From Bdellovibrionota bacterium (GTDB lineage Bacteria > Bdellovibrionota > Bdellovibrionia > Bdellovibrionales > JAMPXM01), in NCBI GenBank assembly GCA_963170185.1, contig CAUJGS010000119.1:1-38222 (forward strand): a DNA stretch of 38,222 nt. Reading direction: 5' to 3'. Made by a program: the position numbers and the translations under genes. The notes under the pieces are model-generated. The model searched no databases and was not told the origin of the DNA. It saw only the letters and a program-made list of their open reading frames with translations. This document shows positions 1-38,222 of the stretch, piece by piece. Each line of letters opens with the position of its first letter. Position 1 is the first letter of the stretch.

Positions 1-1
1 A

Positions 2-826
2 TCTTCGCAAGAAAGCCAGTCCGGTGTTCCGAGTCCAGAGCCTTTGCCGGCAACGACCGAACAAGCGTCTGGAGCGAGTTCTTCGGATCGAAGAGAGAGT
101 CCGTCGACAACCAAAAGAGAACAAGCGGGCGGTGGGGCCAAGGGTTCCGATGATTCCAACGGCTCTGGCGGAACCAGTGGTACCAGTGACGCCGGCGACA
201 TCAGTGGTTCCGGCTTGGCTGATCAGCAGACCACGGGATCGACTGGACAGAACGCCGCTGGCTCGGCAGAGCGGCACGCCGAGCCAGCAAAGTCGCAGCC
301 AGAAAGTGATAAAAGCGAAACGCCGGTCGATACGGAAAAACGTATTCAAGAGTGGGAAGATCGCCTTGAAGAAATATTTGAAAACTTTAAGAGCGCGATT
401 CTCATCGTCCTGGTTGTATTGGTGGTGGTTATGTTGTTTCTTCATTTTAAACCTCAGAAAACGGAATCGGAAGAGACAAAGAAACTCAAGAAACACACTC
501 TGGGAGCCAGCGATCGCGAAAGACTGAAACTGCTTTTTCAGCTTGTAAAAGGGCGGGCGAAAGGCGATCGGCAAGAAGTCATAGAAACCTACAATGCGGT
601 CCTCGAAGTGTTTAGCGCTGCTCACTATCCTCGAGAAGACTGGAATCCGGTCGACGAGTACAGCGAGTCGATCGAGCAGCAAATTCCAACTATAGGAAAT
701 GACTTTCAGTCTTTGACAGCTACCTTTTCGGATGTCTTATATGGCGAGCAAGAAGTCGAACGTCTGGAGTTGGAGAAGTTTCGACAGGATGTTTCGGATA
801 TCTTGAAGTACTTCCGCCTTTCTTAG
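2..826 (+). CDS. Single-span membrane protein with Ser/Gly/Thr-rich segment, 5' end outside window
   Basis: The frame is open from the first bases of the window, so the start probably lies upstream; a TTG at 44 is the first start-like codon but has no good ribosome site. About 100 residues of low-complexity sequence rich in Ser, Gly, Thr, Asp and Glu come first. A short charged helix (EKRIQEWEDRLEEIFENF) follows, then a strongly hydrophobic segment of about 20 residues (AILIVLVVLVVVMLFLHF, about bases 396-449), then about 130 polar, probably helical residues containing two RE-rich stretches. It may be a bitopic inner-membrane protein with a flexible region on one side and a folded domain on the other. 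I do not recognise the family. It is followed 38 bases later by the methyltransferase gene on the same strand, possibly co-transcribed. Confidence 0.7.
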   Translation, partial: SSQESQSGVPSPEPLPATTEQASGASSSDRRESPSTTKREQAGGGAKGSDDSNGSGGTSGTSDAGDISGSGLADQQTTGSTGQNAAGSAERHAEPAKSQPESDKSETPVDTEKRIQEWEDRLEEIFENFKSAILIVLVVLVVVMLFLHFKPQKTESEETKKLKKHTLGASDRERLKLLFQLVKGRAKGDRQEVIETYNAVLEVFSAAHYPREDWNPVDEYSESIEQQIPTIGNDFQSLTATFSDVLYGEQEVERLELEKFRQDVSDILKYFRLS

Positions 827-864
827 GGGCTGGCGCGAGGTCGAGTTATGAACGGGAGCGCGGT

Positions 865-1713
865 TTGGAAAAGAAAGAAGAAATAAAAGATCTTTGGCCG
901 GGACAATCGCACGAGCTCCTAAAAGCGCTTCATATTTTGACTCGTGACGGGAAACTCAATCAGGACTCGCGCCGCAAATTAAAACAGGTGCAGCACCTTG
1001 TGCAGCTCATTTCTCCGGGCCTTGAAAACCAAAAACTCATTGTCGATCTTGGCGCCGGGAAGTCGTATTTGGGTTTCATGCTCTACGATCTTTGGATGCG
1101 TGAACGGGAAGAGACGAGGCTGGTAGCGATAGAAAGTCGCGAGAGTTTGATCGCATCAAGTCGTGAGATTGCCAGCAAGTCAGGCTTCAATCGTATTCAG
1201 TTTGTTTCGGGAACAATTCAAGAAGCGCGAAAATTGGATATTGTTCCGCCTGAAGTGGATGTCGTGACGGCGCTTCATGCGTGCGACACGGCGACGGACG
1301 ATAGCATTGTCTTCGCGATCGAAAAGAAGGCGAAATTCCTGGCACTGGTGCCGTGCTGTCAGGCCGAAGTAGCACGCTGGCTGGAATCGGTAAAAGAGCC
1401 GCGTGTCGCGGCGACGGCGCTTTGGCGGCACGCTCATCATCGGCGGGAATTTGGATCGCACTTGACCAACGTGATCCGCTCGTTGGTGCTCGAGTCTCTT
1501 GGGTACAAGGTTCGAGTAACTGAACTCATCGGATGGGAGCATGCGATGAAAAACGAGATCGTGGTCGCAACGAAGGTGCAGGGGCAGAACTCTCTCGCCA
1601 AGAGAAGTCTCGTGAACCTCTTGCGCGAGATGTCGCCGGATTTCGACTTTTCGCAGCCGCCCCTTTATCTCCTTAAGGGGCTTCGCGAAATCGGGATCGA
1701 CTTTTCTAGTTAG
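865..1713 (+). CDS. Class I SAM-dependent methyltransferase, METTL25/GSTCD-like (Methyltransf_32 type)
   Basis: A 282-residue cytoplasmic enzyme. The SAM-binding motif I is IVDLGAGKSYLGF (about residues 52-64), followed by an acidic strand end (VAIESRE) and by ALHACDTATDD (about residues 136-146) and VPCCQ (about residues 162-166). The combination DLGAGKGYLG plus HACDTATD plus PCC is typical of the family that includes the methyltransferase domains of eukaryotic METTL25 and GSTCD. The substrate is unknown. The TTG start at 865 is chosen because GGGAG sits 7 bases upstream; the ATG at 848 is out of frame and stops at once. Its stop overlaps the stop of the convergent VWA lipoprotein gene by four bases (TTAG shared). 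A 7-bp inverted repeat (1659-1681) lies inside its 3' end. Confidence 0.85.
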   Translation: MEKKEEIKDLWPGQSHELLKALHILTRDGKLNQDSRRKLKQVQHLVQLISPGLENQKLIVDLGAGKSYLGFMLYDLWMREREETRLVAIESRESLIASSREIASKSGFNRIQFVSGTIQEARKLDIVPPEVDVVTALHACDTATDDSIVFAIEKKAKFLALVPCCQAEVARWLESVKEPRVAATALWRHAHHRREFGSHLTNVIRSLVLESLGYKVRVTELIGWEHAMKNEIVVATKVQGQNSLAKRSLVNLLREMSPDFDFSQPPLYLLKGLREIGIDFSS

Positions 1714-3248
1714 TTCGCGCCAATCGCGCGCACTCGATCTGTGAGAACCTTGACGTCAAGGCCGCCATGCGTGCGAATCGAGTAACGGTCGGCGTTTTCA
1801 AGCACCGAGTCTCCTAAACGAAGCGACAAATAGCCTTCGAGTGTGGGTACGACCTCGAAGTCTTGCGGGCTGGCAAGTTTTCCGTTCAATAAAACAGAAA
1901 GGTCGGCCGCCGATTTCACCTCGGGATCTCGAATAATGATAACTTCGAGGTTCACCGTGTCTTTCAGCTCCGAGTAAGTGAAATAAGCTTCGATTTTGGA
2001 TTTCGCTTTCGGAGCTCTTGGAAGCTCGATGTCACCGTCCTCGGAAATCTCAAATTCCGTCTGGCGTTTCCCATCGACGTAGACCTTTATGGAATCGCGA
2101 TGAATTTTCTTTGCCGATCCGATTTTGAATTTCTTTTTATAGCTTTCACGTCCATTTGGCAGGTTGGACTGTACAGACTGGACGACGACCGTCGCAACAC
2201 GTCCATCTTTGAGTTTCACTTCGATTTTTCGATTGGCCAATGGAACGGTTGGATCAAACCCCATAGACTCTTCGATTTTGTACTGCACGACGTAGTTGGT
2301 CTGTACGCGTTCGATGATGCGATTGAGAATCGTATCGAGTGTGATTGTTCCGTTGATAAGGCTCTCGAAATTGAACCATTCGCCAAGGCTTGCCGCCACG
2401 ATTCCGGGGTTTCCTTGAAATGGAAGATTGTAACCGGCACGCTGCGGAGTGGCCGCAAACACTTTCATCTGGCTACGTTGAATCGCGCTTAAGACATCCG
2501 GAAAGCGAGGCGCCAGATTGCCGACGGTTCCCTGGTTTCCTGGGGAGTAGAGAAAACCGTCGTCTGTTACTAGAATCACGAAGCGTTGAGACTTATCCGC
2601 CCAAGGGGAGTCGGCGGCGTCGATCAGCGCCCGCATGGGGTTTTCGTTTAAGTCAGAACCGCCGGGATCGTTGAAACCGACGTGGGCGCGCAGTTTTGAG
2701 ATCTCAGAAATCAACTCGCGCACCTGGACCTCGGTCTTGGGGTCTTTGGGATCGTTGTCATAAAAGCGGTCGCACTTCTTTACCGTGTAGTCGCCAAACG
2801 TGACGAGGCACATGCGAGTGTGATGACCGCTGGCGCGACTTTTGTTTACGAAATTGATCAAACGCATCTTGGCCGACTCGATCGTCGGTTCCATTGATCC
2901 TGTGATGTCTACGGCAAAGACAATGTCTACCGTCTGTTCGATTTTCTCGGAATTTGCTTTCAATTGGATTCCTGGAACTGAACGTCCGTTTTCGAGAATT
3001 TCGACGTCAGCTTGTTTCAAATCTGTGATGTGATTTCCGTTAGCGAGCAGCGCTTGAAATACAAGTTGAGTCTCGTTGCTCTCAAGAGTGGGTTGTTCGA
3101 ATTCCACATGTGAGACGTCCATCTTGAAGAAGTTCGAGAAGAGCGAGTTTGGACCGTTGCTGGACTCAAGAGGTACGGCGTCGAACGCGACCGGCGCGCA
3201 CGCGGAACTGAGTCCAGCGACAAGAGAAAGCTTCATCCAGACTTTCAT
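1710..3248 (-). CDS. Lipoprotein with von Willebrand factor A domain
   Basis: A 512-residue exported protein. The N-terminus has a short hydrophobic segment ending in a lipobox (LSSAC, Cys17), so it is probably lipid-anchored to an envelope membrane. A vWA domain occupies about residues 105-320: VDIVFAVDITGSMEP gives a MIDAS-like D-x-T-x-S (Thr in place of the usual first Ser), and FVILVTDDG supplies the later acidic site. The last 190 residues look beta-rich, with repeated KVYVDGK and LLNGK-like turns, possibly Ig-like modules. The family generally binds proteins through a bound metal ion; the partner is unknown. The ATG is preceded by AAGGAGG about 5 bases away, a strong ribosome site. It stands alone, convergent with the methyltransferase gene. 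Confidence 0.88.
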   Translation of the reverse strand: MKVWMKLSLVAGLSSACAPVAFDAVPLESSNGPNSLFSNFFKMDVSHVEFEQPTLESNETQLVFQALLANGNHITDLKQADVEILENGRSVPGIQLKANSEKIEQTVDIVFAVDITGSMEPTIESAKMRLINFVNKSRASGHHTRMCLVTFGDYTVKKCDRFYDNDPKDPKTEVQVRELISEISKLRAHVGFNDPGGSDLNENPMRALIDAADSPWADKSQRFVILVTDDGFLYSPGNQGTVGNLAPRFPDVLSAIQRSQMKVFAATPQRAGYNLPFQGNPGIVAASLGEWFNFESLINGTITLDTILNRIIERVQTNYVVQYKIEESMGFDPTVPLANRKIEVKLKDGRVATVVVQSVQSNLPNGRESYKKKFKIGSAKKIHRDSIKVYVDGKRQTEFEISEDGDIELPRAPKAKSKIEAYFTYSELKDTVNLEVIIIRDPEVKSAADLSVLLNGKLASPQDFEVVPTLEGYLSLRLGDSVLENADRYSIRTHGGLDVKVLTDRVRAIGAN

Positions 3249-3488
3249 CGGCCCTCCTTACGGGACAGGCTTACAGGAATCACGCGAAGACCCGCTAGTT
3301 GCGGCGAAGCGTGAAACGACCAGAATTGAGAGGTTGCAATTCCTTGCCCAGCTGGACCTTTTTTGAATTCCCGAACGACGGCGAGGAATTAAATGAAAAG
3401 TCTCACTAAGAGAATGAAAACTAAAACGTCTGAAAGTTCGACGGCATTATTTGCGCGGATTCATAATGCAAATTTCGCAAAGCTTTTT

Positions 3489-4454
3489 TTACTCGTCCGA
3501 GTCAGAACGTTCGCTACTGAGCCAGTAAACGTTAACGCCGGTGAAAAGTGTCACGGTTTGATCCGCCTTGTGTAGTGGACTTGTTTGATTGGCGGAAAGT
3601 CCGTGATGGTTATGTCGTAAGCCGACAAAGAATGTGCTCCCGATGTTGGAGCCGCGTCGCTGAGAGACTTTTAAAACGAGTCCCGACGAGATCGATAGCA
3701 GGCCCGGTTTGGCGTCGTAAGTGGGCCGCTCGGTCGTGGCGTATTCCGGTTGCACGGAGAAGAAGTAGTTAGCTAAATGGTCACTGATGATAGAGACGGA
3801 CGTGTCGATTTCAAAGGCGATCTGGGCATCGATGAGTTCGGACTTTTTAAAAACTCGCTCAAACGAGATTTCGGGTTGAAGGATAAAACCACGGTGCGAA
3901 AGACTTGCGAAGTCCGAAGAAAAAACGGTGCGAATCGGAAATAGAAGTCGCAACGTGTCTCCTCGGCCGCACGGGCCATCGGCGACACAATCATCGCGTC
4001 GCAAGCGCCAACGAAACCCAACTCGAGGCCCTGCTTCGCCGATCCAGTCGAGCTTCGGCATCCCTTTGCGGGCTTCGTTTTCATAGCTATTGACGGGGAA
4101 TGAGGCGCCGCCGGAAAGATCGATCTCCGTGTCCTCTAAGCGAATGAGTCTTGCGCGAGTTCCATCGTCATCGGAACGCAGGATGCGTCCTCTGTATCGA
4201 AATGTCGGAATGGCAAGAAAGCGTAGACTGGATTGATTCGCCGCCGGGTAATGCGGCGTAACTCCGCCGCCGGCGCCAAAGCCAAACTGCCAAAGCGGGC
4301 GATTCTTGCTTTTCGCGCCACCGGAGCGCGTAGCTTCTGGCGGTACGTTTTCCGGGGGCGGCTGTGGCACCGTCTGATGCGCATTTGCGGCGGTGGGGTA
4401 AGTCGATATCGACAAGGCTACGGCCAGCAAAACGGAGTTCAAATAAACGCGCAT
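3489..4454 (-). CDS. MipA/OmpV family outer-membrane protein
   Basis: A 321-residue precursor starting at ATG 4454, where a clear signal peptide begins (MRVYLNSVLLAVALSIS, likely cleavage after AANA). An upstream GTG at 4496 would add 14 charged residues ahead of the signal and is less likely. After a Pro-rich linker, the barrel shows the family signature: GAGGGVTPHYPAANQSS, then FLAIPTFRYRGRILRSDDDG, then strands with alternating aromatic residues. In E. coli MipA is a scaffold for murein-synthesising enzymes; in vibrios OmpV is a porin-like barrel. The precise role here is not known. It is divergent from the GGDEF gene with about 156 bases between starts. Downstream of the stop there is no good terminator. 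Confidence 0.9.
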   Translation of the reverse strand: MRVYLNSVLLAVALSISTYPTAANAHQTVPQPPPENVPPEATRSGGAKSKNRPLWQFGFGAGGGVTPHYPAANQSSLRFLAIPTFRYRGRILRSDDDGTRARLIRLEDTEIDLSGGASFPVNSYENEARKGMPKLDWIGEAGPRVGFRWRLRRDDCVADGPCGRGDTLRLLFPIRTVFSSDFASLSHRGFILQPEISFERVFKKSELIDAQIAFEIDTSVSIISDHLANYFFSVQPEYATTERPTYDAKPGLLSISSGLVLKVSQRRGSNIGSTFFVGLRHNHHGLSANQTSPLHKADQTVTLFTGVNVYWLSSERSDSDE

Positions 4455-4530
4455 CAAGCAAGACCTTGGTTCTGGATAAAAACGAGACAGCTTCACGATA
4501 CCGACAAATGGTTCGTAGGTCGAGAGTCTC

Positions 4531-4558
4531 TTTAGGGGAACTGGTCGTGAGCCGATAT
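4531..4558 (+). promoter_or_regulatory. Possible flagellar-sigma (FliA-like) promoter before the GGDEF gene
   Basis: GCCGATAT at 4551-4558 differs by one base from the sigma-28 minus-10 consensus GCCGATAA. The minus-35 side (TTTAGGGG at 4531-4538) is a poor match to TAAAGTTT and the spacer is 12 rather than 11 bases. It would start transcription about 45 bases before the ATG at 4611. Tentative. Confidence 0.2.
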
Positions 4559-4610
4559 AGAAGTGTCGTATCTGCTGGCCGTTAAGGGTCGAATTTTAGG
4601 AGAGCTTCGG

Positions 4611-5723
4611 ATGAAGAAGTGGATTCAGAAACTGGTCGATCAGTTAGGTTTCGATCGTGCGTCCGAATCTGGGTCTGGAAAGAAAAAGAAGCTCGAGATC
4701 TCGGAAGATCGAGCGACGCTGCTTTATATGCTCGACGTCTATTCCAAGCACTTGAATGAAATTGAAAATCATCCGGTTCGCAAGGTACGTGACTCATTTG
4801 ACGAGCTTGCACGTGAGCTTGTAGATCCGGCGTCAAAAGCGGACCCTGAAAAGCTCTTGTTTCGCGCTCGGCAGTTCTTTTCCGCTTATCGAATCGACGA
4901 ATATACTTACGTTCGTAAAACATTCGAAGACTTTAAGTCGATCCTTTGGGATTTTGTCGAGCAGCTGGCCGATGATTCAAGGTTCGAGCAAGTGGCCGAC
5001 AAAGAAGTTAAATCGAGTCTTAAAGACCTTCGTGAAGCCGTGGAGAGTGAGTCGATCGATATTCTTCGCACGAAATCACGGGAGTTTATCGACTCGTACA
5101 TCGAATACACTTCGAAACGCGACGAGCGTCGTATTCGCCGCATGAATTCGATCAAAAAGAATCTCGACAGCGTAAAAAAGAAACTCGTCGAGGCCGATCG
5201 TTCGATGCGAACGGATCATTTAACGGGTGCTTACAATCGCCTCAGCTTCGACGAACATGTCAAACAGCAGATGAGTCTTTCGGATGTAGCGGGTCTTCCT
5301 GTGACGCTTTGTATGATGGACATCGACTTCTTTAAAAAGATCAACGATACCCATGGTCACGACATCGGTGATTTCGTCTTAAAAGAGTGTGTTCGTATTC
5401 TGCACGAGTGTTACGGCAAAGAAACCGACTTCGTGGCACGTATCGGGGGCGAAGAGTTCGCCGTGATTCTTCAGGATCACGACGTTCAAAAGTCGGTCGA
5501 GCGGGCGGGTCTGGCGTTTGAGCGCATTCGCAAAGAGGTCTTCGTTCATGCCTCAACGGAAATTCGTTTCACTGTGTCTATGGGCATTGCCCAGTACGAA
5601 TTAAACGAAAGCTCCGATCAGTGGATCAAACGCGCCGACCAGGCGCTCTATGATTCCAAACACGGCGGCCGCAACCGCTGGACAGTGGCGGCATCCGGAC
5701 CATCTATTAAGCGTGTCGCTTAA
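4611..5723 (+). CDS. Diguanylate cyclase (GGDEF) with helical N-terminal domain
   Basis: A 370-residue protein predicted to make cyclic di-GMP from two GTP. The ATG at 4611 is preceded by TAGGAGAG; an upstream GTG at 4563 in the same frame is weaker. Residues 1-195 are charged and helical, ending in a coiled-coil-like stretch (IKKNLDSVKKKLVEADRSM) that leads into TDHLTGAYNR, the usual entry to GGDEF domains. The domain has MDIDFFKKINDTHGHDIGD (metal-binding Asp237) and an intact active-site motif GGEEF at 279-283. The product-inhibition I-site RxxD is KETD here (270-273), so feedback inhibition may be weakened. There is no membrane segment or known sensor domain. The N-terminal domain is not one I recognise. 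Confidence 0.93.
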   Translation: MKKWIQKLVDQLGFDRASESGSGKKKKLEISEDRATLLYMLDVYSKHLNEIENHPVRKVRDSFDELARELVDPASKADPEKLLFRARQFFSAYRIDEYTYVRKTFEDFKSILWDFVEQLADDSRFEQVADKEVKSSLKDLREAVESESIDILRTKSREFIDSYIEYTSKRDERRIRRMNSIKKNLDSVKKKLVEADRSMRTDHLTGAYNRLSFDEHVKQQMSLSDVAGLPVTLCMMDIDFFKKINDTHGHDIGDFVLKECVRILHECYGKETDFVARIGGEEFAVILQDHDVQKSVERAGLAFERIRKEVFVHASTEIRFTVSMGIAQYELNESSDQWIKRADQALYDSKHGGRNRWTVAASGPSIKRVA

Positions 5724-5726
5724 TTC

Positions 5727-5750
5727 AAGTTCGACATCTGTCGAACTTTT
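5727..5750 (+). terminator. Rho-independent terminator after the GGDEF gene
   Basis: Perfect 9-bp stem AAGTTCGAC / GTCGAACTT with a 4-base loop (ATCT), running into TTTT, four bases after the GGDEF stop codon. Confidence 0.8.
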
Positions 5751-5909
5751 GAGAGGCCGTCACGCCTTTCTTACTGTCAAAGCTTTTGCGGTCAGATAAC
5801 TGGATTGTAACTCCCTAAATATCCCCATCTGAAATCTATTGGTTCTCATAGTGAATTGTCGTTGCCCCGATCTTGCCTAGGCTTCTATGGCAAGAAGGAG
5901 CCAGCAACC

Positions 5910-6908
5910 ATGCAGAACCTCAGAATCAACGCCAAATTTAAACGTCAAACAGATCGGCTCAAAGCCACAGCCCTCTTCTTGGTGGCGCTCGCTGTGATTC
6001 TTGCGACTTTGACCAGTCATGCCGATACCGGTGCCGCGGTTGGTGACCTGCGGTTGATGTCTCAATTTGATGCGGTATCAGGCGATTACAGACTATCAAG
6101 CAGCGAAGCCGCGCGAAGCGGACGGACCGGCATTCGGCTTCAGTATAGTTCGAAGTCGCGACACCGAGGGCTTTTTGGATGGGGATGGTGCTCGGATCTC
6201 GATGCTGAAATCAAGAAGTCGGAAAGTGGAGTCTATACCTACCGAGGCTGTGAGTTTCCAAGCGCCGACATCGCCGACCCGAGAGACACCAACGGCAATA
6301 TGAGAGTACTGCCCGGCGGTCGCATTCAGCGAACACGAGGTGACGGAGTCGAGCAAACTTTCGATAGCGATGGGGCCTTGGTGAGTCTCAAGAGCCCTAG
6401 TGGAGAGATCGCAACGATTTCTCGAACCGACACGGTCATTCTCTTTCAAGCCGCGCGTACATACAAAGTGTCGGTGGACCGCGAGCATCGCCTGGCAAAA
6501 GAGATCGAAGAAATTGGACGAGATCGCGAGTCGATACGGTCCTGGAGCCTTAAGTTTGACGGGGTTTTTCTGGCAAGACTTGGCGGTGAAACATATCAAT
6601 ATGATGCCTATCGACGCATGATTCGCCGCGAGCGAGCGACGGTGACCGGCGGGCTCGAGCGAGAGCTTGTGGGATACCGAGCCGATGATGGCGGCATCGG
6701 GCGGTTCGAGAGGCAGGCCGCCTCACCCGAGAACCGGCTCCTTGTGACGGTGCGGGTGAGTGAGGAGTCGGGAAAAATCGAGATCAAAGCGGAACGGGGT
6801 GCAGAAATGCACCCCGTTCGCATTTTCTACGACATGCATCTTAAAACTCTCGAGCTCTTTGGAGATCGACAAACAGCAAGAAGCCTCTTGCGACACTTGA
6901 TGTCCTAG
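5910..6908 (+). CDS. Short exported protein with RHS-type N-terminal motif
   Basis: A 332-residue precursor. The ATG at 5910 has AAGGAG 9 bases upstream; earlier in-frame TTG starts lack one. A signal peptide (TALFLVALAVILATLTSHA) is followed by DTGAAVGDLRLMSQFD and then by a segment resembling the start of RHS/YD-repeat proteins: SGRTGIRLQYSSKSRHRGLF and FGWGWCSDLDAEI, then CEFPSADI and a run of short beta-rich units such as YQYDAYRRMIRRERA. A normal RHS protein exceeds 1000 residues and carries many YD repeats, a core DPxG motif and a variable toxin tip; these are missing. It may be a truncated RHS gene or a small protein built from the same fold. It lies 37 bases before the subtilase gene and is probably co-transcribed with it. 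Confidence 0.75.
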   Translation: MQNLRINAKFKRQTDRLKATALFLVALAVILATLTSHADTGAAVGDLRLMSQFDAVSGDYRLSSSEAARSGRTGIRLQYSSKSRHRGLFGWGWCSDLDAEIKKSESGVYTYRGCEFPSADIADPRDTNGNMRVLPGGRIQRTRGDGVEQTFDSDGALVSLKSPSGEIATISRTDTVILFQAARTYKVSVDREHRLAKEIEEIGRDRESIRSWSLKFDGVFLARLGGETYQYDAYRRMIRRERATVTGGLERELVGYRADDGGIGRFERQAASPENRLLVTVRVSEESGKIEIKAERGAEMHPVRIFYDMHLKTLELFGDRQTARSLLRHLMS

Positions 6909-6945
6909 TAGGTATGGAAAGCGAACCAACGAAGTGGAGGAAAGT

Positions 6946-8157
6946 ATGAGTATTTGGAGAAGTGAGGGATGGAAGCTAAACGGACCGAAGGGTGCGGGCC
7001 TGCTCTTGGTTGTCTGGTTGGGGTTATCTGCTGCGCAGGGAATTCAGAGTTTACCTGCTCAGCCGCTATCAAAACCCCGTCCGGAACAAGTAAGGCCACC
7101 CGTTGAAAATCGAAAAGAAGAGAACTCAAAGCCTCCGCGAAGTGTCGCATCGGAAGAGGATGTTCTTGTCGCGATCATCGACACGGGTGTTGATATCAAT
7201 CATCCGGATTTAGCACCTTACATATGGCAAAACCCCGGTGAAGTCGGCTTCGATGCCAAAGGGCGAGACAAGAGGACTAATGGAATCGATGATGACGGGA
7301 ATGGTTACATCGACGATGTTCATGGTTTCGACTTCACGACCAATCGTGGACCGTCCAAGGACCTTAACGGGCATGGGACGCATATTGCCGGGATCATCGC
7401 CGAGAGATTGAAAGCGGCTGATATCAGAAACGTGAAACTCATGGTTCTTACCTATTACCGAGACGGAATCGATGGGCAAGCGGCTCTCGGCAACTCGATC
7501 GAGTGCGTGCGCTACGCTATCCAAATGGGTGCCAAGATCATCAATTACTCGGGTGGCGGACTCTATCCGAACCCACGTGAACGACAAGTTTTTCTCGAAG
7601 CCGAAAGACAGGGGATCTTGGTGGTCGCGGCCGCGGGCAACGAAGCCAGCAACTCAGAAAAGTCGCCATTTTATCCGGCCAACTATGGATTCAGCAATAT
7701 CATCTCGGTGACAGCCGTCGACGGCACAAGCCTTGGGATTCTTCCCTCAAGCAACTTTGGAAAGCGGTCGGTTCATGTGGCCGCCATTGGAAAAGACATT
7801 CGCTCGACGATGCCGGGAGGTGGATACGGGACCATGACGGGAACCTCGCAAGCGACGGCCATCGTGACCGGGCAGGCGGTTCGGGCCTACCTTGCGGCCA
7901 AGCAAGGTGAGAACGGTCCGAGTCCAGAGATGGTGATGGAGATGGTGATGGCGAGCTCAAGTCCACAGCGAGGCCTTGCTGGAAAAACTCAGGAAGGAAC
8001 GGTGCTCTCGGATCACGATCTCGATTGGATCCGGCCACAAGCAAAGATGGCGAAAGCCCAGACAAAGAAGTCCTCCATCGGAGAGGCTCTGTTAAGAGCC
8101 CTCTCCGATGAGGAAGATCGAGGCCTTGCTGTTAAGTCAGGGTTGGCCCCGCGATAA
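6946..8157 (+). CDS. Exported subtilisin-like serine protease (peptidase S8)
   Basis: A 403-residue precursor. The ATG at 6946 has GGAGG 5 bases upstream; a GTG at 6934 would put four extra residues in front. The N-terminal hydrophobic segment (GAGLLLVVWLGLSAAQG) is a signal peptide or anchor. The catalytic triad is complete: Asp79 in VAIIDTGVD, His143 in NGHGTHIAGI, Ser301 in GTMTGTSQATA, with the oxyanion Asn232 in AAAGNEAS. An Asp-rich loop DDDGNGYIDD at 115-124 is the calcium-site type seen in several bacterial subtilases. Between signal and catalytic domain there are only about 35 residues, so no full I9 prodomain is present. About 90 residues follow the catalytic Ser. The preceding RHS-like gene could encode a partner or substrate; that is inference. 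Confidence 0.95.
   Translation: MSIWRSEGWKLNGPKGAGLLLVVWLGLSAAQGIQSLPAQPLSKPRPEQVRPPVENRKEENSKPPRSVASEEDVLVAIIDTGVDINHPDLAPYIWQNPGEVGFDAKGRDKRTNGIDDDGNGYIDDVHGFDFTTNRGPSKDLNGHGTHIAGIIAERLKAADIRNVKLMVLTYYRDGIDGQAALGNSIECVRYAIQMGAKIINYSGGGLYPNPRERQVFLEAERQGILVVAAAGNEASNSEKSPFYPANYGFSNIISVTAVDGTSLGILPSSNFGKRSVHVAAIGKDIRSTMPGGGYGTMTGTSQATAIVTGQAVRAYLAAKQGENGPSPEMVMEMVMASSSPQRGLAGKTQEGTVLSDHDLDWIRPQAKMAKAQTKKSSIGEALLRALSDEEDRGLAVKSGLAPR
8072..8113 (+). repeat. Long imperfect inverted repeat inside the 3' end of the S8 protease gene
   Basis: Left arm 8072-8090 and right arm 8095-8113 pair over about 18 positions around a GTTA loop, with only one-base bulges (for example CATCGGAGAGG-CTCT against AGAGCCCTCTCCGATG). 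It lies in coding sequence for SIGEALLRALSDEE and has no following T-run, so it is not a standard terminator. Confidence 0.7.
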
Positions 8158-8169
8158 CGAACTTAATTC

Positions 8170-9492
8170 CTAGTGTTGAGCGTCGTGAAACTGCTCAGCC
8201 TCTGTCGAATGCGCCAAAGCACCAGTCGAAGACGCCCCTTGCGTCGCCGTCATAAGAACCTGATCAAAATATCCTGTTCCGACTTCGCGCTGGTGGCGTG
8301 TCGCCGTGTAGCCCAAACCACCGCCACGTGTTTCCGCTTGGAACTCCGCCTCTTGCAACTCCACGTACGCCGACATACCACGCTCCTTGTAAGCTTCCGC
8401 CAACTGGAACGAGTGATGGTTCAAGAGATGCCAGCCAGCCAGTGTGATGAACTGGAACTTGTATCCCATTGCGCCGAGTTCCTTTTGGAACTTTGCGATT
8501 GTTTGATCGTCGAGGTTCTTCTTCCAGTTAAACGAAGGCGAGCAGTTGTATGCCAAAAGCTTTCCTGGATATTTCTTGTGAATCGCATCGGCAAACTGTT
8601 TCGCTTCTTTTAAGTCTGGAGTCGAAGTTTCTACCCAAACGAGATCTGCATAAGGAGCGTACGCAAGACCGCGCGCGATTGCGGCCTCCATGCCTGGTTT
8701 TACACGGAAGTAGCCTTCGGATGTGCGTTCACCGGTGAGGAACGGACGATCCGCTGGGTCGATGTCGCTAGTGATCAGCGTAGCGCCAAGGCTATCTGTG
8801 CGAGCGATGATCAACGAAGGAACGTTCAAGACATCTGAAGCCAAGCGAGCCGCTGTCAGTGTGCGAACGAAAGTCGAAGTCGGAACGAGAACTTTTCCGC
8901 CCAAGTGACCGCACTTCTTTTCACTAGCGAGCTGATCTTCGAAGTGAACACCTGCGGCGCCTGATTCGATCATCGACTTCATGAGCTCAAATGCGTGTAA
9001 GGGGCCACCGAATCCGGCTTCGGCATCTGCAACGATTGGAACAAAGAGATCGCGATCGATTTTGCCTTCCGAGCGCTCGATTTGATCCATACGTGTCAGC
9101 GCGTTGTTGATGCGACGGACGACGGCGGGAACCGAGTTGGAAGGGTAAAGACTTTGATCCGGGTATGTTTGCGCGCTCAAGTTGGCGTCGCCCGCGACTT
9201 GCCACCCAGAGAGATAGAGCGCCTGAAGACCGGCTTTTGCGTACTGCACGGCCTGGCCGCCAGTCATCGCGCCCATCGTGTGAACGTAGTCGCGAGTGTT
9301 GAGATCGTGCCACAGGCGTGCGGCACCACGTGCTGCCCAAGTGTGTTGGACATCAACACGAGATTGCAGTTTCAAAACTTCGGCTGCTGTGTAGGGACGC
9401 GTGATCCCTTTCCAGCGTGGAAGAGTTTTCCACTCTTGCTCGAGTTCTGCTGCCGTACGATGAAAATCAAATGACCCTACTTCTTGCTGCAT
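8170..9492 (-). CDS. aceA: Isocitrate lyase
   Basis: A 440-residue cytoplasmic enzyme that splits isocitrate into glyoxylate and succinate, the first step of the glyoxylate bypass. Length matches the E. coli type (434). Motifs include [49 protein letters not shown], and the catalytic loop [10 protein letters not shown] with Cys194. The C-terminal part has [18 protein letters not shown] and the [14 protein letters not shown] segment. The start ATG has AGGAGC about 8 bases upstream. It lies 19 bases downstream of aceB on the same strand, so the two enzymes form an operon. This implies growth on acetate, fatty acids or other two-carbon sources. No isocitrate dehydrogenase kinase/phosphatase gene is adjacent. 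Confidence 0.98.
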
Positions 9493-9511
9493 AATAGCTC
9501 CTTCTGTCTGG

Positions 9512-11119
9512 TTAAATTCTGTCCATGGCGGGAAGGGTTAGAAAGGTGGTGAAAGACTCTTGAAGAACCAAGTTCTTGAAAAGGTCTTTCGCCTGATCCT
9601 GAACGCTTGCGGCGATAGAGAGAGGGTTTGTCTGATCTTGTTGAATATGCGCCGAGATGGTCTCGATCTCTTGAACGAGCCAATCGGCAGTGACGGTTTC
9701 ACCGGTGGCAAGGCGAACAGCGCTCTTTCGCCATTGCCAGAGCTGAGAACGCGAGATTTCCGCGGTCGCGGCATCTTCCATAAGTCCGTGAATGGCGACG
9801 GCACCTGTTCCAGCAAGCCAGTGCGAGATATAGCGAAGGCTTACGTCGATATTCGTGCGAACGCCTTCGAGTGTAGGAAGCGTTGTTTGCCCTTCGAGAA
9901 CAAACGGCACTTCATCGTTCTTCGGCAATAGCGCTCCGCGAGTGAAAGCAGGCTGGCGTGTCCAACTTGGAACTCCAATCTTTCTTTCATTGTCGACGCG
10001 CTCGAACGCGACTCTCGCTGTCGGAACCAGGTCAGGGTGAGCAACCCAGGTTCCGACGAATCCTTGGCGGGCTTCTCGCTCTTTATCGAGGGTCACAGCG
10101 TGAAGAGCGCGCTCATTTTTTTCGGCATCACGGCGATTTGGAATCAAGGCCGACATTCCTCCGATGGGCTGTGCTCCTCGACGGAGACAGATCTCAACAA
10201 GGCGCTCGGCGTATCGTCGCATGAACGGGACATCCATGGTCAAAAGGCGACGGTCCGGAAATGTGAGATCGTATTTTGTTTCGCGCATGGTTTTGATGAT
10301 CGAAAACAGGTAGTCCCATCGGCCGGCGTTGAGACCTGCGAGATGATCGCGAAGCTCGAAAACGATTTCTTCCATTTGCAGAGCGGCCGGAAGCGTTTCG
10401 ATGAGAACAGTCGCGCGAATTGAACCTTGCGGAAGACCAAGTTCTTTTTCTGTGAAGCGAAAGACTTTTGACCAAAGTGCCGCTTCGCTTGGTGATTCGA
10501 GTTTTGGCAAGTAGTAGTAAGGTCCTCGCCCCGTTTCATGGGCAAATTTGCCGCTTAAGAAAATCGAGACTCCAAAGTCAAAGAGAGCTCCCAAAGCGGG
10601 ACGGTTCTCGATTTGGTACCGAGGCTCTGGCAAATGCCAACCGCGCGGCCGAAGAATCAATGTCGCAAGCGCCGATTCATCGGTTTTTAGCCGGTAAGAC
10701 TTCACGCTGCCGTCGGCGGATGGGTTTTCGAGAACGATCGTGCGGCGGTACGCTTGCGCAATTGCGAGGTGGCCTTCGACGATGGATTTTTCTGTTGGCG
10801 AGAGAGAGTCTTCAAAGTCGGCCATGAAAACGTTGGCGCCCGAGTTCAAAGCGTTGATGATCATCTTCGGTTCGGCCGGTCCCGTGATTTCAACGCGACG
10901 GTTTTTTAGAACTTGTGGGATTTCGCGAACTCGCCAAGGCGTGGTTTCGCCGGCCCAGGATTCGGGTGGCCAGGGCTGGTTTAAGAAATCGGGTTTTAAA
11001 ACGGCGGCGCGCACAGTCTCACGCGAAGCAACGAGGGCTTGCGCCTCGTTGGCGAACTCCATGTGAAGACGTTCGACAAACTCGAGAGCTGGTTTTGGTA
11101 GGTGGGTTTGAATCGTCAT
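9512..11119 (-). CDS. aceB: Malate synthase A
   Basis: A 535-residue enzyme that condenses glyoxylate with acetyl-CoA to give malate, the second step of the glyoxylate bypass. Length matches E. coli AceB (533) and not the larger GlcB type. Motifs: [15 protein letters not shown] (about residues 95-109), [39 protein letters not shown] with the metal-binding Glu, [10 protein letters not shown], and [20 protein letters not shown] near residue 450, which holds the catalytic Asp. The start ATG at 11119 has no clear Shine-Dalgarno site. It is the first gene of the aceB-aceA operon, and the inverted repeats at 11209-11258 lie about 90-140 bases upstream. Confidence 0.98.
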
Positions 11120-11208
11120 GCGACGATGATGCTTTACAAATCTTTAAGGCGACAAATAGGGCAAATGCCCTCTTTTTCAGAAGCCGTGTTGGTCGCGAGC
11201 AGATTCTT

Positions 11209-11258
11209 GTATTTTCAAATACTTGGAGTAAGACTTTGGTCTAAAGCAAACACTTTAG
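11209..11258. promoter_or_regulatory. Cluster of inverted repeats between aceB and the DUF475 gene
   Basis: Two perfect inverted repeats lie in the divergent intergenic region: GTATTT-TC-AAATAC (11209-11222) and CTAAAG-CAAACA-CTTTAG (11241-11258). The second overlaps a looser repeat CTTTGGTCTAAAG (11234-11246). Glyoxylate-cycle operons are commonly controlled by dedicated regulators, so these may be operators for aceBA or for the divergent gene. No regulator gene is adjacent. Confidence 0.4.
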
Positions 11259-11301
11259 TCGTCTTCATCGAGCGAGAGTTTCAAGAGAGTTGAGAGAGTA
11301 C

Positions 11302-12354
11302 ATGGCGCACGTTCAGTCAATTATGCGGTCTTTTGGTGGATCCATTTTCGTCACAATCATCGGTCTTAGCCTGGCGTACTGGTTGGGTTTCCGAGAGGGC
11401 GGCACGACGCTGGCGCTTTCGACGCTGTTTCTGTGCTCGGTCCTCTCGGTTCTTGAAGTGTCGCTTTCGTTTGATAACGCCGTTGTGAACGCGTCGGTCC
11501 TCAGAAAGATGACGGAAGTGTGGCGGCGTCGTTTTTTGACGTGGGGGATTTTGTTAGCGGTATTTGGCATGCGTCTCGTGCTTCCGCTTTTGATTGTGGC
11601 TGTGCTTGCGAATGTCGGGCCGATCGATGCTCTGATGCTCGCTATTCAAAAACCAAAAGAATATGCCGCAATGATGCTCTCAATTCATGAATCCGTTGCG
11701 GCGTTTGGCGGAACTTTCCTCTTCATGGTCGGGATCGATTACTTCCTCAATCAGGAAAAGGAAGAACATTGGCTTAAAATTATCGAAGCCCCCCTTACCA
11801 AACTTGGTCGTGTGAAGTCGATCGAGGTGATCATCGCCTTGATGACCGTGCTTGTGATGTCGTTTTTCGTAAAAGGCGAAAAACAGATGGCGTTTTTGAT
11901 ATCTGGAGTGGCGGGTGTCATCACGTATTTGGCGGTGGATGCACTGGGAGCCCTTTTGGGGCAAACGCCTGACGGCGACGGCATCGATCCACACCGAGCA
12001 AGTCTTGGGATGTTTCTTTACTTAGAAGTACTGGATGCTTCGTTTAGTTTCGACGGCGTTGTCGGGGCGTTTGCGCTCACGCAGTCGCTGTTTCTGATCG
12101 CGATCGGTCTTGGTATCGGAGCAATGTTTGTTCGAAGTATCACGATCGTATTGGTTGAAAAGGGAACGCTTGGTCAGTACCGATATCTCGAGCACGGCGC
12201 TTTTTGGGCGATCTTAAGTCTTGCAGGCCTGATGTACGCCGGCGTTTTCCGCCATATTCCGGAAGTTATCACAGGGCTTTGTGGTGCCACGTTCATTGGG
12301 GCTTCCGTGTGGTGGTCGATTCACGAGAAAAAACACGAAGCCGCCAAGGCCTAG
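11302..12354 (+). CDS. DUF475 family integral membrane protein (TerC-related)
   Basis: About 350 residues with roughly nine hydrophobic segments. The hallmark repeated motif is present twice: LSVLEVSLSFDNAVVNASVL near the N-terminus and LYLEVLDASFSFDGVVGAFA in the second half, both with acidic residues inside membrane segments. This arrangement is shared with the TerC superfamily, some members of which export manganese or calcium; DUF475 itself has no firmly known substrate. The ATG at 11302 is chosen; an in-frame TTG at 11290 would add four residues and both have GAGAG-type ribosome sites. Divergent from aceB and convergent with the pilin-like gene, with the two stop codons overlapping in CTAG. 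Confidence 0.88.
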   Translation: MAHVQSIMRSFGGSIFVTIIGLSLAYWLGFREGGTTLALSTLFLCSVLSVLEVSLSFDNAVVNASVLRKMTEVWRRRFLTWGILLAVFGMRLVLPLLIVAVLANVGPIDALMLAIQKPKEYAAMMLSIHESVAAFGGTFLFMVGIDYFLNQEKEEHWLKIIEAPLTKLGRVKSIEVIIALMTVLVMSFFVKGEKQMAFLISGVAGVITYLAVDALGALLGQTPDGDGIDPHRASLGMFLYLEVLDASFSFDGVVGAFALTQSLFLIAIGLGIGAMFVRSITIVLVEKGTLGQYRYLEHGAFWAILSLAGLMYAGVFRHIPEVITGLCGATFIGASVWWSIHEKKHEAAKA

Positions 12355-12983
12355 GGAGCCGAGTAGGGGCCTTTGGTGTCGAGGAGAACCGATACCGATC
12401 GCTCTAGAATCGCGAGTTCCGAATTGTCGCGAAGAAACGGCGATTGGAAATTCACTGTGTAGTGCAAGATAACCGCGGTTGCGGACTTGCACGCCTCTTT
12501 GCCATCCGCACAGACCGGATCGATCACGACACGGGCAAGCGCAAAACACTCTCTCGTGTTAGCGACGTGGCGTCCGGTTTCGTCGAGGCAGGCGGGGTCG
12601 TCGTTTGTACCGATGATGACTCTTGGCTCGTCACCCAGATCCAAGATCTGCATGGATCTTTTAACTCGGGAATTGCAGCAATGGCCTTTAAGCGACGGGC
12701 ACTTTCGTTCGCCCAGGAAACAGGCGCGAAGATTTTCCGAGTTTTGGTCGTTCGGGTCCAGGGCGTGAGCGCTCTTCAGCAAGACTTCCGGATTAATCAG
12801 TCGCGACTCCAGCGTCATTCGAACCGAGTCGCGCGCCACCAGTGCGTGGAGTTTTTCAACCTGTAGATTTTGATCAAACACGAAGTGGGCGAGAATGCCG
12901 GCGATCAAAAGACCGCCCGCTGCCAGAAGCACGAATTCTAGTTCCGAAAAGCCGAGCTGAGAAGAACGTCGTGTTGCCCTCAC
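12351..12983 (-). CDS. Type IV pilin-like (pseudopilin) protein
   Basis: A 210-residue protein with a class III prepilin-type leader: a short basic start (MRATRRSSQLG) followed by FSELEFVLLAAGGLLIAGIL. Cleavage after Gly11 would leave Phe as residue 1 and Glu as residue 5, as in type IV pilins and type II secretion pseudopilins. The rest is soluble and rich in Cys (CFLGERKC, GHCCNS, DPVCADGKEAC), which suggests disulfides in the periplasm. It is probably a minor pilin or pseudopilin; no pilus assembly genes are adjacent. The start lies 10 bases after the preceding exported-protein gene on the same strand, so the two likely form an operon. Confidence 0.72.
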   Translation of the reverse strand: MRATRRSSQLGFSELEFVLLAAGGLLIAGILAHFVFDQNLQVEKLHALVARDSVRMTLESRLINPEVLLKSAHALDPNDQNSENLRACFLGERKCPSLKGHCCNSRVKRSMQILDLGDEPRVIIGTNDDPACLDETGRHVANTRECFALARVVIDPVCADGKEACKSATAVILHYTVNFQSPFLRDNSELAILERSVSVLLDTKGPYSAP

Positions 12984-12993
12984 ACCCCAAATC

Positions 12994-13434
12994 TTAGCGT
13001 GCTAACAGAACATCCTTCAAGCGGATACGCTCAGGCTCCGCAGGGCTGGTCTGAAGGACCGAAAGGCCCAGTTTCGAGTCATCACCGAAGACACAGACGA
13101 AATCCGCAAGACCCACGAGACGGTGGGTCGTGGCTCCGACCGGTTCACAAGTCTGCGACTGAGTACCCGACATAATCACGCCGGCCGCTTCGGTTTGGAT
13201 CCCGTTTAAGTTGGAGAGCAGAGTTTGCGAGTCGACAACGAGGGAGCCAAAGCGGCAAAGTGCGATTTGGTCAGCACCGAAGGGGTACGTCTCAAAGAGG
13301 CCGCCGTTGATTGTGCAAACACGAATGAGTGGGTTGCGAACGAGAAAGCGATCCGATGGGATGATCTGAGCGGCGGTTGCCTGGCCCAAAAATCCGGCAA
13401 AAGCCACGATAGAAAGCAAAATTCTAAGTTTCAT
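12994..13434 (-). CDS. Small exported protein of unknown function
   Basis: A 146-residue precursor with a clean signal peptide (MKLRILLSIVAFAGFLGQATA, likely cleaved before AQII). The mature part of about 125 residues has four cysteines (VCTINGG, ALCRFG, QTCEPVG, FVCVFGDD) and appears beta-rich. I do not recognise the family. The start ATG is preceded by GGGAGGAG, a strong ribosome site. It is followed at once by the pilin-like gene, whose product is also Cys-rich and exported, so the two may act together on the cell surface; that link rests on position only. Confidence 0.75.
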   Translation of the reverse strand: MKLRILLSIVAFAGFLGQATAAQIIPSDRFLVRNPLIRVCTINGGLFETYPFGADQIALCRFGSLVVDSQTLLSNLNGIQTEAAGVIMSGTQSQTCEPVGATTHRLVGLADFVCVFGDDSKLGLSVLQTSPAEPERIRLKDVLLAR

Positions 13435-13610
13435 GGAAACTCCTCCCTCTTAGGAACGTCCTATCGAAGCTTTTGCTGCGTCGCAAGGTTATATTTTTTT
13501 CGCGAAGCAATCCTCGTGTATCGCGTGTCTTTGGAGCTTTGCTAGCGTTCCTCGTGCTCGTCATGGGGGGAATATGACGGGCTTAACGATGGCTAGTTGG
13601 GGGGGGAACC

Positions 13611-15029
13611 ATGAGCCAATCGGATTTTCGCAATCGCCGTGGGTTTTTGCGATCTGTGGCCGCAATTGGAGCTGGTTTAGGGGTCGAATCAGTTCTGCGG
13701 TCGACACAGAAAGCTGTCGCATCGACATCGGAACTCGCTGGATATGCCAGCCTTGAAGCTCCACCGACATTCAATTCAGGACCGGCTTTTGAGCGAAAGT
13801 CTGGCCTCGTCGCTGGGAAGAAACCACAACCGACGGCGTGGTTTCCGGTCATGCAAGGCGCGACCTCGCAGACGCAGACGCAGTTTCGAGTCTGTGTCGA
13901 ATCCAATCGTGTTTTTCGATACTTCGTTGTCGATGCGGGCGGTGGGAGAAAAGAAATCTCTCCGCGCTCTCGCTTTGGTGTTCCGACGTCACAGATGGTG
14001 ATCGATCACCTTTATGTCGACGGACTTGAACCAGGCGGACTCTATCAGTTGGAGATTTCGCGAGGAACAAGCGCGGAGAAACGTTGGTTTTCCACGCTAA
14101 GTCCTCGCTCGCGTACCGGCGACCCGCTGAGAGTCGCTCTGATTTCCTGCATGAACGATCGCTATGAAGCGGAACAAGCTGATGCTTGGGATTCCGTTGC
14201 GGACATGACACCTGAACTCATGATCTTCAATGGGGATTGTTGTTACGTCGATCAGCGAGCTGACGGTTCGATCGAAGGTATGTGGAATCGCCATCTTCAA
14301 ACGCGACTCATGCTAGATGTTTTTAAGTGGGATCGTCTGGTTCCGATTCTGACGACTTGGGATGATCACGACACGGGCGAAAACGACGGCAATAGCTCGA
14401 ACCCAAGACTTGCACCTGCGGCGCAGTACTTTGATGCGATGTTTGGATCGGACCCTGTCGATGGGCTGACGGTATCAAATGGTCGCTCCTACGCTTTTGA
14501 CACGCACGGCATGCGGTTTTTGCTTCTAGATGGACGTTCGAATCTTTCGCCGACTCAAGTTTTTTCGACCACCGATGAAGCCTGGATTTTAGATCAGATG
14601 CGCACAAGCGCCGGCCCGATTTGGCTGGTCAATGGAACGCAGTTTTTGGGTGGATACTTGATGGGCGCGGAGAGCGTGGAAAAATCCGCACCAGCGCAGC
14701 TGAAGCGGATCATGAGCGAGGCTGCGAAGCTGCAAGTGCCGCTGGGATTGATGTCCGGTGACGTGCACTTTTCGGAACTCATGGAAATCGAATCGCAACT
14801 CCTTGGGTATAAGAGCTTCGAGTTCACATCGAGTGCGATTCACTCGCGAACGTTTCCCGGGCAGCAATTTAGGTCCTTCAATTCGCGTCGCGTGAAATCG
14901 ACATCGAAGAATAATTTCTTGGGTATCGAGATGACGGCGGTATCGCCTAAGCGCGTGGATTTTGAGGTGGCAAGTCTTGGAGCCAAGCGCTCGGAGTTCT
15001 TCCGTCTTAAGAACCAGATCAATCGTTGA
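13611..15029 (+). CDS. PhoD-like phosphodiesterase/alkaline phosphatase, Tat-exported
   Basis: A 472-residue precursor with a twin-arginine signal (RNRRGFLRSVAAIGAGLG), so it is exported folded. An N-terminal beta domain (about residues 80-165, with FRVCVE and LEPGGLYQLEISRG) matches the Fn3-like domain of PhoD enzymes. The metallophosphatase core has VALISCMNDR, FNGDCCYVDQR, TTWDDHDTGENDGN, LLLDGRSN and MSGDVHFSELMEI, giving the Asp, Asn and His metal ligands in the expected order. PhoD enzymes hydrolyse phosphomono- and diesters with bound Ca/Fe; here probably to scavenge phosphate from organic phosphate outside the inner membrane. The start ATG follows a run of eight G. A clear Pho box was not found upstream. 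Confidence 0.92.
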   Translation: MSQSDFRNRRGFLRSVAAIGAGLGVESVLRSTQKAVASTSELAGYASLEAPPTFNSGPAFERKSGLVAGKKPQPTAWFPVMQGATSQTQTQFRVCVESNRVFRYFVVDAGGGRKEISPRSRFGVPTSQMVIDHLYVDGLEPGGLYQLEISRGTSAEKRWFSTLSPRSRTGDPLRVALISCMNDRYEAEQADAWDSVADMTPELMIFNGDCCYVDQRADGSIEGMWNRHLQTRLMLDVFKWDRLVPILTTWDDHDTGENDGNSSNPRLAPAAQYFDAMFGSDPVDGLTVSNGRSYAFDTHGMRFLLLDGRSNLSPTQVFSTTDEAWILDQMRTSAGPIWLVNGTQFLGGYLMGAESVEKSAPAQLKRIMSEAAKLQVPLGLMSGDVHFSELMEIESQLLGYKSFEFTSSAIHSRTFPGQQFRSFNSRRVKSTSKNNFLGIEMTAVSPKRVDFEVASLGAKRSEFFRLKNQINR

Positions 15030-15039
15030 GATTGGTTGC

Positions 15040-15282
15040 TTAAGCTTGGTCTAAAAAGCCGCTTTCGTACTCGCTATGCATGTCTTTGAAACGTGTAGCG
15101 AGACGATTGTGAAACTCAGCACGTTGGCAGATCTCTTCCACCTGCGGCAGTTCGTACTCTTCTTGCGGGAACTTATAGGTCTGCTCGCAGAGCCCGACTT
15201 CGCATTTTACGATCCATTTTTCGTTAAAGGAAAAAACGGAGATCTTGGCTGCGGGGGTTAGAAACTCTCTCAAAACTCGCAC
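15040..15282 (-). CDS. Small conserved-looking protein, unknown function
   Basis: An 80-residue acidic cytoplasmic protein with no signal or membrane segment. It has a Cys pair (KCEVGLCEQ) and an acidic helix-rich C-terminal half. The start is a GTG at 15282 with GAGGT about 6 bases upstream. It fills the gap between convergent neighbours: its stop lies 10 bases from the PhoD stop. The coding reading is favoured by the ribosome site and tight packing, but I do not recognise a family. Confidence 0.6.
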   Translation of the reverse strand: MRVLREFLTPAAKISVFSFNEKWIVKCEVGLCEQTYKFPQEEYELPQVEEICQRAEFHNRLATRFKDMHSEYESGFLDQA

Positions 15283-15359
15283 GTTTTACCTCGATCTTGG
15301 GCTGGTGTTTGGGTGGTTCTGGACCCAAGCGCGCCCCATATTTTGCCGATACGACCAGT

Positions 15360-15908
15360 ATGGCACGCATTCTTTTCGTCACGACCGCAACCCAAGCTGG
15401 ACCTATTAGGTTCCCGGATTGGGTATCGGACATGGTGAGCGTGGATGTCTTTGTTTTGAATCCGCAAGGATTTGAACTCGATCCAACCGATGTGCCGACG
15501 GTGCGTGAGAGCTTTGCATACACCTCGGAGACGGGGATTGGGAAGGATGGATTCCCATTTCTGGTTTTCCGCGCCTACAACGAAACACTGAGGCGAAGTT
15601 TTCGTGAGCTCTTAAGGTGGGGATCTTGGGATGCGCTCATTATCGACGGAGTCGTTTCGGCGGCACCGTTGATGGGGGATCATGGACTAGATCTGCCTCG
15701 CGGTCTTAGTTGGGTGGTCTACCGCGAACGGCCCGAGGATCATGCCAAATTCGCCCAAGAGGCCAAATGGTATCATGTGAAGCGATGGGTGAACCGCTGG
15801 CGTCTTGCGCGCTGGCATCGGTTGCTTTCCGCGAAGGCGGCTGAGGTCATAAAAGAAAATCGCCCGCAATTGCGAGCGATTTTTTCGGAACACGACACGG
15901 CGTCTTAG
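15360..15908 (+). CDS. Hypothetical protein with Rossmann-like N-terminus
   Basis: A 182-residue protein from ATG 15360 (MARILFVTTATQAGP). The first strand-loop and the later WDALIIDGVVSAAPLMGDHG suggest a Rossmann-like fold, weakly like the N-terminal half of a GT4-type glycosyltransferase, but the nucleotide-binding C-terminal half is absent. The C-terminal part is basic and Trp-rich (WVNRWRLARWHRLLS). An in-frame TTG at 15297 would add 21 residues with no better ribosome site. The 3' end runs through a bidirectional terminator hairpin (15858-15885), so the last 17 codons lie within or beyond the hairpin. Could be a remnant of a longer enzyme. Function unknown. Confidence 0.6.
   Translation: MARILFVTTATQAGPIRFPDWVSDMVSVDVFVLNPQGFELDPTDVPTVRESFAYTSETGIGKDGFPFLVFRAYNETLRRSFRELLRWGSWDALIIDGVVSAAPLMGDHGLDLPRGLSWVVYRERPEDHAKFAQEAKWYHVKRWVNRWRLARWHRLLSAKAAEVIKENRPQLRAIFSEHDTAS
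15858..15885. terminator. Bidirectional terminator between the hypothetical gene and sodB
   Basis: AATCGC / GCGATT outer stem around the self-complementary CGCAATTGCG, one mismatch, followed by TTTTTT on the plus strand and by TTTTCTTTT on the minus strand. It lies about 50 bases past the sodB stop and would end sodB transcription; on the plus strand it falls inside the last codons of the hypothetical gene. Confidence 0.75.
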
Positions 15909-15936
15909 AGCCGTGCCTTAAAAACTTCGCCGATGC

Positions 15937-16521
15937 TTACTTGCCGAAGCAAGTGGCTGCGTGCTTCCAGTTTACGATTTTCCAGAAGGTATCGACGAAC
16001 TTCGCGCGATCGTTGCGGTAGTCCACGTAGTACGCGTGTTCCCATACATCGACCGTAAGGATTGGCGTGTGGCCTTCTGTCAGCGGGCAGCCGGCGTTGG
16101 ATGTCGAAACGCACTCAAGCTTGCCGGTGTTTTTGTTTTTCACAAGCCATGCCCAGCCTGAACCAAACGTTTTGATCGCTGTTTCTGTGAACTTTTCTTT
16201 GAACGCCTGGAACGAACCGAAGTCCGCTTTGATAGCGTCCGCGAGGGCGCCAGTTGGTTCGCCGCCGCCGTTTGGTGAAAGGCAGTTCCAGAAGAATGTG
16301 TGGTTCCAGATCTGTGCCGCATTGTTGAACATCGGGCCAGACGACTTCTTCACGATGTCTTCGAGCGACATCTTTTCGAATTCGGTTCCTGGTACGAGTT
16401 TGTTCAAGTTGTCGACATAAGCCTTGTGATGTTTTCCGTAGTGGAACTGAAAGGTCTCTGGCGACATGTGCGGCATGAGAGCATCGGTCGAATAAGGAAG
16501 TGTGGGTAATTCAAATGCCAT
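15937..16521 (-). CDS. sodB: Superoxide dismutase, iron type
   Basis: A 194-residue enzyme converting superoxide to hydrogen peroxide and oxygen in the cytoplasm. The metal ligands are His27 (FQFHYGKHH), His74 (IWNHTFFW), Asp158 and His162 (VDVWEHAYY). AAQIWNHTFFWNCLSPNGGG with Gln70, and FGSGWAWLV, match the Fe form more than the Mn form. The ATG at 16521 is chosen because AAGGAG lies 6 bases upstream and MAFELPTLPY is the usual start; the frame extends to 16596 but the extra 25 residues are unlike the family. No signal peptide. Transcription probably ends at the hairpin at 15858-15885. Confidence 0.97.
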   Translation of the reverse strand: MAFELPTLPYSTDALMPHMSPETFQFHYGKHHKAYVDNLNKLVPGTEFEKMSLEDIVKKSSGPMFNNAAQIWNHTFFWNCLSPNGGGEPTGALADAIKADFGSFQAFKEKFTETAIKTFGSGWAWLVKNKNTGKLECVSTSNAGCPLTEGHTPILTVDVWEHAYYVDYRNDRAKFVDTFWKIVNWKHAATCFGK

Positions 16522-16601
16522 AAGTAGCTCCTTTGATGAGTGTATAGGGCTACTTGTTTTTGAGACGATTTTGAAGGCGCGATGCGTAGTGTTCAAGAAA
16601 A

Positions 16602-17924
16602 CTATAAAAGCGACTTCGATAAGATCAGGCGTGCCACGGAGAAGTAGATCACAAGCCCCGTTACGTCGACGAGCGTCGCGACAAAGGGCGCTGAGGCGCT
16701 AGCGGGGTCTAGGCGAAGTCGGCGGAGCAAGAACGGGAGCATCGATCCCACGATCGATCCAAATAGCACCACGCCAATGAGGCTAACTGAAACCGCAATG
16801 CCCACCAAAACGAAGTGATCGGTGTAGACAGTCTTGGCATTTGGCCAAAACACGATCCTGAGGAAGCCAACGCCGGCCAGAATCACGCCCAGCGAGAGTC
16901 CGGTGACGATTTCACGCAGCAGGACTCTAGACCAGTCGCTTAGGCGAAGCTCGCGAAGCGCCAGCGAACGGATGATGAGCGTTGTGGCTTGAGAACCGAC
17001 GTTTCCGCCAGAAGAAATGATCAGCGGAATAAAGAGCGAAAGCACGACGGCGCGTTGAATCTCTTCTTGGAAACGTTCCATCGCGGTTGTTGTGAACATG
17101 CCGCCGACAAAGAGAAGCATGAGCCATCCTGCGCGCTTTCGAACCATCTCCTTGAGCGGCACGAGCGGATAGGGAGCATCCAGGGCTTCCTGACCACCCA
17201 TCTTCTGGATATCTTCGGTGGCTTCCTCTTGGTTGACGTCGAGGATGTCATCGACTGTGACGATCCCCTTCATGTAGCCCTCTTTGTCGACGACGGGGAG
17301 AGCGACGAAACGTTGTTGTTGGAACATGCGTGAGACCTGTTCCTGATCCATTTCGTCAGGCACCGTGATGACTTTGTCTTCCATCACGTCGGCGACTTTT
17401 TTCTCGGCCGGAGCGACAAAGAGCTGTCTTAGCGACATGACGCCAAGAAGGCGTTGATTGGAATCAAGCACGTAGACGTAATGAATAGGTTCGACACTCA
17501 GGGCTTGTTGACGAACGTAGCGAATCGCTTCCGCGATCAGCATGTCGGGTCTTACGCGCACGAAACGGGGATTCATTAAGCCCCCGGCTTCGTCTTCACG
17601 ATACAAAAGCAGCGCCATGATTTCGCGACGAACTTTCTCGTCGATGAGCTGCAAAGCCTCTGGGCGCACTTCTTCGGGAAGCTCTTGAATTAAATCGGCG
17701 GCATCGTCCGGAGCGAGAAAGCGCAGCCAAAGACGGCGCTCCGCGCGGTTAAAATCCAAAAACAGTTCGGCATTGGCACGTGGATCGAGAGCAAGGAACA
17801 GGTCTTCCGAATCGTCAGCCGAGAGCCCACGGAAGGTTTGTAGTCTCTCCTCAGGAGCGAGGTGAGGCCAGGATTCTAAAAGCCGAGCGACGAGGCTCGC
17901 CTCTTGGGGCTCGATATCGGTCAT
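16602..17924 (-). CDS. mgtE: Magnesium transporter MgtE
   Basis: A 440-residue inner-membrane magnesium channel. Order: N-terminal superhelical domain (about 1-125, with LFLALDPRANAELFLDF and ELPEEVRPEAL), two CBS domains (about 130-255, with MNPRFVRVRPDMLIAEA and VITVPDEMDQEQVS), a plug helix, then five transmembrane helices. The pore signature SSGGNVGSQATTLIIRSLAL and the Asp in ATLVDVTGLVIYFS, equivalent to the Asp in the ion path of Thermus MgtE, are present. The start ATG has AAGGAG about 11 bases upstream. It is 27 bases downstream of apaG on the same strand. The cytoplasmic domains are the known magnesium sensor of the family. Confidence 0.97.
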   Translation of the reverse strand: MTDIEPQEASLVARLLESWPHLAPEERLQTFRGLSADDSEDLFLALDPRANAELFLDFNRAERRLWLRFLAPDDAADLIQELPEEVRPEALQLIDEKVRREIMALLLYREDEAGGLMNPRFVRVRPDMLIAEAIRYVRQQALSVEPIHYVYVLDSNQRLLGVMSLRQLFVAPAEKKVADVMEDKVITVPDEMDQEQVSRMFQQQRFVALPVVDKEGYMKGIVTVDDILDVNQEEATEDIQKMGGQEALDAPYPLVPLKEMVRKRAGWLMLLFVGGMFTTTAMERFQEEIQRAVVLSLFIPLIISSGGNVGSQATTLIIRSLALRELRLSDWSRVLLREIVTGLSLGVILAGVGFLRIVFWPNAKTVYTDHFVLVGIAVSVSLIGVVLFGSIVGSMLPFLLRRLRLDPASASAPFVATLVDVTGLVIYFSVARLILSKSLL

Positions 17925-17951
17925 TTGCCTTGGTGCTCCTTACTTCAACCT

Positions 17952-18344
17952 TCAATGAAAGGAGCCCGGTTCGACAAGAAAGAATTGCGGGATTTCGACA
18001 GAAATCGGTTTGTTTTCCGTGATCATCTGGTACCAGCCGCGCATCGAGCCTGTCGGCGTAGGAAGTGGGCAAAAGCTTTGATACTCGAAGTGGTCACCAG
18101 GAGCGATGATCGGCTGCTCGCCGACGACTCCTGGACCTTTCACTTCCTCCTCGCGTCCCCAGCCATCGGTGATAATCCAATGGCGGCTAAGAAGCTGAAT
18201 GGTTTCCGATGTCGTGTTGGTGATGCGAATCTGATAGGCAAACAGATAACGACCAGCTTTGGCGTCGCTTTGCTCAGGCACGAATTGCGTGAGCACTTCA
18301 ACACGCACGCCTTCGGTAGTGGTTTGATCTGGATAACCGCTCAT
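17952..18344 (-). CDS. apaG: ApaG protein
   Basis: A 130-residue single-domain protein with an Fn3-like fold. The family signature is clear: RYLFAYQIRITN, LLSRHWIITDGWG, EEVKGPGVVGEQPIIAPGDH, FEYQSFCPLPTPTGSMRGWY. ApaG (CorD in Salmonella) is linked to cobalt resistance and magnesium efflux, and similar domains occur in eukaryotic F-box and polymerase-delta-interacting proteins; the molecular role is unsettled. The ATG at 18344 directly follows the 38-bp palindrome (one base between) and has no Shine-Dalgarno site, so translation would be sensitive to that structure. Co-transcription with mgtE 27 bases downstream supports a role in divalent-metal balance. Confidence 0.96.
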   Translation of the reverse strand: MSGYPDQTTTEGVRVEVLTQFVPEQSDAKAGRYLFAYQIRITNTTSETIQLLSRHWIITDGWGREEEVKGPGVVGEQPIIAPGDHFEYQSFCPLPTPTGSMRGWYQMITENKPISVEIPQFFLVEPGSFH

Positions 18345-18345
18345 A

Positions 18346-18383
18346 ACTTAAGACCGATTTTCCTAGGAAAATCGGTCTTAAGT
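18346..18383. repeat. 38-bp perfect palindrome immediately before apaG
   Basis: Each half is 19 bases: ACTTAAGACCGATTTTCCT followed by its exact reverse complement, with the AvrII site CCTAGG at the centre (18362-18367). It lies between the stop of the response regulator gene (18449) and the apaG ATG. There is no T-run on either side, so it is not a typical terminator. As RNA it would form a very stable hairpin over the apaG ribosome region. A degenerate relative occurs at 23597-23637. Confidence 0.95.
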
Positions 18384-18448
18384 CAATTTGTGTCGCTTCG
18401 GCCTCTAGCCTTCGCTGCTCGCCATGCAGTCGCGCGGCGAGATTGCGT

Positions 18449-19150
18449 TTAAGCGGCTTCGAGCTTGTAGCCGACGCCGTAAACGGATTCGATTTTTGTT
18501 CCTGTGTCCGCGATTTTACGGCGAACAGCGCAGACGTGATGGTCAACGACGCGCGGGGATACGTGGATCTGATCACCCCAGACCTGATTCAAAATCGTCT
18601 CGCGTGGAACGATTGAACCATTCTCACGTAAGAAGAGAAGAAGCAGGCGAAACTCCACGGGTGTGAGGTCGAGTTCTTTTTTCTGACCGCCACCGGCGCT
18701 TGGACGAAGATCAAAGGCACGTTGTTTTTCGAGATCGAGTTCAAGCAGTCCGGCACGGATGTGAGACGAGGTGACTGTTTTTGTTTCGCGTCTCGAGAGG
18801 TGTTTCAAACGCGAAGAGACGCGAACTTGAAACTCGACCGGATCAAATGGCTTTGCGATGAAGTCTTCCGCTCCGAAAGTGAAACCTCGAACTCGCGTGT
18901 TCACCGAGTCATAAGCTGTGAGAAGGATCACAGCCGTGCCTTCTTGCAGGCCGCTTCCTAGGAAGTCGACACCGTTTCCATCTGGAAGATCGACATCGAG
19001 AAGGACGAGATCAAATCGCTTTTTTTCGTTTAGCGTACGACGAGCTTCCGCAAGGGTCGCTGCCCAAGTCACCTGGTGCTCCTTCGAAAGAAGTGCCGTC
19101 ACCATGTTTTTTACGTCTTCGCTGTCGTCTACCAAAAGGAGATTGGCCAT
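18449..19150 (-). CDS. OmpR/PhoB-type response regulator (orphan)
   Basis: A 233-residue DNA-binding regulator. The receiver domain has LLVDDSEDV with the acidic pair, LVLLDVDLPDGNG with the phospho-acceptor Asp at about residue 50, LLTAYD, and IAKPFDP with the conserved Lys. The C-terminal winged helix shows LDLTPVEFRLLLLFLRENGSIVPRE and HVSPRVVDHHVCAVRRKI, ending in SVYGVGYKLE. The ATG at 19150 follows GGAGGG; the frame reaches back to 19174 without a better site. No histidine kinase gene lies in the window next to it. Genes on both sides are on the same strand but separated by about 100 bases, so it is probably transcribed alone. Confidence 0.95.
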   Translation of the reverse strand: MANLLLVDDSEDVKNMVTALLSKEHQVTWAATLAEARRTLNEKKRFDLVLLDVDLPDGNGVDFLGSGLQEGTAVILLTAYDSVNTRVRGFTFGAEDFIAKPFDPVEFQVRVSSRLKHLSRRETKTVTSSHIRAGLLELDLEKQRAFDLRPSAGGGQKKELDLTPVEFRLLLLFLRENGSIVPRETILNQVWGDQIHVSPRVVDHHVCAVRRKIADTGTKIESVYGVGYKLEAA

Positions 19151-19241
19151 TTCTTTTGCCCTCCGAACAAACATATCGGCCGAAAGCGTGGAAAAGTTGA
19201 GCGCACGGACCGCGTACAGACTTTGGTCACATGGTTTTGGA

Positions 19242-19261
19242 AGCCCTTGTTATCAAGGGCT
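19242..19261 (-). terminator. Hairpin overlapping the stop of the permease/barrel gene
   Basis: Perfect 8-bp stem AGCCCTTG / CAAGGGCT with a 4-base loop, covering the stop codon at 19253-19255. Only a short TT follows on the minus strand, so termination is uncertain. Confidence 0.4.
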
Positions 19262-21025
19262 ATCTGGCGATCCGCCGGGTGCTTCAGACCCTGTCAGGAA
19301 ACTGAACCCCACCAACACGAGGAGCGAAGATCCGGGTGAAAATCGATGGCGAAAGTCGGCTCGAAATAAGACGGGGCTGCTCTGGCCGCCAATAGGAAGG
19401 CGAATGCCGCCACCGTAATGCCAGCCACCGGCGCTACGAAAGTCCTGCTCGCGTCCCTTGAAGTAATCCATATGAAAGCCTAGGAGAAAGTGGACAGGCA
19501 GTTCATCAAGTGCGGAGGCGCCGGCTAGCGACATGCGGTAGTCCAGTGAGAACGCGTTATAGATGATGTCATCACCGCGCCCATGGGCCCAGTCGACTTC
19601 GAAAAAACCTCTCTCGGTTCCGGTTCCGACTCTTAGTCCCCAGGAATTCTGGATTTCGCGCACTCTTGAGATTTTGCTAGGGAGAAATGGGCCAAAACCG
19701 ATTCCAACTTCGGTTTGAGCGTGAACGGCATTTGGACCAGCAAGCATCGCCGAGAACGCGATGAGTGCCGCGATCGAACCGAGAGAGGCTGGTGCGAGCA
19801 AGCGTTTTGATTGCCGCAACCACCAAACAAACGCCCAAACCAAAAGCCCAAGGGCACCGATCATGAGGAAGTGCAGACGATAGCCGAAGGCCTCCGCGGA
19901 AAGCCCCGAGAGCGCGCTGGCGGCGGTTTGCGAGATGACCACGATGGATGCTTGAATGGTGTAGTCACTTGCCGAATGACCTTTGCGGCAGCGATCCATC
20001 ATCGCGGCAAACAGCGTGACGGTGGCAATGCCGCTGACACCGTTGTCGATCGCCGTGGCGAGTGCCACCTTCCACGTCGCGTGCGAGGTGAAGATGGGAA
20101 GAAGATAGGTCGCCGTTGCCAGAGCCTGAATACCGCTTAGTACCACTAAGCTTTTTAGCCGGTCGAATCGGCTGGCGACAAAACCGCCAAGAAGTGCGCC
20201 GACAAGCCCGGCACCTGAGCCAAAGAGACCCATCAGGGCTCCGATTTCATCTAGCTTGTAACCGTTGTCGACCAACCACGGTTTCATCATCGCGCTGGCG
20301 GCTTGATGGCTAAACTTGTAGACGAGAAGAATAAAAAGCCAGGGGACGATTCCACCTTGAGAAAAAAAAGCGCGAAGATCGCGAACGGGGTGACGCTCAA
20401 GTTTGGGATCGACGCGTTCGTGGATCTCTCCCAATACGTCGCGTTCGCGAAAGAACAGAGCGGGAACCGTCATGAGTGCCATGGTCACGGCCATGGTGAG
20501 CATCGCCGGTTGCCAGCCCCAGTGCGCTAGCAACGTCAGCATAACGGAACCGCCGGCGATCATGCCGACGCGGTAACCGCCGACTTGGATACCATTGGCC
20601 CAGCCGCGTTCCTCATGGCTTAAAAGGTCCACAGCCAGCCCGTCGGTGGCGGCATCTTGCGTAGCGGTTAAGAGGTTGCAGATCAAAAACGCGACCAAGA
20701 CCACCATCAGCGATTCAGCCGGATCGAGAAACGACACCAAAAACAGCGCCAAAACGGAAGCCAGTTGCAGGGGAAGAATCCAACTGCGACGAAGTCCCAG
20801 CTTCGGAAATCCATAGCGATCGGCAAGTGGTGCCCAGAGAAACTTTAAAGCCCAAGGCCAGGTAAGAAGGGCTGCGCCACCGATTGCGGCAAGGCTCATC
20901 TTCGCTTCGCGCAGGTAAACCGGCATGGCTTGTGTGAAAAATCCGTACGGAAGACCTTGAGAAAAATAGAGACACGCAAAGAGCGAGAATTTTTCAATCG
21001 GTGCGATCTTGTTTTTCGAACTCAT
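19253..21025 (-). CDS. AmpG/PAT-type MFS permease with an additional C-terminal signal peptide and barrel-like domain
   Basis: A 590-residue reading frame. Residues 1 to about 402 are a 12-helix MFS permease of the AmpG/PAT group: [65 protein letters not shown]. AmpG permeases import anhydromuropeptides for cell-wall recycling; related PAT members move other acyl or sugar compounds. From residue 403 the frame continues as a perfect secretory signal (RQSKRLLAP, a hydrophobic run, GPNAVHA) and then a 160-residue beta-rich domain with alternating aromatic residues ([31 protein letters not shown]) like an outer-membrane barrel. An in-frame TTG at 19819 could start this part as a separate 188-residue protein. 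The start overlaps the GDPD stop (ATGA). Confidence 0.88.
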
Positions 21026-21885
21026 CGACGTGAAATCTCATCTAGCCACTGCGCGGCCTTCACGGCTTCGTTGGTAAAGGCCCAATCAACGCCTCTCGCC
21101 CATTCGCGAAGCAGACTCGGCTTTGAATTGAGAAACCCAACTCCGCACGATTGATGAGCGGCCTGATGCCGCTGCAAGAGAGCTTCGGTCATCGCCAGCC
21201 AGTGGCAGGTGAAACCCGCATAACCTTCTTCTAGTGTACGGTCGGAGGCGGCTTGCACGTTCCATTCGACCACGCTTACCAGTGCCGACTTTGGAAGGCC
21301 TTTTAGCTGATTGAGGGCTTTTAGGATTTCAAAATCAAATGCCATGAAGTGAAACTGTTGGGCCGGTTGTAGGCCTTTGGCTTTTAAGGGTTCTAGCAGG
21401 CGCTCCAGGCGCAGATCTGTTAAGTCGCTTCGTTCGCCTTTGATTTCGATGAAGAAATGGAAGCTAGATCCATACTCGGCCACAACTTCGTCAAATGTCG
21501 GAATCTCTTTGGCTTCGTGGCGAAGGGTTGTGAGTGTGGTGGCTGAGATATTGATAGGGCGACCAAAAGTACGAAGCAGCGAATCGTCGTGATGCACGAC
21601 CGCGATGTCATCCTTGGTGAAGCGAACGTCGAACTCCAGGCCCCAGACGCCTGCTTCACGCGCGCGATCAAACGCCGAGAACGTATTTTCGATGCAGCCA
21701 CGCTCACGCCAGGCCCCACGGTGCGCGATCAGTTTCAGTGGTGCGCGCGTTTTAGGGCGAGAGCCTTTTGGTTGTGGAAGTTTTTCTGCGGCCCAATCGG
21801 CGGCCTTCATAAGAAGGTCGAGCGCTGTCTCGCGCATGTGCGGCGAGACGAGCGGGGATTGAAACCGTGGTTTGGTGGGTGTCAT
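21022..21885 (-). CDS. Glycerophosphodiester phosphodiesterase
   Basis: About 287 residues. The GDPD domain has the catalytic-site motifs LIAHRGAW (about residue 53), [30 protein letters not shown], and FFIEIKGE. These give the His pair and acidic metal ligands that hydrolyse glycerophosphodiesters to glycerol-3-phosphate and an alcohol. No signal peptide is visible, so it probably acts in the cytoplasm on imported or released headgroups. The ATG at 21885 is preferred over the GTG one codon earlier. It begins 12 bases after the NlpC-like gene and its stop overlaps the permease start in ATGA, so translation of the permease is probably coupled to it. Confidence 0.93.
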
Positions 21886-21897
21886 CACCCACCGATT

Positions 21898-23484
21898 CTA
21901 TTCGATGAGGCGTGGGGCGCAAGAGCTGAGACAATCTTCTTTGGCTAGACTCAATGCCGTGTCGCGACACTGGGCTGAGCCATTGTGGCGAACGATACTT
22001 GTCTTCGAAGACGAACTCGAAACTGTGCCGCTTGAAAACTGTGCTTTGCACGCATTCACAGCATGTTCGCGTAGACCCGCGCCCATTGTGCCTGAATCCG
22101 TTAGGTAGTGACGGGCATGCATGCGGTTGATGCCGATACTGCCTTTGCTTGGCGAGCTTTGAAAGAGCGTGAACTGGAAGTTTTTAACGCTGATATTCGC
22201 TAACTTGCATCCAGCAGCAGAGTCGATTTTCGCTAGCCCAAAGGGGTCGGGGCCAACGTCTTCCACCATGATCACGTGGCCACGGATGGCGATAATGTCG
22301 CCGGCTTTTAGCGTCTCACCACGTTTGAACTTTGCGTGCTCAAGGCAGGTAAGACCATTTTTCTGCGGGTCCGCCATCATCGAAGACGAAACGCCCTTGA
22401 TGAGCGAAGCTTTGAGGCTGGTTTCTTTTTTTAGTTTTAAACCGCTCACCGCATAAGACGAGTAGACGAAGGCCGAACAGTCGATACCAAGTTCTTTCGA
22501 TCCTGAACCGGCATTGCGGAAAAGATCGAGAAGCTTGTCATTGGATGTCGAGGTGTAGGGCTTTCCGCCGTAGTCATAGATGGGTGGGGCTTTAAGAATA
22601 TCGTGGCACTGAGGGAGTGGACGACGGTATTGGTTCAAATAAGGATGTGTGGCGATCATCTTTTTAAGATCTTTGATCTCGCGCACGTTGCCCGTTCCGC
22701 TAGAGTGACGCCCAACGACCGAAATCCCTTGAATGTCAGATGTCTCGGGCCCCAGTGGTTCGTGTGTCGCGGCTTCGCAGCTCTGGTAGGCTACGGCGAT
22801 CGTCTTTAGCCCGCCGTAGACAGGAGCTGTTTCCGTATTCTTCCAATGATCAAAGAGATTCGTCGCGGTCACGGGCGGAGCCGTCGGCTCGGGCTCGGGA
22901 ATCGGCGTCGGAGGCGGTGTTACGCAGGATGCACGTAAGATTTCGCCGTCGGCGTTTGCGAGTTCCGACATCTCAGTCAAAATCGCATGCACGCGATCGA
23001 CGTCATCGGATTTCTCTTGAGTCGTGCGGTCGCCGATTTCGAGTTGGGCAATTCGCTCCAGCCAAAACTCACGGTTCTCCTCTGGAGAAAGTGGGGCAAG
23101 GCGTTTTTGTCCTGTCATCGAATCGTTGCGAAGCCGAATGACGTCGGCCAGATCGGATGTGAGGGCGCTCACGCGAAGCTGCGACTTTTCGTTCATGAGG
23201 CTCATGCGCTTCGATTTTTTTAGCATTTGTTCGAACGTCGATTTGATGGCGGTCGGCTGCGGCGGTTCGCCATGCTCTTCGATGTAAGCGGTGAAGCTCG
23301 TCCAAAGCTTGTCCTCAAAGTTCTGACAACCAAACGTCTCGTCGACTTTGTCGGCGATAGACTGCGTGATCGGCGAGAACGAGTTCGAACATCCGGTCGC
23401 AAGCAGCACGCAGAGAGCGGTGCCTGTGACTTTGCCAGTTGTCTTTAAAGTCCTTGAGCGTGATTTCTGAGTTTTTTGTCGCAT
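21898..23484 (-). CDS. Lipoprotein with NlpC/P60- or CHAP-like cysteine peptidase domain
   Basis: A 528-residue exported protein. The basic N-terminus is followed by TALCVLLATGC, a lipobox with Cys32. Residues 40-185 are helical; a Pro-rich linker (TPPPTPIPEPEPTAPP) separates them from a C-terminal enzyme-like region. There GIDCSAFVYSSY (Cys336) and AGDIIAIRGHVIMVEDVG (His403) match the Cys and His motifs of NlpC/P60 or CHAP peptidases, which cut peptidoglycan peptides. The ends are Cys-rich (SAQCRDT, DCLSSCAP). It is the first gene of a three-gene operon with the GDPD and the AmpG-like permease, which fits peptidoglycan and lipid breakdown followed by uptake. The substrate is inferred, not shown. 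Confidence 0.82.
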   Translation of the reverse strand: MRQKTQKSRSRTLKTTGKVTGTALCVLLATGCSNSFSPITQSIADKVDETFGCQNFEDKLWTSFTAYIEEHGEPPQPTAIKSTFEQMLKKSKRMSLMNEKSQLRVSALTSDLADVIRLRNDSMTGQKRLAPLSPEENREFWLERIAQLEIGDRTTQEKSDDVDRVHAILTEMSELANADGEILRASCVTPPPTPIPEPEPTAPPVTATNLFDHWKNTETAPVYGGLKTIAVAYQSCEAATHEPLGPETSDIQGISVVGRHSSGTGNVREIKDLKKMIATHPYLNQYRRPLPQCHDILKAPPIYDYGGKPYTSTSNDKLLDLFRNAGSGSKELGIDCSAFVYSSYAVSGLKLKKETSLKASLIKGVSSSMMADPQKNGLTCLEHAKFKRGETLKAGDIIAIRGHVIMVEDVGPDPFGLAKIDSAAGCKLANISVKNFQFTLFQSSPSKGSIGINRMHARHYLTDSGTMGAGLREHAVNACKAQFSSGTVSSSSSKTSIVRHNGSAQCRDTALSLAKEDCLSSCAPRLIE

Positions 23485-23596
23485 TCCACTAGGATGCGGG
23501 CTTTGCCTTGTAACTGGCTCCAGGAGCGGCGTCTAGCCGGACCACTTCAAGACCGAAGACCCCAGTACAAGAGGCGAGGCGCACGGACTTTGGCCG

Positions 23597-23637
23597 TTGA
23601 GACGGCAGATTCTTCCTAGGAAAAGAGCGGTCTTTGC
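23597..23637. repeat. Degenerate relative of the 38-bp palindrome
   Basis: Shares TTCCTAGGAAAA and CGGTCTT with the palindrome at 18346-18383, plus the preceding GATT, in the same order with a one-base and a two-to-three-base insertion. The left arm (GAGACGGCAG) only partly matches. Both copies sit in intergenic DNA upstream of a minus-strand gene. Confidence 0.45.
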
Positions 23638-23714
23638 CTAGCGGCGGTCGGCGAGTTTGTTACATAAGAGCTTTCAGTGTCCGGCTGGATACTGATGCTG
23701 AAAAGCGAGGAAAT

Positions 23715-23744
23715 AAAAAAACCACCCGCACTGGGGTGGTTTTT
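23715..23744. terminator. Bidirectional terminator downstream of rpsN
   Basis: Perfect stem AAAACCACCC / GGGTGGTTTT with a 6-base loop and T-runs on both strands (7 T on the minus strand). It lies about 40 bases past the rpsN stop. Confidence 0.9.
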
Positions 23745-23783
23745 AAAAATAAACTTAAGGCGTTCGATGTTCGCCCGCGTTTG

Positions 23784-24089
23784 TTACCAGCTTGCTTTTG
23801 TCACGCCAGGGATGTGGCCGTAGCTAGCAAGACGACGGAACTCGTTACGGCAAAGACCGAAGTCGCCGATGTAGCCGCGTGCGCGACCTGTGAGTTTGCA
23901 ACGGTTGCGTTGGCGCTCTTTTGCCGAGTTTTTTGGAAGCTTCTGGATTGCGATGCGAGCTTGATCGCGCTCTTCATCAGACAAAGTCATGTCGATGCAC
24001 TTCTTGCGAAGTTCAGCACGCTTTGCCGAATGTTTTGCTGTCATCTTTGCGCGTTTTTGCTCTTTCACTCTCATCGCCAATCGAGCCAT
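23784..24089 (-). CDS. rpsN: 30S ribosomal protein S14, zinc-independent long form
   Basis: A 101-residue small-subunit protein that binds 16S rRNA in the head of the 30S particle. It matches the E. coli-type S14: [43 protein letters not shown]. There are no CxxC pairs, so no zinc ribbon. The start ATG follows AGGAG about 10 bases upstream. The gene stands alone rather than in the usual spc operon between rplE and rpsH. A stand-alone zinc-free S14 is often a second copy used in zinc shortage, but I found no clear Zur-type operator upstream; alternatively, it may be the only S14 gene. Confidence 0.96.
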
Positions 24090-24202
24090 CTTCTTCTATC
24101 TCCTGCAGTCGCACTGCCTAAAAAAACTTGCTAATAACCTTGGTAAAACCAAAAAAAAACTCGTTACTTCAACACACTCGAACGGTCTTTGTTTTCCAAA
24201 GA

Positions 24203-25357
24203 TCATCCGTTTGGAGAGGGTTCTTCAAGGTCGGGCTGAGCCTCGTCGAAAAGCACCTTCTCACGGGCCGGTAGGACAACAGGATCTGCAAGAACCCATT
24301 GATACTCGGCCACTACTTCCTGCGCCAAGAATCCTCCAGATGAGTACTGAAGAAACTTGTTCGCCCAATCGGTCGACGAGCTTGTCGACGTCTCGGCTGG
24401 TCGTATGAATTTCGCTCGGAAATCCGATAACCCACGGAATATCCCTACGAAAGACCCGAGATACTGACTTATTTTCCGTGCCGGGTCAAATGCGATCACC
24501 TGATCTTCAAAACCTTCAGGGCTGGCAAGCAAGATCCAAGGAGCAGCATCCGGCCCTCGGGCCATGGAAACCGCCTCAGAGAGGCCGTAAGGCGACGAAA
24601 TTGCTAATGTTCTGCCATTTGCGCAGTTGTAAAACACGATCGGGTTAGTAATCTCTTGCCCATCTTGTACGAGCTTTTCCGGGATGAAAACGACCTCCGT
24701 CGCCGAAATCCGGGTCATGCAGCGTACGTTTTCAGCAAATGTTTTCGACCGACCAGCCTCGTGGTTGAAGCTCGTGAGCATGCGACCTTTGAGATCAAAA
24801 AAGGCGATGGCGGTGCGCTGTTGAGGTTCAACTTTGTGGCCAAATCGTTTGGCGGAAAGCGGGTGGTAGGCGACGGCGATCAAGCCGCCCTCTAGTGGGC
24901 TGATCTCGACAGCCGCACTGCCGATCGCAAACCGGGCTTCGACTTCGCCTTTGCGATTAAGAATCCAGGTATTCTCGCCGTGCGCCGATTCAAAGCTCGT
25001 GTCGCTCACGAGGATGCGCCCATCCGGCAAGCTTCGTACGAAGGGGAAATCTGGGTTCTTCCACTCGGGTGGAAGTGTCAGGCGTTCGGTGCCGGCAAAA
25101 AGGCTTTGGCCAAACTGGTTGCCCTGAATCGAAAGCCAGGGCGAGATCGCCAGGTTAAACGCCGATTGCTCGAAGTCAGGACCCGCGAGCTCGCCAGAAT
25201 TCAAAGCACCACCCTTTGTCAGCAACTGCTGAAGGGCGTGCGTGTCCAGATCCACATCGCCGACGGTGCCGATATCGAGTTCGAAATCGAGCACGCCGCG
25301 AATAAGACCCGGAGTCCGTTGAGGCGCCTCTGGTGGCGGGTTTGAGCCAAAATGCAT
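24203..25357 (-). CDS. Hypothetical protein, possibly beta-propeller
   Basis: A 384-residue protein with no signal peptide. From about residue 90 it shows several blade-like units of the form LPDGRILVSD, WILNRKGEVEARF, GGLIAVAYHP, AIAFFDLKGRMLTSFN and VIAFDPARKISQYLG, typical of bacterial beta-propeller proteins that lack a strict WD signature. I do not recognise the family. It starts 33 bases after the lon stop on the same strand and may be co-transcribed with lon; a GAGG lies close to its ATG. A 6-bp hairpin (24186-24202) directly follows its stop, and a run of nine T on the minus strand lies further on (about 24153), so transcription may end before rpsN. Confidence 0.68.
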   Translation of the reverse strand: MHFGSNPPPEAPQRTPGLIRGVLDFELDIGTVGDVDLDTHALQQLLTKGGALNSGELAGPDFEQSAFNLAISPWLSIQGNQFGQSLFAGTERLTLPPEWKNPDFPFVRSLPDGRILVSDTSFESAHGENTWILNRKGEVEARFAIGSAAVEISPLEGGLIAVAYHPLSAKRFGHKVEPQQRTAIAFFDLKGRMLTSFNHEAGRSKTFAENVRCMTRISATEVVFIPEKLVQDGQEITNPIVFYNCANGRTLAISSPYGLSEAVSMARGPDAAPWILLASPEGFEDQVIAFDPARKISQYLGSFVGIFRGLSDFRAKFIRPAETSTSSSTDWANKFLQYSSGGFLAQEVVAEYQWVLADPVVLPAREKVLFDEAQPDLEEPSPNG

Positions 25358-25390
25358 GCCTCATGTTTTCATGCCATGAGGCAGCATAGG

Positions 25391-27820
25391 TCAATACATA
25401 TTGGTGAAAGCGCCCCAGAGCCCTGTGACGTGGTTGAGGGGCGGAAGCTGAAGCCCAAGGCTTATGCGTAAAACATCCGCAATGTCGTCGGCGAACTCGA
25501 TTCGCATCTCTTTCCGAATCTCGTCGGGAACGTCGCGCAGATCCTTCTCGTTTTTCCGAGGAAGAATCACGGTTTTAACGCCTGCTCGATGAGCCGCGAT
25601 CACTTTCTCTTTCACGCCTCCGATGGGGGTCACTTGTCCACGAAGCGTCACCTCGCCAGTCATCGCGATCTTTGGATCGACGGACTTTCCGGTGAGAAGA
25701 CTTGTGAGTGTGGTCACCATCGCGACACCTGCCGAAGGGCCATCTTTAGGAATGGCGCCGGCCGGTACGTGCAAGTGAAAGTCTCGCTTTTCAAAGTCGA
25801 TCTTCTCGGCGATCTGCGGGAGGCGGCTGCGAATCAGCGTGAGCGCGATTTGCGCGGACTCTTTCATCACATCGCCAAGCTGGCCGGTGAGATTTAGACG
25901 TCCATTTCCCGGCATGGACGTCGCTTCGACGAACAAGATCTCGCCACCAACCGGTGTCCAAGCAAGACCCGTTACGACTCCTGGAGGAGCTGCCTTCAAG
26001 GTCTCTTCATGATCAAAACGTTTTGGTCCGATCAAGGTTTCAAGCTCGTCGACTTGCACATTCACCGGAAGCTCTTCGGGTTTGGCCTCGACGATCTTTG
26101 TCGCGAGTGAACGCAGCAGTGAACTCAGTTGGCGCTGAAGGGTGCGCACGCCAGCTTCTCTGGTGTAGCCATTGATCAACGCTTTGGCCACGTCATCGGA
26201 AATCGCGACTTGCTCGGGCTTCATTCCGTGATCGGTCAGAAGTTTTGGAAGCAAGTGGCGCTTGGTGATGCCAAGCTTTTCGTGCGCCGTGTATCCGCTA
26301 AGCTCGATGACTTCCATGCGATCCAAGAGTGGCCCTGGGATGCCCTCCAGCGAGTTTGCCGTGGCGATAAAGAGCACTTTCGAAAGATCGTAGGGGACGT
26401 CGAGATAGTGGTCGTGAAACTTGTCGTTTTGTTCAGGGTCTAAAACCTCAAGCAGTGCCGCCGCTGGATCACCAGCAAAGCCGCGAGAGAGTTTGTCGAT
26501 CTCATCGAGCATGAAGACGGGGTTCATAACGCCGGCGCGTTTGATTCCTTGAATCACGCGACCTGGCATCGAGCCAACGTAGGTACGGCGATGTCCGCGG
26601 ATCTCAGCGTCGTCGCGTACGCCACCGAGGGCCGCGCGTACGAACTTTCGTCCCAGAGCTTTGGCGACCGAAGCGCCCAGCGAGGTTTTACCTACACCAG
26701 GAGGTCCGACGAGAAGCAAAATCATACCGTGATCGCCACCGCGAAGCTTGAGCGTCGCCATGTGTTCGAGAATACGTTTTTTTACTTTCTCCAGGCCGTC
26801 GTGATCGGCTTCTAACGACTCGCGTGCGAGTTTTAGGTCGATCTCGGGTGTCGCGCCCGGTTCCCACGGAAGGGCAAGAAGCAAGTCGAGGTAGTTTCGG
26901 ATCACATGGGTTTCCGGCGACTGGTTTGAGAGTCCCTCAAGGCGTTTTAGTTCTTCGAGCGCAACCTTTTTGACCTCGTCAGGCATTTTTCCAGATTCGA
27001 TCTTGTTGCGATATTCGTCGTTGCGATCAAGTTCCGAGGACTCATCGCCAAGTTCTTCGCGAATCGCTTTCATCTGTTCGCGCAAGATCGCCTCGCGCTG
27101 ATGTTTTCCGAGCTTGGAGTTCAGTTTTTCTCGAATCTCGCTCTTCACCTGAAGTTCAGAACGAAGTTTCGCCATGATGGTGATCAAGCGACGAGCGCGA
27201 TCTTCTGCTTTCGGCTCGGCAAGCAGCGACTGCTTTTCCTCGATCGCGATATCGAGGTTGGCCGAAGCCATAAAGGTGAGAAACTCGAGGTCTTGAATGC
27301 CCTCAATCACTTGTGCCAAATGCTCGGTTCCCGAGGGCAAAAATTCCACCAGCTGTTTGGCGGCTTCTTTGAACTCGGTCATGACAAGTTTCATGCGCTC
27401 TTGGTCGGAGGCCGCGAAGGTCTCTTTTAGGGAGTCACTGGCTGCTGAAATATAGCGCACGCCGTCCGCCGTCGAATTTTCCATCTGGAAATCGCTTAAG
27501 CGCACGCGCTCGACACCACGAATGAGAAGCTGAAGTCCGTCGGACTCTTGACCTTTAATACGTTCGACTTCGCAGAGAACACCGATGTTGTGGAGGTCTT
27601 TGGCCTCCACGGGTGAGGTGTGGTCAAGGTCTTCCGACGTCTGAAGGACGGCCACGACTTTGATGGGTTCATTCGATTTGGCGGCAAGGTCTCGAGCAAA
27701 ACGCAGCGCCTCAAGCGATTGCTGGCGTCCGACGCGAATCGGAACGCTGATCCCCGGAAATATGACGAGATTTCGAAGTGCGAGAATCGGATATCGTGTT
27801 GCCGTCGTGGATGTGTTCAT
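25391..27820 (-). CDS. lon: ATP-dependent protease Lon
   Basis: An 809-residue cytoplasmic protease that degrades misfolded and regulatory proteins. The N-terminal substrate-binding domain begins YPILALRNLVIFPG. The AAA+ module has Walker A GPPGVGKT, Walker B VFMLDEIDK, the VLDPEQN segment and sensor-region FIATANSLEGIP. The peptidase domain has PKDGPSAGVAM with the catalytic Ser, and GGVKEKVIAAHRAG with the catalytic Lys. The ATG at 27820 is chosen because GAGG lies 6 bases upstream and MNTSTTATRYP fits the family; the frame extends to 27844. It is divergent from rlmE, whose E. coli counterpart is also heat-shock-linked, and precedes the unknown propeller-like gene. Confidence 0.98.
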   Translation of the reverse strand: MNTSTTATRYPILALRNLVIFPGISVPIRVGRQQSLEALRFARDLAAKSNEPIKVVAVLQTSEDLDHTSPVEAKDLHNIGVLCEVERIKGQESDGLQLLIRGVERVRLSDFQMENSTADGVRYISAASDSLKETFAASDQERMKLVMTEFKEAAKQLVEFLPSGTEHLAQVIEGIQDLEFLTFMASANLDIAIEEKQSLLAEPKAEDRARRLITIMAKLRSELQVKSEIREKLNSKLGKHQREAILREQMKAIREELGDESSELDRNDEYRNKIESGKMPDEVKKVALEELKRLEGLSNQSPETHVIRNYLDLLLALPWEPGATPEIDLKLARESLEADHDGLEKVKKRILEHMATLKLRGGDHGMILLLVGPPGVGKTSLGASVAKALGRKFVRAALGGVRDDAEIRGHRRTYVGSMPGRVIQGIKRAGVMNPVFMLDEIDKLSRGFAGDPAAALLEVLDPEQNDKFHDHYLDVPYDLSKVLFIATANSLEGIPGPLLDRMEVIELSGYTAHEKLGITKRHLLPKLLTDHGMKPEQVAISDDVAKALINGYTREAGVRTLQRQLSSLLRSLATKIVEAKPEELPVNVQVDELETLIGPKRFDHEETLKAAPPGVVTGLAWTPVGGEILFVEATSMPGNGRLNLTGQLGDVMKESAQIALTLIRSRLPQIAEKIDFEKRDFHLHVPAGAIPKDGPSAGVAMVTTLTSLLTGKSVDPKIAMTGEVTLRGQVTPIGGVKEKVIAAHRAGVKTVILPRKNEKDLRDVPDEIRKEMRIEFADDIADVLRISLGLQLPPLNHVTGLWGAFTNMY

Positions 27821-27867
27821 AGAATCCTCATTTCTCCAAGACATCGGTGGGCCGACGTCGATGAGAT

Positions 27868-27896
27868 CAATCTGAGTTCGATCGAAATCGTGTCAA
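27868..27896 (-). promoter_or_regulatory. Possible lon promoter
   Basis: On the minus strand TTGACA (27891-27896 on the plus strand as TGTCAA) is a perfect minus-35 box; the minus-10 region about 17 bases on (CAGATT/AGATTG) is weak. No good heat-shock sigma or CIRCE match was seen. Confidence 0.3.
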
Positions 27897-27948
27897 GGCT
27901 GTCCGCTTATTCTTGTGTTTTTCGCGAATTCAAGGTTTTTTGACTCTC

Positions 27949-28551
27949 ATGTCGCGTTCAAAAGGCTACAACCCACGAGATCGTTTTTTCTTGAAAGCCA
28001 AAGAGGAAAACTTTGCGGCCAGATCTGTCTACAAACTGCAAGAGATCGATCAGCGGTTTAAGATCATCTCCTCGGGTCAGACGGTTTTGGATCTCGGTTG
28101 TTCGCCGGGAAGCTGGTCGCAGTATGCGAGCCAAAAAGTGGGAAACCGCGGCCGTGTTCTCGGCGTTGATCTTTCTCCGGTGACGGTGAAGCTTGAGAAC
28201 GCTGTTTTTATTGAAGCGGATCTTCGCGATTTAAAATTGGAAGAGGTTTTTCAGAGTCACGGCTTTCAACCGCCGTTTGACGTGGTGATTTCAGACATGG
28301 CGCCAAAGACCACCGGGATCAAGAACACCGATCAGGCACGTAGTCTTGAGCTTTGCGAGCTGGCGGTGGATGTCGCACAGCGATTTTTGAAACCGGGTGG
28401 GCACTTCGTCTGCAAGTTCTTTCACTCGAACGACTTTGCGGGCCTACGTAAGCAGCTTCAGGCGAATTACAAAAAAGTGGAAATCGTGAAACCCGAATCC
28501 ACACGCACGATGAGCAAAGAGATTTTCTTCGTCGGAATATCGAAAAAGTAG
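27949..28551 (+). CDS. rlmE: 23S rRNA 2'-O-ribose methyltransferase RlmE (FtsJ/RrmJ)
   Basis: A 200-residue enzyme that methylates the ribose of a uridine in the 23S rRNA A-loop (U2552 in E. coli), a late step of 50S assembly. The start MSRSKGYNPRDRFFLKAK is typical; the frame runs back to 27913 but those residues are unlike the family. The SAM site is VLDLGCSPGSWSQYA (about 46-60). The K-D-K-E catalytic tetrad is Lys29 (SVYKL), Asp116 (ISDMAP), Lys156 (VCKFFH) and Glu191 (SKEIFF). It is divergent from lon and followed 12 bases later by the antiporter gene on the same strand, so those two are probably one operon. Confidence 0.97.
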   Translation: MSRSKGYNPRDRFFLKAKEENFAARSVYKLQEIDQRFKIISSGQTVLDLGCSPGSWSQYASQKVGNRGRVLGVDLSPVTVKLENAVFIEADLRDLKLEEVFQSHGFQPPFDVVISDMAPKTTGIKNTDQARSLELCELAVDVAQRFLKPGGHFVCKFFHSNDFAGLRKQLQANYKKVEIVKPESTRTMSKEIFFVGISKK

Positions 28552-28563
28552 AAGAGGTGAATC

Positions 28564-29862
28564 ATGGCGGCAGACGCGGTGGCCAAAGTGGCCGAGTATC
28601 CAGATTTCGTGCAATACGTGGCGACAGGCCTGTTTGCTGTTGCGATCTTGCACACCTTTCTTGTGAAGAAATTTGCTGAGCTTTCGCATCGATACCCCGA
28701 CGGCTCGATGGGGGAAAACTTCTTTCACCTGCTGGCTGAAATCGAGGTCGTGTTCGGGTTCTGGGCGGGTGTTTTCGTTTTATTCTTGGCGGCGGTGCTT
28801 TCGCCATCCGATGCCATTCATTATGTGGAAACACGCAACTACACCGAACCGGTTTTCGTATTTGTCATCATGACGGTTTGCGCGACCAAGCCGGTTTTGA
28901 ACTTCGCCGCTCGCATACTTGGCGGCCTTGCACGACTGATCCCGGGGCATCGTGATTTTTCGGAATTTCTTGTGATTTTCATTGTCGGTCCCTTGATCGG
29001 AAGTTTCATCACGGAACCGGCGGCGATGACGGTTTGTGCATTGATGGCGCTTCAAAAGTTTTTCCTTCGTTCGGACAACACACAATTTAAGTACGCGATG
29101 CTTGGACTCTTGTTTGTGAATATCTCAATTGGAGGAACTCTTACTTCGTACGCGGCACCTCCTGTTCTGATGGTGGCGCAGACCTGGAATTGGGACACGG
29201 CCTATATGTTTACTCACTTCGGCTGGAAGGCGATGCTGGCGTGTGTGCTTTCGACGGGCTTTGTCGCATGGCGCTTTCGTTCGGAAATCCTCAGTTTAAA
29301 ACCCGCCACTCGAACTGCCGACGATAAACCGACCCCGCTTGGCGTGGACCTCGTGCATCTCGTGTTTGTTGCGCTGATCGTGTTGACGGCGCATCACATG
29401 TCCGTCTTTTTGGGAATATTCTTGTTCTTCATCGGCGTCGTGGCGGTGACGAAAGAATATCAGGCCGAGCTGAAGCTCAAAGAAAGTCTGCTTGTCGGGT
29501 TTTTCTTGGCGGGTCTTGTAGTTTTAGGAGGGCTTCAGGGTTGGTGGTTAAAGCCGCTGCTTGCTAGCCTTAGCAGTGTGCCGCTGTATCTCGGTGCGGC
29601 GGGCCTTACGGCGTTTACGGACAATGCGGCTCTCACATATCTTGGATCGTTGGTTCCGGATCTAAGTGAGACGTCCAAGTATGCGCTCGTTGCCGGAGCG
29701 GTTGCCGGTGGCGGTCTTACCGTGATCGCGAACGCCCCCAACCCTGCGGGATTTGGCATTCTCAATAAGTCGTTTGGCGATGACGGCATCAGCCCGCTGG
29801 GGCTTTTAGGGGGTGCGCTGCCTCCTACAATCGTCGCCTTGGTGTTCTTTTGGTTTTTGTAA
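28564..29862 (+). CDS. Putative Na+/H+ antiporter (Na_H_antiport_3 type)
   Basis: A 432-residue inner-membrane protein with about 11-12 hydrophobic segments. It resembles the putative Na+/H+ antiporter family PF07399, within the ion-transporter superfamily. Polar residues inside membrane stretches form two related halves: FITEPAAMTVCALMALQ in the first and LTAFTDNAALTYLGS in the second, plus NAPNPAGFGIL. Transport direction and ion have not been settled for most members. The start ATG follows GAGGTG 5 bases upstream, 12 bases after rlmE. A weak hairpin follows at 29873-29894. Confidence 0.85.
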   Translation: MAADAVAKVAEYPDFVQYVATGLFAVAILHTFLVKKFAELSHRYPDGSMGENFFHLLAEIEVVFGFWAGVFVLFLAAVLSPSDAIHYVETRNYTEPVFVFVIMTVCATKPVLNFAARILGGLARLIPGHRDFSEFLVIFIVGPLIGSFITEPAAMTVCALMALQKFFLRSDNTQFKYAMLGLLFVNISIGGTLTSYAAPPVLMVAQTWNWDTAYMFTHFGWKAMLACVLSTGFVAWRFRSEILSLKPATRTADDKPTPLGVDLVHLVFVALIVLTAHHMSVFLGIFLFFIGVVAVTKEYQAELKLKESLLVGFFLAGLVVLGGLQGWWLKPLLASLSSVPLYLGAAGLTAFTDNAALTYLGSLVPDLSETSKYALVAGAVAGGGLTVIANAPNPAGFGILNKSFGDDGISPLGLLGGALPPTIVALVFFWFL

Positions 29863-29872
29863 ACGAAGCTTA

Positions 29873-29894
29873 AAAGTTGCCTAACAGCGACTTT
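29873..29894 (+). terminator. Weak hairpin after the antiporter gene
   Basis: AAAGTTGC / GCGACTTT with one wobble pair and a 6-base loop, 10 bases after the stop, but no T-run. Low-confidence terminator. Confidence 0.3.
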
Positions 29895-29955
29895 AACAAG
29901 ATTGAGTGCGGTTCTTGCCTGGGAGTTTCGATAAGTACTTCAGGCGAGGTGCTGG

Positions 29956-30834
29956 ATGGCGTCGTTTCAAACTGAGATGCGAGATGGTTGGTTGGTCGTT
30001 AAGTGTTCGATGAATCTCGACGCGAAGGCGACAAACGAGTTTCTTCAGGCCTTGAACACCTGGGTGGAAGCAAAGCCTCTTGGTGTCGTGATCGACTTCT
30101 CTCGTGTGTTTACTATCGAGCGTGAATTTTTTAAAGCGATCGTGCAGGCGAAGTCCGTGCTGAAGGGCGCAGGCAAAGGTTTTTTCTCGGTCGGTCTGAA
30201 TGAACCACAGATGAAGAAGCTTCGTGCCGAGGGAATGGAAGCGGCATTTAATCCAAAAAAGAATTTCGACGAGGCGGTGCGTTCGCTGGGGCCACAGTCG
30301 ACATCCGAGCTGGGGGCTTCTGGCGAAACTGGGCGGCCGTCGGTTTCTGGCCGCGTCGGTCAGCTCAATATGGATTTCATCACACCATTTCTGATTGCGA
30401 CCAAAAAGACGTTTGAAACTCAGATTCAAACCCAAGTGAAACCGGTTCGACCATTTTTGAAAACGGAGAGCGTTGCGGGTGTCGATATCGCCGGAGTTTT
30501 AACTCTCGTTTCGGATGGGTCGTCCGGTAGTTTCGTGCTTTGTTTTTCTCAAGACGTATTCTTGAAGGTTTACGGTCGCATGGTGGGTGAGAAGTTCGAT
30601 AAGATCACACCCGAAATTGAAGACGCGGCCTCTGAAATCGTGAATATCATCTATGGTCTTACGAAGATGGATTTGAACACCAAGGGGTACTCGTTCCCGA
30701 AGGCATTTCCTACCGTTTTAACGGGCGAAAAGATTAGCATTCGGCAATCAGGATCGGGGCCGACGGTGATCATGCCATTTGAGACAGACCTCGGAAAGTT
30801 TCATATCGAAATCGAGTTTGATGAGGCCGCTTAA
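29956..30834 (+). CDS. STAS-CheX two-domain protein
   Basis: A 292-residue cytoplasmic protein. Residues 1-110 look like a STAS domain (anti-sigma-antagonist fold): RDGWLVVKCSMNLDAKATNEF, GVVIDFSRVFTIEREFFKAI. The position that is a phosphorylated Ser/Thr in SpoIIAA-type proteins (usually DSSG) reads EREF here, so it is probably not controlled by phosphorylation. After a linker, residues 135-292 match CheX/CheC-type phosphatases that dephosphorylate CheY-P: DAASEIVNIIYGLTKMD holds the E-xx-N catalytic pair (Glu227, Asn230). The start ATG has GAGGTG 6 bases upstream. There is no che gene next to it. It may link a partner-switching input to response-regulator dephosphorylation; the partner is unknown. 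Confidence 0.82.
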   Translation: MASFQTEMRDGWLVVKCSMNLDAKATNEFLQALNTWVEAKPLGVVIDFSRVFTIEREFFKAIVQAKSVLKGAGKGFFSVGLNEPQMKKLRAEGMEAAFNPKKNFDEAVRSLGPQSTSELGASGETGRPSVSGRVGQLNMDFITPFLIATKKTFETQIQTQVKPVRPFLKTESVAGVDIAGVLTLVSDGSSGSFVLCFSQDVFLKVYGRMVGEKFDKITPEIEDAASEIVNIIYGLTKMDLNTKGYSFPKAFPTVLTGEKISIRQSGSGPTVIMPFETDLGKFHIEIEFDEAA

Positions 30835-30857
30835 AGCGCCATCAAGCTCGACTGAGG

Positions 30858-33800
30858 TTAGCCTCGTTTAATCAGGCGTGATCCGAAGCCTTGCAGGTCC
30901 GCTACGATCCTCAAGATCGCGGGGAACACAAGCACCGTGAGGCAAGAGCCAAACAAAAGCCCCCAGCCAAGCGCCAGGGCCAGTGTCGCCACAAAGCCGT
31001 CGCTTCCTCCGATTCCATAGGCTGTTGGGAACAAACCCAAGACGGTGGTGAGCGAAGTCAGGATGATCGGTCGCAGTCGAGTCGAAGCGGCGTCGACGAG
31101 TGCATCATCGATGTCGAGTCCTTCTTTGCGGCGCGAGTTGAAAAAGTCGATGTAGACGATCGCGTTGTTCACGATAACACCTGCAAGCGCAATAATCCCC
31201 AGCATCGACATGAAGCTTAGGGGTTTTCCATGTATCAACAGCGCGAACACCACTCCGATAAAGCCCAGAGGCAGGGCGATAAGGACGAGGATCGGCTGGA
31301 GGAAACTTTGGAACGTGAGAACAAGAATCATGAAAATCAAGAGTGCGGCAATGCCAAACGCTCGAACAAGGCTCTGCATGCTTTCTTCCGTGTCCTCGTT
31401 TTCTCCGGCGAAGGCGATCTCGTAAGTAGGGTGGTCCTTTAAAACATCTTTGAGTTTTTCTTGAAGGACTTTTGTCGCCGCGATGGCGGTTGTTTTTTCG
31501 AGGTCAACAGAAGCGGATACGTTTAAGATTCGCTTATATTTTTCGTGTTGAATAATGAGGCGAGAGTCAGCCTCCTCGAATTTCGCGATCTTAGCTAGCG
31601 GAACAAGATTGCCTTGTGTGGTTCCGACTTTGAGATCGCTTAGCTGTTGGTCGGCGTTTTTCTGAGGTGGCTTCAGCTGAACGCGGATGTCGATTTCTTC
31701 ATCCAGCGTTCTAGAGCTCGACGCCACAAGGCCGGCAAATGCGGCTCGTACCGTGGTGGCGATTTCAGAATTCGAGAGCCCGGCTTGGCTGACGAGATTC
31801 GAAATCGGGCGCACAGTGACTTCTTTTTTTCCGATGACTTCTGAGTCCTCGATATCTTGCACACCTGGAACCGTCGCCATTGTCTCTTTGACCGCATTTG
31901 CGATGGTGCGCAGACCTGAAAATTCATCGCCGAAAATGTTGATAGAAATAGGACGTCCTTGAGGTGGGCCACCCTGTGCAATTGAAAAACTCAGCTTCGT
32001 CGCGCCAGGCGGAGCTTTGATGCGCTCACGAAGTTCGGCAACGACGGCGTCGACAGTGCGTTCACGAGTGCCTTCGGGGGTGAGGTTTACGAGAATTTGG
32101 CCGTAGTGCGAGGCGCGCTTGGTGAGCGGGTCGGAGGGGTCTTCTTGTTGAATTCCCACCATAGAGGTGTAGTCGACAAGCTCCGTATCTGGGAGTTTTT
32201 TGAGCTCCGGTTCGATTTGCGCAAGTAGGCCGGACATCTCTTTTAGCGAGGCCCCTGGTTCGGCGTCCACGCGGATAAAGAACGTGTAAATTCCTTCGGG
32301 AGGAAACAGGATGAATCGCATCTGTGTCGTAAGAACGCCGGTGAGAATCAGGATTCCGACAAATCCAGTAAGGACGACATACCTGCGACGAACAGAGAGA
32401 GCAATTAAGGCGCGATAACGCGGCAGAAGTCGGTCGTACCAATGAGCGCGATCCGTATTGGCATTGAGGTTTCGTTTCTCGACGTGTTTTTGCACGGAGC
32501 TTCCGACGATGGTTTGAATATGTGCCGGCGCCATGATGAAGGCTTCGATGAGAGAATAAAGCAACGGCAAGATGACCAGCAGGGGAATTTCAAAAACGAA
32601 CTTTCCAAAGATCCCAGACATGAAGAGCATAGGGCCAAAAGCCGCGACAGTTGTGAGAACCGATGCTGTGACAGGGGCGACCATTTCCGAAGCGCCGTCG
32701 ACCACGGCCTCAGTCATGGGCTGGCCGTTTTCAAGTCTTCGAAAGATATTCTCGGTTACGATGATCGTGTCGTCGACGAGCATTCCTGACACGATGATGA
32801 GTCCGATAAGCGAGATCAGATTCAGCGAGTAGCCGTAATACTGAATCGTCATGATGGCTAGGAACATCGAAAACGGAATTCCAATTGCAACAACCAGGGC
32901 GACTCGAAACGGAAGAAACAAAGCCAAGACAATGCAGACGAGCGCGATCCCCATGATCATGTTTCCACTCAAGGTGGAAAGTCGGTTTTTCAAATAAAAC
33001 GTGAAGTCGTTGATAAAGGCCGTCTCGACCCCAGGAGCGAGATTCTTTTTCACGCGCTCCATGGCGCCACGTACGGCGGCCACGGTTTTCAAAGCGTCGG
33101 CTTGTTCTTTTTTTACAATGGTGAGCTTGAACGCCGCTTCGCCATTGGTGCGGTAGAGGATCGAGGGTTTTTCCAGGCCGCGTGTGACTTCTGCGACGTC
33201 TGAAACAAGCACGCCGTAGCCTTCGAAGTTGGTACGAAGCGAGGTTTTTAGGATGTCATCGCCATCTCGAAACTCGCCGTCGGTTTTGATCGACATCTCG
33301 CGACCATTGGGTAACTGAAGTTCACCGGCGGGAAGTTGCACATTCTGGGCGCGAATACGGTCGACGACACTTGAGAGCGCGATGTGGTTTCTTGTCATCT
33401 TCTCTTGGTCGACGAGGATTTTGAACTCTTGTCGGCGCCAGCCGTCTTTTGTGACCTTCGCGATACCTGGAACGTTGCTGAGTTCGTCGGCGATGTACTT
33501 GGCGGCTTCTCGCAGTTCTAGCTCTGGCAGTGTGGCCGAGGTGACCGCGAGCTCAACGACGGGAGTTTGGCCACTTTCGAGAGCGACGACCAGGGGTTTT
33601 TCGGCGTCCGCTGGGTAGTCGTCGACTTGGTCGACGGCACGCTGGATGTCATCATTGGTTTTTTCCGGGTCTCTTGCGTCGGGATCTAGTGTCACGGTGA
33701 TCACGGCGCGCGAATCTAGCGCCTGACTTTGCACTTTCTTAAGGCCGTCGACTTCGCGAAGCGCTTGTTCGAGAGGGTTTACGATGAGCTTTTCGACTTG

Positions 33801-33974
33801 ATCTGGCGAAGCGCCGGGAAAAACGGCTGTGATAACCGTGATTTCGAAATCGACCTTGGGGAAAAGGTCCTTGCGAATGGTTAAAACCGAGATCGCACCG
33901 ATCGCGATAATCATGACGGTGACGAGGTTTGCGAACAAGTGCTGCGAAAAGAAGAAGCGAATCATGGATTTCAT
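30858..33974 (-). CDS. RND-family efflux transporter (inner-membrane component)
   Basis: About 1038 residues from MKSMIRFFFSQHLFANLV; the frame extends to a TTG at 34019 and the exact start is uncertain because no good ribosome site is seen. It has the two-fold RND layout: a first membrane helix, a large periplasmic loop (ASPDQVEKLIVNPLEQAL, DDYPADAEKPLV), helices with GMLVDDTIIVTENIFRRLE (the Asp pair of proton transfer in helix 4), a second periplasmic loop and C-terminal helices with GVIVNNAIVYIDFF. This resembles the HAE1/AcrB type rather than the heavy-metal CzcA type. A tripartite pump needs a membrane-fusion protein and an outer-membrane channel; neither is adjacent. The substrate is unknown. 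Confidence 0.93.
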   Translation of the reverse strand: MKSMIRFFFSQHLFANLVTVMIIAIGAISVLTIRKDLFPKVDFEITVITAVFPGASPDQVEKLIVNPLEQALREVDGLKKVQSQALDSRAVITVTLDPDARDPEKTNDDIQRAVDQVDDYPADAEKPLVVALESGQTPVVELAVTSATLPELELREAAKYIADELSNVPGIAKVTKDGWRRQEFKILVDQEKMTRNHIALSSVVDRIRAQNVQLPAGELQLPNGREMSIKTDGEFRDGDDILKTSLRTNFEGYGVLVSDVAEVTRGLEKPSILYRTNGEAAFKLTIVKKEQADALKTVAAVRGAMERVKKNLAPGVETAFINDFTFYLKNRLSTLSGNMIMGIALVCIVLALFLPFRVALVVAIGIPFSMFLAIMTIQYYGYSLNLISLIGLIIVSGMLVDDTIIVTENIFRRLENGQPMTEAVVDGASEMVAPVTASVLTTVAAFGPMLFMSGIFGKFVFEIPLLVILPLLYSLIEAFIMAPAHIQTIVGSSVQKHVEKRNLNANTDRAHWYDRLLPRYRALIALSVRRRYVVLTGFVGILILTGVLTTQMRFILFPPEGIYTFFIRVDAEPGASLKEMSGLLAQIEPELKKLPDTELVDYTSMVGIQQEDPSDPLTKRASHYGQILVNLTPEGTRERTVDAVVAELRERIKAPPGATKLSFSIAQGGPPQGRPISINIFGDEFSGLRTIANAVKETMATVPGVQDIEDSEVIGKKEVTVRPISNLVSQAGLSNSEIATTVRAAFAGLVASSSRTLDEEIDIRVQLKPPQKNADQQLSDLKVGTTQGNLVPLAKIAKFEEADSRLIIQHEKYKRILNVSASVDLEKTTAIAATKVLQEKLKDVLKDHPTYEIAFAGENEDTEESMQSLVRAFGIAALLIFMILVLTFQSFLQPILVLIALPLGFIGVVFALLIHGKPLSFMSMLGIIALAGVIVNNAIVYIDFFNSRRKEGLDIDDALVDAASTRLRPIILTSLTTVLGLFPTAYGIGGSDGFVATLALALGWGLLFGSCLTVLVFPAILRIVADLQGFGSRLIKRG

Positions 33975-34151
33975 AGGTGTTTTCACGGTAAGCGGGCTTT
34001 TTTGAAATCGCAAAGCCAAACGTCGCCAGGGAGTTTTAATGTGACTCAGGACCGAGGTCTGGTTTGTGTTCCGTTGCGGGGCCAGACTGGGCGAGTAGGC
34101 TTAGGTTGGTTATTCTAAAGGTCGAGAGTCGTCTCGTAAGGGAATCCCAAG

Positions 34152-35555
34152 ATGATTGATTTACGCTCGTTGAAGTCCGAATTTGTGCCTGGTTCGGGTC
34201 CAAACCGTGTCTATAGCGAAATCCGCTACCAGGACAACCGAGAAACGCGTATCGATCTGACCAACGGCAGCCTGGAAACCAACTTTCAAGAAAGTGTGCG
34301 TGGCGTTTCTGCGCGTTCGTTCACCGGCGGCTACTGGGGGTTTTCGGCGTATTCCAATCCGTCGAAAGACGCCGTGATAGCGGCTCTGCGTGAAGCGACT
34401 CGCAACGCAAAATTTCTGGCGGGACGTTCGGAAAAATCCGATGTTGGAATCGCATATCCTGGTGTCATTCAATTTGAAAAGTCCTATGCGAGCACGAAGA
34501 CAGCAATGTCGCCAGCGATCTGGATCGAGCTTCTTAAAGCGCTAGATAATTACATCGTAAAAAAGTATCCGGATCTTCGGGGACGTCGTTTGAGTTTGTG
34601 GTCGCTTGAGATGCAAAAGCAGCTTGCCACCTCGGATGGATCGGAAGTGCATACCACGGTGCCTCGTGCGTTCTTTCAGATTTCCATGACGAAGGAATCT
34701 AAAGCCGGGCCAGTGGCTTTTTCCGATACACGCGGAGGCTTGGGTGACCTTCAAGATTTCTTCTTGGATACGCCTCAAAACTTTGAGCCCTGGATCGACG
34801 AGATCTATGACATGGTTTCTCGAAAGGCCGACGGTGTGAAGCCGGCATCGGGAGTGTTTGATGTCGTGCTAGCGCCGGATCTCGCGGCTCTTTTGATGCA
34901 TGAAGCAGTTGGGCACGGTGTTGAGGCGGACTTGGTGCAGGCCGGGTCCGTTCTCTGGGACCGACTAAACCAGATGGTGGCAAGTCCGCTTGTCACGTAT
35001 GTCGACATCGCGCACACCTACGACGGTACGCCTGCGCCAAGGCCTGTGCACGTTGACGATGAAGGTGTGGAAGCTACCGATACGGTGATTATTCAAAAAG
35101 GCGTTTTAAAATCGTTTTTAAACAATCGAGAGACGTCTGTTCATTACGAACAAAAGCCCACCGGGCACGCGCGTGCGTTTCAATATAGCGACGAACCCTT
35201 GATCCGCATGCGCAACACAGCGATTTTGCCAGGGACGACTCGGATTGAGCAGATGATCGCATCGATCGAAGATGGCTACTATTTTATGAAGCCTGGTCGA
35301 GCTCAAGCCGACACGACCGGAGAGTTTCTGATGCAAGTCGGAACCGGGTTTGAAATCAAGGGTGGGAAGATCGGGCGTGTGCTTCGCGATTCCGCGATCA
35401 CAGGGTTTGCCTTGGAGTTCATGAGTTCGATTTCTATGGTGGGTGATGAGTTTCAGTGGGACACCTCAGGGTATTCGTGTCTTAAGAAACAGTTGATGCC
35501 AGTCGGTTTAGGCAGTCCTGCGCTGAAATGCAAAGTGCGCGTGAGCGGTGGTTGA
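34152..35555 (+). CDS. tldD: Metalloprotease TldD
   Basis: A 467-residue cytoplasmic subunit. The zinc-protease motif is HEAVGHG at 250-256 (His250, Glu251, His255), and the third ligand Cys is in SGYSCLKKQLMPVGLG near the C-terminus, aligned with the ligand Cys of E. coli TldD. Other family features: TRGGLGDLQDF, DEGVEATDTVIIQKG and LKSFLNNRETS. TldD works with PmbA/TldE as a heterodimer that cleaves unfolded small peptides, microcin B17 precursor and CcdA in E. coli. Its stop overlaps the PmbA start by one base (TGATG), so the subunits are made in coupled amounts. No RiPP precursor or modification gene is adjacent. Confidence 0.96.
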   Translation: MIDLRSLKSEFVPGSGPNRVYSEIRYQDNRETRIDLTNGSLETNFQESVRGVSARSFTGGYWGFSAYSNPSKDAVIAALREATRNAKFLAGRSEKSDVGIAYPGVIQFEKSYASTKTAMSPAIWIELLKALDNYIVKKYPDLRGRRLSLWSLEMQKQLATSDGSEVHTTVPRAFFQISMTKESKAGPVAFSDTRGGLGDLQDFFLDTPQNFEPWIDEIYDMVSRKADGVKPASGVFDVVLAPDLAALLMHEAVGHGVEADLVQAGSVLWDRLNQMVASPLVTYVDIAHTYDGTPAPRPVHVDDEGVEATDTVIIQKGVLKSFLNNRETSVHYEQKPTGHARAFQYSDEPLIRMRNTAILPGTTRIEQMIASIEDGYYFMKPGRAQADTTGEFLMQVGTGFEIKGGKIGRVLRDSAITGFALEFMSSISMVGDEFQWDTSGYSCLKKQLMPVGLGSPALKCKVRVSGG

Positions 35556-36853
35556 TGGAGCACTTAAGTTTCGATTTCGTCAGAAAAATTCTCTCTCGGC
35601 TGCAAGCGATTGGTTTTGACCAAGCGGAAGTGCTTTTAGGAAACGAGCACTTGACGGAAATGGAAGTCGACGTGAGTTCGATTTCTCTGCTTCGTAACAC
35701 GGAAGCCGATCAATTGGTTTTGCGTGCGATTCAAGGTGGCCGCTATGGCTCGGTCGTAGTCACGCAGTTAGACGATTCTCGTATCCAGATGGGGATTTCT
35801 AAACTTCAAGATCAGGTGATGTCCGCACCAGTCGACGAAGCCCGTACGTTTGCTCCGCAGCCGCTTGTTGCGATGAACGAGATGGGGCCTCTCGAACCAC
35901 AGCACTATGCCATGCACAATTCCTTGTCTCAGTTTTTGGTTGCGGTAAGCGAAGCGTACCCAGAGTGTGTTTTAAAGCAGGCTCTTCTTCGCTACCACCG
36001 TGGTCGTCGCATTCGTATGAATACTGTCGGGCATGAGACAGACACGACCGAGGGTTACTACAGTTTCGGTGTGCGTTTTTTGTCGAAGCGAAATGGCAAG
36101 ACAAGTCAGATTGGTTTCAATGGTAGTTGCTCGGCGGATCTCGGAACAGATCTGATCGAGTGGGGTGGAATTCGCCGCGCGCTTGAAAGTTCGGTTCGCG
36201 AAATCAATCTCGCGCCACTGCATGGGCGGTTTGCTGGCCGCGTGATCATTGCGCCTGAAGCTCTATATATTTTGATGGGGCATTGGCTTCAGAATTTGAA
36301 GGACGAAAAAATTCTTTCCGGCGTAAGCCCGTTTCGCGACAAACTCGATAAGCCGGTGTGTTCGCCGCTTCTTAGTTTTAGTATCGAGCCTCGCGGTGGA
36401 AGCTTTGCTCGGCACGAGTTTTTAACGGACGAGGGCTTTGGTTCAGAGCCTTCGACGATCGTGAAGGACGGGATATTAAAGTCGTATATGCTCTCGGACT
36501 ATGCGGCCAAAAAGACCGGGCTATCACGTGGCGAAAGCTCCGGCCTTAACTGGGTTTTTGGCGCTGGAAAGACACGTTTGCCAGAAATGTTCGGTGGTAT
36601 CGACAAGGGTTTGCTGTTAGGAAGAATCTCTGGCGGTGTGCCTGCGGCCAATGGTGATTTCTCTGGTATTGCGAAGAATTCGTTCTTGATCGAAGGTGGC
36701 TACTTAAGTCGTCCGATCTCTGAAGCGGTGATTTCAGGGAACATCTTCGACATGTTTAATTCTGTCACAGCCGTCTCGCAAGATCGATCCAACGATGGCC
36801 TGGCTCTGATTCCCTGGATCGGCGTCGACGGCATGTCGATTCGCGGTCGCTAA
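35555..36853 (+). CDS. pmbA: TldD partner subunit PmbA/TldE
   Basis: A 432-residue protein lacking the HExxxH motif, as expected for the non-catalytic partner of TldD. Family features: LRNTEADQLVLRAIQGGRYG, DRLDK-like turns before VCSPLLSF, LTDEGFGSEPSTIVKDGILKSYMLSDYAAKKTG, and GVPAANGDFSGIAKNSFLIEGG. The ATG at 35555 overlaps the tldD stop; a start 27 bases upstream in the same frame lies within tldD and is not needed. It is convergent with the exported unknown gene, four bases between stops. Confidence 0.94.
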   Translation: MEHLSFDFVRKILSRLQAIGFDQAEVLLGNEHLTEMEVDVSSISLLRNTEADQLVLRAIQGGRYGSVVVTQLDDSRIQMGISKLQDQVMSAPVDEARTFAPQPLVAMNEMGPLEPQHYAMHNSLSQFLVAVSEAYPECVLKQALLRYHRGRRIRMNTVGHETDTTEGYYSFGVRFLSKRNGKTSQIGFNGSCSADLGTDLIEWGGIRRALESSVREINLAPLHGRFAGRVIIAPEALYILMGHWLQNLKDEKILSGVSPFRDKLDKPVCSPLLSFSIEPRGGSFARHEFLTDEGFGSEPSTIVKDGILKSYMLSDYAAKKTGLSRGESSGLNWVFGAGKTRLPEMFGGIDKGLLLGRISGGVPAANGDFSGIAKNSFLIEGGYLSRPISEAVISGNIFDMFNSVTAVSQDRSNDGLALIPWIGVDGMSIRGR

Positions 36854-36857
36854 TTTC

Positions 36858-37319
36858 TTATCGGCCGGATTGTCGTTTCAAGCAGAGGGATCCATTTAAA
36901 GTGCCGTGCCCTGTGCTGCCCATTTCAAATTGAATGTAGGTCACGGGGTTGATCGACCTCTTGCCTGACTCGTCTGAGACGACATTGAATGGGATTCCAA
37001 ACTTCAAGCCTTCGACGACGGGAACCGTGGTTTCACAAAGAATCCATTCGCCTTGCTTGGGAACACCTAGCAAGCCATAGCGCATTTCAGTCAGAAACTG
37101 ACAGGTCATTGGGATGTTGCTAGCTTGATCGATACTTGCAACGCCTTGACCGGCGCCAGTTTGATCGGAAAACTCTACCGAGATTGAAACCTCGTATTGT
37201 GTTCCGGGAGGGAAGGAGTGCAGTGACGTCTGGCAATTCTCAAAGGACCAGTCGCTTGCATGCGCAGATGCCTGAAATGAAACCGTCGCAATTAAAAATA
37301 GAATGTTAAATGCTTTCAT
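36858..37319 (-). CDS. Exported protein of unknown function
   Basis: A 153-residue precursor with a signal peptide (FNILFLIATVSFQASAHA, likely cleaved before SDW). The mature part is beta-rich with four Cys (ENCQTSL, MTCQFLT, ILCETTV, GSLCLKRQ) that could form two disulfides. I do not recognise the family. The ATG follows GAGGGAAT, a good ribosome site. It is single, between pmbA and the HPF-like gene. Confidence 0.75.
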   Translation of the reverse strand: MKAFNILFLIATVSFQASAHASDWSFENCQTSLHSFPPGTQYEVSISVEFSDQTGAGQGVASIDQASNIPMTCQFLTEMRYGLLGVPKQGEWILCETTVPVVEGLKFGIPFNVVSDESGKRSINPVTYIQFEMGSTGHGTLNGSLCLKRQSGR

Positions 37320-37507
37320 ATTCCCTCATTGCCTTATGGTCGTTTTTTAGAGATTTACGAGAAATCACGATGAAGGTCTGAGAGATACATGGGTGTCCGA
37401 CTGGTAGCAAATAAACACTTTATACACATTGATGCTGTAGAAGTTATTATCTCCCTATCATGGAGATACGGGCGTGTGGCATAAAATGCTTTGAGCTGAT
37501 CCGAGGC

Positions 37508-37541
37508 CTTGTGCCGCGCTTTGTGTTCAAGGCGGCACAAG
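37508..37541. terminator. Hairpin downstream of the HPF-like gene
   Basis: Perfect 10-bp stem CTTGTGCCGC / GCGGCACAAG with a 14-base loop, starting 7 bases past the HPF-like stop on the minus strand. No T-run on that strand, so termination is uncertain; an mRNA-stabilising role is also possible. Confidence 0.45.
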
Positions 37542-37548
37542 AGTTCGT

Positions 37549-37902
37549 CTATGAACTCAATAAGCCGCCACGCTGTCGGTTGGGCTTAAGATGTTTCAAT
37601 CGGCGCACCGATCCTCGAAAGCGATTTAGTTTCCAGCTATCGAGCTGCCGTCGGATTCTTTCCACAAGCTGTTGCGCGATGATGCTTGGGGTTCTAGCGG
37701 AAGCAATTGCGGAAAACGTCTGAGGCTCGCTATTGATGCTTAAGACGCCGCTATAGCCATCGTCCGAGACTTTGGTGATTGAAAGTTTGAGATGCGAATT
37801 AGAGGGAGACTCCTCATAGAGTCGCTCCATCAAATCACGAATAAACCGCTCGCTATTTTCCGACGGCGAACAATTGGTATAGCTGATTGAAATGTCCTGC
37901 AT
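37549..37902 (-). CDS. Small protein related to ribosome hibernation factor HPF/RaiA
   Basis: A 117-residue protein from ATG 37902 (AGGAGG 5 bases upstream). It follows the HPF/RaiA layout: MQDISISYTNCSPSENSERFIRD for the first strand and helix, LKLSITKVSDDGYSGVLSINS for the central strands, and FSAIASARTPSIIAQQLVERIRRQL for the last helix region. The C-terminal tail is basic (RFRGSVRRLKHLKPNRQRG). HPF and RaiA bind the decoding site of idle 30S subunits and block translation in starvation. The match is by pattern, not close identity, so it could be a relative with another role. Confidence 0.6.
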   Translation of the reverse strand: MQDISISYTNCSPSENSERFIRDLMERLYEESPSNSHLKLSITKVSDDGYSGVLSINSEPQTFSAIASARTPSIIAQQLVERIRRQLDSWKLNRFRGSVRRLKHLKPNRQRGGLLSS

Positions 37903-38005
37903 GAGGTCCTCCTTCCTCTTTTGGTTTTTCATAACATGTATCGTGATCCCAGCCTGTCAAGGTCCAGGGGTGAGGCCGTCAAATCTGACATTTGGCAGAA
38001 GGTGG

Positions 38006-38222
38006 TTACTTTTCGCGGAGGATGAGGTGGTAGCCGAAGCGGGTGCGGACGGGGCCCGATCGTTCGCCTGGCTTTAGCGCTTGAGCGGCCTCTAGGAAGT
38101 CCTCGTCGAGGCGAGAGAGCTTGCCGGTAAGATCGCCTAGGTCACCACCGGCGGCACTTGAGGGACAGCTGGAAAACTTTTTGGCGAGGTCTTCAAACGA
38201 AGACCCGCTCTCTAGTTTGCGC
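38006..38222 (-). CDS. ppiC: Parvulin-type peptidyl-prolyl isomerase, C-terminal part (cut by window end)
   Basis: Only the last 71 codons are in the window; the start lies beyond 38222. Translation from the edge reads RKLESGSSFEDLAKKFSSCP, then SSAAGGDLGDLTGK, then ALKPGERSGPVRTRFGYHLI before the stop. The motifs FEDLAKKFSxCPS, GGDLG and P-x-T-x-FGYH are those of small PpiC parvulins, which catalyse cis-trans isomerisation at proline. The Cys in SSCPS matches E. coli PpiC. It is on the same strand as the HPF-like gene and upstream of it by about 100 bases. Whether it carries a leader or extra domains cannot be seen. Confidence 0.88.
   Translation of the reverse strand, partial: RKLESGSSFEDLAKKFSSCPSSAAGGDLGDLTGKLSRLDEDFLEAAQALKPGERSGPVRTRFGYHLILREK

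Follow-up and report, generated by a model that had tools for sequence, protein, structure and literature searches.

We propose that one open reading frame in the window (the whole 38,222-nucleotide stretch of DNA analysed here, from a Bdellovibrionota bacterium) arose naturally when two genes that once lay side by side were joined, one for an AmpG-like inner-membrane permease and one for a small outer-membrane barrel. Its product would be a polyprotein with an internal signal peptide, where signal peptidase I would separate the two parts, so that the permease stays in the inner membrane and the barrel goes to the outer one. Based on the sequence comparisons described below, we put the probability of this reading at roughly 0.6. 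The frame consists of 590 codons on the minus strand, from the ATG at 21025 to the end of the stop codon at 19253, and contains no internal stop. From the N- to the C-terminus it holds an AmpG-like permease (residues ~9-405), a putative signal peptide (residues 403-436, ending in NAVHA, with Q as the first residue past the cut) and a predicted barrel (residues 437-590). The original prediction had read a permease, a signal and a barrel in one frame, which was borne out by the continuous frame, the domain matches and AlphaFold2 (AF2) modelling, and it was right to pose one polypeptide and nested starts as the alternatives. The features are as follows.

21022..21888, minus strand: upstream gene, glycerophosphodiester phosphodiesterase family (GDPD; PF03009, E 1.9e-20)
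19817..21025, minus strand: AmpG-like MFS permease domain, residues 1-403, 12 helices (TIGR00901, 8zgz, AF2 helices)
19718..19819, minus strand: junction with the TTG codon 403, n-region LRQSKR, hydrophobic core and c-region NAVHA (signal features)
between 19718 and 19717, minus strand: predicted signal peptidase I cut, after residue 436 (features common to the four other fused genomes and to the signals of free-standing homologues)
19256..19717, minus strand: predicted 8-stranded outer-membrane-type β-barrel, residues 437-590 (AF2, Foldseek)
19253..19255, minus strand: stop codon of the fused frame
18449..19174, minus strand: downstream gene, OmpR-type response regulator with a strong Shine-Dalgarno site (PF00072 and PF00486)

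The permease part was matched by TIGR00901 at residues 15-402 (E 9e-74), by MFS_1 at residues 17-353 and by the solved AmpG structure 8zgz in the PDB at residues 12-388 (E 2.5e-38), the last being a full-length MFS match. In the AF2 model of the full ORF, helices continued up to residue 405, a separate helix spanned residues 415-435 and strands started from residue 438, with low confidence at the join. A 12-helix MFS permease had been predicted to end at about residue 402; the fold was retained and the boundary was not, as the last helix extends to residue 405 and abuts the proposed signal n-region (from ~403) or overlaps it by a few residues. The protein resembles the AmpG muropeptide permeases (the AmpG/acetyl-CoA transporter/RhtX group of the MFS) in having a full-length 12-helix permease, and AmpG is its top-scoring named family. 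It differs from them in bearing an in-frame signal peptide and barrel, and in its TIGR00901 score of 248 bits, which is under the curated cut-off of 350; AmpG family membership by this score was not reached (248-250 vs 350 bits), and the substrate may therefore differ from that of AmpG. This permease was the sole AmpG-type hit in the 3.5-Mb draft genome. The recycling setting is like that of AmpG in the presence of S66 (LdcA-type) peptidase and GH3 (NagZ-type) genes in the same genome, and unlike it in that a search of the whole genome gave no hit for AnmK (anhydro-muramic acid kinase) despite these recycling-type genes. Judged from these matches, muropeptide import by the permease appears plausible. 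AmpG-like genes were also present in phage records, none of them covering most of the query.

The C-terminal segment, earlier described as barrel-like, was modelled alone (154 residues) by AF2 as eight strands with a pLDDT of 86.9, and strand 1 began at residue 2 past the cut site. Foldseek matched this model to Ail, OmpA, OprF and OmpX (best E 2.7e-5, TM ~0.6), suggesting that the domain is an OmpX/OmpA-like 8-stranded outer-membrane barrel. It is similar to OmpX/Ail and to the N-domains of OmpA and OprF in predicted fold and size, and its free-standing homologues carry an N-terminal signal peptide as these proteins do. It differs from them in sequence, with only 9-15% identity to its fold matches, and searches of Pfam, NCBIfam and the PDB returned no sequence family matching the barrel domain of the window.

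The barrel family was searched for in 60 genomes and then in 141 genomes of the order (144 of the class), and was found in 50 of the 141 (53 of the 144). Its homologues occur both as separate genes and as the same fusion, the two forms for which a search had been suggested. Ten members scoring above 190 bits make up the close barrel group, and the rest are free-standing frames of 137-255 codons; the other copies in the class, about 70, are all free-standing. One of them is a second paralogue in the same genome as the window (G000:C114:3363-3839), which has an ordinary N-terminal signal peptide. Five of the ten close members are fused to the permease, namely those of the window's genome, of G004, G002 and G001 from the same genus, and of G012 from another genus of the family. 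The fusion is hence present in four of the five genomes of the window's genus and in one genome of the second genus. The fused frames of the five genomes are 580-623 codons long with no stops, and the other fused proteins are 49-72% identical to the window protein. In the closest split relatives, the permease and the barrel are neighbouring genes, with a stop/start overlap in two of them: GTGA in G003, which belongs to the window's genus, and ATGCTTAA in G008. The two genes are separated by a gap of ~100 nt in G006 and of several hundred nt in G005, and the contig that carries the barrel of G009 showed no permease. A 570-codon frame in G007 was considered as a further fusion and rejected, as its extra length lies upstream of the permease and no barrel lies behind it.

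A single clade in the permease tree (99/99) comprised the fused genomes together with G003, whose neighbour within it was G002. The concatenated tree (up to five proteins) supported this clade with 100/99 and required two changes of the fused state, and a tree grouping the fused genomes only was rejected (AU test, p 0.02), while the support of the barrel-only tree was too weak for use by itself. The simplest history suggested by these trees is that the genes fused once, long ago, in the ancestor of the two genera and that a single fission then occurred in G003. The G003 split could also be an assembly frameshift, in which case the fusion would be universal in the clade. Since the fused genomes belong to one clade with one nested split member, the frame has been kept open through a large divergence and across four junction lengths, all whole codons.

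The junctions, measured from the conserved GYxxHF to GFGP, are 64, 66, 66, 72 and 73 residues long in the five fused genomes, and their sequences could hardly be aligned. Signal peptides were judged by simple features and no trained predictor was used. In all five fused genomes, the net charge of the n-region lies between +2 and +4, the core is hydrophobic and free of charges (KD 2.0-2.9), and the cut site has Ala at -1 and V, S, A, A or G at -3; these features match those of the free-standing homologues. These features, and the comparison with the N-terminal signals of the free-standing homologues, suggest that the helix region at 415-435 is a cleavable signal peptide. Preservation of the cut-site pattern in spite of junctions that hardly align is what would be expected if the barrel must still be released.

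We infer the following course of events. One polyprotein would be made from the fused ORF, and the permease would insert with its C-terminus in the cytoplasm. The old signal peptide of the barrel, now internal, would start further Sec translocation, and signal peptidase I would cut after VHA (residue 436). The freed barrel would pass through the periplasm to BAM for folding into the outer membrane, and a 12-helix permease with a short tail ending in the spent signal helix would be left behind. In the cytochrome b/c1 polyprotein encoded by Bradyrhizobium fbcH, signal peptidase cleaves at a signal within the chain. There, too, an inner-membrane protein with several spans is continued in the same frame by a signal peptide and then by an exported domain, so that one gene gives two proteins, as is proposed here for the permease-barrel ORF. 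However, both products of fbcH stay in one inner-membrane complex, whereas the second product of the window's frame is a predicted outer-membrane barrel whose cleavage we infer. To our knowledge, few bacterial polyproteins are processed by signal peptidase, and we are aware of none in which an inner-membrane transporter and an outer-membrane barrel are combined; a search of the open-access literature found no precedent paper for signal-peptidase-cut polyproteins, fbcH included.

A more specific proposal, which we put forward tentatively and at slightly less than even odds, is that the barrel lacks its own start codon and can reach the outer membrane only by way of the signal peptide inside the fused protein, after the inner-membrane importer, with one translation event supplying both membranes 1:1. 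If this is true, the reason for the 1:1 supply may be that the barrel and the importer handle one substrate along a common route. The fusion links an AmpG-like importer to a family of barrels that is so far uncharacterised and hints at a shared role in the uptake of cell-wall fragments, and the fused, split and re-split relatives amount to a natural test of whether a protein can do without its own start codon once an internal signal peptide is available.

Translation of the barrel from an internal in-frame codon (TTG 19819 in the window, ATG or GTG in the relatives) is a weaker alternative to the signal-peptidase-cut polyprotein, and we consider it unlikely, with perhaps one chance in four; the upstream product would then be a permease with a read-through tail, or a mixture of both forms would be made. 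The stop/start overlaps in G003 and G008 are in its favor, as they point to a start near the join as the state outside the fused clade, but stop-coupled reinitiation cannot work after the stop is lost. The TTG at 19819 (codon 403), which the original prediction had offered as a second start, showed an anti-Shine-Dalgarno pairing energy of -3.0 against a background median of -2.85, and was rejected as a clear second start since its ribosome-binding signal was not above background. For the downstream response regulator, the energy at the ATG (MANLLLVDD) was -10.0. The weak site at the TTG is no proof against initiation, because the stop/start-coupled genes of G003 and G008 also lack good Shine-Dalgarno sites. 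In G004, an in-frame ATG located exactly at the signal peptide is preceded by the strong Shine-Dalgarno-like AAAGGTGA (L004:2698-2776; -9.5, ~1st percentile of background), although one such site can be due to chance when several codons are tried per genome. A GTG with a moderate site (-6.4) was found in G001 and an ATG with none in G002, and dual products from an internal start are possible in G004 and G001 by these sites. In the fused G012, the stretch that follows the last permease helix and precedes the core contains no ATG, GTG or TTG except one GTG that leaves no charged n-region, so that a usable start is missing in this one genome. A sigma-70 scan for an internal promoter found none, which is weak evidence.

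Cleavage of the polyprotein by signal peptidase I was also weighed against one uncut trans-envelope protein, in which a 13th helix would serve as an anchor and the beta domain would stay joined to the permease in the periplasm. The continuous, conserved frame and the AF2 helix at 415-435 between the two domains, where the confidence was low, are consistent with such a protein. It is nevertheless very improbable, given that all five fused genomes have preserved the cut-site pattern, that the domain is a predicted 8-stranded outer-membrane-type barrel and that a split form arose within the fused group. Without cleavage, the barrel would have little chance of getting to the outer membrane or spanning the periplasm, because strand 1 starts right after the site with no linker. 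Hence, the 13th membrane helix leading to a periplasmic domain, as earlier suggested, is unlikely, and the helix is better explained as a cleavable signal peptide with the barrel directly behind it. The genomes are drafts, metagenome assemblies among them, but an error of sequencing or assembly, or a fusion that is recent and without function, is scarcely credible when five assemblies from clearly distinct species share the fusion, and is ruled out for the group by these genomes and the tree. Separated parts in relatives, which had been named in advance as the mark of an artefact or recent fusion, were indeed seen in some of them; that interpretation is excluded because, in the tree, the fusion is old and the one split form, G003, is nested inside the fused clade.

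The fused gene is part of a same-strand run encoding an NlpC/P60-like predicted lipoprotein, GDPD, the permease-barrel protein, the response regulator, ApaG, MgtE and superoxide dismutase. The GDPD stop and the permease ATG overlap by 4 nt (ATGA). An ORF of 384 residues with no Pfam match lies upstream of the run (window 24203-25357, minus strand). The run is opened by the predicted lipoprotein (window 21898-23484, minus strand), which has 528 residues, is NlpC/P60-like just under the cut-off and is conserved in relatives. GDPD and the response regulator also flank the permease/barrel pair in other members of the genus and in G012.
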